Below are positions 1 to 64,000 of a DNA stretch of 64,000 nucleotides, one piece after another (positions within the stretch are counted from its first letter, which is position 1; every line of letters begins with the position of its first letter). The notes under the pieces were generated by a model that saw only the letters and a program-made list of their open reading frames with translations, had not been told where the DNA came from and made no database searches. Source of the stretch: Roseiflexus sp. RS-1 (GTDB taxonomy: Bacteria > Chloroflexota > Chloroflexia > Chloroflexales > Roseiflexaceae); contig NC_009523.1 in the NCBI RefSeq assembly GCF_000016665.1, positions 2,852,001-2,916,000 of the forward strand. The letters run 5' to 3'. Both the position numbers and the translations under genes were made by a program.

Positions 1-819
1 CATCCAGTCGTCGCAGTAACTGATGACCGGTCGCGGATTGCCCCAATCGTAGTCACGTTCGGAGTTGGGCGCGAAATGCACATTCCCGCAATGCGCCTGA
101 CCGGGATGGGTCTTATCGTAGCGCGTAAACAGCGCCCACAGGTTCTGTTCCAGCGGATGCGACGCAAAAACGCGGCTCATAATCGATTCGACCCGATGCC
201 CGAAGTTCTCCAGCATACAATCGACGTCGCGCTCATAGTTGAACGCCATGATCACAAACCTGCCGGAACAATGCCCGGTTTCCGGCACCGGCGGCGAATT
301 GCACCAGAACGCATTGCGCCCGACCATGGTCGATTCGTAGTCGCCAGCATACGGGAAGGAGAAGAACCATACCTCATCGAACTCGCCGCGTTCATAGCGC
401 CCGATCAGATCGAATGCCTTAACCTGCGCCACATAGTCGATCCGGTCAGGTTCATGCATCCGGCGCGACCGCCATGCAGCGACATAACTTTCGCCAGTGT
501 AGCGAAAGCCGTCGATCTTGGGCGGAAACCAGTCGGCATCGATACGCTCGACGATCCGATACCGCACATACCCGCCGCTCGCCTGTTCCAGGTCGGCGAT
601 ATACTGCCGCGCCAGACGCTCTGGGTCGTTCCACCCGAAGATCTCGGTCAGGCGGCGCCTGCCTTCGGACGGAACCGGGGGATTGTGAACGATCATGAGG
701 ACGCGCGGGGCGACCGGCTCGACTGGTGATGCTGATGCGCGCGTCGAAGAAAGAGGGTGAGGAGCGGCAGGTTGAGACGTCAGCGCGCGATTGAGGAGAC
801 GGTGGAGAAAGTTGATCAT
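1..819 (-). CDS. Unknown conserved-looking protein, C-terminus beyond window
   Basis: The minus strand is open for 273 codons from an ATG at 819 to the window edge, so the C-terminus is missing. The protein starts MINFLHRLLNRAL, has a Ser/Pro/Ala-rich stretch to about residue 35, then a soluble-looking domain rich in Trp, Tyr and Asp (for example EIFGWNDPERLARQYI, GEFDEVWFFSFPYAGDYEST, CMLENFGHRVESIMSR). I see no transmembrane segment. It starts only 3 nt after the stop of the upstream 65-aa gene, so the two are probably co-translated. I do not recognise the family. The opposite strand also has an open frame, but the minus frame has the more protein-like composition. Confidence 0.7.
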   Translation of the reverse strand, partial: MINFLHRLLNRALTSQPAAPHPLSSTRASASPVEPVAPRVLMIVHNPPVPSEGRRRLTEIFGWNDPERLARQYIADLEQASGGYVRYRIVERIDADWFPPKIDGFRYTGESYVAAWRSRRMHEPDRIDYVAQVKAFDLIGRYERGEFDEVWFFSFPYAGDYESTMVGRNAFWCNSPPVPETGHCSGRFVIMAFNYERDVDCMLENFGHRVESIMSRVFASHPLEQNLWALFTRYDKTHPGQAHCGNVHFAPNSERDYDWGNPRPVISYCDDWM

Positions 820-822
820 CCG

Positions 823-1020
823 TTAATCAGTATCGCCAGCGATCACGATCTGCGAACGGATCCCCAGAGCAGCGAGTTGTTGCAGACAGATAACGATGTA
901 TTTTGCTGCGATACGCCGTTCTTCTTCCGTCGTGTCGAGCATCGGGTCATAGCCGGGCAACTGCGATTTCACGAAGAGTCCGTCGAGGATTTCCTGCTCA
1001 TCGGGAGTGAGTTCATCCAT
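823..1020 (-). CDS. Small acidic protein of unknown function (65 aa)
   Basis: A 65-residue protein with an acidic N-terminus (MDELTPDEQEILDGLF) and an amphipathic second half (AAKYIVICLQQLAALGIRS). It lies 3 nt upstream of the partial gene at 1-819 on the same strand, which suggests one transcript and possibly a partner role. No membrane segment, no metal motif and no family that I recognise. The ribosome-binding site is weak, so the start is not firmly set. Confidence 0.6.
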   Translation of the reverse strand: MDELTPDEQEILDGLFVKSQLPGYDPMLDTTEEERRIAAKYIVICLQQLAALGIRSQIVIAGDTD

Positions 1021-1158
1021 GGCCGTTACTTTCTGGTCGGTTGCAGAAGCGCTCCCGGAAATAGCGCCACATCGCCGGAACGGGGCGTTGCTCGCAGCGC
1101 GACCAATACTATCGCATATCGGTACGCTCTTATAGTACCACAGTTTTACCTTCCATGA

Positions 1159-1174
1159 CTGACAGATATGTCAG
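1159..1174. promoter_or_regulatory. Short perfect inverted repeat between two minus-strand genes
   Basis: CTGACA and TGTCAG separated by 4 nt form a perfect 6-bp inverted repeat just downstream of the epimerase stop and upstream of the 65-aa gene. No T-run follows on the minus strand, so it looks more like a protein-binding site than an intrinsic terminator. No regulator is implied by the neighbours. Confidence 0.3.
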
Positions 1175-1196
1175 AAAACCACCATTGCGTCACACC

Positions 1197-2264
1197 TCAA
1201 CGATCTGCTCCGTCCAGCGTCGCCAGGCGGAAGACCGTCGTATGGCGGTAGACATCGCCCGGTCGCAGGACGGTCGATGGAAAATGCGGATGATTCGGCG
1301 AATCGGGAAAATGCTGGGTTTCCAGGCAGAGCGCGGCGTACTTCGTGAATACATGCCCGTTGCGTCCGGTCATGGTTCCATCGAGCGAGTTGCCGGTGTA
1401 CAGATGGATGCCGGGTTGCGTGGTCAGGACATCAAGCACGCGACCGCTGACCGGATCGACCAGACGCGCTGCAGGGCGTAGTTCGCCAGCGACTCCATCG
1501 ACCACCCAGGTGTGATCATACCCTCCAAGCCCATTGCGGATCTGTTCGTCGTCGGTATCAAGGCGGGCGCCGATTGCCATCGGCGTGGTGAAGTCCATGA
1601 CAGTACCGTGCACAGCGCGGATTTCGCCAGTTGGAATGAGCGTCGCGTTGACCGGAAGGAAGAAACTGGCAAACAGTTGCAACTCGTGATGGAGAATATC
1701 ACCCGCACCCGTCAGATTGAAGTATGCATGGTTCGTCAGGTTGACAATCGTTGCACGATCGGTTGTCGCACAGTAATCGATGCGTAACGCACTATCACCT
1801 GTCAATGCATAGGTGACGACAACTGTCAGGTTCCCCGGATATCCTTCTTCACCGTCACGACTGACATACATCAGTTCCAGCGCCGGTTCGTCGCCATCGG
1901 CAAGAGGACGCGCCTTCCAGATTACCTGATCGAAGCCGACCGCGCCGCCATGAAGATGATGTGCGCCGTGGTTGCGCGCCAGGTGGTACGTGGTTCCATC
2001 GAGTGTGAAGATTCCATTGGCGATCCGGTTGGCAAAACGCCCGACAATGCTGCCGATGTATGCCGGATTATGCAGATACGGGGGCAGGGTATCGAAACCG
2101 AGGACAACATCGCCAGAGCGCCCGTGCCGATCCGGTGCGCGCAGCGACACCAGCGTGCCGCCGTAGGTGATAATCTGCGCTTCGATGCCCTGCGCGCCGC
2201 GCAGCGTGAAACGTTCGACCGTCCGACCATCAACGACGCCAAAAGGTTCGGCGATCATGCTCAT
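1197..2264 (-). CDS. galM: Aldose 1-epimerase (galactose mutarotase)
   Basis: Interconverts the alpha and beta anomers of free aldoses such as glucose and galactose in the cytoplasm. The 355-residue protein has the expected family length. Motifs are NHGAHHLHGG near residue 100 and LTNHAYFNLTG near 179, which supply the two active-site histidines, and LETQHFPDSPN near 316, which supplies the catalytic glutamate. The start at 2264 (MSMIAEPFG) is preferred over an upstream in-frame codon at 2324 because an AAGGAG box lies 7 nt before it, and the extra N-terminal 20 residues are basic and unlike the family. The gene follows the tricorn gene by 83 nt on the same strand and may share its transcript. 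Confidence 0.93.
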   Translation of the reverse strand: MSMIAEPFGVVDGRTVERFTLRGAQGIEAQIITYGGTLVSLRAPDRHGRSGDVVLGFDTLPPYLHNPAYIGSIVGRFANRIANGIFTLDGTTYHLARNHGAHHLHGGAVGFDQVIWKARPLADGDEPALELMYVSRDGEEGYPGNLTVVVTYALTGDSALRIDYCATTDRATIVNLTNHAYFNLTGAGDILHHELQLFASFFLPVNATLIPTGEIRAVHGTVMDFTTPMAIGARLDTDDEQIRNGLGGYDHTWVVDGVAGELRPAARLVDPVSGRVLDVLTTQPGIHLYTGNSLDGTMTGRNGHVFTKYAALCLETQHFPDSPNHPHFPSTVLRPGDVYRHTTVFRLATLDGADR

Positions 2265-2347
2265 CAGTGTGCTCCTTGCGCGTCTGACAGATTGCGCCAT
2301 CCTGGCACAGATGACAATGTTCACACCGGATTTTACGTGACATAATA

Positions 2348-5300
2348 TTATCTATCGAGGTCGTCCAGCAGAACGCGCACCGCCGCTTCAAGTTGCACAT
2401 CACGTCCATAGCGCCATTCCCCAAGACGCAGCGGTACATCAACATCGACCGGTCGTCCATGACCTTCCAGGTCTTCGCCTTCCGGGGTCGTGACCCGGAG
2501 TTGCGGCAGTTTGATCGACGACCCATCAATAAGTCGCCGCGTGAATGTGCCGATCACCGCGCCAGCCGTCGGACGTCCGACAACCTTTCCCAGCCCCTGG
2601 CGGCGATACGACTCACTGAAGGTTTCGGTGTTTGAACTTGACAGTTCATTCGTTACCAGGACGGTGGGCTTGTTCAGCACGCGATTACCGAAAATGTGCG
2701 ACGAGTCGGCAGTGGAGCGATTGCGGAATGTGCTCATCAGCAAACTGCGACGCATCAGCACATCGAGAATAAACGTCGCCGTGTGACCGCCTGAGTTGAA
2801 GCGCACATCGATGACGACTCCTTCCTTGTGGTGCGCTTCAACATCGAGATCGGCGAGAAACTGCTGGTACGCGTCGTAATTCATCTTGCGAATGTGCACA
2901 TACCCCAGACGTCCATCACTTGCCCGGTGAACGATCTGTTCATTATCGAACACCCACGCCCGGTAGCAGAGCCAGTCGTACTGATCCGCTGAAACCGGAC
3001 GCACCTCGACATCACGCTGCGATCCCGACGGATCGACGACGCGCAGGACGACGCGCCGACCTGCAGTTCGTTGGAGCAGCGCATCGAGCGATGTATCGCC
3101 CGTCAGCGCAACACCATTGACCGCCAGGATGACGTCGCCGGGTTGAAGTGCTCCATTGGGCGCTGCTGCTGCCGGGCTATCCGGGATGACCCTGGCAATG
3201 CGCAGGCGTCCGCTCCGCAGATATTCAACCGGATCGAGCGTGATGCCAAGGTAGCCATCCTGTCCGCTGGCGCCGCTCCCCACCACGCCAGCGTGCGAGG
3301 AACGCAGTTCACCAATCATCAAATTGATAAGGAGATACAGTTCAGCAGTGGTTTGCGCCCCCAGGATCAGCGGCGCGTACTGATCGTGAATTGCATGCCA
3401 ATCGACGCCACGGAAATGTTCATCGTAGAAATAGTCGCGCAACAGGCGCCAGCACTCCTCGAAAATCTGGCGTTTTTCCTGTGCAAAATCGATCACCACT
3501 TCCGCTGTGATCGAGAGGGTCGTCTGCTCTCCTTTCGGGAATTTTCGCACCGCGATGGTTCCGCCGTCGAGGAAGCAGATGCTCTTGCCATCGGGAGCGA
3601 ACCAGGCATGCGATTTCAGCCCGGACGTGTTGGTCAGTTGCCGTGGACCCTGATCGGCGCGCGCTTCGTCAAGCGGCAAGGTCCAGAGATTCTGTCGCCC
3701 GGCAACCGTTGCGCTACAGATCAGATCGCGCCCATCCGGGCTGATGCACAGTGCAGTTGCATCCATTTGCGGTGGTGTCAACAGGCGTAACCGACGTTCG
3801 ATGCCGCTCAGGATGATCCTGATCTCTTTGACTGTCTGGGAGGCTTTGACCGATTTTGAACCTTCCCTCTCGTGCACTGTTCCATCTTCGGGTGGCCCAT
3901 CGGGTTCAACGATGGGAAGAACCGGCAGTGGTTCGCGATCCGCATCGGTATGGCGTTTATGGTCGGGAACATGCGCAACATGACGCGACGCACTTTCGCT
4001 CTTGCGCGTGCTGCTCTGAGCGGACTCGAACAACCGCTCGAATTCAGCCTCGCGAAAGATGGGCGGTTGTGGTTGCAGATCAACGCGCGCAATCTGCGAC
4101 TCGGCACGGTACTGTCCGGTCGTGAAGACAATAAAGCGACCATCCGGCGACCAGAGCGGCCCTGCTGCCTGAATGTTGCTGAGGAACGAAATCTGGTGCG
4201 GCTGTTCCTCATCGATGCGCTGTACATAGAGATTGCTGAAAAAGCGCTCGTCCTGGGCACAGAATGCCAGCCATCGACTATCGGGCGACCACGAGAACGA
4301 CGCGCCGAACACAAAGTGCGCCCGGATGAACCCGCGGTCGGCGCCACTGACAACATCGATCAATCGAATCTCGTCATCTCCGCTGGCATAGGCGATCCAG
4401 CGCCCATCCGGCGAGAAGCAGGGCGCGCTCTTGCGCTTTGGTCCGTACGTCAGGCGTGTTTCACTACGACCGGGAAAGTCGTAGCGGTACACCTCCTCGT
4501 CGCCATGACGGTCAGAGACATACACCAGGCTGCGGCTATCGGGCGACCAGGAAACATCACTATCGCGGAACGCCGTCTGAGAGACGCGGTACGCCAGTCC
4601 CTGGCGTGGATCACGCTCATTCTCTTTGTCGGCGAAATCGGCAAAAATCTTGCCGCGCACGATGAACGCAATTTTCTTGCCATCGGGTGAGAGCGCCAGT
4701 TCCTGCACATCGCGCGTATATGTCTGTACCCGCACCGGCGTCAATTTCGCATCCTGCCGCACAGTAATCGGGATCGGCGCCATATCGCCGGAGGTAAGAT
4801 CGAAGATCCAGATGCCAAAATCGCGCTCAAACGCAATCTTTTTGCCATCAGCGCTGATCGAGGGCCAGAGCAAACGACCGTCCGTAAACGAGGTCACACG
4901 TTCGGCGACACCCCCATCACGCGGGACAACCCACAGATTCTCACACCCATCGCGATCAGAAACGAAGTAGATCAACCCACTATCAGGCGTCCACATCGGA
5001 CAGTAATTCAATCCGGGTGCATCGCTCAATCTCTGAAAATCGTCGGCGTCCGGCGCGTTCGATGCCAGCCAGAGTTCTGCACCGCCATAGGGGTTTGGTC
5101 CGCGTCGCCACCACGGATCGCGCAGCAGGCTGAACGCTATCCAGCGACCGCACGGCGAAACGGACACGGTGCCGAGGCGCTCATACGGTTGCGCGATCCA
5201 GCGGATCGGTGTGTCGCCCGAAATGGCAACCCGATAGATCGCTGTTCCCTGGCGCTCGCGTTGCGAGGTGAAATAGATGGCGTTGCCATCGGGCGACCAG

Positions 5301-5596
5301 CACTCAACGGCGCTCTGCGTGTCGTGATACGTCACCCGACGCACCTCACCGCCGTCGAGCGGCACGACATACACATCCCCCTGACCGGTTCGCGTCGAGG
5401 TGCAGGCGATTGCCGCGCCATCGGGCGACCAGCGCGGGAGCATATGACCGGCAGGATGGGCAGTCAATCGCTCGGCGCGACCTCCATCGGCAGCCACAAG
5501 CCAGATATCGCCAGCGTACACAAATGCGACACGATTTCCCGTGGGATCAAGAGAAGGCGCACGGAGATAGGGACGTGCAGGATACTGTTCGGTCAC
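2348..5596 (-). CDS. tri: Tricorn protease homologue (S41 family, with PDZ domain)
   Basis: A large cytosolic self-compartmentalising serine protease that trims oligopeptides released by upstream proteases. At 1082 residues it matches Thermoplasma tricorn (about 1070). The N-terminal half has repeated propeller blades marked by (W/F)SPDG motifs. A Ser/Lys/Glu-rich insertion lies near residues 535-600, followed by the second part of the propeller region. Then come the C1 region with the likely catalytic His (RSSHAGV, near 768), a PDZ domain (GYLGITLDP and following), and the nucleophile serine in NELSSSNTETF near 985. An acidic residue near 1043 (PEGEDLEGHGRP) fits the third catalytic position. 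It starts with GTG at 5596 behind an AGGAAAGGG stretch; the ATG at 5604 is out of frame. A good promoter lies upstream. Confidence 0.93.
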   Translation of the reverse strand: MTEQYPARPYLRAPSLDPTGNRVAFVYAGDIWLVAADGGRAERLTAHPAGHMLPRWSPDGAAIACTSTRTGQGDVYVVPLDGGEVRRVTYHDTQSAVECWSPDGNAIYFTSQRERQGTAIYRVAISGDTPIRWIAQPYERLGTVSVSPCGRWIAFSLLRDPWWRRGPNPYGGAELWLASNAPDADDFQRLSDAPGLNYCPMWTPDSGLIYFVSDRDGCENLWVVPRDGGVAERVTSFTDGRLLWPSISADGKKIAFERDFGIWIFDLTSGDMAPIPITVRQDAKLTPVRVQTYTRDVQELALSPDGKKIAFIVRGKIFADFADKENERDPRQGLAYRVSQTAFRDSDVSWSPDSRSLVYVSDRHGDEEVYRYDFPGRSETRLTYGPKRKSAPCFSPDGRWIAYASGDDEIRLIDVVSGADRGFIRAHFVFGASFSWSPDSRWLAFCAQDERFFSNLYVQRIDEEQPHQISFLSNIQAAGPLWSPDGRFIVFTTGQYRAESQIARVDLQPQPPIFREAEFERLFESAQSSTRKSESASRHVAHVPDHKRHTDADREPLPVLPIVEPDGPPEDGTVHEREGSKSVKASQTVKEIRIILSGIERRLRLLTPPQMDATALCISPDGRDLICSATVAGRQNLWTLPLDEARADQGPRQLTNTSGLKSHAWFAPDGKSICFLDGGTIAVRKFPKGEQTTLSITAEVVIDFAQEKRQIFEECWRLLRDYFYDEHFRGVDWHAIHDQYAPLILGAQTTAELYLLINLMIGELRSSHAGVVGSGASGQDGYLGITLDPVEYLRSGRLRIARVIPDSPAAAAPNGALQPGDVILAVNGVALTGDTSLDALLQRTAGRRVVLRVVDPSGSQRDVEVRPVSADQYDWLCYRAWVFDNEQIVHRASDGRLGYVHIRKMNYDAYQQFLADLDVEAHHKEGVVIDVRFNSGGHTATFILDVLMRRSLLMSTFRNRSTADSSHIFGNRVLNKPTVLVTNELSSSNTETFSESYRRQGLGKVVGRPTAGAVIGTFTRRLIDGSSIKLPQLRVTTPEGEDLEGHGRPVDVDVPLRLGEWRYGRDVQLEAAVRVLLDDLDR

Positions 5597-5632
5597 GGAG
5601 CCATCCCTTTCCTGTTACAGGGTGTCGTACAG

Positions 5633-5661
5633 ATTATAGAGGCGAGTCGCGCACGAGGCAA
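5633..5661 (-). promoter_or_regulatory. Sigma70-type promoter for the tricorn-galM transcript
   Basis: On the minus strand, TTGCCT (5656-5661) is followed after exactly 17 nt by TATAAT (5633-5638), 37 nt upstream of the tricorn GTG. It is divergent from the promoter-like site at 5685, so the 250-bp gap serves both directions. Confidence 0.6.
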
Positions 5662-5684
5662 ACGAGGTGTTTTGTCATTGCGGA

Positions 5685-5711
5685 TTGACACAGAAGGCGA
5701 TACTATATATC
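5685..5711 (+). promoter_or_regulatory. Promoter-like site upstream of first solute-binding lipoprotein
   Basis: A consensus TTGACA (5685-5690) is followed by an AT-rich tract ending in TATATC (5706-5711). The spacing is 15 nt, shorter than in the paralogous leader at 10043 where it is 17 nt. The rest of the leader, including a block at about 5765-5848, is also shared with the second copy, so the leader was duplicated with the gene. The shortened spacer could weaken this copy. Confidence 0.4.
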
Positions 5712-5848
5712 ACGAATGCCGTCGCAAGCGGCGTCGGCGTCACTGTCGTACACCTTCTCGCTTTGGGGCTTCAGGAAGGGAATGCAACTCTATCGCTCAC
5801 ACTCATTCCACCCGGTGAAGTGGTATCCAACACGTGAAAGGCACCAAT

Positions 5849-8554
5849 ATGCAACGTATATGGTTCCTGGTTCTTGCGGCAGTGCTGCTGGCATCATGCG
5901 GCGCGCCGCAGCCATCGGGCGTGGCGACACCGGCGTCGCCGCGCGGAACGCCGTCAGCCGGTCAGAACGAGAAGGTCACGATCTCATTTGCGGTATGGGA
6001 GTATGAACGCAGCGTCTATCAACCGCTGGCAGAGCGGTTTATGTCCGAACATCCTGACATCAACGTGGTGCTCGTATCGCTTGACGATATCACAATAAAC
6101 GAACCTGCCAGTTCGCTCGACCAGTTGCGCCAGGTTGTGTCGGCTGCCGATACTGCCCTTGTCCCTTTTAGTTACGATACCGAAGAATTTGCGGTAACTC
6201 CAGATGCATTCGGCACGCCTTTGCTCCTCGACCTGAAGCCGCTGATGGACGCTGATGCGACCTTTCAGCGCGACGATTTCTTTCCCGGAACCATCGAGCG
6301 CTATGCCGCGAAGGGCGGCATCTGGGCGCTGCCGCGCCTCCAGTGGGTGTCGCTAATGGTCTACAACCGCACCCTGTTCCAGAACGCCAATCTCCCGGAG
6401 CCGCGCCCCGGATGGACGTGGGAAGAGGTGCTGGCAGCCGCCGAGCGACTGACCGGGCGCAGCGGCTCCACCAATCTGACCTACGGCCTGGTGGAGCCGA
6501 GCAGGGGTATATTGCCGCTACTGGGATTGCTCAGCGCACAGGGCGTCGATGTGCTGAACGCAGCGCCAATGGAAACCGATCTGACCGCGCCGGAGTATGT
6601 CGCCGTCCTTGAACGCCTGCGCGATCTGTACCGCCGCGGCGTCCTGGTCGAACCATACCCACGCAGCGGTCCCGCCAACGACCCCGCGCAGTTGGTGCGT
6701 GAAGGGCGCGTGGCGATCTGGAGCGATATGCCCTACATCAGCAACGACGACAGCACGCGATGGACGCCGGACTTTCCGGTGGGGCGCGTCCCGTTCCCGG
6801 CGTCGGAACTGAGTCTGCCCTTTATCGGCTCTGGCGACACGTTCATCATCAGCGGCGGCACGGCCCACCCGGAAGCCGCCTGGCGCTGGATCGGGTGGCT
6901 GTCGCGCCAGCCGACCTGGCACCCGGAATATGAAGCGATCATCGGTCTTATTCCGGCGCGGCAATCGTTGGCGCAGCAGACCGACTTCTGGCGCAATCTC
7001 GACCCGCAGACTGCCGAGGCGTACCGCTGGACGCTGGCGAACAGCAAGCCGGTGCCGGAGGCGCTGTTCAGGGCCAACGTTATAGGCGCGTTGATCGAGG
7101 CGATGCAGACCGCGCTCAGCGACCCGAAGGCGAATGTACGTCAGGCGCTGGCGGAAGCGCAGCGTCAGATGCAGGAATCCATCGCCCGACAGGAACTCAC
7201 GCCGACGCCCAAGCCCAACCTCAACCCGGTGGTGGTGGCGACGCCGAAGCCACAGGAAGCGCCGGTCGGCGCAACAACCATCACCTTCAGTATGTACGGC
7301 TACGATTCGTCTGCGTTCCGTCAGATTGCGCGCGCCTTTCGCGAACAGCGCCCCGACATCTTCGTGCAGGTGCAACCGTTCGAGTGGACCCCGGACACGC
7401 CGCAGGTGAGCGCCGCGACGCTGGCGCAGACCAGCGATTGCTTCTCCTGGAGCAGACCGCTCCAGACCAGCGATTACCCGGCGCTGCTCGACCTGCGCCC
7501 GCTGCTCGACGCCGACCCCGCCTTCCCGCGCGATGATTTCCCGCCGGCGATGCTGGCGTACTACAGCAACGACGGACGCCTGTACGGGCTGCCCTACATA
7601 ATCGGCATGCGCGTGCTCTCGTACAACTACGCCGCGTTCGAAGCCGCCGGGCTGCAACCGCCGCGCGCCGACTGGACGCCGGACGATTTTCTGGCGGCGG
7701 CGCAGGCGTTGACGAAAGGCGATGGCGAGCAGCGGCAGTGGGGCTACATTCCCCTGGGCGGACCGCAGGCCGATCTGCTTTTTTTCGTCGGTCAGTTCGG
7801 CACAAGCCTGACGGTCGGCGACGGGAAAGACCTGCGCCCCAACTACACCGACCCGCGAACGGTCGCCGCCATTCGCTGGTACCTCGACCTGAGCGCCGTC
7901 CACAAGGTGACGCCGCCGTTCAAGTTTCGCTACCGGCGTGATGATCCCGGCGGCAAAGATCGTTCCTATGAATTGATTCAGTCGGGGCGGGTTGGGATGT
8001 GGCTGGGGCGTGGCGGCGAGATACCGCCGGACAGTGACATCCGGATTGCGCCGTTGCCGGTGGGCAAGGCGGGATTGCCCCCCGACGAGGTGTTTGCGCT
8101 CGGTCTGTTCATCTCGGCGAACACACAACAGGCGCAGGCGTGCTGGGAGTGGATCAAGTTCCTCTCCGGGGATGCGACAATGATGTACGGGTATACGATG
8201 TTGATCGGCAATATGCCTGCCCGCCGTTCGATTGCGCAGTCGGAGGCGTTCCTGAAACAGTTTCCGCTGGGGCGCGCAGGAATGCTCGATGCGTTCGACG
8301 CAGCGCTGGCTGTGCCGGTGCGCACGACGGTCGCGAGCAGCGCGAATGCGATCTACAGTCTCTCTCACGACTCGTACTGGCTCTTCCAGGCGCTGAGCAA
8401 CACGCTGGAGAAGGGGGCGAATCTCGAACAGGAACTCGCTACTGCGCAGCGGCTCGCCACGGCATTCGCCGAATGTATGAACCGTGACGGCGCAAAGGCG
8501 GCGCAATGTGCGAGAGAGGTCGACCCCAATTACAAGGGGTACAATGTCGAGTAG
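5849..8554 (+). CDS. Twin-domain family 1 solute-binding lipoprotein, copy 1
   Basis: Membrane-anchored extracytoplasmic binding protein of the sugar-type (family 1) ABC superfamily. The start at 5849 gives a lipoprotein signal with lipobox LASC, Cys17, and an AAAGG box 7 nt upstream; a GTG at 5834 is less likely. The 901-residue chain holds two homologous binding domains (about 30-440 and 475-900), each opening with TISFAVWEYE or TITFSMYGYD and each with a variant of the FMSEHPDI/FREQRPDI motif. A Thr/Pro linker (TPTPKPNLNPVVVATP) joins them. It is closely similar to the protein at 10230. No MalF/MalG-type permease is nearby; the downstream partners are MacA/MacB-like. Ligand unknown. Confidence 0.88.
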   Translation: MQRIWFLVLAAVLLASCGAPQPSGVATPASPRGTPSAGQNEKVTISFAVWEYERSVYQPLAERFMSEHPDINVVLVSLDDITINEPASSLDQLRQVVSAADTALVPFSYDTEEFAVTPDAFGTPLLLDLKPLMDADATFQRDDFFPGTIERYAAKGGIWALPRLQWVSLMVYNRTLFQNANLPEPRPGWTWEEVLAAAERLTGRSGSTNLTYGLVEPSRGILPLLGLLSAQGVDVLNAAPMETDLTAPEYVAVLERLRDLYRRGVLVEPYPRSGPANDPAQLVREGRVAIWSDMPYISNDDSTRWTPDFPVGRVPFPASELSLPFIGSGDTFIISGGTAHPEAAWRWIGWLSRQPTWHPEYEAIIGLIPARQSLAQQTDFWRNLDPQTAEAYRWTLANSKPVPEALFRANVIGALIEAMQTALSDPKANVRQALAEAQRQMQESIARQELTPTPKPNLNPVVVATPKPQEAPVGATTITFSMYGYDSSAFRQIARAFREQRPDIFVQVQPFEWTPDTPQVSAATLAQTSDCFSWSRPLQTSDYPALLDLRPLLDADPAFPRDDFPPAMLAYYSNDGRLYGLPYIIGMRVLSYNYAAFEAAGLQPPRADWTPDDFLAAAQALTKGDGEQRQWGYIPLGGPQADLLFFVGQFGTSLTVGDGKDLRPNYTDPRTVAAIRWYLDLSAVHKVTPPFKFRYRRDDPGGKDRSYELIQSGRVGMWLGRGGEIPPDSDIRIAPLPVGKAGLPPDEVFALGLFISANTQQAQACWEWIKFLSGDATMMYGYTMLIGNMPARRSIAQSEAFLKQFPLGRAGMLDAFDAALAVPVRTTVASSANAIYSLSHDSYWLFQALSNTLEKGANLEQELATAQRLATAFAECMNRDGAKAAQCAREVDPNYKGYNVE

Positions 8555-8814
8555 GGAGAGATGCCCATCTGACCGACCGGGCATGCCTCTTGAGGGTGGA
8601 GTTCTTGGGAGAGATAAGCAGTTTTCTGTATTCCCGTGCACTTTTGCCCCTCTTCCCCCAACCCCCTTCCCCCACGAGGAGAGAAGGGGGAGTTTGGGGC
8701 GTCCTGAAGCCCAAAACGAGAGAAGGAATGCAGGCGCCTTCCGCAAAACCTATCCCTGTAAGCCGGGCATACGTCGTAGCAGGTCGCTGTTCTTTGCCTG
8801 GATGTTGGAATATG

Positions 8815-9075
8815 GTCTTTGAATAAATATCTGCCATAGCCCGCGAAGGCGGGCTTCGTCCTGGATAGCCGAGGGCTGATGGTCTTTGAAGAAATAGTCC
8901 GCTCTGGCCCGCGCAGGCGGGCTTCGCCTCGCCTGGCCGAGGGCTTATGGTCTTTGAGGAAATAATCCGGTAGAGCCCGCGCAGGCGGGCTTTGCATTCC
9001 ATAGCCGAGGGATTCAGCCCCACGGCTAGCGCGGGATAGCGGATTTATTTCTCAATCTTCATTAGCCCGACGGCT
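8815..9075. repeat. Cluster of dispersed palindromic (REP-like) repeats
   Basis: Three head-to-tail copies of a degenerate unit begin near 8815, 8879 and 8949. Each has GGTCTTTGAA, then AATAATCCG, then the palindrome AGCCCGCGCAGGCGGGCTT, then ATAGCCGAGGGCTT. The last copy continues into CCCCACGGCTAGCGC and GGATTTATTTCTCAATC. Related copies occur near 9289-9410, 27068-27290, 32794-33003 and 39789-40053. The stretch 8555-8814 holds no gene that I can support. Confidence 0.8.
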
Positions 9076-9091
9076 TGTGCGGTAGAGCGGA

Positions 9092-9547
9092 TTATAGCAG
9101 TTCTCAGATACGTTGAACCCTTGACCGGATTTCTGGAACGTTCCATCTTCGCCTCAGGCGGGCTGAAGCCCTATCTGAGGTCGGACAAGCCCTGCAGGCT
9201 GGATCAACCTGGCGATCCCTCGGCATAAAGAAGGGTGATTGGACGCGCCAGCCCCGCAGGGGCTTCCACGCGCTCAGGAAGGGCTTATGGTCTTTGAATA
9301 ATTATTCTGGTAGAGCCCGCGCAGGCGGGCTTCGCCTTGCATAGCCGAGGGCTTCAGCCCCACGGCTAGCGCGGTATACCGGATTTATTTCTCAATCTCC
9401 ATTAGCCCACATCACGCCCGACGACGGATGATGGCGGATTGCTTCTGTCGTAGACCGACATTCATTTCGGTCATCGCACGGGGCGCGCTGTTCTCAGGAG
9501 CATTCAACCTTGCCCGATAGGTTCAACCTCTGTGAGAACTGCTATAA
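9092..9547. mobile_element. MITE-like element with long terminal inverted repeats
   Basis: The left end reads TTATAGCAGTTCTCA, and a related block to about 9119 ends in GTTGAACC. The right end (9533-9547) is the exact reverse complement of those first 15 bases, with the related GGTTCAACC block inside it. The 456-bp interior has no open frame of note and carries another palindromic repeat unit near 9289-9410. A TA dinucleotide sits at both tips. Single ends of the same kind recur near 27211 and 39968-39988, and a piece of the inner end recurs near 35727. It is probably a non-autonomous derivative of an insertion sequence not seen in this window. Confidence 0.6.
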
Positions 9548-9955
9548 ATGCTCAATCTCCATATTCCCGCTCAGGCGGCGCCTGCGCCGCCGACCCCAAC
9601 CCCATTGCCGCCCGACCCGGCGCTTGAACGACCGACGTATACCGTCCGACACGGCGTGATTGAGTGCGTTTTCACGACGACAGCGCACGCCACGCCGGTG
9701 GTGAGAGCGAGAGACGCGCTGGCGGATGTGCAACAGGAGGAAGCGATAGCGAGTCCCGGCGCTGACCTGGAACAGGTTCCGCAAAGCATTCCTGCCGCCC
9801 GAACTGACGCCGGTCAGGAAGGTTTCGTCACAGCGAGCGATGGAACTTTTGCGCGCAGTGATTCGTCTCATGCCAGGATCGAGCGATTGACGCTCGTCGC
9901 CGGAAGAGAGGATGGTTCCTGTCGTTTCGTCTTTCAGAGCGCCGGAGCGTTTTGA
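9548..9955 (+). pseudogene. Decayed copy of the MacA-like adaptor gene
   Basis: The 135-codon frame is a wreck of the gene at 13020. Residues from about 10 onwards match the adaptor N-terminus almost word for word (PPTPTPLPPDPALERPTYTV, then VRHGVIECVFTTTAHATPV). A segment of about 25 codons corresponding to the intact VRLAFRRDGRVNIVSVSR region is missing, and it resumes with DALADVQQEEA before similarity fades. The lipoprotein signal is gone, replaced by repeat sequence that abuts the mobile element ending at 9547. With the lipoprotein paralogues on either side this shows a tandem duplication whose first adaptor copy was lost. Confidence 0.8.
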
Positions 9956-10042
9956 GTCGGGCACACGTCTTCTTGCACCGCCAGGCGGATGACATCTGGC
10001 TTCTTTCAGGTTGCGAGCATCTCAGCCACATGTCATTGCAGG

Positions 10043-10071
10043 TTGACATGGCGAAGGCTATACTATATATC
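10043..10071 (+). promoter_or_regulatory. Promoter-like site upstream of second solute-binding lipoprotein
   Basis: TTGACA (10043-10048) and TATATC (10066-10071) are separated by 17 nt. The surrounding 9956-10229 leader has no gene but shares long blocks with the leader of the first lipoprotein gene (for example GGAATGCAACTC and TCATTCCACCCGG), ending in the same GTGAAAGGCAC before the start codon. Confidence 0.5.
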
Positions 10072-10229
10072 ACAAAACGCCATGCAAGGACGCCGACGCT
10101 ATCTCAAGCAGCATCCGAAGTCATTGTCACACACATTCCTGCTCCGGGGCTTCAGCAACGGAATGCAACTCCATCGCTCGCTCTCATTCCACCCGGCAGC
10201 GTGATATTCGACACGTGAAAGGCACAAAT

Positions 10230-13007
10230 ATGCGACGTATATGGCTCCTGGTTCTTGCGGCAGTGCTGCTGGCATCGTGCGGCATGCCGCAGCCATCGGG
10301 CGTTGCGACACCGGCGTCTCCAGGCGGAACGCCGTCAACCGGTCAGAACCAGCCGGTCACGATCTCATTTGCGGTATGGGAATACGAGCGCAGCATCTAT
10401 CAACCGCTGGCGGAGCGGTTTATGTCCGAACATCCCGACATCAACGTGGTGCTCGTATCGCTTGACGATATCATGATGTTCAATCCCGGCAATGACGCAC
10501 CTTACAGTCCGCTCGATCAGTTGCGCCGGATTGTATCGGCTGCCGATACCGCTCCTTCATTTGCGGTGAACCAGGAGGCATTCGGCACACCTTTGCTCTT
10601 CGACCTGAAGCCGCTGATGGACGCCGACGCGACCTTTCAGCGCGACGATTTCTTTCCCGGAACCATTGAGCACTATTCTGCAAAGGGCGGCATCTGGGCG
10701 CTGCCGCGCTACCATTCGGCGCCGCTGATGGTCTACAACCGCGCCCTGTTCCAGAACGCCAATCTGCCCGAGCCGCGCCCCGGATGGACGTGGGAAGAGG
10801 CGCTGGCGACCGCCGAGCGCCTGACCGAGCACAGCGGTGCAACCACTCTAACCTACGGCTTTATGGAGCCGAGCAGCGGCGTGGTGCCGCTTTTGGAGTT
10901 GCTCAGCGCGCAGGGCGTCGATGTGCTGAACGCATCGCCGATGGAAACCGATCTGACGGCGCCGGAGTATGTCGCCGTCATTGAACGCCTGCGCGATCTG
11001 TATCGCCGCGGCGTCCTGGTCGAACCATACAGTCGCAGCGGTCCCGCCAACGACCCCGCGCAGTTGGTGCGTGAAGGGCGCGTGGCGATCTGGAGCGATA
11101 TGACCTATATCAGCAACGATGACGGCACGCGATGGACGCCGGATTTCCCGGTGGGGCGCGTCCCGTTCCCGGCGTCGGAACTGATGCCGTTCTTTACGTA
11201 CAGCGAAGGGTTTATCATCAGCGGCGGCACGGCCCACCCGGAAGCCGCCTGGCGCTGGATCGAATGGCTCTCGCGCCAGCCGACCTGGCGCCCGGAAGAA
11301 TATGACGCAATCAGTCGTATCCCGGCGCGGCAGTCGGTAGCGCAGCAGATCGATTTCTGGCGCAATCTCGACCCGCAGACCGCCGAGGCGTACCGCTGGA
11401 CGCTGGCGAACAGCAAGCCGACTCCGGAGTCGCCGTCAGGTTTCGCCGTTATGAGCGCGTTGAGCCAGGCGATGCAGACCGCGCTCAGCGACCCGAAGGC
11501 GAATGTACGTGAGGCGCTGGCGGAAGCGCAGCGTCAGATGCAGGAATCCATCGCCCGACAGGAACTCACGCCGACGCCCAAGCCCAACCTCAACCCGGTG
11601 GTGGTGGCGACGCCGGAGCCGCAGGAAGCGCCGGTCGGCGCAACAACCATCACCTTCATTCTGTACGGCTACAATCCGGCTGAGATCCGTCGGGTTGCGC
11701 GCGCCTTTCGCGAACAGCGCCCCGATATCTTTGTACAGTTGCAACCGTTCGAGTGGACGCCGGACACGCCGCAGGCGAGCGCCGCGACGCTGGCGCAGAC
11801 CAGCGACTGCTTCACATGGAACGGACCGCTTCAGAGCGGCGATTACCCGGCGCTGCTCGACCTGCGCCCGCTGATTGACGCCGACCCTGCCTTTCCGCGC
11901 GATGATTTCCTGCCGGCATCGCTGGCCTACTACAGCAACGAGGGACGCCTGTACGGACTGCCCCACGCGATCAGCATGCGCGTGCTCTCGTACAACCACG
12001 CCGCGTTCGAAGCCGCCGGGCTGCAACCGCCGCGCGCCGACTGGACGCCGGACGATTTTCTGGCGGCGGCGCAGGCGTTGACGAAAGGCGATGGCGAGCA
12101 GCGGCAGTGGGGCTACATTCCCCTGGGCGGACCGCAGGCCGATCTGCTCTTCTTCGTCAGTCAGTTCGGCGCGAGCCTGACAGTCGGCGAGGGGAAAGAC
12201 CTGCGCCCCAACTACACCGACCCGCGGACGGTCGCCGCCATTCGCTGGTACCTCGACCTGAGCGCCGTCCACAAGGTGACGCCGCCGTTCAAGTTTTCCT
12301 ACCGGCGCGATGATCCCGGCGGCTTTGAAACGCGCTCCTTTGAATTGCTGCAATCGGGGCGGGTTGGGATGTGGCTAGGGTATGGCGAGACATTCGAGAA
12401 CGCCGTCCTCATACCGGTTGAAGGAGGACCGGCGCCAACGGCTGCGCCGTTGAGTCCGGTCGAACGTGACATCCGGATTGCGCCATTGCCGGTGGGCAAC
12501 GCAGGATTGCCACCCAGCGAGGTGTTTGCGCGCGGTCTGTTCATCTCGGCAAAAACGCAACAGGCGCAGGCGTGCTGGGAGTGGATCAAGTTCCTCTCCG
12601 GGGATGTGACGGTGATGTACGGTGACATGCCTGCGCGCCGTTCGATTGCGCAGTCGGAGGCGTTCCTGAAACAGGTTCCGCCGGAGCGCGCAGCAATGTT
12701 CGAGGCGTTCCGCGCAGCGATGGCCGTACCGGTGCGCACGACGGTCACGAGTAGCGCGAATGCGATCTACAGTCTCAATTCCGACCCGTACTGGCTCTTC
12801 CAGGCGCTGAGCAACACGCTGGAGAAGGGGGCGAATCTCGAACAGGAACTCGCTACTGCACAGCGGCTCGCCACGGCATTCGCCGAATGTATGAACCGTG
12901 ACGGCGCCAAAGCAGCGCAATGTGCGAAACAGGTCGACCCCGACTACAATGGGTACAATGTCGAGGAAGAAGAGATGCCCATCCGACCGGCCGGGCATGC
13001 GCCATAA
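10230..13007 (+). CDS. Twin-domain family 1 solute-binding lipoprotein, copy 2
   Basis: Paralogue of the protein at 5849 with the same plan: signal peptide with lipobox LASC (Cys17), binding domain about 30-450, the same Thr/Pro linker, second binding domain to about 915. At 925 residues it is longer, mainly from an insertion near residues 725-755 (around GGPAPTAAPLSPVE) and a C-terminal tail EEEEMPIRPAGHAP. The start at 10230 is chosen for the AAAGG box and signal sequence. It ends 12 nt before the adaptor gene, so it is the copy still coupled to the transporter. The binding role follows from the family; the ligand and the reason for two fused domains are unknown. Confidence 0.88.
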   Translation: MRRIWLLVLAAVLLASCGMPQPSGVATPASPGGTPSTGQNQPVTISFAVWEYERSIYQPLAERFMSEHPDINVVLVSLDDIMMFNPGNDAPYSPLDQLRRIVSAADTAPSFAVNQEAFGTPLLFDLKPLMDADATFQRDDFFPGTIEHYSAKGGIWALPRYHSAPLMVYNRALFQNANLPEPRPGWTWEEALATAERLTEHSGATTLTYGFMEPSSGVVPLLELLSAQGVDVLNASPMETDLTAPEYVAVIERLRDLYRRGVLVEPYSRSGPANDPAQLVREGRVAIWSDMTYISNDDGTRWTPDFPVGRVPFPASELMPFFTYSEGFIISGGTAHPEAAWRWIEWLSRQPTWRPEEYDAISRIPARQSVAQQIDFWRNLDPQTAEAYRWTLANSKPTPESPSGFAVMSALSQAMQTALSDPKANVREALAEAQRQMQESIARQELTPTPKPNLNPVVVATPEPQEAPVGATTITFILYGYNPAEIRRVARAFREQRPDIFVQLQPFEWTPDTPQASAATLAQTSDCFTWNGPLQSGDYPALLDLRPLIDADPAFPRDDFLPASLAYYSNEGRLYGLPHAISMRVLSYNHAAFEAAGLQPPRADWTPDDFLAAAQALTKGDGEQRQWGYIPLGGPQADLLFFVSQFGASLTVGEGKDLRPNYTDPRTVAAIRWYLDLSAVHKVTPPFKFSYRRDDPGGFETRSFELLQSGRVGMWLGYGETFENAVLIPVEGGPAPTAAPLSPVERDIRIAPLPVGNAGLPPSEVFARGLFISAKTQQAQACWEWIKFLSGDVTVMYGDMPARRSIAQSEAFLKQVPPERAAMFEAFRAAMAVPVRTTVTSSANAIYSLNSDPYWLFQALSNTLEKGANLEQELATAQRLATAFAECMNRDGAKAAQCAKQVDPDYNGYNVEEEEMPIRPAGHAP

Positions 13008-13019
13008 TAGAAGATTAAG

Positions 13020-14621
13020 ATGCGAAGAATAATACCCTGGATCGGACTGATCCTGGCAGTGCTGCTCACGGCGTGCAGCGCAACTCAGGCGGCGCAGGAG
13101 CCGCCGACTCCAACCCCATTACCGCCCGATCCGGCGCTCGAACGACCGACGTATACCGTCCGGCGCGGTGTGATTGAGCGCGTCTTTACGGTTACGGCGC
13201 GCGCCACGCCGGTTGATATGGTGCGTCTGGCGTTTCGCCGCGATGGTCGTGTGAACATTGTATCCGTCAGTCGCGGCGACGTGGTGAAAGCGGGAGATGT
13301 GCTGGCGGAGTTGCAACAGGAGGAAGCCCTCGATGAACTCCGGCGCGCCGAGGACGATCTGACGCAGGCGCGGCGTGACCTGGAGAGCGCACGCCTGGCG
13401 AAGGAGAAGCGAATCAAAGAACGCGAACTCGGCGTCGAGCGTGCGCGGCGTGACCTGGAGCGGTTGCTGCCAGGCGGCGAAGCCGACCTCTTCAAGGAGT
13501 TGCAGGATCGACTGGAAGCCGCGCAACGCGATCTGCGCAACGCGCGCGACGACGCATCGTGGGCGAAAACGTCGGCTGAGGAAGCGCTGCGTGACAGCGC
13601 CGAAGCGCTGTCGGACACACAGAAAGCGTACAGTGTCGCATACTGGAACTGGGACTGGGTGCAGCGCTATGGCACCGATCCCGACAACCCGTTCATCAAG
13701 AATGAAGCGGGTGTGCTGGTTCCCAATCGCCTGACCGAGAAGCAAAAGGAAGAGTACCGCGATAAGTTGACGCAGGCGGAGCGCGCTTTGCGCGACGCTG
13801 AGCGTAACCTGGAGCAGGCGCAGCGTGCCCGTGATCGTGCGTTCGATGACGAGGTGGTTCGGGTGCGTGAGGCGGAGAAGAAAGTCGAGGAAGCGCAGCG
13901 CGCAGTCGATACGCTGCTGCAAGGGCGGAACAAAGTGATCGAAGACGCACAACGCGCGCTTGAGCAGGCACAGATTGCGCTTGAAGAAGCCCGGAGCGAA
14001 ACGCTCAACAGCGCCATCCGCGCAGTGGAGAATGCTGAGCGCGCGCTGGAAAAGGCGCGCCGCCGCGTCGATGACGGGCGGGTGATTGCGCCACAGGACG
14101 GCACGGTTCTGGCAGTCGCTATCGAGCCGGGTGTAAGTGTCACCGCGTTTGAGCCGGTTATCGAAATTGCCGATCCGTCGAACCTGGAGTTTGCGGCGAC
14201 TCTCAGCGCGCAACAGATGCGCCTGTTGTCGGAAGGGCAAAGTGTTGAGATTCGCCTCCTCTCGCGCCCCGATCTGGCGATCCCCGGCATCATTCGCCGT
14301 ATGCCGGCGCCCTATGGCTCCGGTGGGAGCGGCGCAGTGCAGGATCGTGATGCGACCACGCGCTTTCAGGTTGTGGATGCGCGTGGTCAGCAGTTCGAGG
14401 CTGGCGTGACGGTTGCGCGAGTCAGTATTGTGCTGGAGCGGAAGGAAAATGCGCTCTGGTTGCCGCCGGAAGCCATTCGCTCGTTTGAGGGTCGTCGTTT
14501 CGTCATCGTGCGTGAAGGGGAGCGTGAACGCCGTGTCACCGTGCGGGTCGGCATCGAAACCGAAGAGCGCGTCGAAATCCTCGAAGGACTGAGCGAAGGC
14601 GATATCGTGGTCGGATCATAG
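13020..14621 (+). CDS. MacA/HlyD-like periplasmic adaptor lipoprotein
   Basis: Membrane-fusion protein of an ABC export-type complex. The 533-residue protein has a lipoprotein signal (lipobox LTAC, Cys19) and a first half-lipoyl segment (RLAFRRDGRVNIVSVSRGDV). A very long Arg/Glu/Ala-rich coiled coil spans about 100-360, followed by the second half-lipoyl (VIAPQDGTVLAVAIEPG) and beta-barrel domains to the end. The coiled coil is longer than in typical MacA and is interrupted near 205-240 by a non-helical stretch with YWNWDWVQRYG. It sits 2 nt upstream of the permease gene. A degraded copy exists at 9548. Confidence 0.88.
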   Translation: MRRIIPWIGLILAVLLTACSATQAAQEPPTPTPLPPDPALERPTYTVRRGVIERVFTVTARATPVDMVRLAFRRDGRVNIVSVSRGDVVKAGDVLAELQQEEALDELRRAEDDLTQARRDLESARLAKEKRIKERELGVERARRDLERLLPGGEADLFKELQDRLEAAQRDLRNARDDASWAKTSAEEALRDSAEALSDTQKAYSVAYWNWDWVQRYGTDPDNPFIKNEAGVLVPNRLTEKQKEEYRDKLTQAERALRDAERNLEQAQRARDRAFDDEVVRVREAEKKVEEAQRAVDTLLQGRNKVIEDAQRALEQAQIALEEARSETLNSAIRAVENAERALEKARRRVDDGRVIAPQDGTVLAVAIEPGVSVTAFEPVIEIADPSNLEFAATLSAQQMRLLSEGQSVEIRLLSRPDLAIPGIIRRMPAPYGSGGSGAVQDRDATTRFQVVDARGQQFEAGVTVARVSIVLERKENALWLPPEAIRSFEGRRFVIVREGERERRVTVRVGIETEERVEILEGLSEGDIVVGS

Positions 14622-14623
14622 GT

Positions 14624-17467
14624 ATGCGCCTGATACTGGCAACTTTCTCTGTGCTCACTGCTGCGCTTAAGCGTCTGCGCGCCAATCTCGCACTGACGTT
14701 GTGCGCATGGCTGGCAGCCGTCACTGCTGTCGCGCTGGCGTCCGCCATTCCGGCATATGCCGAAGCCGCCAATCTGCGCCTGTTGCGGGATGAAATCCGG
14801 CAGCAGGAGGAACGTGCGGGGCGGTCGCCGTTTGCGCTCCTGTTCCGCTATGTTGGCGCGTGGAACACGCCGCTGGAATGGGAACGGGTCGCGCCAGCCG
14901 ACGACTATTTGCGCCGTGAGGGGATACCAGGTCTCGATCTGCCGATCGACAGTTTTGCGCGCCATGCCCGCACCGCGCCGCTACGTCTGTTTCTTGCTTC
15001 TGGAGGCGAAACCGTCTTCCTCAAGAACGCGCCGCTCGGTTTTATCAGCGGTCTTGATGATCGGTTCCGCATCGTCGATGGGCGGATGCCGCAACCGGCG
15101 GGGAACGCTACGGCGCTGGACGTCATGATCTCGCGCGCATTCGCCGATGAAGTCGGGTTGAATGTTGGCGATGCACTGACGATCGTTGCAGGCGGAGCGC
15201 GCCCGGCGACGTTGCAGGCGCGGGTGGCTGCGATCTGGGAACCGATCAATCAGAATGATCCGGCGTGGTTCTTCCCGCCCCAAACGCTCAGCGATGTCAT
15301 CCTTATGGCAGAAGAGAGTTTCACCGGTCCTGTTGCCGAAGCGCTGCGCAACGACGTCGATCAGGCGCTCTGGTTTGTGCGGTTGGGCAGCGAAGGGATA
15401 ACAGGAGCGCAGGCGACCCCCCTGTTGAGCCGGATTGAAACGGTTCGCGCCCGTGTTGCCGGTGTTCTCCCCGGATCACGTCTTGAGCAGGGACCGGCAG
15501 AGGTGTTGCAGCGGTATCAGTCGCGTGTATCCACGCTGACGACGCAACTGTTCGTGTTCAGTACGCCGATTCTGGCGCTCACCCTCTACTTTGCGGCATT
15601 GATCGCCGCCTTGATCGTGCGACGACAGTCCAGTGAAATCGCCCTGCTCAAGTCGCGGGGCGTCAGGAGCGTCCAGATCCTGGGGATGTATCTGGTCGAA
15701 TGGTTCATCATCGGTGTGGCGGCGCTGACAGCCGGATTGCCATTGGGATTGGTGTTTGCCGCCGTGATGAGCCGGGTGCGCTCGTTTCTCGATGTGGATT
15801 TCTCAGGCGCCAGCGTGCCACTGGCGCCTGGAGCGCAGAGTCTGACGTTCGCCCTGGCTGTTCTGGCGATAACCGTTGTGGCGGCGCTGATTCCGGCGCT
15901 GGCGGCAACGCGTCGCACCCTGGTGGACGAACAGCAACAGGCGGCGCGCGCTGCACGCCCTCCCTTCTGGCAACGCGCCTACCTCGATCTTCTCCTGCTC
16001 GTTCCTGCGGTATACGGCGTCTATCAGTTGCAAACGGGCGGCGGGTTGTTTCAGAGAGGCGCCGATCCGTTCGGTAACCCGCTGCTGGTGCTGACGCCTG
16101 CCCTGATCTGTTTTGCGCTCGGATTGCTGGCGCTTCGTCTCATTCCACTTGTGCTTGAGGCGCTGGCGCGACTGGCAGCCATTCCCGCGTGGGTGGCGCC
16201 GCTGGTGACCCTGCGCGCACTGGCGCGACAGACCGACAATTACCGGGGCGCGTTGCTGCTCCTCATTCTGACGCTTAGCCTGGCGATGTACAGTTCGACC
16301 ATGGCTGATGCGTTCGATGGCGCGATGCGCACCGAACTGACCTACCAGGTCGGTGCGATGACGCAACTCTTCGAGACCGGTGAAAGCACCGAGCGTGTCC
16401 AACCCGGTCAACCAGGCAGACAACCGCAGCCGCCGCGCGATATTCGTGAGGAAGCGCGCTTTCTCTTCGTGCCAGTGAGTGAGCATCTCCAGGCGCCGGG
16501 CGTGCGCGCGGCAGCGCGTGTTGGTCGCTACGATGCCGCCGTGAACATCGGCGCCGGCAGCCGCCAGGTGCAACTGGTCGGGATCGACCGCAGCGATTTT
16601 CCTAACGTGATCACACGGTTTGATCGCGCCTGGGGCGGCGGCGAGTCACTCGGCGGGTTGATGAACCTGCTGGCGCGTCATCCGAATGGCGCGCTGGTCA
16701 GCCGCGAACTGTTGGGCAACGGGTTGCAGGTCGGGGATGCGCTCCCCGCCACGCTGCGCATCTACGGCGACCAGCGTGAGGTGCGTTTCCGCATTGTCGC
16801 CGCTATCGATCTCTGGCCCGGCTTCTACCCGCAGGACGGTCCAATCGTTGTCGTCAACCTGAACTACATCTTCGACGAAATGGGCGGGCAGTATCCATAC
16901 GATGTCTGGATCACCCGTGATCCGCTGCTTCCGATTGACGAGGTGGTTGCTGGTGTGCGCAGACTGGGCATCCCGGTGATCGACACGCTCGATGCAGCGA
17001 TGCTCATCGCCCGCGAGCAGGCGCGTCCACAGCGGCAGGGGTTGTTTGGCGTGCTGACCATCGGCTTTCTGACGGCTGGCACGCTCACCCTGCTCGGATT
17101 TCTGGTCGCCGGATTCATTACGGCGCGACGACGGGCAATCGAGTTGGGCATGCTGCGGGCGCTTGGTCTGAGCGGCTTCGGCGTTGCAGTGGCGCTTACG
17201 CTGGAACAACTGCTGCTGATCGGCGCCGGTCTGGCGACCGGAAGCGGAATTGGCGCAGTGGCGGCGCTGCTGATCGTGCCCTCGATGCAGGTTGGTGTGG
17301 GACCGTATCCTGGCGTACCGGCGTATCCGCCGCGACTGGCGTGGGAAAGCATGACCGGCATCTACGCCGCTTTTGGAGTGACGCTGGCATTCGCACTGCT
17401 GGCGCTTGGCGTTGCCCTGGCGCGTATCCGGTTGTTCCAGGCAGTGAAACTGGGGGACGTGAATTGA
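14624..17467 (+). CDS. MacB/FtsX-type ABC transporter permease
   Basis: Integral membrane protein of 947 residues. It has an N-terminal membrane segment (about 20-40), a large extracytoplasmic domain (about 45-290), and a first FtsX-like block of membrane helices near 300-430 (SEIALLKSRGVRSVQIL). Further helices lie near 450-540, a second extracytoplasmic domain about 550-790, and a final FtsX block near 800-940 (AIELGMLRALGLSGFGVAV). This tandem FtsX layout is typical of lipoprotein or peptide export and mechanotransmission permeases rather than of sugar importers. It follows the adaptor by 2 nt. The ATPase gene comes after a repeat tract of about 260 bp. Confidence 0.88.
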   Translation: MRLILATFSVLTAALKRLRANLALTLCAWLAAVTAVALASAIPAYAEAANLRLLRDEIRQQEERAGRSPFALLFRYVGAWNTPLEWERVAPADDYLRREGIPGLDLPIDSFARHARTAPLRLFLASGGETVFLKNAPLGFISGLDDRFRIVDGRMPQPAGNATALDVMISRAFADEVGLNVGDALTIVAGGARPATLQARVAAIWEPINQNDPAWFFPPQTLSDVILMAEESFTGPVAEALRNDVDQALWFVRLGSEGITGAQATPLLSRIETVRARVAGVLPGSRLEQGPAEVLQRYQSRVSTLTTQLFVFSTPILALTLYFAALIAALIVRRQSSEIALLKSRGVRSVQILGMYLVEWFIIGVAALTAGLPLGLVFAAVMSRVRSFLDVDFSGASVPLAPGAQSLTFALAVLAITVVAALIPALAATRRTLVDEQQQAARAARPPFWQRAYLDLLLLVPAVYGVYQLQTGGGLFQRGADPFGNPLLVLTPALICFALGLLALRLIPLVLEALARLAAIPAWVAPLVTLRALARQTDNYRGALLLLILTLSLAMYSSTMADAFDGAMRTELTYQVGAMTQLFETGESTERVQPGQPGRQPQPPRDIREEARFLFVPVSEHLQAPGVRAAARVGRYDAAVNIGAGSRQVQLVGIDRSDFPNVITRFDRAWGGGESLGGLMNLLARHPNGALVSRELLGNGLQVGDALPATLRIYGDQREVRFRIVAAIDLWPGFYPQDGPIVVVNLNYIFDEMGGQYPYDVWITRDPLLPIDEVVAGVRRLGIPVIDTLDAAMLIAREQARPQRQGLFGVLTIGFLTAGTLTLLGFLVAGFITARRRAIELGMLRALGLSGFGVAVALTLEQLLLIGAGLATGSGIGAVAALLIVPSMQVGVGPYPGVPAYPPRLAWESMTGIYAAFGVTLAFALLALGVALARIRLFQAVKLGDVN

Positions 17468-17727
17468 GGTTGAAGGTTGAAGGTTGGGGGTTGAAGGTTG
17501 AAGGTTGGGGGTTGAAGGTTGAAGGTTGAGGGTTGAAGGTTGGGGGTTGAAGGTTGAAGGTTGAGGGTTGAAGGTTGGGGGTTGAAGGTTGAAGGTTGAG
17601 GGTTGAAGGTTGGGGGTTGAACGGTTCTCGGTTCTCGGTTCCTGGTTCCTGGTTCTTAGTTCTTGGTTCTTAGTTCTCGGTTCCTGGTTCTTAGTTCTTG
17701 GTTCTCAGTTCTTGGTTCTCAGTTCTC
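17468..17727 (+). repeat. Heptanucleotide tract running up to a start codon
   Basis: The whole gap between permease and ATPase genes is simple sequence with a 7-nt period. It begins with variants of GGTTGAA and GGTTGGG or GGTTGAG (to about 17620). It then switches to variants of GGTTCTC, GGTTCCT and GGTTCTT/AGTTCTT up to the ATG at 17728. No ribosome-binding site can be seen in it. Confidence 0.9.
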
Positions 17728-19425
17728 ATGAACAAAGTCGATCACATCATCCACGCCAGTGGTCTGGTCAAGATTTACAAAGTCGCCGAACTCGAGGTGG
17801 TGGCGCTCCAGGGGTTGGACCTGGAAGTGGCGCGGGGCGAGTTTCTGGCGTTGGTTGGTCCTTCCGGCTCAGGGAAATCCACGCTGCTCAGTCTCATCGG
17901 CGGGCTTGATCGCCCATCCGCCGGACAACTGGTGGTCGATGGACTCGACCTGACCACACTGACGCCAACCGGGTTGAGCGCCTACCGCCGTGATCGGGTC
18001 GGGTTCATCTGGCAGCAGACGACGCGCAACCTGCTGCCATATCTCAGTGCGCGCGAGAATATCGAACTCTTGATGACTTTCGCAGGCCGTGGCGGACGTG
18101 AGCGGCGCGCGTGGACGGATGAGTTGCTGGAAGCAGTTGGAATCGCGGACAAGGCTTCGACTCCGGTCACGCAACTGTCGGGCGGTCAGCAACAGCGCGT
18201 CGCCATCGCCTGCGCCCTGGCGAACCGACCACGTATCCTGCTCGGCGATGAACCAACCGGCGAAGTAGACTGGGAAACGGCGCAGCGCGTGCTGGCGCTG
18301 CTCCGCGATCTGCGCACACGCTATGGGCTGACGATCGTGCTGGTCACGCATGATCCGCGGGTAGCGGAGCAGGCGGATCGGGTCATCGCCATCCGCGACG
18401 GGCGCACCAGCACCGAGACGCGCCGCGATAACGGAAGCACGCCGGGTAGTGACACAGCGGCAATATCCGGTCGTACTGCGCGCGCGCGCGCCGCCGAAGA
18501 ACTCGTCGTCGTTGATCGCGCCGGTCGTCTGCAAATCCCCGGCGATCAGCGTGCACTTGCCGGGATCGGGCGGCGCGCGCGCGTCGAACTGGTGGACGGC
18601 GGAGTGCTCATTCGTCCGGTAGAGGACGACCGGATCGCCATTCCAACCGAGGAACCATCGGGTGATCATCACCACTACCTGTACGAGGATCAGGGTTCCG
18701 TTGATGTGGCCGCACCTGCGACACCCGAACCACTCATTACCGTCGCAGGGGTTACGCGCATATTCGGCACAGGCGCACGTGCCGTCCATGCCCTGCGCGG
18801 CGTCGATCTTGCCGTTGAACGGGGCGCATTTGTTGCGCTCATGGGTCCGAGCGGCAGTGGTAAGACAACGCTGCTGAACATTATTGGCGGTCTGGATCGA
18901 CCGACGAGCGGGAGCGTGATCGTCGCAGGGCGGCGCGTTGATCAGATGCGCGCCGACGAACTTGCCAGCCTGCGGCGACAGATCGGCTTCGTGTTTCAGA
19001 GTTTCGCGCTGTTGCCAACCGCTTCCGCCTTTGAGAACGTCGAGATGGCGTTGCGCCTGACAGGACAAACACCACGGCAGAAATGGAATGCGCGCGTGCG
19101 TCGCGTGCTGGCAGCCGTCGGTCTGACCGATTGGGCGGATCATCGCCCCTACGAGTTGAGCGGCGGTCAGCAGCAGCGCGTCGCCCTGGCGCGAGCGCTG
19201 GTCACCTATCCGCAGATCATCCTGGCAGACGAACCAACTGGCGATCTCGACAGTCGCACCGGGCGACGGGTGCTGACAATGCTCCGCACCCTCTGCGATC
19301 AGGAAGGGGTGACACTGATCATGGCAACTCACGATCCGGCAGTGACCGAGTTTGCCACAATCATCTATCATTTGCGCGATGGTCTCGTCATCGGATGTGA
19401 AACAAGAAGTGCGGCAACAGCGTAG
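17728..19425 (+). CDS. Double ABC ATPase with AbrB-like linker domain
   Basis: The energising subunit for the MacB-like permease. The 565-residue protein has two complete MacB/LolD-type ATPase domains. The first has Walker A GPSGSGKST near 45, signature LSGGQQQR and Walker B ILLGDEPTGEVD. The second starts near 334 with GPSGSGKTT, LSGGQQQR and ADEPTGDLD. The linker, about residues 258-297, reads VVVDRAGRLQIPGDQRALAG and then a beta hairpin ending VLIRP, which looks like a SpoVT/AbrB-type swapped-hairpin domain. The first-domain Walker B has Val between Glu and Asp (GEVD) where the second has Leu. The start at 17728 is the first ATG after the repeat tract. Confidence 0.9.
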   Translation: MNKVDHIIHASGLVKIYKVAELEVVALQGLDLEVARGEFLALVGPSGSGKSTLLSLIGGLDRPSAGQLVVDGLDLTTLTPTGLSAYRRDRVGFIWQQTTRNLLPYLSARENIELLMTFAGRGGRERRAWTDELLEAVGIADKASTPVTQLSGGQQQRVAIACALANRPRILLGDEPTGEVDWETAQRVLALLRDLRTRYGLTIVLVTHDPRVAEQADRVIAIRDGRTSTETRRDNGSTPGSDTAAISGRTARARAAEELVVVDRAGRLQIPGDQRALAGIGRRARVELVDGGVLIRPVEDDRIAIPTEEPSGDHHHYLYEDQGSVDVAAPATPEPLITVAGVTRIFGTGARAVHALRGVDLAVERGAFVALMGPSGSGKTTLLNIIGGLDRPTSGSVIVAGRRVDQMRADELASLRRQIGFVFQSFALLPTASAFENVEMALRLTGQTPRQKWNARVRRVLAAVGLTDWADHRPYELSGGQQQRVALARALVTYPQIILADEPTGDLDSRTGRRVLTMLRTLCDQEGVTLIMATHDPAVTEFATIIYHLRDGLVIGCETRSAATA

Positions 19426-19613
19426 TTGCCCGGTTTTGTCAGAGCCGGTTACTCCCCGTTAACCTTTTGTAGCCGAACCGCCACACAAAATGTCCACATC
19501 ACCGCTATACTCATAGCCACAACGCACTTCTCTCCGTACTATTCCGATCCGCGATCCATCTTCTTTATCTCTATCGTAGCGCAGTCAGTTCTCCAAGCCG
19601 GGGAGGTCCTCGT

Positions 19614-20861
19614 ATGCCTGCTCGACCATTGTCGTTGGAAGAACGTCTGGCGGCACGCGGCGTTTCACGTCGTCAATTTCTCAAGTTTTGCGCTGCTATG
19701 AGCGCAACGCTCGCGCTACCCGCTACCTTTACCCCCCGTATCGCGAAGGCGCTGAACACGGCGGAACGTTTACCGGTTGTCTGGTTGGAGTTTCAGGACT
19801 GCGCCGGCAATACCGAATCCTTTTTGCGCACCGAGTCGCCTGGCGTGGCCGACATCGTCCTGGAGCAGATCAGCCTGGAGTACCACGAGACGATTATGGC
19901 GCCAGCCGGTCATCGCGCCGAGCATTCGCTCGATGCGGTGGTCGAACACTACCCTGGTCAGTATATTGCAATCGTCGAAGGCTCGATACCGACCGCCAAT
20001 GGCGGGGTGTACTGCACCATCGGCGGGAGGACGGCACTGAGTATTGCGCAGCGTGTTTGCTCAAATGCGCTGGCGACGATTGCCGTCGGTGCGTGCGCCT
20101 GGGATGGCGGTCTGCCCGCCGCAAGCCCCAATCCGACCGGTGCGGTTGGCGTGCGTCAGGCGGTTCCCGGTCTCAAGAACCTGATCAACCTGCCTGGTTG
20201 CCCGATGAATGTGATCAATCTGACGGCAATCATCGTCCACTATCTGACCTTCAAGCAACTGCCGGCAACCAACGAACAGGGGCTTCCCTTCTTTGCCTAC
20301 GGACAACTCATCCACAACAATTGCGAGCGTCGCGGGCACTTCGACTCTGGTCGCTTCGTCGAGCGCTGGGGCGATGAAGGGCACCGTTTGGGCTGGTGCC
20401 TGTACAAGATGGGGTGCAAAGGACCACAAACCTACTCGAACTGTCCGGCGGTTGGATGGAACGGAACTTCCTACTGGCCCATCGGTGCAGGGCACGGATG
20501 CGTTGGATGCATGTCGCCGCGCTTCTGGGACACCATGTCGCCATTCTACGAGCGTCTGCCAAATGTTGAGGGATTCGGCGTCGAGGTGACTGCCGACACG
20601 CTGGGTGCAATCGCAGTTGGCGCAGTGGCCGCAGCCGGTGCGATTCATGGAGTCGCAAGCGCGATTCGAGCGCGTCGCCATCCGATTGCAGCGCATGATG
20701 GCGATGAGGTGCTGGTGGAAGCGGCAGAGCGCGTCACTCAGGTGGTCGAGCAGATTGCCGGACCTGTCAGGACGGCGGAGGCGCCGTTCAGTGAGACGGA
20801 GAACGCCGTTGCACCGGAGAAGAGCGGAGACGTTGACAAAGACCGACCTTCCACATCGTGA
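19614..20861 (+). CDS. [NiFe] hydrogenase small subunit (group 1, Tat-exported)
   Basis: Electron-transfer subunit of a membrane-bound H2-uptake hydrogenase. A Tat signal (SRRQFLKF, residues 18-25) exports the folded heterodimer. Proximal-cluster ligands are Cys63, Cys161 and Cys196, but the position of the usual second cysteine is Asn66 (DCAGNTES). The distal cluster has His234, Cys237, Cys262 and Cys268. The medial cluster has Cys277, Cys296 and Cys299, with a proline after Cys277. A C-terminal hydrophobic helix (about 335-360) and a charged tail complete the 415 residues. GGGGAGG lies 7 nt before the ATG. The large subunit follows after 30 nt. Confidence 0.93.
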   Translation: MPARPLSLEERLAARGVSRRQFLKFCAAMSATLALPATFTPRIAKALNTAERLPVVWLEFQDCAGNTESFLRTESPGVADIVLEQISLEYHETIMAPAGHRAEHSLDAVVEHYPGQYIAIVEGSIPTANGGVYCTIGGRTALSIAQRVCSNALATIAVGACAWDGGLPAASPNPTGAVGVRQAVPGLKNLINLPGCPMNVINLTAIIVHYLTFKQLPATNEQGLPFFAYGQLIHNNCERRGHFDSGRFVERWGDEGHRLGWCLYKMGCKGPQTYSNCPAVGWNGTSYWPIGAGHGCVGCMSPRFWDTMSPFYERLPNVEGFGVEVTADTLGAIAVGAVAAAGAIHGVASAIRARRHPIAAHDGDEVLVEAAERVTQVVEQIAGPVRTAEAPFSETENAVAPEKSGDVDKDRPSTS

Positions 20862-20891
20862 TAAGTCGAACAGAGGAGCGGAGGAAGCGCC

Positions 20892-22604
20892 ATGCCAAAG
20901 ATCGCCATCGATCCAATCACCCGTATCGAAGGGCATCTGCGTATCGAAGCGCAGATCGAGCGGGGACGCGTGGTTGACGCCTGGAGCAGTTCAACGATGT
21001 TTCGCGGTGTGGAGATCATCCTGAGGGGGCGCGATCCGCGCGATGCGTGGGTGTTCACCCAGCGCATCTGCGGCGTCTGCACCACCGTTCATGCGCTTGC
21101 GTCGGTGCGCGCCGTCGAGAATGCGCTGGATATTCAGATTCCCGACAATGCCCGGCTTGTTCGCAACATCATTGCCGGCGCGCAGTATGTGCAGGATCAC
21201 GTCATCCATTTTTACCACCTGCACGCGCTGGACTGGGTCGATATCGTCAGCGCGCTCAAAGCCGACCCGGTTCAGACATCGGAACTGGCGCAGAGCATTT
21301 CCGACTGGCCCAAGTCATCGCCTGCCTACTTCAAAGGCGTCCAGAGCCGCGTGCAGAAGTTTGTGGACAGCGGGCAACTGGGCATATTCGGCAATGCGTA
21401 CTGGGGACACCCGGCGTATGCACTGCCGCCCGAAGCCAATCTGATGGCGGTAGCGCACTACCTGGAGGCGCTGGAGTGGCAAAAGGACATCATCAGGATT
21501 CACGCGATCCTGGGCGGCAAGAATCCCCACCCGCAGACGTATCTCGTCGGCGGGATGGCGACGCCGCTTGATCCGAACGCGCAGCAGGCGATCAATACCA
21601 TTCGCATTGCGCAGTTGAAGACGCTGGCAGAGCAGGCGCGCACGTTTGTGAATAAAGTCTACATCCCTGACATCCTCGCCATTGCTTCATTCTACAAAGA
21701 CTGGGCCGGGCTTGGCGCAGGTGTGGGCAATTATCTCTCCTACGGCGATTTCCCGGCAGCGAAAGACAGCAATGTCGCCAGTTACTGGCTGCCGCGCGGC
21801 GTCATTCTCAACAAGAATATCGACGAGAAACCGCTGCCGATGAGTCACGAGAAGGTGACCGAGTATGTCGCCCATTCCTGGTTCCGCTACAGTGAAGGCG
21901 ATCAACAGGCGCTGCACCCGTGGAGAGGCGAGACAATCCCCAACTACACCGGTCCTCAACCGCCGTATGAATGGCTCAACACTGACAGCAAGTATTCCTG
22001 GCTTAAGACGCCGCGCTACGACGATCAACCAATGGAGGTCGGACCGCTTGCCCGTATGCTCATCGGGTATGCCGCCGGTCAGCAGCGTATTCAGGAACTG
22101 GTCAACGCCGTGCTCAAACAGTTGGGGGTTGGTCCGGCGGCGCTCTTCTCAACGCTGGGACGCACGGCGGCGCGGGCGATTGAAACGGCGCTGATCGCCG
22201 AACTGTTGCCGCAGTGGATCGATGAACTGGCGGCAAACATAGCGTCTGGCAATCTGGCGATTCACAACAGCACGAAGTGGAGTCCGGCGAACTGGCCCCA
22301 GGAGGCGGTTGGTTGGGGGTCGATGGAGGCGCCGCGCGGATCGCTCGGTCACTGGGTGCGGATCAGGGATGGCAAGATCGTCAACTATCAGGCAGTGGTA
22401 CCAACGACCTGGAACGGATCGCCGCGTGATGCGCGTGATGTGCGTGGACCGTATGAGGCTGCGCTGATCGACACGCCGATCGCCGATCCGGAGCAACCGA
22501 TCGAAATTTTGCGCACCATCCATTCATTCGACCCTTGCATGGCATGCGCGGTTCATCTTGTGGATGCCCGCGGCGTTGAGATTACCCGCGTCAAGGTGCA
22601 GTGA
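20892..22604 (+). CDS. [NiFe] hydrogenase large subunit
   Basis: Catalytic subunit that splits H2 at the NiFe(CN)2CO centre. The 570-residue protein has the N-terminal nickel motif RICGVCTTVH (near residue 58) and the C-terminal motif DPCMACAVH. The 15-residue tail after the final histidine is the peptide removed by the maturation protease once nickel is loaded. A GGAGGAAG box precedes the ATG. It has no signal peptide of its own and is expected to ride with the Tat-exported small subunit. The accessory hyp genes are not in this window. Confidence 0.95.
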   Translation: MPKIAIDPITRIEGHLRIEAQIERGRVVDAWSSSTMFRGVEIILRGRDPRDAWVFTQRICGVCTTVHALASVRAVENALDIQIPDNARLVRNIIAGAQYVQDHVIHFYHLHALDWVDIVSALKADPVQTSELAQSISDWPKSSPAYFKGVQSRVQKFVDSGQLGIFGNAYWGHPAYALPPEANLMAVAHYLEALEWQKDIIRIHAILGGKNPHPQTYLVGGMATPLDPNAQQAINTIRIAQLKTLAEQARTFVNKVYIPDILAIASFYKDWAGLGAGVGNYLSYGDFPAAKDSNVASYWLPRGVILNKNIDEKPLPMSHEKVTEYVAHSWFRYSEGDQQALHPWRGETIPNYTGPQPPYEWLNTDSKYSWLKTPRYDDQPMEVGPLARMLIGYAAGQQRIQELVNAVLKQLGVGPAALFSTLGRTAARAIETALIAELLPQWIDELAANIASGNLAIHNSTKWSPANWPQEAVGWGSMEAPRGSLGHWVRIRDGKIVNYQAVVPTTWNGSPRDARDVRGPYEAALIDTPIADPEQPIEILRTIHSFDPCMACAVHLVDARGVEITRVKVQ

Positions 22605-22612
22605 GGTGTGCG

Positions 22613-23389
22613 ATGCGACGACGTGTGTATGTCTGGGAGGTCCCGGTTCGCCTGACGCACTGGGTGAATGTGGTGAGCATCGTCATGCTCTGCTTCAGCG
22701 GCTATTACATTGCCAATCCGTACATCTTCGTGAGCACGCGCGAACCGTGGGGCGTCTACTTCATGGGAACGATGCGGTTCATCCATTTTGCGTTCGCTTA
22801 CATCTTCGTGGCGAGCCTGATCCTGCGCACCTACTGGGCATTTGTCGGCAATCAGTGGGCAAGCTGGCGTGGGTTGTTCCCGTTTCTCACGGCGGAAGGG
22901 CGCAGAAATATGTGGCATGCCGTGCAATACTACTTTTTCCTGCGTCGCAATCCGCCGGAGGTTGCCGGACACAATGCGCTGGCAGGCACGTCGTACATGA
23001 TTATCGTTCTGCTGTACGGCTTGAGCGTGTTCACCGGCTTTACCATCTATGGCCAGTTGCATCCCGCGAGCATCTGGTACACGCTCACCGATTGGGTGAC
23101 ATCACTGGTGTCACTCCAGACCCTGCGCCTCGCTCATCATATCATTATGTACCTCATTCTGGCGTTCGTGGTGCACCATGTGTATGCAGCCTGGCTGATC
23201 GACATGGAAGAGGGAAATGGCTTGATGTCGAGCATTTTCAGCGGCTATAAGTTCCTGCCCAGGAATCAGCAGCCGGACTGGATCGAGCAGGTTGTTGCGC
23301 GGAACGGGAAGCGCAACAATCACGCACTGAAGGTTGCAAATCCAGGGACCCAGGCGCGGAGCATTGGGGCGAAAGGCGGCGAGGGATGA
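22613..23389 (+). CDS. Hydrogenase cytochrome b subunit (b561 family)
   Basis: Membrane anchor that passes electrons from the small subunit into the quinone pool. The 258 residues include four to five membrane helices with haem-ligand histidines in RLTHW, RFIHF, LAHHIIMY and VHHVYAAW. The ATG at 22613 (MRRRVYVWEVPVRLTHW) is chosen over the GTG at 22601, which overlaps the large-subunit stop; GAGGTG lies just upstream of the ATG. The 3' end overlaps the protease start by 4 nt (ATGA), showing translational coupling. Confidence 0.92.
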   Translation: MRRRVYVWEVPVRLTHWVNVVSIVMLCFSGYYIANPYIFVSTREPWGVYFMGTMRFIHFAFAYIFVASLILRTYWAFVGNQWASWRGLFPFLTAEGRRNMWHAVQYYFFLRRNPPEVAGHNALAGTSYMIIVLLYGLSVFTGFTIYGQLHPASIWYTLTDWVTSLVSLQTLRLAHHIIMYLILAFVVHHVYAAWLIDMEEGNGLMSSIFSGYKFLPRNQQPDWIEQVVARNGKRNNHALKVANPGTQARSIGAKGGEG

Positions 23390-23886
23390 GGTCGAACGGC
23401 AAGACGCTGGTTCTGGGGCTGGGCAACATCATCATGCGCGACGAAGGATTAGGAGTGCGCGCATGCGAGCGCCTGACACAGTGCTACCGCCTGCCAGACG
23501 ACGTCACGGTGCTCGACGGCGGAACGCTGGGATTGGATCTGCTCCCATACCTGGAAGGAGTCAATGATCTCCTGATTATCGATGCAGTGAGCGCTGGCGC
23601 GCCACCCGGTTCACTCGTTCGACTGGAGAATGAACAGATTCCGCAGGCGCTGGCGCTCAAGATGTCGATGCATCAGGTAGGCTTGCAGGAACTTCTGGCG
23701 GTTATGGCGTTACGCGGGCAGACGCCGCCGCGCTGCGTGTTGTGGGGAATGGAACCGCTGATCCTGGAACCAGGGTTGGACCTCTCGGAACCGGTAGCGA
23801 TGAACCTGGATGCGCTGGTCACATCGGTGGTCGCTGAACTGCGCTCCTGGGGGATACCGGTTTCCGATCCGTTGAAGGCTTCGTAG
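23386..23886 (+). CDS. Hydrogenase maturation protease
   Basis: Endopeptidase that removes the C-terminal tail of the large subunit after nickel insertion. The 166-residue protein has the family opening VLGLGNIIMRDEGLGV, with the metal-binding Glu, the second ligand Asp in LLIIDAVSAG, and the His in MSMHQVGLQELL. It is last in the four-gene operon. The 112-bp repeat array starts about 30 nt after its stop. Confidence 0.94.
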   Translation: MRSNGKTLVLGLGNIIMRDEGLGVRACERLTQCYRLPDDVTVLDGGTLGLDLLPYLEGVNDLLIIDAVSAGAPPGSLVRLENEQIPQALALKMSMHQVGLQELLAVMALRGQTPPRCVLWGMEPLILEPGLDLSEPVAMNLDALVTSVVAELRSWGIPVSDPLKAS

Positions 23887-23916
23887 CACAATCACGCGCG
23901 AGGCGAGAGGGGAGAG

Positions 23917-24618
23917 GCGCGAGGCGCGAGGGGTTGAAGGTTGCACGTTGCACGTTGCACGTGGGACGACAACGTGGAGGGGCGCAGCGGCGCTGCGCCC
24001 GTACCGGCAGCGGGGACAGTGGCGCGAGGCGCGAGGCGCGAGGGGTTGAAGGTTGCACGTTGCACGTTGCACGTGGGACGACAACGTGGAGGGGCGCAGC
24101 GGCGCTGCGCCCGTACCGGCAGCGGGGGCAGTGGCGAGGGGCGCGAGGCGCGAGGGGTTGAAGGTTGCACGTTGCACGTTGCACGTGGGACGACAACGTG
24201 GAGGGGCGCAGCGGCGCTGCGCCCGTACCGGCAGCGGGGACAGTGGCGCGAGGCGCGAGGCGCGAGGGGTTGAAGGTTGCACGTTGCACGTTGCACGTGG
24301 GACGACAACGTGGAGGGGCGCAGCGGCGCTGCGCCCGTACCGGCAGCGGGGGCAGTGGCGAGGGGCGCGAGGCGCGAGGGGTTGAAGGTTGCACGTTGCA
24401 CGTTGCACGTGGGACGACAACGTGGAGGGGCGCAGCGGCGTTGCGCCCGTACCGGCAGCGGGGACAGTGGCGAGGGGCGCGAGGCGCGAGGGGTTGAAGG
24501 TTGCACGTTGCACGTTGCACGTGGGACGACAACGTGGAGGGGCGCAGCGGCGCTGCGCCCGTACCGGCAGCGGGGACAGTGGCGAGGGGATGAGGCAAGA
24601 GGCGAGCGAGGCGCGAGG
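23917..24618. repeat. Six-copy 112-bp tandem repeat array
   Basis: Units start every 112 nt (a shared block begins at 23940, 24052, 24164, 24276, 24388 and 24500). Each unit contains heptamer-like segments (GCGAGGC copies, GGTTGAA, three GTTGCAC copies). These are followed by GTGGGACGACAACGTGGAG, then a 9-bp stem with 3-nt loop (GGGCGCAGC GGC GCTGCGCCC), then GTACCGGCAGCGGGG. Copies are nearly identical; differences are a GGGGACA/GGGGGCA variant, a short GCGAGG-type variation, and one C-to-T change in a stem (fifth copy). Long open frames across it on both strands are artefacts of composition and a period not divisible by 3. Confidence 0.95.
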
Positions 24619-24668
24619 GGCCTCCTCACTCTAGCGAAATGCAACACGCATGATTGAGCCATGTGCGT

Positions 24669-24730
24669 GCCGGGTGCGCGGGCGTCCCGCCCGCATGACC
24701 GTATGAGGCGCGCAATCCCGGCGGTCAACT
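24669..24730. repeat. Dispersed 62-bp repeat, copy 1
   Basis: This 62-bp block, starting GCCGGGTGCGCGGGCGTCCC and ending CCGGCGGTCAACT, recurs at 35781-35842 with two base differences. It contains the palindrome GCGGGCG TCC CGCCCGC. It lies between the 112-bp array and the RHS gene. Confidence 0.85.
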
Positions 24731-24775
24731 GTTTTGCACGTCGCTGTACCCCCTGACCTGCGCAGGCGGCACTGC

Positions 24776-24862
24776 ATGAACTCCTGGAAACTCACTGCCA
24801 GCACGTTCGTGATCGCAGGAGCGTGTTTCGCCGGAGCGTGGCCCATCCGCCCCAGGGTGTGA
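24776..24862 (+). other. Out-of-frame signal-peptide-like leader of the RHS gene
   Basis: An ATG at 24776 opens 28 codons reading MNSWKLTASTFVIAGACFAG and then AWPIRPRV before TGA. This has the charge and hydrophobic core of a signal peptide. It overlaps the 5' end of the RHS frame in another phase. A -1 or +2 frame change between about 24838 and 24860 would join it to the RHS protein, so it is probably the original start lost to a frameshift. Confidence 0.5.
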
Positions 24863-26487
24863 TACCGATCAATCTGCTGGAAGGGGAGACTGTTCGGCAG
24901 GACATCGCTCTCCGCAGTTCGCCCTCCAAAGCCTGCCTGCCCTCGCTCCAGGGGTGGCAGGTCAGCCCCTTCATCGGTTCGGCGACCTATGCGTATCCGC
25001 TCGAGGTTCCCGCAGGCGCGGGCGGTTTGCGCCCGCCGCTGGCGCTGCACTACGACAGCGCCGCCACCGACGGCGCCAGCGGTATGCGCGAAAAACAGCA
25101 GGCCGGCTGGGTCGGCAAAGGATGGACCCTCGACCCCGGCGGCGCCATCGCGCTCAACCGCGTTGTCATCAATCTCGACACTGCCAGCTGGGTGGATTAC
25201 TATGCGTTGACCCTCAACGGGCGCGCCTACGACCTGATGCGCCAGGAGGCGCGCGCTGGCGTTAGCAACCCCGACCCGAACAACCCCGCCCACCGGGTCT
25301 GGCGCCCGACGAGCGATGCCGCGCTGCGCATCCAGGCGGACTGGATCGGCTGGACTTGGGAAGGTAATCCTGAACTCGGCGCGACCATCGTCACCGTCGT
25401 CGACCTCTGGGAGCGCACCGTCGGCGGCGCAACGACGCACTTCTACCGCTTCGGCGCCGACGTCATCGGCGTGCGGCGCAGCGACCAGGGAACGCAGTAT
25501 CTCTTCAGCGACCACCTGGGAAGCGTGAGCGCAGCGACGACCGCGAGCGGCGCGCTCGTAGGAATGCAGCACTACGACCCGTGGGGGCGGGTGCGCACCG
25601 GCGGCATCGGACTGACGGCGCGTACCTTCACCGGGCAGCGGCTTGATGCAACCGGATTGTTGTATTATCATGCCCGCTACTATGATCCCGCGCTCGGACG
25701 GTTCATCTCGCCGGATAGCATCGTTCCTGAGCCAGGCAACCCGCAGAGCCTCAACCGTTTTGCGTACGTTTACAATAATCCGCTGAAGTACACCGATCCC
25801 AGCGGGCATTGCCCCATCTGCATCAGCGTCGCTGTGGGCACGGTCATCGATGTGGCGACCGACTTTTTCATCGCCAAGGCTACTGGCACCGAGTTCGACC
25901 TGGTCGAATCGCTCACGGTGAACGGAGCTACCAACCTCCTTACAGCTGGCTTTGGCGGCAAGCTGGCCAAGCTGCGCCACCTGGGGAAACTGGCGGGGTT
26001 AGTGGACGATATGGCCAGCCACGGCGATGAGGCCGCCGATGCGCTGCGGGCGGTGGAGAATGCTGGCGATACACTACGAAGAATTCCACTTGGATTCAAG
26101 AATGCTAATGAGTTCGCCCAGTTTGGCGCTCGCTTGAAGGGTGGTTTGGAGAACGCCGGGTATGAGGGTGTTCAGGCCATCTTCCAAGGTAGTTCCGTCA
26201 CCGGTGTGAAATATACAACAGGTGCACCTTTCGACGTTGGTCGTGTGAGCGACTTTGATATCGCTCTGGCGAGTCCCACTCTCTTGCAGCGCGCTAAGGA
26301 ACTTGGCATCGAGCTTCGGGGCGGCGGCACACGGACAGGTCCGCTTGGGAGAGGAGATCTTGAAGCTTTGGGACTCCTCGATCTCAGAGAGGAACTTAGT
26401 CAACTTGTTGGGAGAGATGTTAACTTCATGATCTACAAGTCCGTTGAAGATGCGGTGAGACGAAGCCCAAGCATTTTTGTACCGTAA
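24823..26487 (+). CDS. Short RHS protein with nucleotidyltransferase-like toxin tip
   Basis: Polymorphic toxin candidate. The 554 residues have three parts. The N-terminal part (about 40-120) is like the start of SpvB/RHS shells. The RHS core end follows (YLFSDHLGSVSA, TGLLYYHARYYDPALGRF, then the NPLKYTDPSG boundary near 326). The variable C-terminal domain is about 400-554. The tip has GSSVTG, then 15 residues, then SDFDIAL, matching the GS...DxD pattern of polymerase-beta-type nucleotidyltransferases. YD repeats are almost absent, so the shell is internally shortened. The GTG start at 24823 lacks a proper ribosome-binding site and the likely true leader is out of frame. A small gene with a strong ribosome-binding site follows after 41 nt. 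Confidence 0.75.
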   Translation: MFRRSVAHPPQGVIPINLLEGETVRQDIALRSSPSKACLPSLQGWQVSPFIGSATYAYPLEVPAGAGGLRPPLALHYDSAATDGASGMREKQQAGWVGKGWTLDPGGAIALNRVVINLDTASWVDYYALTLNGRAYDLMRQEARAGVSNPDPNNPAHRVWRPTSDAALRIQADWIGWTWEGNPELGATIVTVVDLWERTVGGATTHFYRFGADVIGVRRSDQGTQYLFSDHLGSVSAATTASGALVGMQHYDPWGRVRTGGIGLTARTFTGQRLDATGLLYYHARYYDPALGRFISPDSIVPEPGNPQSLNRFAYVYNNPLKYTDPSGHCPICISVAVGTVIDVATDFFIAKATGTEFDLVESLTVNGATNLLTAGFGGKLAKLRHLGKLAGLVDDMASHGDEAADALRAVENAGDTLRRIPLGFKNANEFAQFGARLKGGLENAGYEGVQAIFQGSSVTGVKYTTGAPFDVGRVSDFDIALASPTLLQRAKELGIELRGGGTRTGPLGRGDLEALGLLDLREELSQLVGRDVNFMIYKSVEDAVRRSPSIFVP

Positions 26488-26528
26488 CTACCATGCAATT
26501 ATAGCCTCGATGAGTTCAGGAGGGAAGT

Positions 26529-26855
26529 ATGAGGACTGACGACCTCTACGGATTTAAGCATGATAATCTGGAGGCGGCGCGGGTAGCAGTTGAGCGAGCA
26601 CTTGGTATCAGACTGGTCGCACACGAGAGCTTATATCTCGGTGGAGATTACTATCGCTTGGGAAGCATGTGTGAAGAGCACTTTATACTGCGGCGGAACA
26701 TTGATCTCCTTGACAACGAGCCAGCGGAACGAGAATTTCCTGAGACAGGTATCCTACTTTACGTGGAAGGGACTGAGCGATCGGAAGAGCTTGAGCAGAT
26801 ATTAACTACGAGGATTGCAGGACTAAGCCTGCTAAGAAGAAAGAAATTTGATTGA
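26529..26855 (+). CDS. Candidate immunity protein for the RHS nucleotidyltransferase toxin
   Basis: A 108-residue acidic cytosolic protein (MRTDDLYGFKHDNLEAARVA and onward) starting 41 nt after the RHS stop, with AGGAGG 5 nt before the ATG. Position, size and charge fit a cognate immunity protein; the family is not one I recognise. Its base composition is lower in GC than the core genes, as is the toxin tip before it, which suggests the pair moved in together. Confidence 0.65.
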   Translation: MRTDDLYGFKHDNLEAARVAVERALGIRLVAHESLYLGGDYYRLGSMCEEHFILRRNIDLLDNEPAEREFPETGILLYVEGTERSEELEQILTTRIAGLSLLRRKKFD

Positions 26856-27329
26856 AGCGTAGTCACAGGGCATGCAGGGTCGAAGACCTACCCGCCGTTC
26901 TTTGCACTACTAAGTTCGACCTTATCCATTCAGTAGACGAAAAACGGAAGGCAGGGCATACTTGACTGGAACCCAACCGCCAAGAAGGGATCAGCGATGC
27001 GCAACCTGCCACAGGCAAGGTTGAACACTCCTGGGAATGGCGCGCCCCACGCGATAACCGAAATAATGGTCTTTGAATAAATAATCCGGTATAGCCCGCA
27101 CAGGCGGGCTTCGCATTCCATAGCCGAGGGCTTGAGCCCGACGGCAAGAGGTGCATACCGGATTTATTTCTCAATCTCCATGAGCCCCACGGCAAGGGCG
27201 AATACTGGATTTATAGCAGTTCTCACATAGCCCGACGGCAGGAGGCGCATACCGGATTAAGTACTCAATCGTCAGGAATATCTGGATGCAGCCCGGCGCT
27301 TTGAAGAAATGATCCAGTAGGAGAGGCAG
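26856..27329. repeat. Intergenic stretch with palindromic repeats
   Basis: No gene is supported here. From 27068 it carries a REP-like unit (GGTCTTTGAATAAATAATCC, the palindrome around AGCCCGCACAGGCGGGCTT, ATAGCCGAGGGCTTGAGCCC) and then partial units with CCCCACGGC or CCCGACGGC. A lone TTATAGCAGTTCTCA end of the MITE-like family lies near 27211. Confidence 0.7.
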
Positions 27330-27827
27330 ATGGACAGGAAACCGCGCAAGAAGCGCATCAAGTATTCTGAAGGGCAATGGTTTGCTGTCCCTTTGAAGGA
27401 TGGAGGATATGCCCTGGGAGTCATCGTGCGGGGAAGTTACAAAACGAAAGGAGGCTTGGGCTATTTCTTTGGACCCCGGTATGAAAGCGTTCCGGATGAG
27501 CAAGAGACGTGGACCAAGCAGCCTTCGGATGCCGTGTTGATCGCCTGGTTTAGCGACCTGGGCATTACACGGGGGAAATGGCCGCTGATTCCCAGCACGT
27601 GTCCGTTCCGGCGAGAGGAGTGGCCGATACCCACATTCAAGCGGCTAGATGCGCTCAAGCCCGAAAAGGGATGGCTGGTAGAATATAGTCAAGACACTGA
27701 TGGCGTGCCAATCCCGGTGCGAGAGCGCTATTGCAATGCAATGGAACTATTGGACATACCTGATGACGGAGATTATGGCTATGAAGCGGTGGAGATTGTT
27801 TTGACCAAACGTCTCGCTGAAGGGTAG
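27330..27827 (+). CDS. Imm26-like immunity protein, orphan
   Basis: 165 residues starting MDRKPRKKRIKYSEGQWFAV with an AGGAGAGG box before the ATG. The opening (EGQWFAVPLKDGGYALGVIV) resembles the Imm26 family of polymorphic-toxin immunity proteins, whose members begin with a small beta barrel of this pattern. No toxin lies directly upstream, so it may be left from a lost toxin tip or protect against a neighbour's toxin. The assignment is by motif and context. Confidence 0.6.
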   Translation: MDRKPRKKRIKYSEGQWFAVPLKDGGYALGVIVRGSYKTKGGLGYFFGPRYESVPDEQETWTKQPSDAVLIAWFSDLGITRGKWPLIPSTCPFRREEWPIPTFKRLDALKPEKGWLVEYSQDTDGVPIPVRERYCNAMELLDIPDDGDYGYEAVEIVLTKRLAEG

Positions 27828-27839
27828 CCTCTCTCTTGC

Positions 27840-28073
27840 GTGCTCGATCAACGAACTCCCACACCTTCGGCGTACTGGGCAACGTTGACGATGGATGTGG
27901 GGGCAGTCATCCTGCCAGCGGCCATCGCTGAGCTCAAGCGACCGGGGCGGCAACGCATCCGCTTCGAGTTCAACGCCATTCCCGATGAGCTGGATCTGAT
28001 GCTGGCGGACCTGGCGGGGCGAGACAACCCGGACGTCGCGTGGGCGGAAGTGGCGATGGGGGAGGAGCCGTGA
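27840..28073 (+). CDS. Small hypothetical protein, possibly a gene fragment
   Basis: 77 codons from an ATG at 27840, with a plausible protein core (RIRFEFNAIPDELDLMLADL) but no convincing ribosome-binding site. It begins 12 nt after the Imm26-like gene and runs into RHS debris. It could be a short real protein or the 3' end of a broken gene. Confidence 0.35.
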   Translation: MLDQRTPTPSAYWATLTMDVGAVILPAAIAELKRPGRQRIRFEFNAIPDELDLMLADLAGRDNPDVAWAEVAMGEEP

Positions 28074-28223
28074 GCGGACGGGACCGCCATTCCAAACCGG
28101 TGGGCGCGGCCCGAGGCGGGGCGGACCGGAGACCGCCGCGTCCGCAGGCGCTGGTGGCGGCGGACGGGTCGGAGCAGCGCGCAGCCGCCGCGCGCCGGTC
28201 GGCGCAGCGACCGGGGAACGCGG

Positions 28224-28440
28224 CATCTCTTCAGCGACCACCTGGGGAGTGTGAGCGCAGTTCCCGGTACTCAGTATCTCAGTTCTCGGTTCTCAGTTCT
28301 CGGTTCTCAGTTCTTGGTTCTCGGGTTTCACCGGGCAGCGACTTGATGCGACGGGATTATTGGAGTATCATGCCCGGTACGATGATCCGGCGCCTGGACG
28401 GTTCAGCGCACCCGAGAGCATCGTTCCTGGCGCATGGCGC
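28224..28440 (+). pseudogene. RHS core remnant interrupted by a heptamer tract
   Basis: At 28224-28260 the sequence encodes HLFSDHLGSVSA, matching YLFSDHLGSVSA in the RHS protein at 24823. It breaks off at that point into simple repeats (28261-28326). It then resumes in another frame with FTGQRLDATGLLEYHARYDD and onward to SIVPGA. About 50 codons of the core are replaced by the repeat. Nothing here can make a complete RHS protein. Confidence 0.75.
28261..28326 (+). repeat. Heptamer tract inside RHS remnant
   Basis: Variants of GGTTCTC and AGTTCTC/AGTTCTT with a 7-nt period. It is the same family as the tract at 17621-17727 and the one at 32532-32588. Confidence 0.85.
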
Positions 28441-28653
28441 CGACCGCTGCGCCGCACAACGCGGCGCGCTGATCCCCGGCGCGAGCGCGGGGACGACGGC
28501 GGGAAAGCGTGCAGCGCGATACGGCAACGAGGCGGCGGGTTGGACGGTCAGATGCGATCAGCGATGTCGCTCCAAATCTTGCCTCCGCTCACCACGGCAT
28601 GCCAATCCGGCGCTTTCAGGATAGATAGAAGACCCGGACAAAGGAGGTCGATA

Positions 28654-28908
28654 GTGGCGCTGACGGAACCACCCCTGACGGATCTGGTGCAGACGCTTCC
28701 GCCTGAGCTGCAACAGCGGGTGCGTCTCTATATCGCCGCCCTGCTGCGCGAGTATGCCCTCCCTTCCAGCCAACCTCTGCGGCAGGACTGGGCTGGCGCT
28801 TTGCGTGATCTGCGCGACCAGACGACGGCGCTGGAATTGCAACACCAGGCAACGGCGTGGATGATCGCAGGCGCTATGCACCACGCCAATGACCATGTAT
28901 CTGATTGA
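28654..28908 (+). CDS. Antitoxin candidate of PIN toxin-antitoxin pair 1
   Basis: 84 residues from a GTG at 28654 with a strong AAGGAGG box 6 nt upstream. It opens MALTEPPLTDLVQTLPPELQ and continues with an amphipathic helix and RQDWAGALRDLRDQTTALEL. This is the layout of small antitoxins with a helical DNA-binding or toxin-binding body. It overlaps the PIN gene by about 20 nt, so the two are coupled. The antitoxin role is inferred from context. Confidence 0.7.
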   Translation: MALTEPPLTDLVQTLPPELQQRVRLYIAALLREYALPSSQPLRQDWAGALRDLRDQTTALELQHQATAWMIAGAMHHANDHVSD

Positions 28909-29323
28909 TACGAACATCTGGCTTGAGCGCCTCCTGGATCAGGATCGATCCGCTGAGGTACAGCGTTTGCTCGCTGCGCTGCCGTCTCGTCATCTGGCGC
29001 TATCCCATTTCTCGCTCCACTCTATCAGCGTCATTCTGGGTCGGTACCGGCGACCTGACGCCCTGATACAGTTCATCGACGACCTGTTCATCACCGGCGA
29101 TGTCCACCTGGTGACTGTGCCGCCAGAGTCGTTTGGCCGCATTGTCGACGCAATGACCAGCCACCATCTTGATTTTGACGATGCCTATCAATACGTTGCG
29201 ACCCGTCTGATCAGTGGCGAACTGGTCAGTTTCGACGCCGATTTTGATCGCTCCGATCTTCGGCGGCTGACGCCAGCGACGGTGTTCGCGCGTCTGACGG
29301 CGTCCGACACACCGCCTGCATAG
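28889..29323 (+). CDS. PIN-domain ribonuclease toxin (VapC-like), pair 1
   Basis: Mg-dependent RNase of the PIN family. The 144 residues show the acidic active-site residues in YLIDTNIWLERL at the N-terminus, in LDFDDAYQYVA near residue 95, and in SFDADFDRS near 115. ATG codons at 28889 and 28895 are both in frame; the second gives the more usual start MYLIDTN. It lies within the RHS debris region, as toxin-antitoxin pairs often do in repeat-rich islands. Confidence 0.85.
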   Translation: MTMYLIDTNIWLERLLDQDRSAEVQRLLAALPSRHLALSHFSLHSISVILGRYRRPDALIQFIDDLFITGDVHLVTVPPESFGRIVDAMTSHHLDFDDAYQYVATRLISGELVSFDADFDRSDLRRLTPATVFARLTASDTPPA

Positions 29324-29453
29324 CATACTCAGCGATGAGGGCGCAATGGAACGGTCGCCTGGAAGCGACGGGTGTGCGTTGCGTCGATCCCGCGCCAGAA
29401 CGGAATCCGCGCCGGTTGGGGGAGCGCACTGGAGATATGGGATATCTTGAACA

Positions 29454-29862
29454 ATGAGTCAGGCAAAACTTTCCACCCAGGAAGTATGCCAGGCGCTTAT
29501 GCGAGAAGTCCGTGAAGCTATCCACGGGAACACCCAACGCCAGGTTGATGTTCTGCAGTATGACGCCCGGGATCGGCTCGAGTCCGACAGTGGCAAGCAT
29601 ATCCTGGCTCTCGCGGGACTGCCGTTTACTGAGCAACAACTGACTGCGCTGGAAGCCGCCTTTCGAGAAGCGCAGGAAGATGTGATCGGATGGTTGTTCG
29701 CGCTCATAGATGGCAGCCGTCAACCTCCGGGATGGGCCAGTCGCGCTCCGACTGATAAAGAGAGATACGGGCACAGTCATTGGCCCGGAAATGCTCAAGT
29801 GGGAGTTTGGACTGGCGCTGGCAGCCTATCGCGCCCAATTGGACCAGGGTACGAGCGCCTGA
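29454..29862 (+). pseudogene. Unknown small protein gene with probable frameshift
   Basis: From an ATG at 29454 a soluble helical protein runs for about 100 codons (MSQAKLSTQEVCQALMREVR and onward). It then turns into low-quality sequence that runs into an RHS remnant. From about 29761 a second frame carries a convincing continuation, TGTVIGPEMLKWEFGLALAA, ending YRAQLDQGTSA with TGA at 29862. A single-base change between about 29740 and 29775 would join them into one protein of about 135 residues. I do not recognise the family. Confidence 0.5.
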
Positions 29863-29884
29863 CCGGACCAAACGCCGAACACAC

Positions 29885-30745
29885 TGTAGTGCGCCGGAGC
29901 GCATCATTCCCGGCGCAGGGGCGCTGACCGCTGCGCCGCACGACGCGGTCGCGTAGCCAGCGTGGGCGCAGGGCGGCGGCGCGCCAACCACGCCGCAGGA
30001 GCTCAACCGATACGCATATGCGCAGAACGCCCCCCTGCGCTGCACCGACCCGACGGGGCGCTGGATCGAGCGCGCGGTTGATATCGCATGCATCGCCTAC
30101 GATATCTGGGACATTCGCCAGAACGGGCTGACGTGGGACAATGGGCTGGCGCTGGCGGCGGATGTGGGCGGCCTGCTCCTGCCGGGGCTGACCGGCGGCG
30201 GGATGCTGGTACGGGCGGTTGCTCGTGGGAATAAGGCGTTAGATGCGGCGCGGGGTATTCACACGGCAGTCAATGCGGCCCCGGCAGCCAATCTGGCTGA
30301 TAACATCCATGCTGCCGGTCAGCTTCGCTATCTACGCCATGCAGACCCTGTCGCTCTCGAGACGCTCATGGGTCTGGGGACGCGGAACGGCGATCAAATC
30401 TTCGATATTTTGAGCTCGGCTGGCAGTGATGCTGTTATGCGAGGAATAACTGACCGTGTCGGGAATCAGATTATGCTCCTGGCGGGAAACCGCAACAAAG
30501 GTTTGAGGCACATCCTCGGCCGCCGCCTGACCGGAGATATTCCTGGAGGATATCCTACTTGCTTCTCGAAGAAAATAAAGGTTGGCGACGTGGTTGACTT
30601 GATAGCCCAAACAGTCCAGAATGGGGAACGAGTATTGGACGAGACACGTGGCAACTGGGTCTATCGATGGCGCTATGAGACCTGGGGGTGGATAACCGTT
30701 GTGGTCAATCAGGCAGGGGAGGTGGTCAGTGCGTATCCCAAGTAG
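29885..30745 (+). pseudogene. RHS tip fragment with BECR-like toxin domain
   Basis: RHS core traces appear at 29890 (SAPERIIPG) and from 29999 in one frame as ELNRYAYAQNAPLRCTDPTG, the shell boundary. That frame is open from 29957 to 30745 and continues through a hydrophobic pre-toxin part (VGGLLLPGLTGGGMLVRAVA). The final domain has LRHILGRRLTGD, CFSKKIKVGDVVDLIAQTV and ends ITVVVNQAGEVVSAYPK. That ending is typical of BECR-fold RNase toxins. There is no ATG and no shell, only a possible internal GTG at 30164, so it looks like a displaced orphan toxin tip. Confidence 0.6.
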
Positions 30746-31283
30746 ACCACTCAGGACATTCACCGGGCCCTTTCAGGACATCCGGCTGGATTTCACACCG
30801 GAGCCGCCGTTGACGGAACAGGAGCGCTCTCACTACAGTCAGAACTATCCGACGACGCTAGCCTATCTCCACGTTTACCTGGGCGAGGAGGATGCAACCG
30901 AACTCCTTCCATCAGGTTACCTGTTATGGATATTGGACGGCCTGCTTCATGGAGTCGCTGATCTGGTAACTGGTCGGTCTGCAACAGCTACAAGCGATTG
31001 GGGGAGCGACCCATGGCAATTCGATCTGCGAGGCGATCCCGCGCACAATCGCGTTTATATCACCCTGCACGTGCCTGGGCGATGGGTGGCGATGCGCGAT
31101 GTATTCGCGCCCTTGGACCGGTTCGGAGAGGAAGTGATCCGCTTGGCCCAGAAGTGGGAGAAGTACCTGCATAGTCTCTACCATGAGGAAATGATCGATC
31201 CGGAGTGGGGCAAGGACTACCGCCTGTTTCAGCAGCACTTGAAGCGGGCGCAACACGCACTGCGAAGCTATAAAGGGCGTTAA
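30729..31283 (+). CDS. Candidate immunity protein for the RHS tip fragment
   Basis: 184 residues from a GTG at 30729 (reading MRIPSRPLRTFTGPFQ) with GGGGAGG 6 nt upstream. The start overlaps the end of the toxin frame by 17 nt, the tight coupling expected of a toxin-immunity pair. The protein is soluble and Trp/Tyr/Leu-rich (GYLLWILDGLLHGVADLV). No family recognised. A GTG further upstream at 30699 lacks a ribosome-binding site. Confidence 0.65.
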   Translation: MRIPSRPLRTFTGPFQDIRLDFTPEPPLTEQERSHYSQNYPTTLAYLHVYLGEEDATELLPSGYLLWILDGLLHGVADLVTGRSATATSDWGSDPWQFDLRGDPAHNRVYITLHVPGRWVAMRDVFAPLDRFGEEVIRLAQKWEKYLHSLYHEEMIDPEWGKDYRLFQQHLKRAQHALRSYKGR

Positions 31284-31599
31284 CCACGATACTGAACCAC
31301 GATATCATAGTGTGAAGGGAACGGACTTCATCCAGCACCATAACAACCGCATAGAGCGCCCCTCTCTGTGGCGCCGCTCCTGAGCTTCACGGTGGAACGG
31401 CTGGTGAAGGGCTACTGGGGGGGAGTGTTCGGATCAGCGCCAGCACCCACCACAATCGGCAGCAGATTCGGAACTATCAACTCGATGGCGCCTGAGGCGA
31501 CTCGGACGACGCGCGGTTTGTCCGGAACAGCGATCATGACGTACAATACACGCACACAAACGCAAGCCAACCTGTGCATCTGCGCACCACGAGGCACGT
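31284..31599. other. Gap without supported gene between immunity and antitoxin genes
   Basis: Short open frames exist but none has a ribosome-binding site or protein-like composition. GAGGCACGT directly precedes the next start at 31600. I see nothing else that I can name. Confidence 0.4.
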
Positions 31600-31854
31600 A
31601 TGGATACGGCAATTTTCCTGCCCCTCGACGAAAGCCAGGTGATCGCGCTGGCGCGTCAATTAACGCCTGCCGGGAAACGAGCGCTGCTGCGGACGCTGCT
31701 CCCCGATCTCGACGAACTCGACCGCCTGGTCGAGTATGGCAATCAACGCATCCGTCAGTTAGCCGCTCAACGTGGACTGGACTGGGAGACGCTCTCTGAA
31801 GACGAGCGTATGCGCCTCGTCGACGACCTGAAGCACGACGACGTCCGTGGCTGA
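31600..31854 (+). CDS. Antitoxin candidate of PIN toxin-antitoxin pair 2
   Basis: 84 residues, MDTAIFLPLDESQVIALARQ, then a long charged helix (GNQRIRQLAAQRGLDWETLS) and an acidic tail. It overlaps the downstream PIN gene by 8 nt. Size, charge and coupling fit an antitoxin; the family is not certain. It is not similar to the antitoxin of pair 1. Confidence 0.7.
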   Translation: MDTAIFLPLDESQVIALARQLTPAGKRALLRTLLPDLDELDRLVEYGNQRIRQLAAQRGLDWETLSEDERMRLVDDLKHDDVRG

Positions 31855-32284
31855 GAAAGTCGTCTTCGATGCCAACATTCGATTGACCGCCGTGCTGTGG
31901 CGCGGCGCCGCCTACAAATGCTGGCTGGCGGCGCGGGCAGGGCTGGTCGAACTGGTCTATTGCCGGGAAATGATCACCAAGTTTTTGGAGCAGCTCTCGG
32001 TCAAGTTCGGTTTTTCGGTTGACCAGGTGCGCGCAGCCGTGCATGAGTTCTGCCGCTTCGGGCAAGCGGTGGCAATTACTGGCACGCTCCACGTCGTGGA
32101 CAGCGATCCCGATGATATCTTCATCGAATGCGCCCTGGTCGCTGGTGCGCCGATCATCGTGTCTGGCGATCGCCACTTGCTTGAATTGTCAGGATATCAG
32201 CACATTCGGATTCTCACGCCGGGTATGTTTCTCGCGTGGCTACGCGACCCGGCGTCATTGGAAGAAGCGAGGAAGAACGAGTAG
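31847..32284 (+). CDS. PIN-domain toxin (COG1569-type), pair 2
   Basis: A 145-residue PIN RNase starting with GTG (MAEKVVFDANIRLTAVLWRG). Active-site acids are in VVFDANI, in VDSDPDDIFIECALVAGA, and in VSGDRHLLELSG, the arrangement of the 'putative toxin component, PIN family' group, which is distinct from the VapC-like protein of pair 1. RHS debris follows its stop. Confidence 0.87.
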   Translation: MAEKVVFDANIRLTAVLWRGAAYKCWLAARAGLVELVYCREMITKFLEQLSVKFGFSVDQVRAAVHEFCRFGQAVAITGTLHVVDSDPDDIFIECALVAGAPIIVSGDRHLLELSGYQHIRILTPGMFLAWLRDPASLEEARKNE

Positions 32285-32588
32285 ACCCCTATTCGGATCA
32301 CCGCAAGCGCCGCCCTGACCTGACTTCCACCTGCGCGCCGACGTCCAACCTAACCCTACCCCACTGCCGCGTGCACGCCGACGCCGACTCCCACCGCCCC
32401 GCCCTCCCCAACGCCTGCGGCGGTCGCCCCGCCGACGCTGAGCGAGACGTATGCCTGCGACCGGCCGGGGAACGGGCGCGGCACACGACACGCGGCGTCG
32501 TCATCCGGCGACCATCTGGGGAGCGTGCACGATTCCCGGTGCTCAGTTCTCGGTTCCCAGTTCCCGGTTCCCAGTTCCCGGTTCCCGG
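32285..32588 (+). pseudogene. RHS remnant ending in a heptamer tract
   Basis: A Pro/Thr-rich coding-like stretch precedes TLSETYACDRPGNG (about 32435-32475), a decayed YD-repeat motif. At about 32510-32530 GDHLGSVH matches the RHS core SDHLGSVS. Directly after it, 32532-32588 is a tract of GGTTCCC/AGTTCCC heptamers. The junction codon is the same as in the remnant at 28224. Confidence 0.65.
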
Positions 32589-32659
32589 CCAGTGTGCAAC
32601 CGCTTATGCCTGCATCCTGCACGTCCTGGGTGCGAGCATGAGTTGTCAGGCAGCCGTCC

Positions 32660-33245
32660 GCCGCCCCGCCCGACGCTCAAACGTCGGGCTGAAAGCACGA
32701 AGGGCGCTGCCGCGCCCGCGCTGGTGTGTGCAGATGCGCTCAGGCAGCCGTCCGCCGCTCTGCCCGACGCTCATGCATTGCAAGCATTCAGTCCGGTAGA
32801 GCCCGCGCAGGCGGGCTTCGCAGCGCATTGCCGAGGGCTGATGGTCTTTGAAGAAATAATCCGCTCTAGCCCGCACAGGCGGGCTTCGCCCTGGATAGCC
32901 GAGGGCTTGAGCCCGACGGCAAGAGGCGCATATCGGATTAAATGCTCAATCTCCATGATCCCGACGGCAACGGCGAATACCGGTTTATATTCTCAATCTC
33001 CATAAGCGTTGGGCTGAAAGCACGACGGGCGCTGCCGCGCCCGCGCTGGTGTGTGCGGATGCTCCGCGCCAGCCCCGCGTCAGCGGGGCGTCGTGCGCTC
33101 AGCGCGGGCGTGAACGTCCGCGCGGGCGTGGCGCGCCCTGGTGGATGCGCAGGCTGCAGAACCAGCCCCACCGCCCCGCCCGACGCTGAACCGGCAGGCT
33201 GATAGCACAAAGGGCGCTGCCGCGCCCGCACGCTGGGGGATGTGC
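32660..33245. repeat. Repeat cluster: three copies of a 65-bp unit plus REP-like units
   Basis: A unit centred on GGGCGCTGCCGCGCCCGC, preceded by GGGCTGAAAGCACGA and usually followed by CTGGTGTGTGC, occurs near 32680-32740, 33008-33070 and 33190-33243. Between the first two are REP-like units (AGCCCGCGCAGGCGGGCTT near 32799, and a variant near 32869) followed by CCCGACGGCAAGAGGCGCAT. No gene is supported between 32589 and 33363. Confidence 0.8.
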
Positions 33246-33302
33246 ATACGGAGCGCTCAACTTCTTGTCAATGCATGACTGCACCCGCACGTCCTGTCCC
33301 AC

Positions 33303-33331
33303 TTGCTCTATGAGACGGCGCATGCTAGAAT
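33303..33331 (+). promoter_or_regulatory. Promoter-like site for hflX
   Basis: TTGCTC (33303-33308), a 17-nt spacer and TAGAAT (33326-33331) lie 32 nt upstream of the hflX ATG. Confidence 0.5.
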
Positions 33332-33363
33332 AACCTTGCTGGTAACATATATTCATAAGGAGC

Positions 33364-34728
33364 ATGGCGATCAGAGACGATCAGACGACTCCCAACGGCG
33401 GGCGCCGTCTTCACGAAACTCGCCCGCCCCGTGAACGCGCTTTTCTCGTCGGTGTGGAATTGACCGGCGGCCGAAGCGCATGGAAGGCTGAAGACTCGCT
33501 TCAGGAACTCGCTCTGCTGGCTGATACCGCCGGTCTTGACGTGGTTGGCAGCACGTATCAGCGGCTCAAGCATCCCTTCCCGCGTTATTTCATCGGTCCT
33601 GGCAAGATCGAGGAAATTGCAGCGCTGCGCGATACGTTGCAGTACGATCTGGTCGTGTTCGACGATGAGTTGACGCCGGGGCAGGCGCGCAATGTCGAAG
33701 ACGCATTGCAGACGCGGGTGCTGGATCGGACCGGACTGATCCTCGATATTTTCGCGCGCCACGCGCAGACCCACGAAGGGCGCGTGCAGGTCGAACTGGC
33801 GCAGTACCGCTACCTGTTGCCGCGCCTGAGACGCCAGTGGACGCACCTGGAGCGTCAGGCTGGCGGTGGCGGCAGTTCCGCTGGTGGCGTGGTTGGTCTG
33901 CGTGGTCCGGGCGAGACGCAACTCGAAGTCGACCGGCGCCTGATCGCGCGCCGCATCCAGTGGCTCGAACAGCAGATCGAGGAAGTTCACCGGCACCGTG
34001 AAGTGTATCGTGAACGTCGTCGTCAGAGCGGCATCCCGGTGATCGCTATCGTCGGGTACACCAACGCCGGGAAATCGACATTGCTCAATGCTCTGTCGGG
34101 CGCCAATGTGCGCGCTGAGGACCGGTTATTCGCCACACTCGACCCGACAACCCGGCAGGTGACGCTCCCTGGCGGGCAGCAGGCGTTGCTGACCGATACC
34201 GTTGGCTTCATTCAGAAACTCCCGACGCAACTGGTTGCCGCATTCCGCGCGACCCTCGAAGAGATCCGTGAGGCGGACGTGTTGCTGCACGTGCTCGACA
34301 TCACCCATCCGAACGCGGCGCAGCAGACGCAGACGGTGCTCGATACGCTGCGCGATCTCCACGTTGAGGATCGCCCGATCATCACCGTCCTCAACAAAGT
34401 TGACCTCATGGCGGGCATGAATGAGGTTGAGACGGAAAGAGTCGCCGAAGCACTCGGCATGCCGGATGACTACGTGGCGGTATCAGCGCGTAAAGGTTGG
34501 GGGCTTGACACATTACTCAGCCGGATCGAGCAGACGCTGAGTGAACGAATGATGCCGCTGACGGCGTTCATTCCATACCGGCGCAATGATCTGGTATCAC
34601 TCTGGCACATGCGCGGCGTGATCGATGAGGAGCGGTACGAAGCGGAAGGGACGCTGATTGCCGGTCGTCTCCCGGTCGAACTGTTGCGCTGGTTCGAGCC
34701 GTTCTCGAAGCCGGTTTTTGCTGCATAG
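33364..34728 (+). CDS. hflX: Ribosome-associated GTPase HflX
   Basis: GTPase that binds and splits stalled ribosomes, notably after heat stress. The 454 residues show the HflX N-terminal domain (FPRYFIGPGKIEEIA and the glycine-rich QAGGGGSSAGGVVGLRGPGE before the G domain). The G domain starts near residue 230 with GYTNAGKST, then DTVGFIQKLP and NKVD. AAGGAG is very close to the ATG at 33364, so translation might begin slightly downstream, but no better start is visible. The hydrolase gene follows after 3 nt. Confidence 0.95.
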   Translation: MAIRDDQTTPNGGRRLHETRPPRERAFLVGVELTGGRSAWKAEDSLQELALLADTAGLDVVGSTYQRLKHPFPRYFIGPGKIEEIAALRDTLQYDLVVFDDELTPGQARNVEDALQTRVLDRTGLILDIFARHAQTHEGRVQVELAQYRYLLPRLRRQWTHLERQAGGGGSSAGGVVGLRGPGETQLEVDRRLIARRIQWLEQQIEEVHRHREVYRERRRQSGIPVIAIVGYTNAGKSTLLNALSGANVRAEDRLFATLDPTTRQVTLPGGQQALLTDTVGFIQKLPTQLVAAFRATLEEIREADVLLHVLDITHPNAAQQTQTVLDTLRDLHVEDRPIITVLNKVDLMAGMNEVETERVAEALGMPDDYVAVSARKGWGLDTLLSRIEQTLSERMMPLTAFIPYRRNDLVSLWHMRGVIDEERYEAEGTLIAGRLPVELLRWFEPFSKPVFAA

Positions 34729-34731
34729 CCG

Positions 34732-35679
34732 ATGAATCCACTACCAGCGTTCACTGCTTTTGGCATGGCAGCGTTGCTCGCTCCTGTCGCACTGACGCCG
34801 CTCCGCGAGCGTCTGGCGCCCGCCGATCTGCCAGGCGTTCAGCATTTCGTTCGCGTCGGCGAGTATGATCTGCACTACACCGACGAAGGACCGCGCGATG
34901 CCCCGGTTGTGCTCCTCATCCACGGTTTTGCTGCGTGGGCTTTTGCATGGCGCGCGCAGCGGTCGGCGCTCATCGCCGCCGGACGACGGGTCGTGACCAT
35001 CGATATGATTGGCTACGGCGCTTCATCACGCCCGGCAGCCCCGGTCTACTCGACGCACGATCAGGCGCTTCTGATTCTCCAGGCGCTCGATATCCTGGGT
35101 ATCACCACCTTCGATGTCGTCGGGCATTCGTTCGGGGGACGGGTGGCATTCCAGGTTGCGCTCCTGGCGCCAGAACGGGTGCGCACCATTGTTGCGATCT
35201 GCCCGGAAGCGTTTACGGTGGGGCGTCCGCCGATTGCGACATTTGCGCAGTTGCCGTTGATCGGACTGGCGCTGTCGTACTACATCCTGGCGCCGTCGCT
35301 GGTCGGGGTCGGGCTGCGGTCGCTCTCAAAGCGCGACGATTGGCTGACCGACGAGGTGATCGCAGGGTACGCCGCGCCCCTGTATGTGCGGGGAACTGCA
35401 GCAGCACAGGTCTGGCAGGCGCGTTCGCCGAAGGATGGTTCGCTGCCCGTTCCCGCCAATCTGTCGTCGATCCGTCCGCCGACACTGTTGCTGTGGGGCG
35501 ATGGTGATACGGTCTTTCCTGTGGACGAGGGGCAACGCCTGGAACGCATTCTCCCCGATGCCCGTTTGATCGTCTATGAACGTACCGGGCATTTGCCCTA
35601 CGAGGAACGTCCTGCCGACGTGAATGAGGCGATTGTCAGGTTTTTGACGGGGGAGAACCGGGAACCGGGAAAGAAATAA
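34732..35679 (+). CDS. Alpha/beta-fold hydrolase
   Basis: A 315-residue hydrolase with the catalytic triad in sight: nucleophile Ser in VVGHSFGGRVAF (near 132), Asp in LLLWGDGDTVFP (near 260) and His in RTGHLPYEERP (near 289). The oxyanion region is LLIHGFAAWAFAW. A short hydrophobic N-terminus (ALLAPVALTPL) may be a signal or an N-terminal helix. It starts 3 nt after hflX and is probably co-transcribed. Substrate unknown. Confidence 0.9.
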   Translation: MNPLPAFTAFGMAALLAPVALTPLRERLAPADLPGVQHFVRVGEYDLHYTDEGPRDAPVVLLIHGFAAWAFAWRAQRSALIAAGRRVVTIDMIGYGASSRPAAPVYSTHDQALLILQALDILGITTFDVVGHSFGGRVAFQVALLAPERVRTIVAICPEAFTVGRPPIATFAQLPLIGLALSYYILAPSLVGVGLRSLSKRDDWLTDEVIAGYAAPLYVRGTAAAQVWQARSPKDGSLPVPANLSSIRPPTLLLWGDGDTVFPVDEGQRLERILPDARLIVYERTGHLPYEERPADVNEAIVRFLTGENREPGKK

Positions 35680-35780
35680 CATGAGACGCCCGTCGATTTC
35701 TTGCTCCGCATTGAGCGTGGGGCTTCTCGCCCGATAGGTTCAACGGATGACGCCCTCCCGCAGGCGGCGGTATGCGGCGC

Positions 35781-35842
35781 GCCGGGTGCGCGGGCGTCCC
35801 GCCCGCATGACCGTATGCGGCGCGCAATTCCGGCGGTCAACT
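35781..35842. repeat. Dispersed 62-bp repeat, copy 2
   Basis: Second copy of the block at 24669-24730 in the same orientation, between the hydrolase and the methyltransferase. Near 35727 is also a short piece, GCCCGATAGGTTCAAC, found inside the right end of the MITE-like element at 9092-9547. Confidence 0.85.
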
Positions 35843-35844
35843 CA

Positions 35845-36687
35845 TTACGCGGATGGCTCCGGCGCCCGGTTCGCCGCACTGTCCGGGGACTTCGTGGATT
35901 GCTCCGGTTTCCGCACACGGATATGAAGGAAATAAGCCACGATTTGGGCGTCTTGTATATTGGGGCAGGTAAGGACTAAGGAGTCGTCTGGACACGGCTC
36001 CTCTACACGCTCGATCACAAAGCCGACATCGATCAGCAGATTCAGCCATTGGCTTACCGTCCGTGTGAACCGCGGAATCTTGAACTGTGGCAGCCCCTGT
36101 GTCGCCTGCGGCGGCGCCGCCCCGAAGATCCACTCGGAAATCTCCCCGTTAAGAGGGCGAAAGTAGTTACCGACCTCTATCGCGTATGTGCGGTCGTGCT
36201 CGTCCCGGAGATTCCGGCGGTGTGGGGTATCGAAGCACGGATGGGAGATAGAGAACTGCAGGAAACCACCGGGTCGCAGCACACGATAGGCTTCAGCGAG
36301 CACACGCCTGGTTTCCGGGATGTCCATAAAACTCATGAACCCCGTGGCAAAATCAAAGGCAGCCTCAGCAAACGGCAGGTTCACTGCACTGGCGACGCGA
36401 TAATCGATGCCCAACGGTTCGTCTTCTTCCGCTTGCTTTGCGTAGTCAATGAAAACCTGCGCGATGTCGATAGCCGTCATTCGGGCGCCACGTTTGGCAA
36501 GCAGCCTGGTATTATGACCTTCGCCGCACCCGATGTCCAGCCCTGCAAGCCCATTCACGTCCGGCAGTATGGCAAAGAAAGCCGGAGTGTTGAGGTAGTC
36601 CCGATAGATGTCGTAGCCGGCTCTGGCGAGTTTCGTCCAGGCATCGGCATTGGCATTCCAAAAACGGCCTACTTCTTCGTGATCCAT
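35845..36687 (-). CDS. Class I SAM-dependent methyltransferase
   Basis: A 280-residue methyltransferase of the UbiE-like superfamily. Motif I is LDIGCGEGHNTRLL near residue 50, the acidic loop follows at MTAIDIAQ, and the post-motifs are NLPFAEAAFDFATGF and RVLRPGGFLQFSISHP. GAGGGGAA precedes the ATG. The substrate cannot be told from the sequence. The C-terminal tail (about 265-280) is Ser/Pro/Glu-rich and reads into the edge of a dispersed repeat. Confidence 0.88.
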   Translation of the reverse strand: MDHEEVGRFWNANADAWTKLARAGYDIYRDYLNTPAFFAILPDVNGLAGLDIGCGEGHNTRLLAKRGARMTAIDIAQVFIDYAKQAEEDEPLGIDYRVASAVNLPFAEAAFDFATGFMSFMDIPETRRVLAEAYRVLRPGGFLQFSISHPCFDTPHRRNLRDEHDRTYAIEVGNYFRPLNGEISEWIFGAAPPQATQGLPQFKIPRFTRTVSQWLNLLIDVGFVIERVEEPCPDDSLVLTCPNIQDAQIVAYFLHIRVRKPEQSTKSPDSAANRAPEPSA

Positions 36688-36815
36688 TCTCTATTCCCCT
36701 CTTGCCCGGCAATCTTGTCCGGTAAACGGCTCACGTTTCACCCGCTGCGCAGCGAGCGCAGCGAGCGAAGTGGTTGGCTGAAGATACAACGTACTATCAG
36801 AGCGACAACCCGCCG

Positions 36816-38114
36816 TCAATCTGTGCGCCTCCACCGTCCACTCCGTCGCACGACATCGTACAGCAACACCCCGGCAGCCACTCCGACATTCAACGAGTCC
36901 TGCCCTGGCGCCATCGGGATGCGCACGAGCGACGAACAGGCAGCGAGCGTTGCGTCGGTCAGACCATCGGTTTCATTGCCGACGACGATTGCCAGCGGGA
37001 TCGGCAGATCGACATCGTACAGTTCACGCTCGACGTTGCCGGTTGCGCCGACAACAGGGATGCCCTGTGTGCGCAATTGCCCGATCCAGGCGGGAAGATC
37101 GGCGCAGGAATAGATGGGAATGCGCCCCACGGCGCCACGCGCGGCGCGCACACATTCACGGTGCAATGGATCGGCGCCACCGGCAACCACCACCGCTTCG
37201 GCGCCGGCTGCATCGGCAGTGCGCAGCGTCATGCCCAGATTTTCGGGGTTGCTGATCTGCTCGGCGACCAGGATGACGGCCTGTTTGCCGGGTCGGTATG
37301 CTGCGACATCGCGCACCCGCCCCCAGATGGCGGTAACGATGGCGGGAAGAGGGCGGGTGGGTGTGATCAATCCCATCAATCCATCGGAAATGCGGTACGC
37401 GGGCACACCCAGGTCTCCTGCGCGCTGGAGGAGCGGAGCGCCTGCTGGGTCGCGCAGCAACTCGCCGGTGTAGAACATATCTTCGACCGGAAGATCGTCG
37501 AGGGCGCGGGAGGCGAGGAGGGATCCTTCGGCAAGAAACTGCCCGCGCGCGCGCCGCCCTGCCGCGTTGCCAAGGTCACGCAAACGTGCGACGATCAGAT
37601 CCTTTGCGCTGCTGAGCGTTCGCCCGACAGGAGCGGGCGGCAGGGCGGCGCGCGCCAGGGGTGGACCACGGAACAGGGTGTCGTCGTCAATGTCGGGAGG
37701 CGTGCCGCTGCCGCGCCGAACTCCCACAAAGAGGTGAATATCCGGATACATCAGCGTCTCGCGTGGCGCCAATGTGCGCCCATCGAACAGTTCGGCGAGC
37801 GTTGGCAGTGTCCACTCACCGACCATCAGGAAAAGGATGACTTCACCACGTGGTGCGGCAAGGAGGAGATCGCAGAGCGCCCGTTCATGCGCTGCAACAA
37901 CCAGTGCGCGCGTCGAAGCGGCGCACCGCATCTCAGGCTGATGCACCAGCATCCCGTCGAGCGTGTTCCAACCGGAGACGACCACACGGATTGCGGCGGG
38001 GTCTGTGCTGAACAGATCGGCGATCAGGGCATCGTAATCCGCGCCGGTTTCCTGACGGAGCAGTGTTGCCAGCAGCGATCTGGCGGTGTGATGATCTGTG
38101 AGCGGAATAGCCAC
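36816..38114 (-). CDS. SpoU/TrmH-type RNA methyltransferase with extra N-terminal domain
   Basis: The C-terminal part (about 165-432) is a knotted 2'-O-ribose methyltransferase acting on tRNA or rRNA. It has a substrate-binding domain (about 167-260), then motif 1 ISNPENLGMTLRTADAAGAE, motif 2 VVGNETDGLT and motif 3 IPMAPGQDSLNVGVAAG. The first 165 residues form a separate domain (SGWNTLDGMLVHQPEM, RGEVILFLMVGEW, LMYPDIHLFVGVRR) that is not normal for the family and that I do not recognise. The start is GTG at 38114. The target RNA is unknown. Confidence 0.88.
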   Translation of the reverse strand: MAIPLTDHHTARSLLATLLRQETGADYDALIADLFSTDPAAIRVVVSGWNTLDGMLVHQPEMRCAASTRALVVAAHERALCDLLLAAPRGEVILFLMVGEWTLPTLAELFDGRTLAPRETLMYPDIHLFVGVRRGSGTPPDIDDDTLFRGPPLARAALPPAPVGRTLSSAKDLIVARLRDLGNAAGRRARGQFLAEGSLLASRALDDLPVEDMFYTGELLRDPAGAPLLQRAGDLGVPAYRISDGLMGLITPTRPLPAIVTAIWGRVRDVAAYRPGKQAVILVAEQISNPENLGMTLRTADAAGAEAVVVAGGADPLHRECVRAARGAVGRIPIYSCADLPAWIGQLRTQGIPVVGATGNVERELYDVDLPIPLAIVVGNETDGLTDATLAACSSLVRIPMAPGQDSLNVGVAAGVLLYDVVRRSGRWRRTD

Positions 38115-38257
38115 AAGCGCACGGGTATGTGGACTGGTGTCATAGCGCGTGATCCCAGAGTGACAGGGCAGCCACGTGCGCAGGTATGTGTCTCAGTCCA
38201 TCCAAATGTATCATACCATAGAAATTGTGGGCAGGGTCGAACGCCTTATGAGTCTCG

Positions 38258-38699
38258 GGGCCTATCCGAAAAACTGGTATACTTATGGTATGAGTACTGA
38301 ATCAACACCGAAGCGCACCCGTGTGCGCACACCAAACAACACGACCACGACCGGCTTTCGCACCTCGGACGAACTGTGGGCCGTGCTGGAACCGTTCCTG
38401 CCCGTCCACGTGAACGCCCATCGGTTTGGCGGCGGTCGTCCGCGCGTGTCGGATCGTCGCAAGAAGAGAGGCGAGGAATGAGAAGTGAGAGAAAGAGACT
38501 TGCGACTCTTCCTTCTCTCTTCTCTTCCCTCACTAGTCGCCAGGCGGCGAGCGGAACCACCCTGTCGCACAAGGTTCGTCGTTCCGACACGCGAAACCGT
38601 CATGCGACCCGGTGTGCTCAGAGCCTATCCGAACAACGGTAACCTTTTCGCCTGCGGCGTGATCGCCGTGCGCGCCGCCGGGTTCTTCGGATAGGCTCT
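38258..38699 (+). mobile_element. IS5-like insertion sequence remnant
   Basis: The left end GGCCTATCCGAA (38259-38270) pairs with the right end TTCGGATAGGC within 38686-38698. Inside is the N-terminal 60 codons of a transposase (38290-38481, MSTESTPKRTRVRT then FRTSDELWAVLEPFLP and HRFGGGRPRVSD), of the DUF4096 type seen at the start of IS5-group transposases. The rest of the transposase is gone, replaced by A/G- and C/T-rich simple sequence near 38463-38525. What follows the right end is an array built from the same material. Confidence 0.7.
38290..38481 (+). pseudogene. Truncated IS5-like transposase
   Basis: 63 codons from an ATG at 38290. Only the N-terminal DUF4096-type domain survives, up to GGGRPRVSDR. 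The last codons read KKRGEE in simple sequence before the stop. No DDE residues remain, so it is inactive. Confidence 0.75.
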
Positions 38700-39750
38700 A
38701 AGACGTGGAAGTCCGACGGGCTTGTCTACGGGCGAGCGGGATGGGATGCGCCCCCTCAAGCCCGCGCAGGCGGGCTTCCCGCCTGCCAGCCGCGACTTCA
38801 GTCGCCAGGCGGCGAGCGGAACCACCCTGTCGCACAAGGTTCGTCGTTCCGCCACGCGAAACCGTCATGCAACCCGGTGTGCTCAGCGCCTATCCGAACC
38901 ACGGTAACCTTTTCGCCTGCGGCGTGATCGCCGTGCGCGCCGCCGGGTTCTTCGGATAGGCTCTAAGACGTGGAAGTCCGACGGGCCTGGCTACGGGCGA
39001 GCGGGATGCGCCCCCGCAAGCCCGCGCAGGCGGGCTTCCCGCCCGCCAGCCGCGACTTCAGTCGCCAGGCGGCGAGCGGAACCACCCTGTCGCACAAGAT
39101 TCGTCGTTCCGCCACGCGAAACCGTCATGCGACCCGGTGTGCTCAGCGCCTATCCGAACAACGGTAACCTTTTCGCCTGTGGCGTGATCGCCGTGCGCGC
39201 CGCCGGGTTCTTCGGATAGGCTCTAAGACGTGGAAGTCCGACGGGCCTGGCTACGGGCGAGCGGGATGCGCTCCCGCAAGCCCGCGCAGGCGGGCTTCCC
39301 GCCTGCCAGCCGCGACTTCAGTCGCCAGGCGGCGAGCGGAACCACCCTGTCGCACAAGGTTCGTCGTTCCGACACGCGAAACCGTCATGCGACCCGGTGT
39401 GCTCAGCGCCTATCCGAACCACTGGAACCTTTTCGCCTGCGGCGTGATCGCCGTGCGCGCCGCCGGGTTCTTCCGATAGGCTCTAAGACGTGGAAGTCCG
39501 ACGGGCTTGGCTACGAGCGAGCGGGATGCGCTCCCGCAAGCCCGCGCAGGCGGGCTTCCCGCCTGCCAGCCGCGACTTCAGTCGCCAGGCGGCGAGCGGA
39601 ACCACCCTGTCGCACCAGGTTCGTCGTTCCGCCACGCGAAACCGTCATGCGACCCGGTGTGCTCAGCGCCTATCCGAACCACTGGAACCTTTTCGCCTGC
39701 GGCGTGATCGCCGTGCGCGCCGCCGGGTTCTTCGGATAGGCTCTTAGCTG
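38525..39750. repeat. Tandem array of a 260-bp unit carrying IS ends
   Basis: The unit recurs with a period of about 260 nt (264 for the first). The GGATAGGCTC ends are near 38698, 38962, 39222, 39482 and 39743. Each unit holds the TGTCGCACAAGGTTCGTCGT region, then a 78-bp hairpin element with 13-bp inverted ends (first copy 38621-38698, GAGCCTATCCGAA / TTCGGATAGGCTC; later left ends have GCGCCTATCCGAA). Next come AAGACGTGGAAGTCCGACGG and the palindrome AGCCCGCGCAGGCGGGCTT shared with REP-like units elsewhere. Open frames through it are repeats of one another and are not taken as genes. Confidence 0.9.
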
Positions 39751-39779
39751 TGTCATGCAAGGCGCCCGCTTCTGGCGGA

Positions 39780-40060
39780 GTGTAGACCGAAATTATGGTC
39801 TTTGAAGAAATAATCCGCCACAGCCCGCGCAGGCGGGCTTCGCCTCGCATAGCCGAGGGCTTCAGCCCCACGGCAAGAGGCGCATAGCGGATTTAATTCT
39901 CAATCTCCATCATTTCGGTCACCGAGTGGGGAGCGCGATGGTCATTGCGGTCGTCCGAGGAGGTTCAGCCTCTGTGAGAACTGCTATAAATCCGTATAGC
40001 CCGCGCAGGCGGGCTTCGCCTCGCATAGCCGAGGGCTTCAGCCCCACGGCAAGCTCTCTT
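39780..40060. repeat. REP-like units with MITE end
   Basis: Two units (39789-39910 and 39990-40053) of the palindromic repeat with AGCCCGCGCAGGCGGGCTT, ATAGCCGAGGGCTTCAGCCC and CACGGCAAG. Between them is GTGAGAACTGCTATAAAT (39973-39990), the right-hand end sequence of the MITE-like family. Confidence 0.8.
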
Positions 40061-40061
40061 A

Positions 40062-40246
40062 TCAGCTCTCGCCTCTCGCCTCTCGCCTCTCGCCTCTCGG
40101 CTATCAGCTATCGACTATCGGCTATCGACTATCGCTTCTCGGCTATCGGCTATTAGCTATCGGCTATCGCCTATCGCCTCTCGCCTCTCGGCTATCGGCT
40201 ATCGGCTATCGACTATCGGCTATCGGCTATCGGCTATCGGCTATTC
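40062..40246. repeat. Long heptanucleotide tract
   Basis: About 185 nt of 7-nt repeats that alternate between GCCTCTC-type and GGCTATC-type units, with single-base variants (GACTATC, AGCTATC, GCTTCTC). It is inserted inside a REP-like unit: CAGCCCCACGGCAAG stands before it (40038-40052) and again after it (40250-40264). Confidence 0.9.
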
Positions 40247-40276
40247 CTCAGCCCCACGGCAAGAGGCGAATGTATC

Positions 40277-41002
40277 TCAGGCGACGCGGCGCGGGCGCAT
40301 CGGACGGGTGACGATCCGTGCCGCGCGTGCAAGACTACGACGGGCGCGCAACCCGGCGACGGCGGCGTAGTGTCCCGCAGTCCAGGCGCGTCCACCGGCG
40401 CGCACCTCGCCACGGATGATCGCCTGGCGAAGGTCATCGGCGCTTGTGCCGGGGAAGAGGGTATAACCAAGCCCTACGGTCGAAAAGTGGTGAGCATCGC
40501 TGCCGCCGCAGGCGGGCAGTCCAAGTGCAGCGGTCACAAGCGAAGCGCGCGCGTTCATTCCGGGGAACGGCAGGCTGGCGTTGAAGACCTCTACCCCATC
40601 GATGCGCCAGGCGGGATGCTCACCCCCACAATGACGGATCAGTGCATCGCCAAACGACGAGACCAGCCAGTCGAACGGGTGCGCGACAATGCAGAGCGCA
40701 CCCTGTTCGTGTGCAGCGGCGATGGTCTCTGGTGCGGGTCGCCCCGGAGGAAGCGCGCGTTCGAGAAACAACACCAGCAGATGACCATCAGCAGTGGACA
40801 CTTCTTCGCCGACAATGACCTCGACGTTAAAGCCGCGTGCCATGCGACGCGCTTCGAGCGCACCGTCGATGGTGTCGTGATCGGTAATTGCAACGACGTG
40901 CAATCCGATATGGTCGGCATATTCGAGAACCTGCGCGACAGAACTATGACCATCGCTGTAGCGAGTATGAACGTGGATATCGGCCCTGCTCCACGTGGTC
41001 AT
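40277..41002 (-). CDS. PHP-domain metal-dependent phosphoesterase
   Basis: A 241-residue PHP protein (TrpH/YciV-like) that probably hydrolyses a nucleotide or nucleoside bisphosphate or short RNA 5' ends. Metal-binding motifs are DIHVHTRYSDG at the N-terminus, TDHDT, GEEVS, IVAHPFD and GGSDAHH. The last 35 residues are Arg/Ala-rich. Its ATG overlaps the stop of the upstream glycosyltransferase gene by 4 nt, so the two are coupled. Confidence 0.88.
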   Translation of the reverse strand: MTTWSRADIHVHTRYSDGHSSVAQVLEYADHIGLHVVAITDHDTIDGALEARRMARGFNVEVIVGEEVSTADGHLLVLFLERALPPGRPAPETIAAAHEQGALCIVAHPFDWLVSSFGDALIRHCGGEHPAWRIDGVEVFNASLPFPGMNARASLVTAALGLPACGGSDAHHFSTVGLGYTLFPGTSADDLRQAIIRGEVRAGGRAWTAGHYAAVAGLRARRSLARAARIVTRPMRPRRVA

Positions 41003-42144
41003 GATACGGCTCTCCTGAGCGACAACAGACGCGGACGCCAGCGCAGTGCGCGTCGATAATACTCCATCAGTTCATCGAGAACCCGTGGCCAGGATCGTTG
41101 TTCGGCGGCGACGCGCCCTGCCTGACCCCAGGCGATCCGCAGGGTGGGGTTCATCACCAGTCTGCTCACGGCGCTTCGCAGGCTGTACGCTGAACCAGGG
41201 TCAAAGAATATCCCGGTCTCCTCGTGACGCACCAGATCGATCACGCCGCCAGCATGGGCAGCGACGACTGGCAAGCCTGACGCCATTGCCTCCTGGACGA
41301 CCTGCCCGAACGTCTCGGTGTCGGAAGGGAACACAAAAATGTCTGAACTCGCATACGCAACCGCCAGGTCGTGACCATTAAGAAAGCCGGTGAAGATCAC
41401 CGGCATCCCGGCAAACCGCCGCTCGAGCGACGGTCGCGCCGGACCGTCGCCGATCAGCACCAGGCGTACCCCGTCCATACCGCGCAATGCATCCGCCAGC
41501 AGATCGAGCCGTTTTTCAGCTGCCAGACGACCGACATAGAGAAGCACGCGCTCATCGGCGCGCGCCCCGATAGCCGTGCGCCACTCTTCACGACGATGCG
41601 CCGGATGGAAGCGAACCGTATCGACGCCCCGACCCCAGAGGCGGAGGCGACGGAAGCCGCGCCTGCGGAGATCCGCCAGAATAGTTGATGATGGACAGAG
41701 GGTCAGGGTGCAGGCATTGTGGATCCAGCGCAGGTACGAATATGCCGCCTCGCGGAGCGCTCCAAGCCCGTAATGAACACTGTACGCTGGAAGATCGGTG
41801 TGATATGTGGCAATTGCCGGTATCCGCAATTGTCGTGCAGCGAAGCGTGCAGCCGGTCCGAGCACCATCAACCCGGCGAGATGGATCAGATCAGGACGAA
41901 ACTGCCGTAGCGCAGGGACAATGCCCGGCTGTGGCGGAGTAAAGCGGATGTCGGGATAGAGGGGAAAAGGAATGCCACGCAGCGGGATGATCTGTGCACC
42001 GGCGTACTGCGCAGGCGATTCCTGCGGGGCGAAGAGCAGCGTCTCGTGACCTTTGCTCTGGGCATATTCCAGCAAGCGGCACAGCGTTGTGACGATGCCG
42101 TTGACATTGGGAAGGAATGTCTCCGTGATCAGTGCTATCCGCAT
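40999..42144 (-). CDS. Glycosyltransferase family 4
   Basis: A GT-B fold glycosyltransferase that uses a nucleotide-sugar or similar donor. The N-terminus MRIALITETFLPNVNGIVTT is typical of mannosyltransferases making glycolipids or phosphatidylinositol mannoside-like products. The C-terminal domain has LYVGRLAAEKRLD and the E-x7-E motif in DTETFGQVVQEAMASGLP. The ATG at 42144 is preferred over a GTG at 42147, with GGGGAG upstream. Acceptor unknown. Confidence 0.9.
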   Translation of the reverse strand: MRIALITETFLPNVNGIVTTLCRLLEYAQSKGHETLLFAPQESPAQYAGAQIIPLRGIPFPLYPDIRFTPPQPGIVPALRQFRPDLIHLAGLMVLGPAARFAARQLRIPAIATYHTDLPAYSVHYGLGALREAAYSYLRWIHNACTLTLCPSSTILADLRRRGFRRLRLWGRGVDTVRFHPAHRREEWRTAIGARADERVLLYVGRLAAEKRLDLLADALRGMDGVRLVLIGDGPARPSLERRFAGMPVIFTGFLNGHDLAVAYASSDIFVFPSDTETFGQVVQEAMASGLPVVAAHAGGVIDLVRHEETGIFFDPGSAYSLRSAVSRLVMNPTLRIAWGQAGRVAAEQRSWPRVLDELMEYYRRALRWRPRLLSLRRAVS

Positions 42145-42304
42145 CACCGCACTCCCCGCATCTGCACGTCCTGCACCGCCGATCTGTCAGGGGTGCATAC
42201 CATCCGACAGCATACCGTGTCTGGATTGCGTTTCGACTATGGGGGTGTTAACGGGAGGCTAAGAGGAGGCAAAGAATTGGAGAACTGAGCAGAACGTCGA
42301 AGGT

Positions 42305-42985
42305 TCAACGTTCCAGTAAGCGCCGCACCGCATGCCGACCGATGAAAAAGAGCGCGATCAGTGCGAGCAGCGCCAGCGCGGTATACCACGATAGCAGACG
42401 ACCCTGCATCAGTTCACTGCCGATTGCGGTGTACGCCAGCATTCCCGGAATCATGCCGATCGCATTGGCGAGCGTATACGAGAGGAGCGGCATCCGCGCG
42501 ATCCCTGCCAGGTAGCCGATGAAATCGAGTGAGATGATTGGCGTCATTCTGGCGATCAGGACGATCCAGAACCCACGGGATGAGCTGACCTCCACAAGGC
42601 GCTGCTGCAGGCGGGTCGCTTTCCAGCGGTGCGCTATCGCAGTGTCCAACCAGCGTCCCAGGGCATACGTCGCCAGACCGCCCGCCATGCCGCCGATCCA
42701 GGAGAGCAGCGTTCCCTTCCAGATGCCATAAATCGCGCCATTGGCAGCGGCGATCAGCGAGCCGGGGAGCGGCGCCAGCACGGATTGCAGCACCATGAGC
42801 AGCACACTGACCAGTGGCGTCCACCACCCGAATTCACGCAGGATTGCGGCCGCTTCGTCCGGTGATGCTGCGCTGAAGACGTGCCGGACTGCACCGCTCT
42901 GTCCGATCACGATGATCAGAAGCGCCAGTACGAGCACACCGGCGAGGAGGAATAGCCAGCGTATTGGATCAGGCGGAGTATTCAT
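42305..42985 (-). CDS. DedA/TVP38-family membrane protein (VTT domain)
   Basis: 226 residues with five or six membrane segments and the VTT-domain signature PLPGSLIAAANGAIYG, followed by a glycine-rich helix and RMTPIISLDFIGYLAGI. Members act in lipid scrambling or carrier-lipid recycling at the cytoplasmic membrane. The start at 42985 overlaps the stop of the upstream GT2 gene by 4 nt (ATGA). An ATG at 43012 would lie well inside that gene. Linked to two glycosyltransferases, it may serve glycolipid synthesis. Confidence 0.85.
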   Translation of the reverse strand: MNTPPDPIRWLFLLAGVLVLALLIIVIGQSGAVRHVFSAASPDEAAAILREFGWWTPLVSVLLMVLQSVLAPLPGSLIAAANGAIYGIWKGTLLSWIGGMAGGLATYALGRWLDTAIAHRWKATRLQQRLVEVSSSRGFWIVLIARMTPIISLDFIGYLAGIARMPLLSYTLANAIGMIPGMLAYTAIGSELMQGRLLSWYTALALLALIALFFIGRHAVRRLLER

Positions 42986-43734
42986 CGGCGCGTCGCGCGC
43001 CAGTAACCCCAATCGTGGCGCAGGAGGCGTTGGGGCAGCGGCATGCGCATCCCAAGTGCAATCAGCGCGCAGCGTGTGGTGCTGTGCAACAGTTTGCGCA
43101 CCGCGCCGCGGCGCAGCCGCCGGTCGTCGAGCGAATGGACGGCCAGGTCGGGGGCGAACACAACGTGATACCCGCGATGAGCGAGGCGCAGAAACAGTTC
43201 ACTGTCTTCGTTGACCGGGAGATCGCAGCGAAATCCGCCAACCGAGATCAGCACATCGCGTCGAACAGCCATGTTCGACCCCGAAGCTGCCGGAAAACCA
43301 AGACGGTGCATCAGTTGTTGCCCGCCGGTAAAGATGTGGCTGTACCAACTGAATGCCGCCGTCGCATATTTGGGTCCGTAGATGGCATCCGCGTCGGTAT
43401 AGCGTGTGAAGCGGTCGAAATAACCGGGTGCGAAGCGAACATCTGCATCACTGAAGATCAACCAGTCGCCGTGCGCCGCAGATGCGCCGATCTCACGCGC
43501 CTCGGCGATGCCGGCAGAGGCGCGAATAATCCGGGTGTTCTGCGGTCGCAGGCGTTCGATGATGGCAGGAGTATCGTCGTCACTGGCATCAACGACGATC
43601 AACTCGACCGATCCGGGAAGCGCGGCAAGAAAAGCGCCGATCAACGCTGCTTCATTTTTCGTCGGAACAATGATACTTGGCGCGCCAGACACGACAGAGT
43701 CTCCTGGCAGGTGATCGTTGACGGTCAACTTCAC
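42982..43734 (-). CDS. Glycosyltransferase family 2
   Basis: A GT-A fold glycosyltransferase of 250 residues. Nucleotide-binding motifs are IIVPTKNEAALIG and VVDASDDDTP, the metal-binding motif is IFSDADVRF, and SGSNMAVRRDVLISVGGF and NEDSELFLR follow. It starts with GTG at 43734 and has no membrane segment. It is coupled by overlap to the DedA-like gene and probably forms one transcript with it. Confidence 0.88.
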   Translation of the reverse strand: MKLTVNDHLPGDSVVSGAPSIIVPTKNEAALIGAFLAALPGSVELIVVDASDDDTPAIIERLRPQNTRIIRASAGIAEAREIGASAAHGDWLIFSDADVRFAPGYFDRFTRYTDADAIYGPKYATAAFSWYSHIFTGGQQLMHRLGFPAASGSNMAVRRDVLISVGGFRCDLPVNEDSELFLRLAHRGYHVVFAPDLAVHSLDDRRLRRGAVRKLLHSTTRCALIALGMRMPLPQRLLRHDWGYWRATRR

Positions 43735-43796
43735 TTTGCAACATTCAACCTTTTACAGACCCACCTTAACCAGTCTGGATAAAGTGCGCGTTAAGG

Positions 43797-44177
43797 TCAG
43801 GTTATATTTTGTCGCAGCAGGTCACGAATTTCGGTCAGAAGTTTCTCTTCTGCGGACGGTGCTGGCGGAGCAGGAGGCGGTTCATTTCTCCTTGTGAATT
43901 CCGAGAGTTTGTTGATTGGCACAACGACGAGGAAGTAGAGCGCAGCAGAGATGATCAGAAAATTGACAATGGTGGTGATGAATGCGCCGAGTCGTACTGC
44001 ACCGAACACCAGAACGTCGGAAAAATCCGGCTGACCGATCAGGGTGGCGACAATTGCCATCAGAATATCGTTGACCAGCGAGTTGACGACGGCGCTAAAC
44101 GCAGTACCGATAACCACGCCGACTGCCAGGTCGATCACATTCCCGCGCATGACGAACGTTTTGAAACCCTCGAACAC
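43797..44177 (-). CDS. mscL: Large-conductance mechanosensitive channel MscL
   Basis: A 126-residue pore protein that opens under membrane tension to relieve hypo-osmotic shock. The N-terminal amphipathic helix and first membrane segment read FKTFVMRGNVIDLAVGVVIG, the second is FITTIVNFLIISAALYFLVV, and the C-terminal helix is EEKLLTEIRDLL after a Pro-rich linker. It starts with GTG, with AAGGAGG 7 nt upstream. It is divergent from the signalling gene at 44427. Confidence 0.96.
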   Translation of the reverse strand: MFEGFKTFVMRGNVIDLAVGVVIGTAFSAVVNSLVNDILMAIVATLIGQPDFSDVLVFGAVRLGAFITTIVNFLIISAALYFLVVVPINKLSEFTRRNEPPPAPPAPSAEEKLLTEIRDLLRQNIT

Positions 44178-44348
44178 AGACTGCCTCCTTATCGTTGTCC
44201 GTTGTTACACTGCACCGCACTGACAAGGCAATGCGCGCACGCGAGACGCCTGTATAGAAAGACGGAACATTGGTGAGCCTTCTCAATTGTACTGGAAAGA
44301 GCGCAACAGGTTGCTGCCCTGGGTCTGGAGCGGTATATGAAGTGAAGG

Positions 44349-44377
44349 TTGCGCCAGCCCGGAAACGGCGGTATAGT
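44349..44377 (+). promoter_or_regulatory. Promoter-like site for the c-di-GMP signalling gene
   Basis: TTGCGC (44349-44354), a 17-nt spacer and TATAGT (44372-44377) lie 49 nt upstream of the ATG at 44427. Confidence 0.5.
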
Positions 44378-44426
44378 GTGCCCGTTACACAACATTGCAG
44401 TGTCTCGTCTATTCCACATATGTGAT

Positions 44427-47192
44427 ATGTCATTCTCTGGAACTATTCTGGTTGTCGATGACCACGAGCACGTGCGAAACGCACTGGTGCGGCAACTCGA
44501 GGTTGCCGGACACACCGTGATCGCCCGTTCTGACGGCATTCAGGCGCTCGAAGCGGTGCAACAGTACACGTTCGATCTGATACTGCTCGACATTCTGATG
44601 CCCGGCATGAGCGGCGACAAAGTGCTCGCAGCACTCAAAGCGGATGCTGCTCTCCGTCATATTCCGGTCATCGTTATTTCCGGCGACCAGGATCTCGACC
44701 TGGTTGCGCGCTGCATCGAACTGGGCGCTGCCGATTATCTGGGCAAGCCGTTCAATAAGACGATCCTCCACGCGCGTGTCAATGCCTGCCTGGAGCAGAA
44801 ACGTCTGCGTGACGCCGAGCAGGCGTATCTGCGTATGCGACTGTATCTGCTGAGCGCTGCCGCAGATCATCCGGCAATCACCGATAATCCAGACATTCAA
44901 GAGGCATTACATCATCCTGATAATCTGGCAACCGTTGATCAAACCATACAGGCGCTGCTCAACCGTCTCGAGGCAGAGCAGCGCGAACGGCGGCGCGCCG
45001 AGGCGGAGTTGCGCAACCTCAACCTCGCGCTCGAACAACGGGTTGCTGAGCGCACCATGCTGGCGGAGCAGCGCGCCGAGGCGCTGAAACGTTCTGAGGA
45101 AGCGCTCCGCCAGCAGACGAATCTCCTGCGCGCAATTCTCGACAGTATGGGTGATGCAGTGGTTGTCACCGATACCGATGGGCATTTGATCCACCATAAC
45201 CCGGCAGCAGTTCAGATCCTCGGTGATCGTCTGGCGAGTCTGCTTCCCGGATCGTCCAGCGCACCGGTGGCACAGTCGCCAGACGGACGTTCCTGGTTGA
45301 CGCCGCATGATCTCCCGTTTGCACGCGCCTTGCACGGCGAGTCGGTCGATGCGGCGGAGGTGCGATTGCCCGCAACCGACTGCCATCCAGAGCAGTGGTT
45401 GAGCATCACGGCGCGCCCGCTCCGTGATACGGATGGCTTGAGCGGGAGCGTCGCCATTGTGCGGGATGTCACCGAAGCAAAGCGCGCTGAAGAGGCGTTG
45501 CGCGCCAGTGAGGAACGGTACGCGCTCGCAGCTCAGGGAGCAAATGATGGGTTGTGGGACTGGGACCTCGTCAGCGGCAAGATCTATTTCGCACCGCGCT
45601 GGAAAGCGATGCTGGGGTATGATGATACCGACATCGGCACATCACCCGATGAGTGGTTCCGTCGGTTGCATCCCGATGATCGCGAGCGGGTCGAATGGCG
45701 TCTGCTGGCGCACACCCGTCGTCTGATTACATCGTTTGAACTGGAATACCGCATTCTGCATCGTGACGGCAACTATCGCTGGATGCTCTGTCGCGGCATG
45801 GCAGTATGGGATGAGCATGGTCGGGCAACGCGTATGGTCGGTTCGCAGACCGATATAACCGGTCGCAAACAGGCGGAGGAGCAACTGGCGTATGGCGCGC
45901 TTCACGATGCGCTGACGGGGTTGCCGAATCGAACCCTCTTTATGGATCGCCTGAGCCTGGCGCTCAAACGAGCACAGCGCGAAAAGCATCTGTTCGCAGT
46001 GCTGTTCCTCGATCTTGATCGCTTCAAAACCATCAACGACAGCCTGGGGCATGCTGCGGGTGATGAGTTGCTGATCGCCGTCGCGCGGCGGCTTGAAAGC
46101 GTCCTGCGTCCCGGTGATACGGTTGCCCGGCTGGGCGGCGATGAGTTTGCCGTGATGCTTGATCGGTTGAATGCGCCGGAAGAAGCAGAGTGGATCGTGG
46201 AACGCATTCATCAGGCGTTGCAGGCGCCGTTGAGCGTTCGTGGTCATACCGTCTACACCACCGCCAGCATTGGTCTGGCGCTCGGCAATGAAGGGTATGA
46301 GCGCCCGGAAGAGCTGGCGCGCGATGCTGATACGGCGATGTATCAGGCAAAAATGCAACGACGCGCGCGCCACGTTGTTTTCGATCCCGATATGCGACGA
46401 AAAGCGGTCAGTCATTTTCAACTTGAGAACGATCTACGGAGCGCTATCGAGCGCAATGAGTTGCGTGTCCACTATCAACCGATCGTCGCCCTTAATGGTC
46501 GGAGGGTGGTCGCCTTCGAAGCGCTGGCGCGCTGGCAGCATCCGCAGCACGGCTTGATCTCTCCCGATCAATTTATCCCGCTTTCTGAAGAGATCGGGTT
46601 GATCAATACGATCGGTCACTGGGTGCTGCGCGACGTCTGTCATCAGGTGCGCGAATGGCGCAGGCGCCGACCGCGCCACTTCGATATGTGGGTGAATGTC
46701 AACCTTTCGGCGCACCAGCTGGCTCAACCCGACCTGGTGGCACAGATTGCACATGCTATAGCCGATGCCGGGATACCGCCGAATGCGATCAAGATCGAGT
46801 TGACCGAAAACACATTTGTCACGCACCGGGAGATAGCCATCGCCCAATTGAACGAACTACGTTCGCTGGGGGTCGGTGTGTGCATCGATGATTTTGGCGC
46901 CGGCTACTCATCACTCGGCTATTTGAGTCAATTCCCGGTCGATACGTTGAAGATCGACCGGGTATTCATCGCCCGGCTCGGTATGATGCGTGAACATTAT
47001 GAGATCGTCAAGGCGATCATTACACTGGCGCATTCGCTGGGAATGACGGTGGTCGCCGAGGGGGTCGAAACCGAAGAACAGGCAACTATGCTTTCCGCCC
47101 TGCGCTGCGAGTATGCCCAGGGATGGCTGTTTGGACGGGCGCTCCCGGCGGATCAGGTCGAAGCGTTCCTGGATTCACGTTCGTCGTTGTAG
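44427..47192 (+). CDS. Receiver-PAS-GGDEF-EAL cyclic-di-GMP enzyme
   Basis: A cytosolic 921-residue two-component output protein that can make and degrade c-di-GMP. The receiver domain (about 5-120) has phospho-acceptor Asp55 (LILLDILMPGMSG). A coiled coil of Glu/Arg (about 165-230) leads to PAS domains (about 235-350 and 360-480). GGDEF near residue 569 (RLGGDEFAVML) has the intact motif. The EAL domain near 697 (FEALARWQHP) has DDFGAGYSSLGYL and VVAEGVETEEQ, so both activities look possible. The start at 44427 gives the usual receiver beginning and follows a promoter-like site. It is followed after 12 nt by the large kinase gene, a likely partner. Confidence 0.92.
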   Translation: MSFSGTILVVDDHEHVRNALVRQLEVAGHTVIARSDGIQALEAVQQYTFDLILLDILMPGMSGDKVLAALKADAALRHIPVIVISGDQDLDLVARCIELGAADYLGKPFNKTILHARVNACLEQKRLRDAEQAYLRMRLYLLSAAADHPAITDNPDIQEALHHPDNLATVDQTIQALLNRLEAEQRERRRAEAELRNLNLALEQRVAERTMLAEQRAEALKRSEEALRQQTNLLRAILDSMGDAVVVTDTDGHLIHHNPAAVQILGDRLASLLPGSSSAPVAQSPDGRSWLTPHDLPFARALHGESVDAAEVRLPATDCHPEQWLSITARPLRDTDGLSGSVAIVRDVTEAKRAEEALRASEERYALAAQGANDGLWDWDLVSGKIYFAPRWKAMLGYDDTDIGTSPDEWFRRLHPDDRERVEWRLLAHTRRLITSFELEYRILHRDGNYRWMLCRGMAVWDEHGRATRMVGSQTDITGRKQAEEQLAYGALHDALTGLPNRTLFMDRLSLALKRAQREKHLFAVLFLDLDRFKTINDSLGHAAGDELLIAVARRLESVLRPGDTVARLGGDEFAVMLDRLNAPEEAEWIVERIHQALQAPLSVRGHTVYTTASIGLALGNEGYERPEELARDADTAMYQAKMQRRARHVVFDPDMRRKAVSHFQLENDLRSAIERNELRVHYQPIVALNGRRVVAFEALARWQHPQHGLISPDQFIPLSEEIGLINTIGHWVLRDVCHQVREWRRRRPRHFDMWVNVNLSAHQLAQPDLVAQIAHAIADAGIPPNAIKIELTENTFVTHREIAIAQLNELRSLGVGVCIDDFGAGYSSLGYLSQFPVDTLKIDRVFIARLGMMREHYEIVKAIITLAHSLGMTVVAEGVETEEQATMLSALRCEYAQGWLFGRALPADQVEAFLDSRSSL

Positions 47193-47204
47193 CATACGTC
47201 GCTT

Positions 47205-49757
47205 ATGCCCAATCCTTCTTCTTCCTCTCGACGCGCAATCGGCGTCCTGGTAGCAATCGTGCACCAACCGTTCTGGTTGGGAACCGTCGATGGCGCGCAG
47301 CAGCGTGATGTAGACCTCGTCTGTTTCGTTGGGGGGGTTATTTCGACCGCTGTGCAACCTTTGATCAGATCACCGCTGGCGCACGTATTACCGGCGCGTG
47401 CGTTTTTCGATCTGGCGAAAGGACCACGCATCGATGGGCTGATTACCTGGGGCGGCAGTCGGGCAGGGTTTGGCGTGAATCTCAACGAGACCGAGATGGA
47501 AGAGTTTATCGCGCCATATCGACACCTGCCGATCATCAACTATGAGGGGATCATCAAAGGCATCCCTGCTGTTCTGACGGACACCTACCGTGGGATGTGC
47601 GACCTGATTGTGCATATGATCGAGGTGCATCGGAGTCGCCGCATTGCGATCATTCGCGGTCCTGCCCGGCATCTGGAGAGCGAAGAGCGTTTTCGGGCAT
47701 ATCAGGACACGCTACGGCGGTATGGCATTCCTTTCGATCCTGCGCTTGTCGTGCGTGCGTCCGATTGGGGCAAAGCAGTCGGCGTTGAAGCGGTGCACAC
47801 CCTGATCCGGGAACGAGGTCGTCGTCCTGTCACAGACGTTGATGCCGTCATTGGCTCTGAGATCGACTATGCGGTTGGCGCGCTGCAAACCCTGGAGGAG
47901 TATGGCGTTCGCATTCCGGACGATGTCGCAGTAGCCGGATTCAATGATCACCTGGATGCGCAGACGTCGAATGTGCCGATCACGGTTATGGCGAAGCCGT
48001 TCTATGAGGCGGGCGTAGCAGCAGTCCATGCGCTTCTGGATCTGATTGAGGGGAAAACGGTTCCTGATCGGATCGACGTTCCGGCTCGTCTCATTGTTCG
48101 GCGATCCTGTGGATGCTGGTCGCTCGATCCGGTTGCACCCCATCTCATCTCCGACGCCGCCATCAATAGCGTCGCTCAAGGGTCACCCCTGTCTGATCAA
48201 GAGACGCGCCTGGTTGAACAGATCGGTCGCGTCAGGGAATCGGCACGGGGTGGCGTGTCGCATGTATCCTGGATTGATGCGCTGATCAGGGGAATGCGAT
48301 CAACCGATCCTATCCAGAATAATCGTGAGCGTGATCGATTCTGGCGCCTGTTCGAGACCGAACTGGCAAGCACGCGCGATCCTCTGGAACTGGACCGCTG
48401 GTACGATGTTCTTTCAGAATTGTTCTTTCTCGTTACTTCTGCGCTGAAACATACCGATCAATTGTCGCAGACGAATCGCCTGTTTCTTCAGCGTGTTCAT
48501 CTGGCGCTCATGCAGGAAAGTGAACGTGCACGAATTGAACGACGCGCCAGAACTGTCGAAAATACCCACACGTTGCTTGAAATCAGTCACGCAATGATGC
48601 TTACGCGGAGTATTGAGCAACTTTTTGAGATTCTCGTGTATCGACTGCCTGAACTCGGCATCACGGATTGTAACCTGGTGCTTTTTGATGACTTCTACGA
48701 CATCGCCAGAGAACCAGAATTTCCCGAATGGGCGCGTGTGGTGCTGGCAATGCGTGATGGAAAGCGGCTATCGTTGTCGCCGGAGGGCATACGATTTCCA
48801 AGTCGCCAGATACTTCCCGATACCTGGCTGGAAGAGCCGCAGAGCCGGGCTTTGATCGTCAATCCACTCTTTTTTGGCGCGCGTTACTTTGGGTATATTG
48901 CGGCACGGATTGGAACACGCGACGGCAAGGCATATCTGATGCTCGCACAGCAGGTAAGCAGCGCCTTGCAATCGGTTTTTCTCTGGCGCGATTATCACGA
49001 ATCCGAGTATGCGCGTCGCGAAAGCGAAGCGCGCATGCATACGCTGATTGAGCATATACCGGTTGCGCTGTGGGCGAAGGATCGCACCGGGCGCTACATC
49101 ATGCAGAACTCTGTGATGCGCACGCTCGTTAAGGATCGTGATCAGGACGATGGTTCAGGCGTTGATCACGTGATCGTGCAGTGGAAAACCTGCGAAGCAT
49201 GGGCGTTTGAGGGCAAGACGGTTTCGTTCGAGCATACGATATTTGTCCGGCAGCAGGTGCGGCTCTTCCGTCACATTATGGCGCCGGTCCGTGTGGATGG
49301 TCAGGTAACAGCTATCCTGGGCTTAATGTTCGATATTACCGAACAGCGCGCTATCGAAGAGTCGTTGCGCTCCGCCAAAGAAGCAGCGGAAGAAGCACGA
49401 CGCATCGCTGAAGGCGCAAATCGCGCCAAGAGCATTTTCCTCTCGAACATAAGCCATGAGCTTCGTACACCGCTCAACAGCATTCTTGGATATGCTCAAA
49501 TCTTACAGGTTGACCAGAGGATCAATGATCATCAGAGGAAGGGTTTGCATATTATTCAGGCGAGCGGTGAGCATTTACTCAGTCTCATCAACGATCTCCT
49601 CGATCTTGCGAAGGTTGAGGCTGGAAAGATGCAGTTTCAGGCGACTATCTTTGATGTCTATGCTATAGACTTCATCAAGATTCGTTTTGATTTTTGGACT
49701 GCTTTTTGCGTTTCAGCCAAATTCGGAAGTTATGCAGCCCGCAACATGTTTCCATGA
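47205..49757 (+). pseudogene. Hybrid histidine kinase, 5' part, interrupted by IS
   Basis: N-terminal 820 codons of a large sensor kinase, followed by about 30 codons of IS sequence. Domains: a LacI-type periplasmic-binding-protein fold used as a cytosolic sensor (about 10-305; [36 protein letters not shown]), and a helical linker. A GAF-like domain follows (about 440-600), then a PAS domain (about 605-725; [18 protein letters not shown]) and the dimerisation/phospho-acceptor helix with His751 ([19 protein letters not shown]). The frame reaches YA at 49664 and then enters the IS at 49667. No signal or membrane segment is present. It starts 12 nt after the c-di-GMP gene. Confidence 0.88.
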
Positions 49758-50732
49758 CCATATCCCGAAATTCGGAACAACTGAAGCGGATAATGTCGTG
49801 AATGATTCGATACCGCTTGATATCGCCGATAACATGTTCAATACGAACGCGAACGGATGAGATACGCCGGTTTTCCTCCTTTTCCTGCGGCGTGAGGGTT
49901 CCATTGCGCGGCTTCTTCTTTGGCTGCATAATCTGGACGCCAGGCAGGGTAAATCCTTGAAATCCGGCGTCTTGATAGAGAATGCTCGCGTTTGGAAGGG
50001 TGTATCCCGCTTCATCCGCAATACATTTATCGTGGACCCTTCCTTCGTAGGTGTCACTCAAAAAGTGAATAGAGCCAAACTCATCAATGATGAGAACGTT
50101 CTTAAGCGTATGTCGTTTCTTCTTACCGCTGTAATACAACTCCCGGTCGACTTTGTCGCTTGGACGGCGAATGGGACGTTCTACGCCGTCATGGATAAAA
50201 AGGGGGGCGCTTTTGTCGCATGCGACGGTTCTTCACACGACGGTTCTTCACACGACGGTTCTTCACACGACGGTTCTTCACACGACGGTTCTTCACACGA
50301 CGGTTCTTCACACGACGGTTCTTCACACGACGGTTCTTCCTGCAATCGCCTCGCCAGGTCGTCGGCAGTGCGCGCAGGCAGGAGATTTTGCTGTGAAAGC
50401 GCATAGTTCAGCGCTCCGTGCAAAAGATGCACCCATTTGCTTACGTTTGATTGGCTCATTTGAAAGAGGTGTCCGTGCATCACTTGCGTTGGGTTTTGTT
50501 TTAAGTAGGTCAAAATAAAGAGCAATTTATCTTCTGTTGTCGGAAGCGGCGAGTTTGCATACGAGACGTAGCGACGACAATATCGGACGCGGCCATCAAT
50601 CGTGCGACGTTTCATATACGCTTCAAATGCGGCGTGGAAGATCGGAACCAGCGCGTGGAACTCTTCAACGGTCAGTCCGGTCATAGAGCGTAATTTCTCC
50701 GGATTTTCGATAATGGATCGATACTTACACAT
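49675..50732 (-). CDS. IS5-superfamily transposase in two overlapping frames
   Basis: The first frame (50732 to 50181, 183 codons, GGAG before the ATG) gives the helix-turn-helix half: [16 protein letters not shown], then [14 protein letters not shown] and [14 protein letters not shown]. The second frame (to 49675) gives the DDE half: [42 protein letters not shown] and [15 protein letters not shown] -1 shift in the CCCCCCTTTTT stretch (about 50191-50201) would join them, with the first catalytic Asp just after the junction. It could be programmed frameshifting, transcript slippage or mutation. Confidence 0.82.
50222..50340 (-). repeat. 15-bp microsatellite inside the transposase gene
   Basis: Eight copies of a 15-nt unit (plus-strand ACGGTTCTTCACACG) encode EEPSC repeats in the first transposase frame. 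The period is a multiple of 3, so the frame is kept. The repeat lies just upstream of the frameshift site and lengthens the linker between DNA-binding and catalytic halves. Confidence 0.93.
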
Positions 50733-50793
50733 CGTTTTTCTCCATTTTCAGATTGTACAAAAATAGTATATCACTAAATCTTGATGATGTCTT

Positions 50794-51912
50794 ATGATAA
50801 CGGAAATATGTGACATGATAGAAGAGCGGGCAGCTATCAAAAATCTGATGTTTACACGCGAGATTTCCAGTGTTCCGCGTATGGTTCTGGGGGATGAGCG
50901 ACGTCTGCGTCAGGTTTTGGTAAATCTGCTGAGCAATGCGGTCAAATTTACGCGACAGGGGTCGGTTGCGCTGCGTGTTATGGGTTCGCCCGATGCACAA
51001 ACGCGAATTCGTTTTCAGGTTTCGGATACCGGCACCGGAATAGCGCCAGAACATCTGGAGATCATCTTCAAACCGTTCGAGCAACTGGGGGCGCAGACCG
51101 GAGAGCAGGGCTCAGGGTTGGGACTGGCGATTTCGCGTGAACTGGTTGCGCTTATGGGAGGAACGCTCCAGGTGCAGAGTGAACCGGGGCGCGGCAGCGT
51201 TTTCTGGTTTGATATTCCGCTCCCGGCGGTGGATCGCGAACCTTTCCCCGCTGTGCAATCCAGGGGGCGTGTCATTGGCGTGGACGGTCAATCCCCTACA
51301 GTCCTGGTCGTCGATGATCACGCTGATAATCGCGTTATTGTGCGGGACATGCTGCAACCGCTGGGTTTCATTGTGGCAGAGGCGTGCGATGGTCTGGAAG
51401 GATTGGCGCAGATTGAAGCATTCAAACCGGACGTGGTCATTCTGGACCTGGTGATGCCAGCATTGAATGGATTGGATATGATCCGCAGGATCCGCCAGAT
51501 GACCGGTCACGATCATCTCGTGGTGATCGTCAGTTCTGCCAGTGCGTACCCTGACGACCGCATTCAAAGCCTGAACGCTGGTGCGCAGGCATTCATTCCG
51601 AAACCGATCAGCCGCTCACTGTTGGTCGAGACGCTTCAGCGCCATATCCCCTGGATTGAGTGGCGTTACGATAAACCGTTACCCGATGTTCAATCTGATC
51701 ACTCCGATGCCCTGCCGCCGGAAACGACGCTCACCGTCCTGAGCGACCTGGCGCAGATTGGTGATGTCGATGCGCTGTACGATGCAATCGATCGACTGAA
51801 ACAGGACATGCCGCAGGTTGTGTCGTTTATCGGAAAAGTGCAGTATTTCCTCGATACGTTTCAGATCGGTCAGTTGCAGACCTTTCTGGAACAGATGAGA
51901 GCCCGGCGATGA
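50794..51912 (+). pseudogene. Hybrid histidine kinase, 3' part, separated by IS
   Basis: The remaining 372 codons of the kinase at 47205. The ATP-binding domain has N-box RLRQVLVNLLSNAVKF, G1 DTGTGIAPEHLE and G2 GSGLGLAISRELVALMGG. A receiver domain follows (about 160-280; VLVVDDHADNRV, acceptor Asp in VVILDLVMPALNG), then a C-terminal helical piece (about 310-372). The intact protein would be 1192 residues. An ATG at the junction makes separate expression of this half conceivable but no ribosome-binding site is visible. It overlaps the next gene by 4 nt. Confidence 0.88.
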
Positions 51913-52517
51913 ATACACCATCAGATACGATCCTTGTCGTTGACGACACTCCTGCCAATCTCGCGATCTTATTCACAGGTCTGCGCAACGCCGGGTACAA
52001 AGTGCTGATCAACGAGCGCGGTGATATTGCACTGCAAACCGCAGCGTATGCGCTCCCCGATTTGATCATTCTTGATGTCATGATGCCGGGGATCGATGGT
52101 TTTGAAACCTGTCGTCGTCTCAAAGAGGATCCGCGCACCCGCGATATTCCCGTGATCCTGATGACGGCGCTGACCGATCCGATTGATGAGGTGACCGGGT
52201 TGCGCGCAGGAGCGGTCGACTACATCACCAAGCCGATCCACGTGGAGGTTGTGCTGGCGCGCATCAGCACGCACCTGACGCTCCGCAAACTGTATCGCGA
52301 TCTGGAGCGCAAACACGCCGCCCTGAAAGAAGCGCTGGCAACAATCAAAACATTGAGCGGCATTATTCCGATCTGTGCGTGGTGCGGCAATAAGATACGC
52401 GATGAACGCGGTGAGTGGATGAGCGTTGCGACATACCTGGAAACCCATGCCGAAGTCACGTTCAGCCATACGATCTGCCCGGACTGCTACGAGCGCATAA
52501 CCGGCGAAGCGCCGTAG
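51909..52517 (+). CDS. Response regulator with C-terminal zinc-ribbon-like domain
   Basis: 202 residues. A receiver domain (1-125) has TILVVDDTPAN, acceptor Asp in LIILDVMMPGIDGF, conserved MTA and Lys in ITKPIH. A helix (about 128-155) follows. The end is a small domain with CAWCGNKIRDERGEW and then SHTICPDCYERI, four cysteines and a histidine that could bind zinc. This tail is shared by many receiver and PAS proteins, but its function is not known to me. Overlap with the kinase gene (ATGA) makes them partners. Confidence 0.9.
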   Translation: MNTPSDTILVVDDTPANLAILFTGLRNAGYKVLINERGDIALQTAAYALPDLIILDVMMPGIDGFETCRRLKEDPRTRDIPVILMTALTDPIDEVTGLRAGAVDYITKPIHVEVVLARISTHLTLRKLYRDLERKHAALKEALATIKTLSGIIPICAWCGNKIRDERGEWMSVATYLETHAEVTFSHTICPDCYERITGEAP

Positions 52518-52580
52518 CCGACACGCCGGGCGAAGAGTCGCAGCAGCGCGCATATCACGTCGCCTTCGTTGCAGAAAGAC

Positions 52581-52610
52581 AGAACGACAGGCATGGACGC
52601 CTGTCGTTCT
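52581..52610 (-). terminator. Stem-loop terminator after the tRNA pair
   Basis: A 12-bp perfect stem (AGAACGACAGGC / GCCTGTCGTTCT) with a 6-nt loop lies 4 nt beyond the tRNA-Ala(GGC) 3' end. It is followed on the minus strand by GTCTTTCTG. It also stands 63 nt after the response-regulator stop on the other strand, so it may end both transcripts. Confidence 0.7.
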
Positions 52611-52614
52611 CATC

Positions 52615-52690
52615 TGGTGGAGCAGAGGGGGATCGAACCCCTGACCTCAACACTGCCAGCGTTGCGCTCTCCCAACTGAGCTACTGCCCC
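52615..52690 (-). tRNA. tRNA-Ala (anticodon GGC)
   Basis: A 76-nt cloverleaf with encoded CCA. The acceptor is GGGGCAG / CTGCTCC, the D-arm is around GCTC and GAGC, and the anticodon loop CTGGCAG (anticodon GGC) sits on stem CAACG/TGTTG. The T-arm is AGGGG TTCGATC CCCCT. It reads GCC and GCU codons. Confidence 0.95.
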
Positions 52691-52696
52691 GTGCTC

Positions 52697-52772
52697 TGGT
52701 GGAGGTGAGGGGGCTCGAACCCCTGACCTCGACAGTGCGATTGTCGCGCTCTCCCAGCTGAGCTACACCCCC
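52697..52772 (-). tRNA. tRNA-Ala (anticodon CGC)
   Basis: A 76-nt cloverleaf with encoded CCA. The acceptor is GGGGGTG / CACCTCC and the anticodon loop ATCGCAC (anticodon CGC) sits on stem CGACA/TGTCG. The T-arm is AGGGG TTCGAGC CCCCT. It reads GCG codons. It lies 6 nt upstream of the other tRNA-Ala and shares its promoter. Confidence 0.95.
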
Positions 52773-52784
52773 ACAGCGATTGCT

Positions 52785-52813
52785 AGTATAGCACGCAGGA
52801 GAACGCATGTCAA
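52785..52813 (-). promoter_or_regulatory. Strong sigma70 promoter of the tRNA-Ala pair
   Basis: On the minus strand TTGACA (52808-52813), a 17-nt spacer and TATACT (52785-52790). The -10 box ends 12 nt before the first tRNA base. Confidence 0.85.
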
Positions 52814-52825
52814 ACTGGTGACACG

Positions 52826-52863
52826 ATTGTACTATGGAACCCTGGTTGTATTCATAGTACAAT
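52826..52863. promoter_or_regulatory. Perfect 11-bp inverted repeat in a divergent gap
   Basis: ATTGTACTATG (52826-52836) and CATAGTACAAT (52853-52863) are separated by 16 nt. It lies directly behind the tRNA promoter and 40 nt before the start of the secreted CSLREA gene. No T-run follows on either strand, so an operator or attenuation hairpin is likelier than a terminator. Confidence 0.5.
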
Positions 52864-52902
52864 CCGCACAGAGTCGCCAATGTTTGTGCCATGAGGTCGA
52901 TC

Positions 52903-54540
52903 ATGCGTCATATTGTAGCCGTGCGCCTGTGTGCGCTTCTGCTGCTGGTGCTGGCGAGCACGTTCGGTGCGCCTGCACCAACCACTGCTGCACCGCAGAC
53001 ATTCACCGTCTCCAAGACGGTCGATACTGCCGATGGCGTCTGCGGCGCCGATTGTTCGCTCCGCGAGGCGATCAGCGCCGCTAATGCCAATCCAGGCGCG
53101 GATACGATCATTGTGCCTGCCGGTACGTATACGCTGACGATCACCACGACGCTGGAAGACGATAACGCCGACGGTGATCTCGATATCCGCGACAGCCTGA
53201 CATTGATCGGCGCTGGCGCTGCGACCACGACCATCATCGCTGCTGAAGGTGATCGGGTCTTCCATCTCCTCGCCACTGCCACGGTGACGATCACCGGAGT
53301 TACGTTGCGTGGCAAGGGTGAGACGCCCGACAGCGGCGGCGTTCTTCTGGTGACGCCCGGCGCGAACCTTATCCTGCGCGATAGTGTGGTGCGCGATGGA
53401 CGGGCGGTGCGAGGCGGCGGCATCGAGGTGCGTGGCGATGGGGTCAGTCCAGCCAGCGCCAGTGCAACGATCGAGCGGGTGACCTTTACCGCGAACCGCG
53501 CTGCGAGTCTGGGGGGCGCGATCAGTGTCTTTAACGGCGGCAGTGCGTTGCTGACAAATGTGACGATCACCGGCAACAGCGCTGGCAATAGTGGCGGCGG
53601 CATCAGCGTGTCGCTCGACCAGACGATCATCAATCCGCCGAAAAGCGCCGCGACTCTCAATAATGTCACCATTGTGCGCAACACCGCCGATGATGATCGC
53701 AACGACATTGGCGAAGGGGGCGGCGTTTCGGTGCGCGTCGATGAGCAGGTGATCAATCAACTCCGCCTGCGCAACACGATTATCTCCGATAACGCCGATC
53801 TCAGTCCGACGCCAGCGCGGGTGAATCCCGACTGCTTCAATGTGCTCGAATCGCTGGGGTACAATCTGATCCATCGCAGTACGGGCTGCACAATTCTGGG
53901 TACGCAGACCGGTAATGTGATCGGTGTCAGCGCGCAGCCGGGCGCGCTGCTCGATAATGGCGGTCCAACGCCGACGGTTGCGTTGCTCAGCGGCAGCCCG
54001 GCAATCGATGCTGGCGACCCGGCGGTTGGGAGCTCGTGCGCTGCAACCGATCAGCGTGGCGTTGCGCGCCCCATCGATGGTGATGGCAATGGTCTGGCAG
54101 TCTGCGATATGGGCGCCTACGAAGCGCCGGTACCCGGCGATGCCGATCTCTCGGTCATACTGACGGCTCAGCCAGACCCGGTGGCGCCCGGCGGTACGCT
54201 GACGTACTCGGTCGTTGTTCTCAATGCAGGACCGGCAGCAGCCGGGAATGTGCAGGTGGAGTTCACGCCGCCGCCTGGTTCGACCAGCATTCAGACCGGC
54301 GGATTGGGGTGGGTCTGTTCTTCCGGCAGCACGCTCACATGCGAGCGCGGTGCACTGGCAGCAGGCAGTGTTGCACCGGCGCTGACGGTCACGCTGACAG
54401 TCCCGCCTGGCGGCGGATGGATCACTGCCACTGCGGTTGTTGCCTCATCGCAACGTGATCCGGTGATAACGAACAACACCGGCGTCCTCAGCACGTTTCG
54501 CGGCAGACCGTCTGTCTGGATTCCCCTGCTGATGCGATAG
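52903..54540 (+). CDS. Secreted CSLREA-domain beta-helix protein
   Basis: 545 residues with a signal peptide (MRHIVAVRLCALLLLVLAS) and the CSLREA motif ADCSLREAISAAN with a following TIIVPAGTYTL. A right-handed beta-helix-like region spans about 80-250 with repeated short Gly/Asn/Thr strands, and a DUF11-like domain about 420-520 (YSVVVLNAGPAAAGNVQVEF). It ends VWIPLLMR, matching the (I/L)PL(L/V)(M/L)R tail often seen on exported Chloroflexota proteins. The start at 52903 has GAGG 6 nt upstream; an ATG at 52891 would add four residues. Likely cell surface; function unknown. Confidence 0.85.
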   Translation: MRHIVAVRLCALLLLVLASTFGAPAPTTAAPQTFTVSKTVDTADGVCGADCSLREAISAANANPGADTIIVPAGTYTLTITTTLEDDNADGDLDIRDSLTLIGAGAATTTIIAAEGDRVFHLLATATVTITGVTLRGKGETPDSGGVLLVTPGANLILRDSVVRDGRAVRGGGIEVRGDGVSPASASATIERVTFTANRAASLGGAISVFNGGSALLTNVTITGNSAGNSGGGISVSLDQTIINPPKSAATLNNVTIVRNTADDDRNDIGEGGGVSVRVDEQVINQLRLRNTIISDNADLSPTPARVNPDCFNVLESLGYNLIHRSTGCTILGTQTGNVIGVSAQPGALLDNGGPTPTVALLSGSPAIDAGDPAVGSSCAATDQRGVARPIDGDGNGLAVCDMGAYEAPVPGDADLSVILTAQPDPVAPGGTLTYSVVVLNAGPAAAGNVQVEFTPPPGSTSIQTGGLGWVCSSGSTLTCERGALAAGSVAPALTVTLTVPPGGGWITATAVVASSQRDPVITNNTGVLSTFRGRPSVWIPLLMR

Positions 54541-54545
54541 TGCAA

Positions 54546-54554
54546 TGGTATAAT
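54546..54554 (+). promoter_or_regulatory. Extended -10 promoter for rodA
   Basis: TGGTATAAT (TG, one base, then consensus TATAAT at 54549-54554) lies 31 nt upstream of the rodA ATG. No good -35 box is visible at the right distance, as is usual for extended -10 promoters. Confidence 0.55.
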
Positions 54555-54585
54555 ACCATCGCTGATGAACCGTTGAGCGCGGCAT

Positions 54586-55689
54586 ATGGTCAAAACCTGG
54601 CGCGATTACAACTTTCCGCTTTTGCTCTGCGTGTTGATACTGCTCGGCTTTGGCGCGGCAATGGTGTATAGCGCCACGTTGCGCGACCCGCTGACCCAGG
54701 GTTACTTTTCGCGTCACCTGGTCAATCTCCTGGTTGGGTGCGCGGCGATGGCATTGCTCACCACCGTTGACTACCATGCCTTCGAAGCCTGGATTGTGCC
54801 ATTTTACCTCGGCGCTGTGGCGCTGCTGGGGCTGGTACTGGTTGTCGGTCAGGTCAGTTCCGGCGCCCAAAGCTGGATCGACCTTGGCATTCGCACCTTC
54901 CAGCCCTCCGAACCGGCAAAATTGCTGGTTATTCTTGCACTGGCGGCGTACTGGTCGCACAATGAACGGCAACCACAAGCCTGGCGCGTCGTCATCGCCA
55001 GCCTGATCCTGGTCGGCATTCCGACAGTGCTGGTCTTTCTCCAGCCCGATTTTGGCACGGCAATGGTCTTTGTCGCAATCTGGACGGCGATGGCGCTGGC
55101 AGCCGGGGTGCGCCTGTGGCAGTTCGGCGTTCTGTTCATCGCCGCGGTTCCGGCTGCGATCTACGGCTGGACGCATATCTTGCAGCCGTACCAGCGCACA
55201 CGCCTGTTGATCTTTCTCGATCCCCTCAAGTATGACCCGGATCTCAAGCAGGGCGCCTGGAACATTATGCAGTCATTGACTGCCATAGGTTCTGGTGGAT
55301 TGACCGGACGCGGATGGACGCATGGATTGCTCAGTCAGGGCAACTATCTGCCGGTGCAGTACTCAGATTTCATTTTCGCCATCACCGGCGAAGAGTTAGG
55401 CTTTCTTGGCGCTGCCCTGCTGCTGGTGTTCCTGGGGATTACAATCTGGCAGGCGCTATCCGTCTCCGTCATTGCGCGTGACACGTTTGGGCGCCTGATC
55501 GCGGTGGGGATCGCTGCAATGTTGTTGTGCCACGTGCTGGTCAATGTGGGCATGAATATGAGCATTATGCCGGTGACCGGCATCCCGCTGCCGTTCATCT
55601 CCTACGGCGGCAGTTTTACCATGACATCGCTGGCGGCAATTGGGTTGCTTCAGAGCATCGCGCTGCGCCGACGACGGATCACGTTCTAG
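54586..55689 (+). CDS. rodA: Rod-shape SEDS glycosyltransferase RodA/FtsW
   Basis: Peptidoglycan glycan-chain polymerase of the SEDS family, working with a penicillin-binding protein in elongation. The 367 residues form about ten membrane helices. Motifs are GAQSWIDLGIRTFQPSEPAK (the essential loop), FLQPDFGTAMVF, and the C-terminal MPVTGIPLPFISYGGSF. Length and the short N-terminus favour RodA over FtsW. No partner gene is adjacent. Confidence 0.93.
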   Translation: MVKTWRDYNFPLLLCVLILLGFGAAMVYSATLRDPLTQGYFSRHLVNLLVGCAAMALLTTVDYHAFEAWIVPFYLGAVALLGLVLVVGQVSSGAQSWIDLGIRTFQPSEPAKLLVILALAAYWSHNERQPQAWRVVIASLILVGIPTVLVFLQPDFGTAMVFVAIWTAMALAAGVRLWQFGVLFIAAVPAAIYGWTHILQPYQRTRLLIFLDPLKYDPDLKQGAWNIMQSLTAIGSGGLTGRGWTHGLLSQGNYLPVQYSDFIFAITGEELGFLGAALLLVFLGITIWQALSVSVIARDTFGRLIAVGIAAMLLCHVLVNVGMNMSIMPVTGIPLPFISYGGSFTMTSLAAIGLLQSIALRRRRITF

Positions 55690-55837
55690 CACGGTTTGCC
55701 ATGCAGACAGGATGAAGGCGGCTGTTTCCGGGATTTCTGGTCTGCGCTCCTGCAACAATCTATTAATTTTTTGCGTCTCACTTCTAGAAGACAGATACGC
55801 TGGTCGCGTAGCGACCCCTGAAAGGTTCGAAAGAGCG

Positions 55838-56422
55838 ATGCAATCTCGTCTGATGCGCAGTCGCCGTGATGCAGTGATAGCGGGTGTGTGCGGCGGTTTG
55901 GGGGAGTATTTCAATATCGATCCGGTCATCGTCCGCCTGATTTTTGTCCTGGCGACGCTGACCAGCGGTATTGGTTTTGTACTGTATCCTGTGCTGTGGC
56001 TCATCATGCCGAAGGCGCCCCCCGGCATGCCCCCCCCTTTCCCTGATACTGCTCAACACATGGGAAACTCCGGCGCTGTGTTCACTCGTCAGGCGTCTGA
56101 GGCGCAGTATGCCCGTCAGGCGGGGTATGGCGAACCATCAGCATATTCTTCCTCACGCGGAACCGTGTTTGCCGATGCGCCTCCAGAACCGCCGAACACC
56201 GGGCAGACCATCGATCTGCGGCTGGATCCCTCAATGGCGCCACTATCGCCACAATCCGCACCGGCGCCCGCACCCCGTCGCCGTCGTCTGAACTGGGCTG
56301 GCATCGTCCTGATCGGACTCGGACTGATCTTCCTGGCGGAGCAGTTTGGTATTGATACCGACATTGTCTTTCCGCTGCTGATGATTGTTGTGGGGGGAGT
56401 GCTGATCTTTCGGAACCGCTAG
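55838..56422 (+). CDS. PspC-domain membrane protein
   Basis: 194 residues. The N-terminal PspC domain (5-65) reads MRSRRDAVIAGVCGGLGEYF and then VIVRLIFVLATLTSGIGFVL with a membrane segment. A flexible Pro/Ala/Ser-rich middle follows (about 70-150), then two further membrane segments (NWAGIVLIGLGLIFLAEQFG and VFPLLMIVVGGVLIF). Such proteins take part in envelope-stress sensing. The start at 55838 is the first ATG that begins at the PspC domain. Confidence 0.85.
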   Translation: MQSRLMRSRRDAVIAGVCGGLGEYFNIDPVIVRLIFVLATLTSGIGFVLYPVLWLIMPKAPPGMPPPFPDTAQHMGNSGAVFTRQASEAQYARQAGYGEPSAYSSSRGTVFADAPPEPPNTGQTIDLRLDPSMAPLSPQSAPAPAPRRRRLNWAGIVLIGLGLIFLAEQFGIDTDIVFPLLMIVVGGVLIFRNR

Positions 56423-56429
56423 CGTATGG

Positions 56430-57629
56430 CTACGATGCCGTGCGCTGCAACATCGGCGGTTCGGGAAGCATATCAGCGCTGCGCACACCCGGAAGACTGA
56501 TGCTGAAGGTGGCGCCCCGTCCAGGTATGCTTGACACACTGATCGTCCCGCCATAACGTTCGATGATGGCGCGGCTGACACTCAACCCCAGACCGCTTCC
56601 TCCTTTGCGGGTCGTCACGAAGGGCTGGAAGATGGCGTTCTGGTGTGCCGGTGCGATGCCAACCCCGGTATCGCTGATTTCAACAATGGCGCGTTCATTG
56701 ACGCTGTAGGTGCGCACGGTTAGCGTACCGCCCTCCGGCATGGCATCGACTCCATTCAGAATGAGATTGACCAGCACTTCGCGCAGATCCGCAGGATGCC
56801 CGCGCACAGGTGGAACAGGTGTCAGTGCGATTTTGACCGTCACGGAATGGCGGGCGCCCCACCAGGGTTGGGTCAGGCGGAGGGCATCGTGGACGAGTTC
56901 TGTCAGCAACACTGGCGCCATCGTTGTTTCCGGCATGTAGGAAGCGTTGCGTGCGCTGAGAAGGCGTCGCAACAGATGATGTCCATCTCTGGCAGCCTGC
57001 TCAATGGTTTTCAAATCATTCTGAAGTTCAAGGGGCGCTGCCTGCTGGAGGAGTTGAGCATGCCCGAGCACTGATGCAAACAGATTGCCTATATCGTGAG
57101 CTGCGCCAGCCGCAAGTGTGACGCGCAGTTGCATCTCTTCGATCGGGCGCAGTCGCTCGGTTGTTGCGAGCAATTGCATCTCGTGCTGCTCAAGCGCAAC
57201 CTGATGACGGTGGGCAATCAACCAGAGACCGACAACCGGCGCGATCTGCTCCGCGATCACCAGGATATCCTGAGAGATTTCCTCATGAGGCCGTGATACA
57301 ATCAGTTGCCCCTGATTCTGCCGGGCGACACTCACCGGGACGATCCTGGTTTTGTAGTTATGCTGGTTCAGCCAGGCAACGAAGGACATACCACGATGGA
57401 ACGCGGGCGGATGTGGCAGATCATGTTCGCCGCAGGTGATGAGCACGTGCTCGGCTGAATCGGCAACGACAAAGAGATCGATCCGGACCCTGGGAAACAG
57501 CGAGATTGCCGCTTTGTGGAGCACTGCCGCGAGACCTGCGGTGTCGGTCGCATCGGCGATCTGGTGCAGCACAGCCAGCACGCCAGCAGATGAGGGGTCA
57601 ACGGTTTGGAGAGCGATGCCACTGTTCAT
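56430..57629 (-). CDS. Cytosolic sensor histidine kinase
   Basis: 399 residues. An N-terminal GAF-like sensor domain spans about 10-150 (VLHQIADATDTAGLAAVLHK). The phospho-acceptor helix has LAAGAAHDIGNLFASVLGHA (His near 180). The ATPase domain has DLREVLVNLILNGVDAMPEG, SDTGVGIAPAH and GGSGLGLSVSRAIIERYGG. There is no membrane segment. No response regulator is adjacent, so it is an orphan kinase. It converges with the PspC gene, 7 nt apart. Confidence 0.9.
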   Translation of the reverse strand: MNSGIALQTVDPSSAGVLAVLHQIADATDTAGLAAVLHKAAISLFPRVRIDLFVVADSAEHVLITCGEHDLPHPPAFHRGMSFVAWLNQHNYKTRIVPVSVARQNQGQLIVSRPHEEISQDILVIAEQIAPVVGLWLIAHRHQVALEQHEMQLLATTERLRPIEEMQLRVTLAAGAAHDIGNLFASVLGHAQLLQQAAPLELQNDLKTIEQAARDGHHLLRRLLSARNASYMPETTMAPVLLTELVHDALRLTQPWWGARHSVTVKIALTPVPPVRGHPADLREVLVNLILNGVDAMPEGGTLTVRTYSVNERAIVEISDTGVGIAPAHQNAIFQPFVTTRKGGSGLGLSVSRAIIERYGGTISVSSIPGRGATFSISLPGVRSADMLPEPPMLQRTAS

Positions 57630-57745
57630 AACATGTTGTTGTGAAGGTGTGATACGGCGAACATGAACGACGCTCTGGATTAGCGCTACGGCGCCGATGA
57701 TGATGTCGATGGGTTGAAGGGGTCTCTCATATCCGGGCTGCCTTG

Positions 57746-58543
57746 CTAGAATCCATCAACTTCAGCAGCAAGTTCACCCAAAAATTCCCCTACTGTTCGC
57801 GCCCGGGCGCGAATAGCAGCCAGTGTAGCCCGGTCGTTCGCATCGAGTGTGACGTGGTAGTGAGGGTGCGCGTTGGCGACATCGAACGGGTCGTGCAAGA
57901 GGCGCTCCGCAAGCGCCGGGTCGGCAGCAGCCAGCAATGCCAGGCGGGTCAGAGCGGGGCGTGTGCTGTGACCCGGAATAAGATTTTTTCGTGTCTCGGC
58001 ATGAGAAGCGCTATGACAGGCAAGCATTGATGATTCCCTTTCCAGTGCGGCGGTACGACTGAACAGCAACCACATCACGACGCCACCTGCAACCAGGATG
58101 TCGCCGGGGCTGATGATCAGGATGAATGTGCCAATTGAGATGACTATCCAGTCTGAAAGCAACCAGAGCGGCGAGTGATGAACAACGACATCCTTCGATC
58201 CTTCCAGCAGAACGCCTGGATCGAAATGATACCCCAATTCAGCAAGAATGTCGGCGCGAACTGGCATCGCGCCGCCGTGCCACGTCATCGCCAGTGCATT
58301 GAACGCCGCGCCGACAGCGACCATTGGCACGCCAGCGATCCGGTAGTTGCAGAGACACCAGAGGGTCATTGCCACGACCGATACGACAAACATTTCGCTG
58401 ATGCGAATGCCAAGCACCTGGCCGATCTGCGGCACGGCGGCGATTGCCAGCAGAAGATTGTAACGGGGCCACTCTGGCGCTCGCCAGAACGCGATCCATG
58501 CTCCTACGAGCGCACAGACCAGGTATACGGCGAACAACGCCAT
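57746..58543 (-). CDS. DUF5317-like membrane protein with C-terminal helical extension
   Basis: 265 residues. The first 175 form a membrane domain with about six helices and conserved polar spots resembling DUF5317 (ALAMTWHGGAMPV, HHSPLWLLSDWIVIS, ISPGDILVAGGVVMWLL). Residues about 195-265 form a cytosolic helical tail (LTRLALLAAADPALAERLLH and ATLAAIRARARTVGEFLGEL) unlike the rest. It follows a 40-residue secreted peptide gene by 8 nt. Function unknown. Confidence 0.75.
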   Translation of the reverse strand: MALFAVYLVCALVGAWIAFWRAPEWPRYNLLLAIAAVPQIGQVLGIRISEMFVVSVVAMTLWCLCNYRIAGVPMVAVGAAFNALAMTWHGGAMPVRADILAELGYHFDPGVLLEGSKDVVVHHSPLWLLSDWIVISIGTFILIISPGDILVAGGVVMWLLFSRTAALERESSMLACHSASHAETRKNLIPGHSTRPALTRLALLAAADPALAERLLHDPFDVANAHPHYHVTLDANDRATLAAIRARARTVGEFLGELAAEVDGF

Positions 58544-58551
58544 GATCGTGA

Positions 58552-58674
58552 CTACTTCACGATAGTCGTCGACGGTCCACGAATGGGCGGAGGCGCCAGA
58601 GGCGCCATAGCGGCGGCTGCAATTGTGCCAACCAGAAGTGCTGCTGCAAGCGCCCGCAGGATCTTCGACCGCAT
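58552..58674 (-). CDS. Small secreted or membrane peptide (40 aa)
   Basis: ATG at 58674 with a good GGAGGTAC box upstream opens 40 codons: MRSKILRALAAALLVGTIAA, then AAMAPLAPPP and a polar end before TAG. It reads as a signal peptide with a short Pro-rich tail. The stop is 8 nt before the DUF5317-like gene, so it is probably a leader or partner peptide of that gene. Confidence 0.65.
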   Translation of the reverse strand: MRSKILRALAAALLVGTIAAAAMAPLAPPPIRGPSTTIVK

Positions 58675-58866
58675 AGTGGAGTACCTCCTTACGAATAATC
58701 GCATCCGAACTTCAACCTGGCTGGATCGCACGCTGGAACTGCAGACAGGATAACGTGTCCGGTTGACACGCCATTGACGGTCGACTGACTCCTGTGGTTA
58801 ATTTCGTGTAAACTTTCTGTCATGCTGGACGTGGGCGAAGATGTGTCGTATGATTGCGCCCTATGA

Positions 58867-59172
58867 GACACGCTGGGTTGGTCAGCGCAGCTGCTGGCGC
58901 TGGCGTGGGCGCTGGCGTTCAGCCCGGAGGGGGTGCTGGCGCTCGACGAGGCCACATCCAGCATTGATAGCGCCACTGAAATGCTCCTCCAGGAGACGCT
59001 GGAGCGCATCCGGCGCACCCGTACCAGTGTGGTGATCGCCCATCGCCTGTCAACCATTCGCAATGCTGATCGCATCATCGTCATGCACCGTGGGCGCATT
59101 GTTGAGGATGGCGATCATGAGGGGTTGCTGGCGCGCGGCGGCTTCTGTGCGCGGTTGCATCGTCATCAATAA
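58867..59172 (+). pseudogene. ABC exporter ATPase remnant
   Basis: The frame open from 58867 carries only the last third of an ABC exporter ATPase: a degraded signature region (SAQLLALAWALAFSPEGV), Walker B and D-loop LALDEATSSID, switch His in VVIAHRLSTIRNADRIIVMH, and the C-terminal GRIVEDGDHEGLL. Walker A, Q-loop and membrane part are missing. It abuts unrelated sequence at its 5' side, so it is a truncated leftover. Confidence 0.85.
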
Positions 59173-59203
59173 CGTCCTGAATGCAGGTTCATATGCGGCA
59201 ATA

Positions 59204-62200
59204 TCAGGTCAGTTGCCGGTATAGTGCAGTGGTTGCCGGTTCTGGTGAGGCGCCGAGCGCGCGTAACGATCCTTTCAGATGCTCAAAGGTGGCGGCGACC
59301 AGGGTGCGGTTGCCGTACCGTGCCGCAAGGCGCATCAACCGGGCGGCGGTATGCTCGCGGCATCCATCGATCTGAAGCACGTGCTGATAGTAGAACATCG
59401 CCTGCTGCGGCAAGTTCTGTTCGATGGAGTGCGCGTACTGTTCAATAGCCTCAAGGTAGCGTTGCTGCAGGTGCGCCCGACGCGCCTCGACCCAAAGCGC
59501 AGCGCTTGCCGGGGCGCCAGGCAGAAACTCACCGCCGTAGAGCGTCATTGCGCGTTGGATGGATTCGAGGCTGGGAGGCGTTTCAAGAATGCGTTCCAGT
59601 TCACGCACATCGTATTCAATCGCGTCCCAACCGCTGCGGATTGCTACAGCGCCTTCGCGCGCCGAAGCGGCGAGTCCGGTTTGCAGGCGTAACCGACGCA
59701 GCGCCTGATGCAGCGCCGGCATCGAAATAACATCGTCGCCCCAAACCGCTTCCCACAGCCGCTCGACTGCCAGACCTTGCGGACCGGCATCAAGGAGCCG
59801 CACCAGCAGCGCGCGGTGCAACTGCGAAAGATCGACCGGTTTCCCATCGACCAGACACGCGAATCCGCCGAGTGTCGTTATTCGCCAGCGTACAGAAGAT
59901 GGAGATGCTGTGCGAGACAGCGCAATCGCGCGACCGGCGCGCGGATCGTATGGTGCAGCGGCTTCGAAGAGGGGACGATGCATCGACGCAAAGCGGCGCC
60001 ACAGGGTTTCGGGCAGCGTGGCCGCGCGTGCGGCGAACTGTTCCCACAGCGATGCCGCTGCGTGCCAGCCTGACCGGGCGAAGGCGAGTTCAGTACGCAA
60101 TAGCGCCATATAGATGCGCTCATCCTCGCTGAGGGATTCTTCGTATGTGGTCGCTTCGGCTAATAAACTGGCGAAAGACGCAAATTCCGGGTGCGGGCAT
60201 TGCAACGCGAGCGCTGCGCGTGCCAATGCCAGTCGTCCGCGCACCTCCGGTTGTAGCGGTGTCACGATGGAGGCTGCCGTGTCGTGCCATGCCTGTGCGA
60301 GCGTCAGGTTGTCGGAAAGTATGGCAGCCCAGAGCGCTCCCGCTGCGGCTGCTTCCACGCTGCTGGCAATATCGAGACGGGTTGCCAGGGCGTGCGCTGT
60401 GGTAAAACGCTGAATCGCCTGTTCAAAATCGCCTTCACGCAGATCGAGTTCTGCCAGACTACACAGCAGAACCGTTTCTTCACGTCGTAACTCTGTCTGC
60501 CGGGCGATCTCCAATCCCAGATCGAGTGTTGTGCGGGCTTCGGCAAACCGCCCTTCCTCCATCGCCATCACCCCCATATTGTTGAGGGTCAGCGCGCGTC
60601 TTCCCTGGTTACCGGAAGACTGCCAGCAGGCATCAGCGCGTTTCAGATAGCGAATGGCGGATGGACGATCGCCCTGCGCGGCGTATGCCCAGCCAAGGTT
60701 GTCGTAAATATCCGCCAGTGCGGCAGGGTTATCGACGGTGTCGATCAGGGTTGCGACAAGCGTATGCGCGCGTTCGAGTTCGGTGATGGCGGCGGCAACT
60801 TCTCCTGCCATAATATGCGCGCGGGCAGCCGCGACATGGTATTCCAGGCGCAATCGATTGTCGAGGTTGTTGACATCGACGAATCTGAGCGCATGCTGAG
60901 CGCGGGCGTAGTCACCCTGGAGCACCTGCAACTCGGCAGAGAGGATCTGCGCCTCGGCACGGATAGAAGCATCCCCGATCGCCCCGGCAAGGTGAAGCGC
61001 CAGATATGCACGTTCCCAGAGCGCCAGGTCGCTGTAGACACGCGCCTCTGCCAGCAGCAGATCGGGCGGGATCGACTGCTTGCGTGCGGCGCGTGTTGCT
61101 GGCGGGAATCCTCCGCTGGCTGTGCGCTGATCATTTGTCCTGCGCGCGCGGTGCAGACGTTCGAAGCAGGTCAGCAGGGTTGTCTGGCGCGAACACTGCC
61201 GCAGGCGCGGCACGGCGGAACGGATCAGATCGATAGCGTGCTGATCGTCGCCGGCTGCCAGGTAGCAGTCAAGCGCACGCTCGATATCATCTTCAGCAGC
61301 ATACAGGTCACCGGCGGAACGCAGCAACTGCCGGCATCGTTGCGGATCGCGCGCCAGGCGTGAGCGCAGATAATCGCGAAACAGGCTGTGATACGAGAGC
61401 CATCCGGCGCGGCTGGAGACGAATAACCCGCGCCGCCTGATCTCATCGAGATATTCTGCCGAGTTATCGGCAGAACGCAGTATATCGCAGCGCTGTGGCG
61501 ATAGATCGTGCAGAACGCTGGTGTCTTCGAGGAAACGTTGCAGATCCGCTGGCAACGGTGCCAGAATCTGCTCGGCAAAGTAAGCGTATACCTGACTGGT
61601 ATTGGCTTCGATGACCGCCTCTTCAGGTGTGGGAACGTGCATCAGGTGTCGATCAACAACCTGCTGACCTGTCATCCCGTCTTTGTGCGCAACCGGTTGA
61701 TCCAGCGAGAGGACAATGCCAGTAACCCAGCCGCCAACTGATGCGGTCAACTGTTCCGCTGCTTCGTCGGAGAGGATCAACCCGCTTGTTATGCCAGCAA
61801 GACGCTGCGTGTCGTCGCGATGGAACTGTAACACGCTATAATCGAAGACCGCAGCGCGCTGCTGTGCGACCATGCGTACCATGCCATGCAACACCGGCAG
61901 GGTGCGCGAAGCGAGCACCAGATGGCAGTGGGAGGCGTATTCCGCGATCGAAGCGAGTAGCGTAAAGACGAGCGATACCCCCGGAATGGATTGCGCCTGG
62001 TCATCGTCAAGTACATGGACATCATCGAGGATCAGCGCAAAATGTTCAGGCGCATCCGCAAATGCAAGCGCCACCTGGTGGATCATCTCCGCCAGCCCTT
62101 GCGGGGTCGTTTCGGCGAGCCGCGCTGCGATACCCGGCGCTCCTGGGACAAAATCGGCAACGCTGTGGAGCAGGTAGTCGAGGAAGACGTGCGGATCGCG

Positions 62201-62416
62201 ATCGGCGCTATCGAGGGTATACCAGGCAACCGGCATCGTGCGCTGCGCAACCCACTGCGCCAGCGCAGTCGTTTTCCCCCAGCCGGCGGGCGCAGCCAGC
62301 GCAACGACGCGCTTGCTCCGGATGGCACGGTCAAGCTGCGCGAGAACGTTCGGTCGTTCGATCAGCGGTCGCGCCGACGTTGGAACAACGAGCTTCTGCT
62401 GAAATCGCAGCGTCAT
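59204..62416 (-). CDS. MalT-like STAND regulator with BTAD-type C-terminus
   Basis: A 1070-residue signal-transduction ATPase regulator. The STAND NTPase has Walker A APAGWGKTTALAQW (near 44), Walker B LILDDVHVLD and sensor LVLASRT, then a helical arm (SYHSLFRDYLRSRL). Tetratricopeptide repeats run from about 480 to 720 (IYDNLGWAYAAQGDRPSAIR, LNNMGVMAMEEGRFAEARTT). Near 860 a winged-helix domain starts (RWRITTLGGFACLVDGKPVD), followed by a bacterial transcriptional-activator-like TPR domain. It thus combines a MalT-type sensor with a SARP-type output. GAGGGAG precedes the ATG; a promoter lies at 62460-62488. The controlled genes are unknown. Confidence 0.9.
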   Translation of the reverse strand: MTLRFQQKLVVPTSARPLIERPNVLAQLDRAIRSKRVVALAAPAGWGKTTALAQWVAQRTMPVAWYTLDSADRDPHVFLDYLLHSVADFVPGAPGIAARLAETTPQGLAEMIHQVALAFADAPEHFALILDDVHVLDDDQAQSIPGVSLVFTLLASIAEYASHCHLVLASRTLPVLHGMVRMVAQQRAAVFDYSVLQFHRDDTQRLAGITSGLILSDEAAEQLTASVGGWVTGIVLSLDQPVAHKDGMTGQQVVDRHLMHVPTPEEAVIEANTSQVYAYFAEQILAPLPADLQRFLEDTSVLHDLSPQRCDILRSADNSAEYLDEIRRRGLFVSSRAGWLSYHSLFRDYLRSRLARDPQRCRQLLRSAGDLYAAEDDIERALDCYLAAGDDQHAIDLIRSAVPRLRQCSRQTTLLTCFERLHRARRTNDQRTASGGFPPATRAARKQSIPPDLLLAEARVYSDLALWERAYLALHLAGAIGDASIRAEAQILSAELQVLQGDYARAQHALRFVDVNNLDNRLRLEYHVAAARAHIMAGEVAAAITELERAHTLVATLIDTVDNPAALADIYDNLGWAYAAQGDRPSAIRYLKRADACWQSSGNQGRRALTLNNMGVMAMEEGRFAEARTTLDLGLEIARQTELRREETVLLCSLAELDLREGDFEQAIQRFTTAHALATRLDIASSVEAAAAGALWAAILSDNLTLAQAWHDTAASIVTPLQPEVRGRLALARAALALQCPHPEFASFASLLAEATTYEESLSEDERIYMALLRTELAFARSGWHAAASLWEQFAARAATLPETLWRRFASMHRPLFEAAAPYDPRAGRAIALSRTASPSSVRWRITTLGGFACLVDGKPVDLSQLHRALLVRLLDAGPQGLAVERLWEAVWGDDVISMPALHQALRRLRLQTGLAASAREGAVAIRSGWDAIEYDVRELERILETPPSLESIQRAMTLYGGEFLPGAPASAALWVEARRAHLQQRYLEAIEQYAHSIEQNLPQQAMFYYQHVLQIDGCREHTAARLMRLAARYGNRTLVAATFEHLKGSLRALGASPEPATTALYRQLT

Positions 62417-62459
62417 GGCTTCGCTCCCTCACCGGGAATGACGATGTTCACGCATGGTA

Positions 62460-62488
62460 ATCGTAGAAGGTCAAAGCAGAGTTGTCAA
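62460..62488 (-). promoter_or_regulatory. Promoter of the MalT-like regulator gene
   Basis: On the minus strand TTGACA (62483-62488), a 17-nt spacer and TACGAT (62460-62465), 43 nt upstream of the ATG. Confidence 0.6.
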
Positions 62489-62544
62489 TCTCATCGTAAC
62501 TGTTTTTTGACAGGCTCCTGCATTCCGTAACCAGGATGTCATTT

Positions 62545-62574
62545 TTGTCATCCTGTGTTCGCATCGGGTATGGT
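62545..62574 (+). promoter_or_regulatory. Weak promoter-like site for the esterase gene
   Basis: TTGTCA (62545-62550), an 18-nt spacer and TATGGT (62569-62574), 30 nt upstream of the hydrolase ATG. It overlaps a 6-bp inverted repeat AGGATG/CATCCT. Confidence 0.35.
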
Positions 62575-62604
62575 GCTCGCTATTCAAACACGAAAGGTAG
62601 GCGG

Positions 62605-63456
62605 ATGAACCATCCTTTGCAATCTTCTCCTGCGTCGGCGCCGTTCGATGCCCGCAGCCGTTCGTTTGCCGTCTTTGCCGGCACGACCGGCGTCTTGTTG
62701 ATCCACGGTTTTGGCGGTGATCCCACCGAAGTGTTGCCACTGGCTGCCGCCCTGATCCACGATGGTTACAGCGTTTATGCTCCGCTGCTTCCTGGTCATG
62801 GAACGCTCCCCGATGCCCTGGCTGGCGTTCAATGGCAGCAGTGGGCAGAAGCGACTGCACACGGGTTCGCAGCATTGCGTCGGCGTTGTGACGATGTTGT
62901 GGTTGTGGGATTCTCGATGGGCGGTCTGCTCGCGCTGATCCTGGCGGCGCATCTGCCGGTTGCACGCCTGGCAGTCCTGGCGCCAGCGCTCCGGTTGCGT
63001 GGTCAACTGCTGGTCAATCTGAGCAGTATCGCCAGACACGTCATTTCGTGGTACTATCCTCTTGCTGGCGCTGATTTCAGCGATCCGGAGTTGCGTGCTC
63101 TGCTGCGCAACCGCGTACCGGATGCAAATCTTGATGATCCGCTCGTTTGTGAACAGTTGCGTCGTATGGTGCGGGTACCCCTGGAGGCAGTACATCAACT
63201 GACCCTTGTGCAACGCTCGGCACGACGGCTTCTGCCTCGCGTCACCGCACCGACGCTGATTGTCCAGGGGCGGAACGATCAGACCGTCGATCCACGTTCG
63301 GCTGAACAGATTCTGCGACATATCGGATCTCTTGACCGTCAACTGATCTGGATGGAAGGGTATGGACATCAGTTGCTGGTCGGCGATGGCGGTGAACGCA
63401 CGGTTCGTACTATCATGGCATGGATTCAAAATGATAATGCCGGGAGGGGGATGTAA
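62605..63456 (+). CDS. Esterase/lipase-like alpha/beta hydrolase
   Basis: A 283-residue hydrolase of the monoacylglycerol lipase/Est30-like group. Oxyanion motif GVLLIHGFGGDPTEV, nucleophile Ser in VVGFSMGGLLAL (near 104), Asp in VQGRNDQTVDP and His in EGYGHQLLVGDGGE. It has no signal peptide, so it should act in the cytoplasm. The ATG at 62605 has an AAAGGTAGG stretch just upstream and gives the family-like start; a longer frame from 62536 overlaps the promoter. Substrate unknown. Confidence 0.9.
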   Translation: MNHPLQSSPASAPFDARSRSFAVFAGTTGVLLIHGFGGDPTEVLPLAAALIHDGYSVYAPLLPGHGTLPDALAGVQWQQWAEATAHGFAALRRRCDDVVVVGFSMGGLLALILAAHLPVARLAVLAPALRLRGQLLVNLSSIARHVISWYYPLAGADFSDPELRALLRNRVPDANLDDPLVCEQLRRMVRVPLEAVHQLTLVQRSARRLLPRVTAPTLIVQGRNDQTVDPRSAEQILRHIGSLDRQLIWMEGYGHQLLVGDGGERTVRTIMAWIQNDNAGRGM

Positions 63457-63477
63457 GTCTCCCGGAGATCGAGGAAA

Positions 63478-64000
63478 ATGCCCATGTTTGTCGATTATAG
63501 TCATCTGATCCGTCACAATCCGCCACGACTGCACTACGGCGTTGCTGTCGTCGATGTCGATGACGATGGCGTGTGGGAACTGTTTGTCGCCGGGTTCGAT
63601 GGCGCCAACCGGGTGCTCCGCTGGGATGGCGCCGGTTTCGTCGATATTGCTGACAACATCCTCGCCGATGCGCAGCGTCAGGCAATCGGAGTTGCTGCTG
63701 GCGATATTGATGGCGATGGTCGGGAAGAGATTTATGTGCTCAATACCGATACATTTGCCGGGCGCAAGCGCTTTGGCGATCGGCTGTTCGACTATCAGGA
63801 AACCGGTTGGGTCGATCTGTTCGAATTGCCGCAGAACCAGGAGGCGCTCAATCTCACCGCCGGTCGTTCGGTCGCGGTCGTTGATCGGCTTGGCGCCGGG
63901 CGCTATGGCTTCTTTGTTGCGAATTATGGCGGTCCGTTCCGCCTGTACGAACTGGATCGCTTCGGTGAAGTCCAGGACATGGCGAGCGCGGCGGGCATCA
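63478..64000 (+). CDS. FG-GAP/UnbV-type repeat protein, C-terminus beyond window
   Basis: Open from an ATG at 63478 (or 63484) to the window edge, with GAGG just upstream. The visible 174 residues have repeated calcium-loop-like motifs: VVDVDDDGVWELFVAGFDG near residue 25 and AGDIDGDGREEIYVLNTD near 75, plus LGAGRYGFFVANYGG. This is the pattern of FG-GAP/VCBS propellers of the ASPIC/UnbV group. No signal peptide is visible, which is unusual for such proteins. Confidence 0.8.
   Translation, partial: MPMFVDYSHLIRHNPPRLHYGVAVVDVDDDGVWELFVAGFDGANRVLRWDGAGFVDIADNILADAQRQAIGVAAGDIDGDGREEIYVLNTDTFAGRKRFGDRLFDYQETGWVDLFELPQNQEALNLTAGRSVAVVDRLGAGRYGFFVANYGGPFRLYELDRFGEVQDMASAAGI

Follow-up and report, generated by a model that had tools for sequence, protein, structure and literature searches.

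A putative polymorphic toxin–immunity pair with a predicted nucleotidyltransferase-type tip at a reduced RHS locus of Roseiflexus sp. RS-1

Introduction

What can an RHS gene of only 554 codons, almost devoid of shell, be doing with a nucleotidyltransferase-like motif at its C-terminus and a small gene directly behind it? The locus lies in the window analysed here, a stretch of 64,000 nucleotides that is part of the 5.80-Mb single-contig genome of Roseiflexus sp. RS-1. An earlier note, made from the letters alone, had described it as a miniature RHS toxin with a polymerase-β-type (Pol-β) nucleotidyltransferase tip and its own immunity gene. In the accessible parts of the literature surveyed, the polymorphic toxins of nucleotidyltransferase type that are named are RelA/SpoT-like. 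Taking the evidence below together, we think it probable that the tip and the 108-residue gene form an undescribed polymorphic toxin–immunity family with a Pol-β-type nucleotidyltransferase tip, and that the locus is an orphan cassette.

Results

The open reading frame and its RHS core end

The open reading frame (ORF) at 24823–26487 (forward strand) encodes 554 residues from a GTG start, and the ORF at 26529–26855 begins 41 bases after its end; both were found where the earlier note had placed them. The features of the locus are as follows.

24823..24915, forward: residues 1–31 of the ORF, matching intergenic DNA of the sister genome G301, from between its hydrogenase maturation protease gene and its RHS gene (blastn/tblastn, locus L030 6552–6644)
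24914..24924, forward: deletion junction 1, where intergenic DNA and RHS trunk meet in an 11-nt microhomology, GCAGTTCGCCC (blastn)
24914..25379, forward: SpvB-like N-terminal RHS trunk remnant, residues ~32–186 (95% identity to G301)
25377..25379, forward: deletion junction 2, N-terminal trunk to C-terminal core (similarity to L030 ends and similarity to L015 begins)
25377..25811, forward: RHS C-terminal core, including TIGR03696 at 25573–25809 and the DPSG motif (profile and paralogue identity)
25812..26073, forward: pretoxin linker, residues ~331–417 (between conserved core and conserved tip)
26074..26487, forward: predicted nucleotidyltransferase-fold toxin tip, residues 418–554 (AlphaFold2 model, Foldseek, alignments)
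26529..26855, forward: putative cognate immunity gene, 108 residues, predicted ferredoxin-like α/β fold (linkage in 14/14 loci, model)

A profile search places the RHS-associated core end (TIGR03696) at residues 251–329 of the ORF with an E value of 7e-23, and the DPxG motif of RHS core ends is present as DPSG at residue 325. Two paralogues in the same genome share 94% nucleotide identity with this core until position 25811 and none thereafter, in the variable tip region; such a break is the usual sign of an RHS core with exchangeable tips. A pretoxin linker of ~90 residues follows, so that the GS...SDFDIA motif, although present as the earlier note had it, does not lie “right after the RHS boundary”: ~125 residues intervene.

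The start of the ORF is doubtful, since the GTG at 24823 stands only one base from an AGGAG and lies in DNA that is intergenic in the sister genome. No signal peptide was seen in the 554 residues. The ATG at 24777 just 5′ of the ORF (MNSWKLTASTFVIAGACFAGAWP) was considered as the start of a signal peptide and rejected, being in another frame, with a G301 counterpart that terminates at a TGA.

The short shell is a remnant on comparison with a sister genome

No canonical YD repeat was found in the 554-residue ORF, nor does Pfam RHS_repeat match it, so that nothing in it corresponds to the YD-repeat barrel with which a functional RHS shell encloses its toxin. At the same locus, past the same hydrogenase genes, G301 carries an RHS reading frame over 2,080 residues long, which runs off the contig end and has six scoring RHS_repeat stretches, and relatives in the family and order have frames of 1,343–2,605 residues with the same N-terminal segment as the 554-residue ORF. 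Residues 1–31 have neither an RHS-gene start codon nor a signal peptide, and the G301 frame opposite them is unrelated to the G301 RHS ORF. At junction 1, the segments 24484–24924 and 24914–25379 map 1.6 kb apart in L030, leaving ~1.6 kb missing relative to G301. The trunk remnant behind it, residues 32–186, corresponds to the middle of the G301 RHS protein, has a weak match to SpvB (PF03534) under the curated cut-off, and shows a dN/dS of about 1 against G301 (17 changes). At junction 2, at least 4.4 kb of YD-repeat shell is missing.

Because this comparison at one and the same locus reveals deletions of ~1.6 kb and at least 4.4 kb, the short shell is, judged by the syntenic sister gene, the remnant of a gene of more than 2,080 residues after two deletions; a gene shrunk by design was rejected on the same ground. 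The description as a miniature RHS shell is thus right in that it has almost no YD repeats, and wrong in so far as it implies functional housing. When a central stretch of 1,466 residues from the G301 protein was searched for in the rest of the genome, no more than ~120 residues of it turned up, in two paralogues, and the longest of the genome's RHS-core frames has 576 codons: no full-length RHS shell was found in the window's genome, which keeps several orphan RHS ends.

As a separate observation, the sister RHS gene has a signal-peptide-like start (MFRLRLFRPVVTLALVATLHSGF, L030 ~6000–6200, minus strand) that is out of frame with its trunk, with a run of nine C between them. At this run, a copy in the window's genome does not differ from L030 in net length, and control by frameshift or slippage is possible.

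Predicted fold of the toxin tip

An AlphaFold2 model of the tip, built with five sequences as input, has a pLDDT of 90.1 and a pTM of 0.86 and displays the core fold of the Pol-β superfamily. The best eight Foldseek matches in the PDB are all of nucleotidyltransferase type, headed by the minimal nucleotidyltransferase HI0073 (1no5; probability 0.98, E 0.016, TM 0.41/0.53). Since the scores are modest (TM 0.41–0.53, with no match at E 0.001), the tip is placed among Pol-β nucleotidyltransferases at the level of predicted fold only. Profile alignment (hhalign) with 18 NTP_transf_2 proteins of the same genome gives a P of 0.003 at a probability of only 4%, pairing GSSVTG with GSxxRG, SDFDIA with SDVDVL, and GRxVNFMIY with GRxVDLV. 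The fold claimed by the earlier note is therefore borne out by model, Foldseek and profile alignment, and no other fold was predicted. Its suggestion of a family search, by contrast, led to no family covering the tip: Pfam, NCBIfam, PHROGs and PADLOC have no match, neither the PF01909 profile nor the RelA_SpoT profile matches any member of the tip family, and the sole hint from family libraries, at E 0.15, comes from the putative nucleotidyltransferase family DUF294. A sequence-profile search of the PDB gave only Arc and Top7, which we took as chance matches.

Active-site motifs

GSSVTG begins at residue 456 and SDFDIA at residue 476. The hG[GS] and Dx[DE] motifs are invariant in the 14 tip sequences aligned, in which G456, S457, D477, D479, R504, T505, and R531 never vary; among 11 homologues, 29 columns of the tip are invariant. 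Because of these columns, and because a homologue of the partner gene follows 14 of 14 tips, the alignment indicates that the GS...SDFDIA pattern is not a chance one.

The third catalytic carboxylate of the superfamily, on the other hand, is absent: every one of the 14 tips has N, T or A at this position, never an acidic residue, and in the window it is N534. In MntA, mutation of GS or DxD abolishes AMP transfer, and D71 helps to bind Mg2+ together with D39 and D41 (PMC7641770). Ordinary NMP transfer by the tip is thus not assured, as the counterpart of D71 has been replaced throughout. Between GS and DxD, the tips have a conserved TGxPFDVGR loop with about nine extra residues, so that the spacing is GSX19DXD where the MNT family has GSX10DXD. 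The superfamily placement consequently depends on a predicted fold together with two of the three catalytic motifs.

The 108-residue partner

The partner had been described as an acidic gene with a strong ribosome-binding site, and this is upheld: the protein is mildly acidic (pI 5.1; 21 D/E vs. 15 K/R), and AGGAGG at 26518 stands five bases ahead of the ATG. Its model (pLDDT 91.0, pTM 0.85) predicts a ferredoxin-like α/β fold, for which matches to PDB structures are only partial. A homologue lies directly after the tip in all 14 loci compared, which span Chloroflexota, Actinomycetes, the orphan-cassette array of a Pseudomonas, and prophage-like contigs; in six of them, tip and partner gene overlap by four nucleotides in an ATGA start–stop. 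The identities of tips and partners correlate (rho 0.71, permutation P 0.0002), to which shared ancestry contributes. What the earlier note called the toxin's own immunity gene is accordingly seen as a cognate, co-inherited partner, and we believe that it probably protects against the tip.

Copies of the tip on several carriers

Searches with the last 135 residues of the ORF uncovered two further tip copies in the window's genome, making three open copies of the pair, the third on a non-RHS trunk. One tip copy was found in a sister Roseiflexus metagenome-assembled genome (MAG), in which both tip and partner are broken (pseudogenised), the partner being still recognisable. In Lentzea, the tip ends a giant RHS protein, right after a PT-HINT domain (L014), and on a Pseudomonas aeruginosa plasmid (L031) it sits in an orphan-cassette array together with deaminase, EndoU, and glutamine deamidase domains. 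The tip is present in six of 394 other actinomycete genomes. The 11-sequence alignment detected it in four viral-contig loci, in which an earlier four-sequence scan had detected none; an annotated phage collection held no homologue. A match in genome G166 (L010/L017) was dropped as spurious, its frame being of nonsense composition.

The carriers are therefore of several kinds: RHS (the window and L015), RHS with HINT (L014), a non-RHS trunk (L016), a phage portal (L044), and an orphan array (L031). In L044, the frame at 1017–3182 is a portal protein (PF04860) with the toxin tip at its C-terminus and the immunity gene immediately next to it. The same tip on unrelated delivery trunks, with an immunity-gene homologue immediately downstream and co-inherited in 14/14 loci, leads us to class the tip and the 108-residue gene, by sequence, as a polymorphic toxin–immunity pair. 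Between paralogous copies, dN/dS is about 0.15 for the tip and 0.10 for the immunity gene, values that in sequence terms signify purifying selection on both.

Three loci deserve description in their own right. In the prophage-like contig L043, consecutive frames at 3323–4444 and 4728–5405 share the carrier segment NKPD.RGPWSAAVDA but differ in their tips, of which the nucleotidyltransferase tip belongs to the second frame; the locus looks like a displaced tip exchange in a phage. On a Leptospira interrogans plasmid (L032, ~3000–4400), an RHS end carries a domain distantly related to the tip (GSSVTG..SDIDVFV), and the gene downstream is different and looks unrelated. L015 3951–11618 (2.072–2.080 Mb of the genome) is an array of RHS ends with varied tips and partners. 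It includes, besides the nucleotidyltransferase tip, one with a SUKH-family gene (SMI1_KNR4) behind it and further ones, and near-identical short trunks carry two of them.

Discussion

Relation to known systems

The closest structural comparison is with the MNT proteins (NTP_transf_2, PF01909), such as HI0073 (1no5) and MntA of the HEPN/MNT systems (7bxo, 7ae2), with which the tip has its predicted fold in common. In both, hGS follows strand 1 and DxD is on strand 2, and the “L..GR.V.” strand of the tip aligns with the strand of the third Asp. The tip differs in its longer GS-to-DxD spacing, the additional TGxPFDVGR, and the replaced third Asp, and also in its setting: it is a toxin end with its own immunity gene rather than an antitoxin. 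We do not class it as a PF01909 MNT protein because of the missing profile match and the other motif spacing.

Pol-β-related domains have been put to use as toxin tips before. The RelA/SpoT-type polymorphic toxins (PMC3482391), with the adenosine 3′-pyrophosphokinase tips of MuF proteins (PMC12226406) among them, are an example, in phage-borne and secreted toxins alike. The window's tip differs from these in having MNT-like motifs and a distinct immunity protein, and, as it has no RelA_SpoT match, is not classed with them. As in the MuF-type polymorphic toxins of phages (PMC5576092), relatives of the tip occur in prophage-like contigs between terminase and portal; unlike these, no MuF domain was found, and in L044 it is the portal protein itself that carries the tip. 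With the orphan Rhs-CT/RhsI and cdiA-CT/cdiI modules (PMC3967940, PMC7043789), the locus shares a tip and immunity gene that stand apart from any full delivery gene, and the family shares their cassette arrays, as in L015 and the Pseudomonas plasmid. The difference is that the displaced end in the window keeps, through its two deletions, a fused fragment of N-terminal trunk. In a literature search of largely open-access papers, the tip was not named anywhere.

A proposed mechanism and its rivals

What computation shows directly is a predicted fold, GS and DxD that never vary, the linkage of the pair across phyla, its several scaffolds, and a broken shell. On the strength of the model, the tip is probably a nucleotide-transferring toxin. 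We infer that, inside a target cell, GS and DxD would bind an NTP with Mg2+, and that the tip would move the nucleotide onto an essential cell component, either a protein hydroxyl or an RNA end, leading to growth arrest; the immunity protein would bind the tip and so block the transfer. From the carrier RHS gene, the two deletions have removed the N-terminus and most of the shell, leaving an orphan toxin–immunity cassette that, as it stands, is probably undelivered. Because delivery looks lost, the cassette, open to recombination, may persist as a reservoir for it or as an internal toxin–antitoxin pair.

The latter role, in which expression from an internal promoter, with regulation of its own host, would be why the cassette is kept, is compatible with an orphan toxin–immunity cassette and we regard it as possible, if rather doubtful: three open copies of the pair exist in a genome in which no full-length shell was found to deliver them, and an orphan Rhs acts as a toxin–antitoxin in Salmonella (PMC7043789), but the broken tip and immunity gene in the sister genome imply that the pair is dispensable. 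Much harder to uphold is the idea that the short RHS works as a miniature, having evolved into a compact shell for holding and delivering the tip, which we consider very improbable. Although neither junction interrupts the reading frame and paralogues show purifying selection on the C-terminal core (dN/dS 0.10–0.17), the first 31 residues are intergenic DNA in a relative, signal peptide and YD repeats are lacking, the relatives' frames with this N-terminal segment are 1,343–2,605 residues long, and the trunk has a dN/dS of about 1.

As for the chemistry, the loss of the third carboxylate in 14 of 14 tips would suit a pseudo-enzyme that has the nucleotidyltransferase fold and only binds nucleotide or RNA, poisoning the cell by binding. 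We hold this unlikely, as GS, both Asp of DxD, R504, T505, and R531 do not vary from phylum to phylum, which is what an active site that has been kept looks like. An alarmone or pyrophosphokinase toxin of RelA/SpoT type, making (p)ppNpp or pyrophosphorylating tRNA, has slimmer prospects still. It belongs to the same broad fold class as the tip and is the sole nucleotidyltransferase-type class in the available part of the 2012 survey (PMC3482391); against it, no tip member matches RelA_SpoT, and the top structural matches are MNT-type and RNA nucleotidyltransferases, with no RelA/SpoT among them. The reading that we prefer thus remains a nucleotide-transferring toxin with a cognate immunity protein in an orphan cassette. 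Its extension to an unnamed, widespread toxin class, defined by two-carboxylate Pol-β nucleotide transfer, the TGxPFDVGR loop, and a ferredoxin-like immunity family and common to RHS proteins and prophage portals, is put forward tentatively, at somewhat less than even chances.

A tip of MNT-like type whose immunity gene is strictly linked to it would bring in a further toxin chemistry, with an NTP and a target that could be assayed directly, and tips devoid of the third Asp offer a test of how members of the Pol-β superfamily can function when they have two carboxylates. In sequence, the locus also displays a large RHS gene shrinking to an orphan cassette.

Neighbourhood of the locus

A tandem array at 23912–24589 separates the RHS remnant from the hydrogenase maturation protease gene; its unit of 112 bp is present in 6.1 copies at 97% match, of which about one copy aligns at the same position in the sister genome. 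Downstream of the cassette, 27330–27827 is an Imm26-family immunity gene (PF15428, 81 bits) that no obvious toxin adjoins, an orphan in this sense, and 28324–28431 is a fragment of an RHS core end. Finally, at 30164–31283, a 193-residue ORF starts with the pretoxin segment GGLLLPGLTG, common to the L015 cassettes, and is overlapped by an ORF of 194 residues; from their sequences, these two, which belong to no Pfam family, are probably another orphan toxin–immunity pair.
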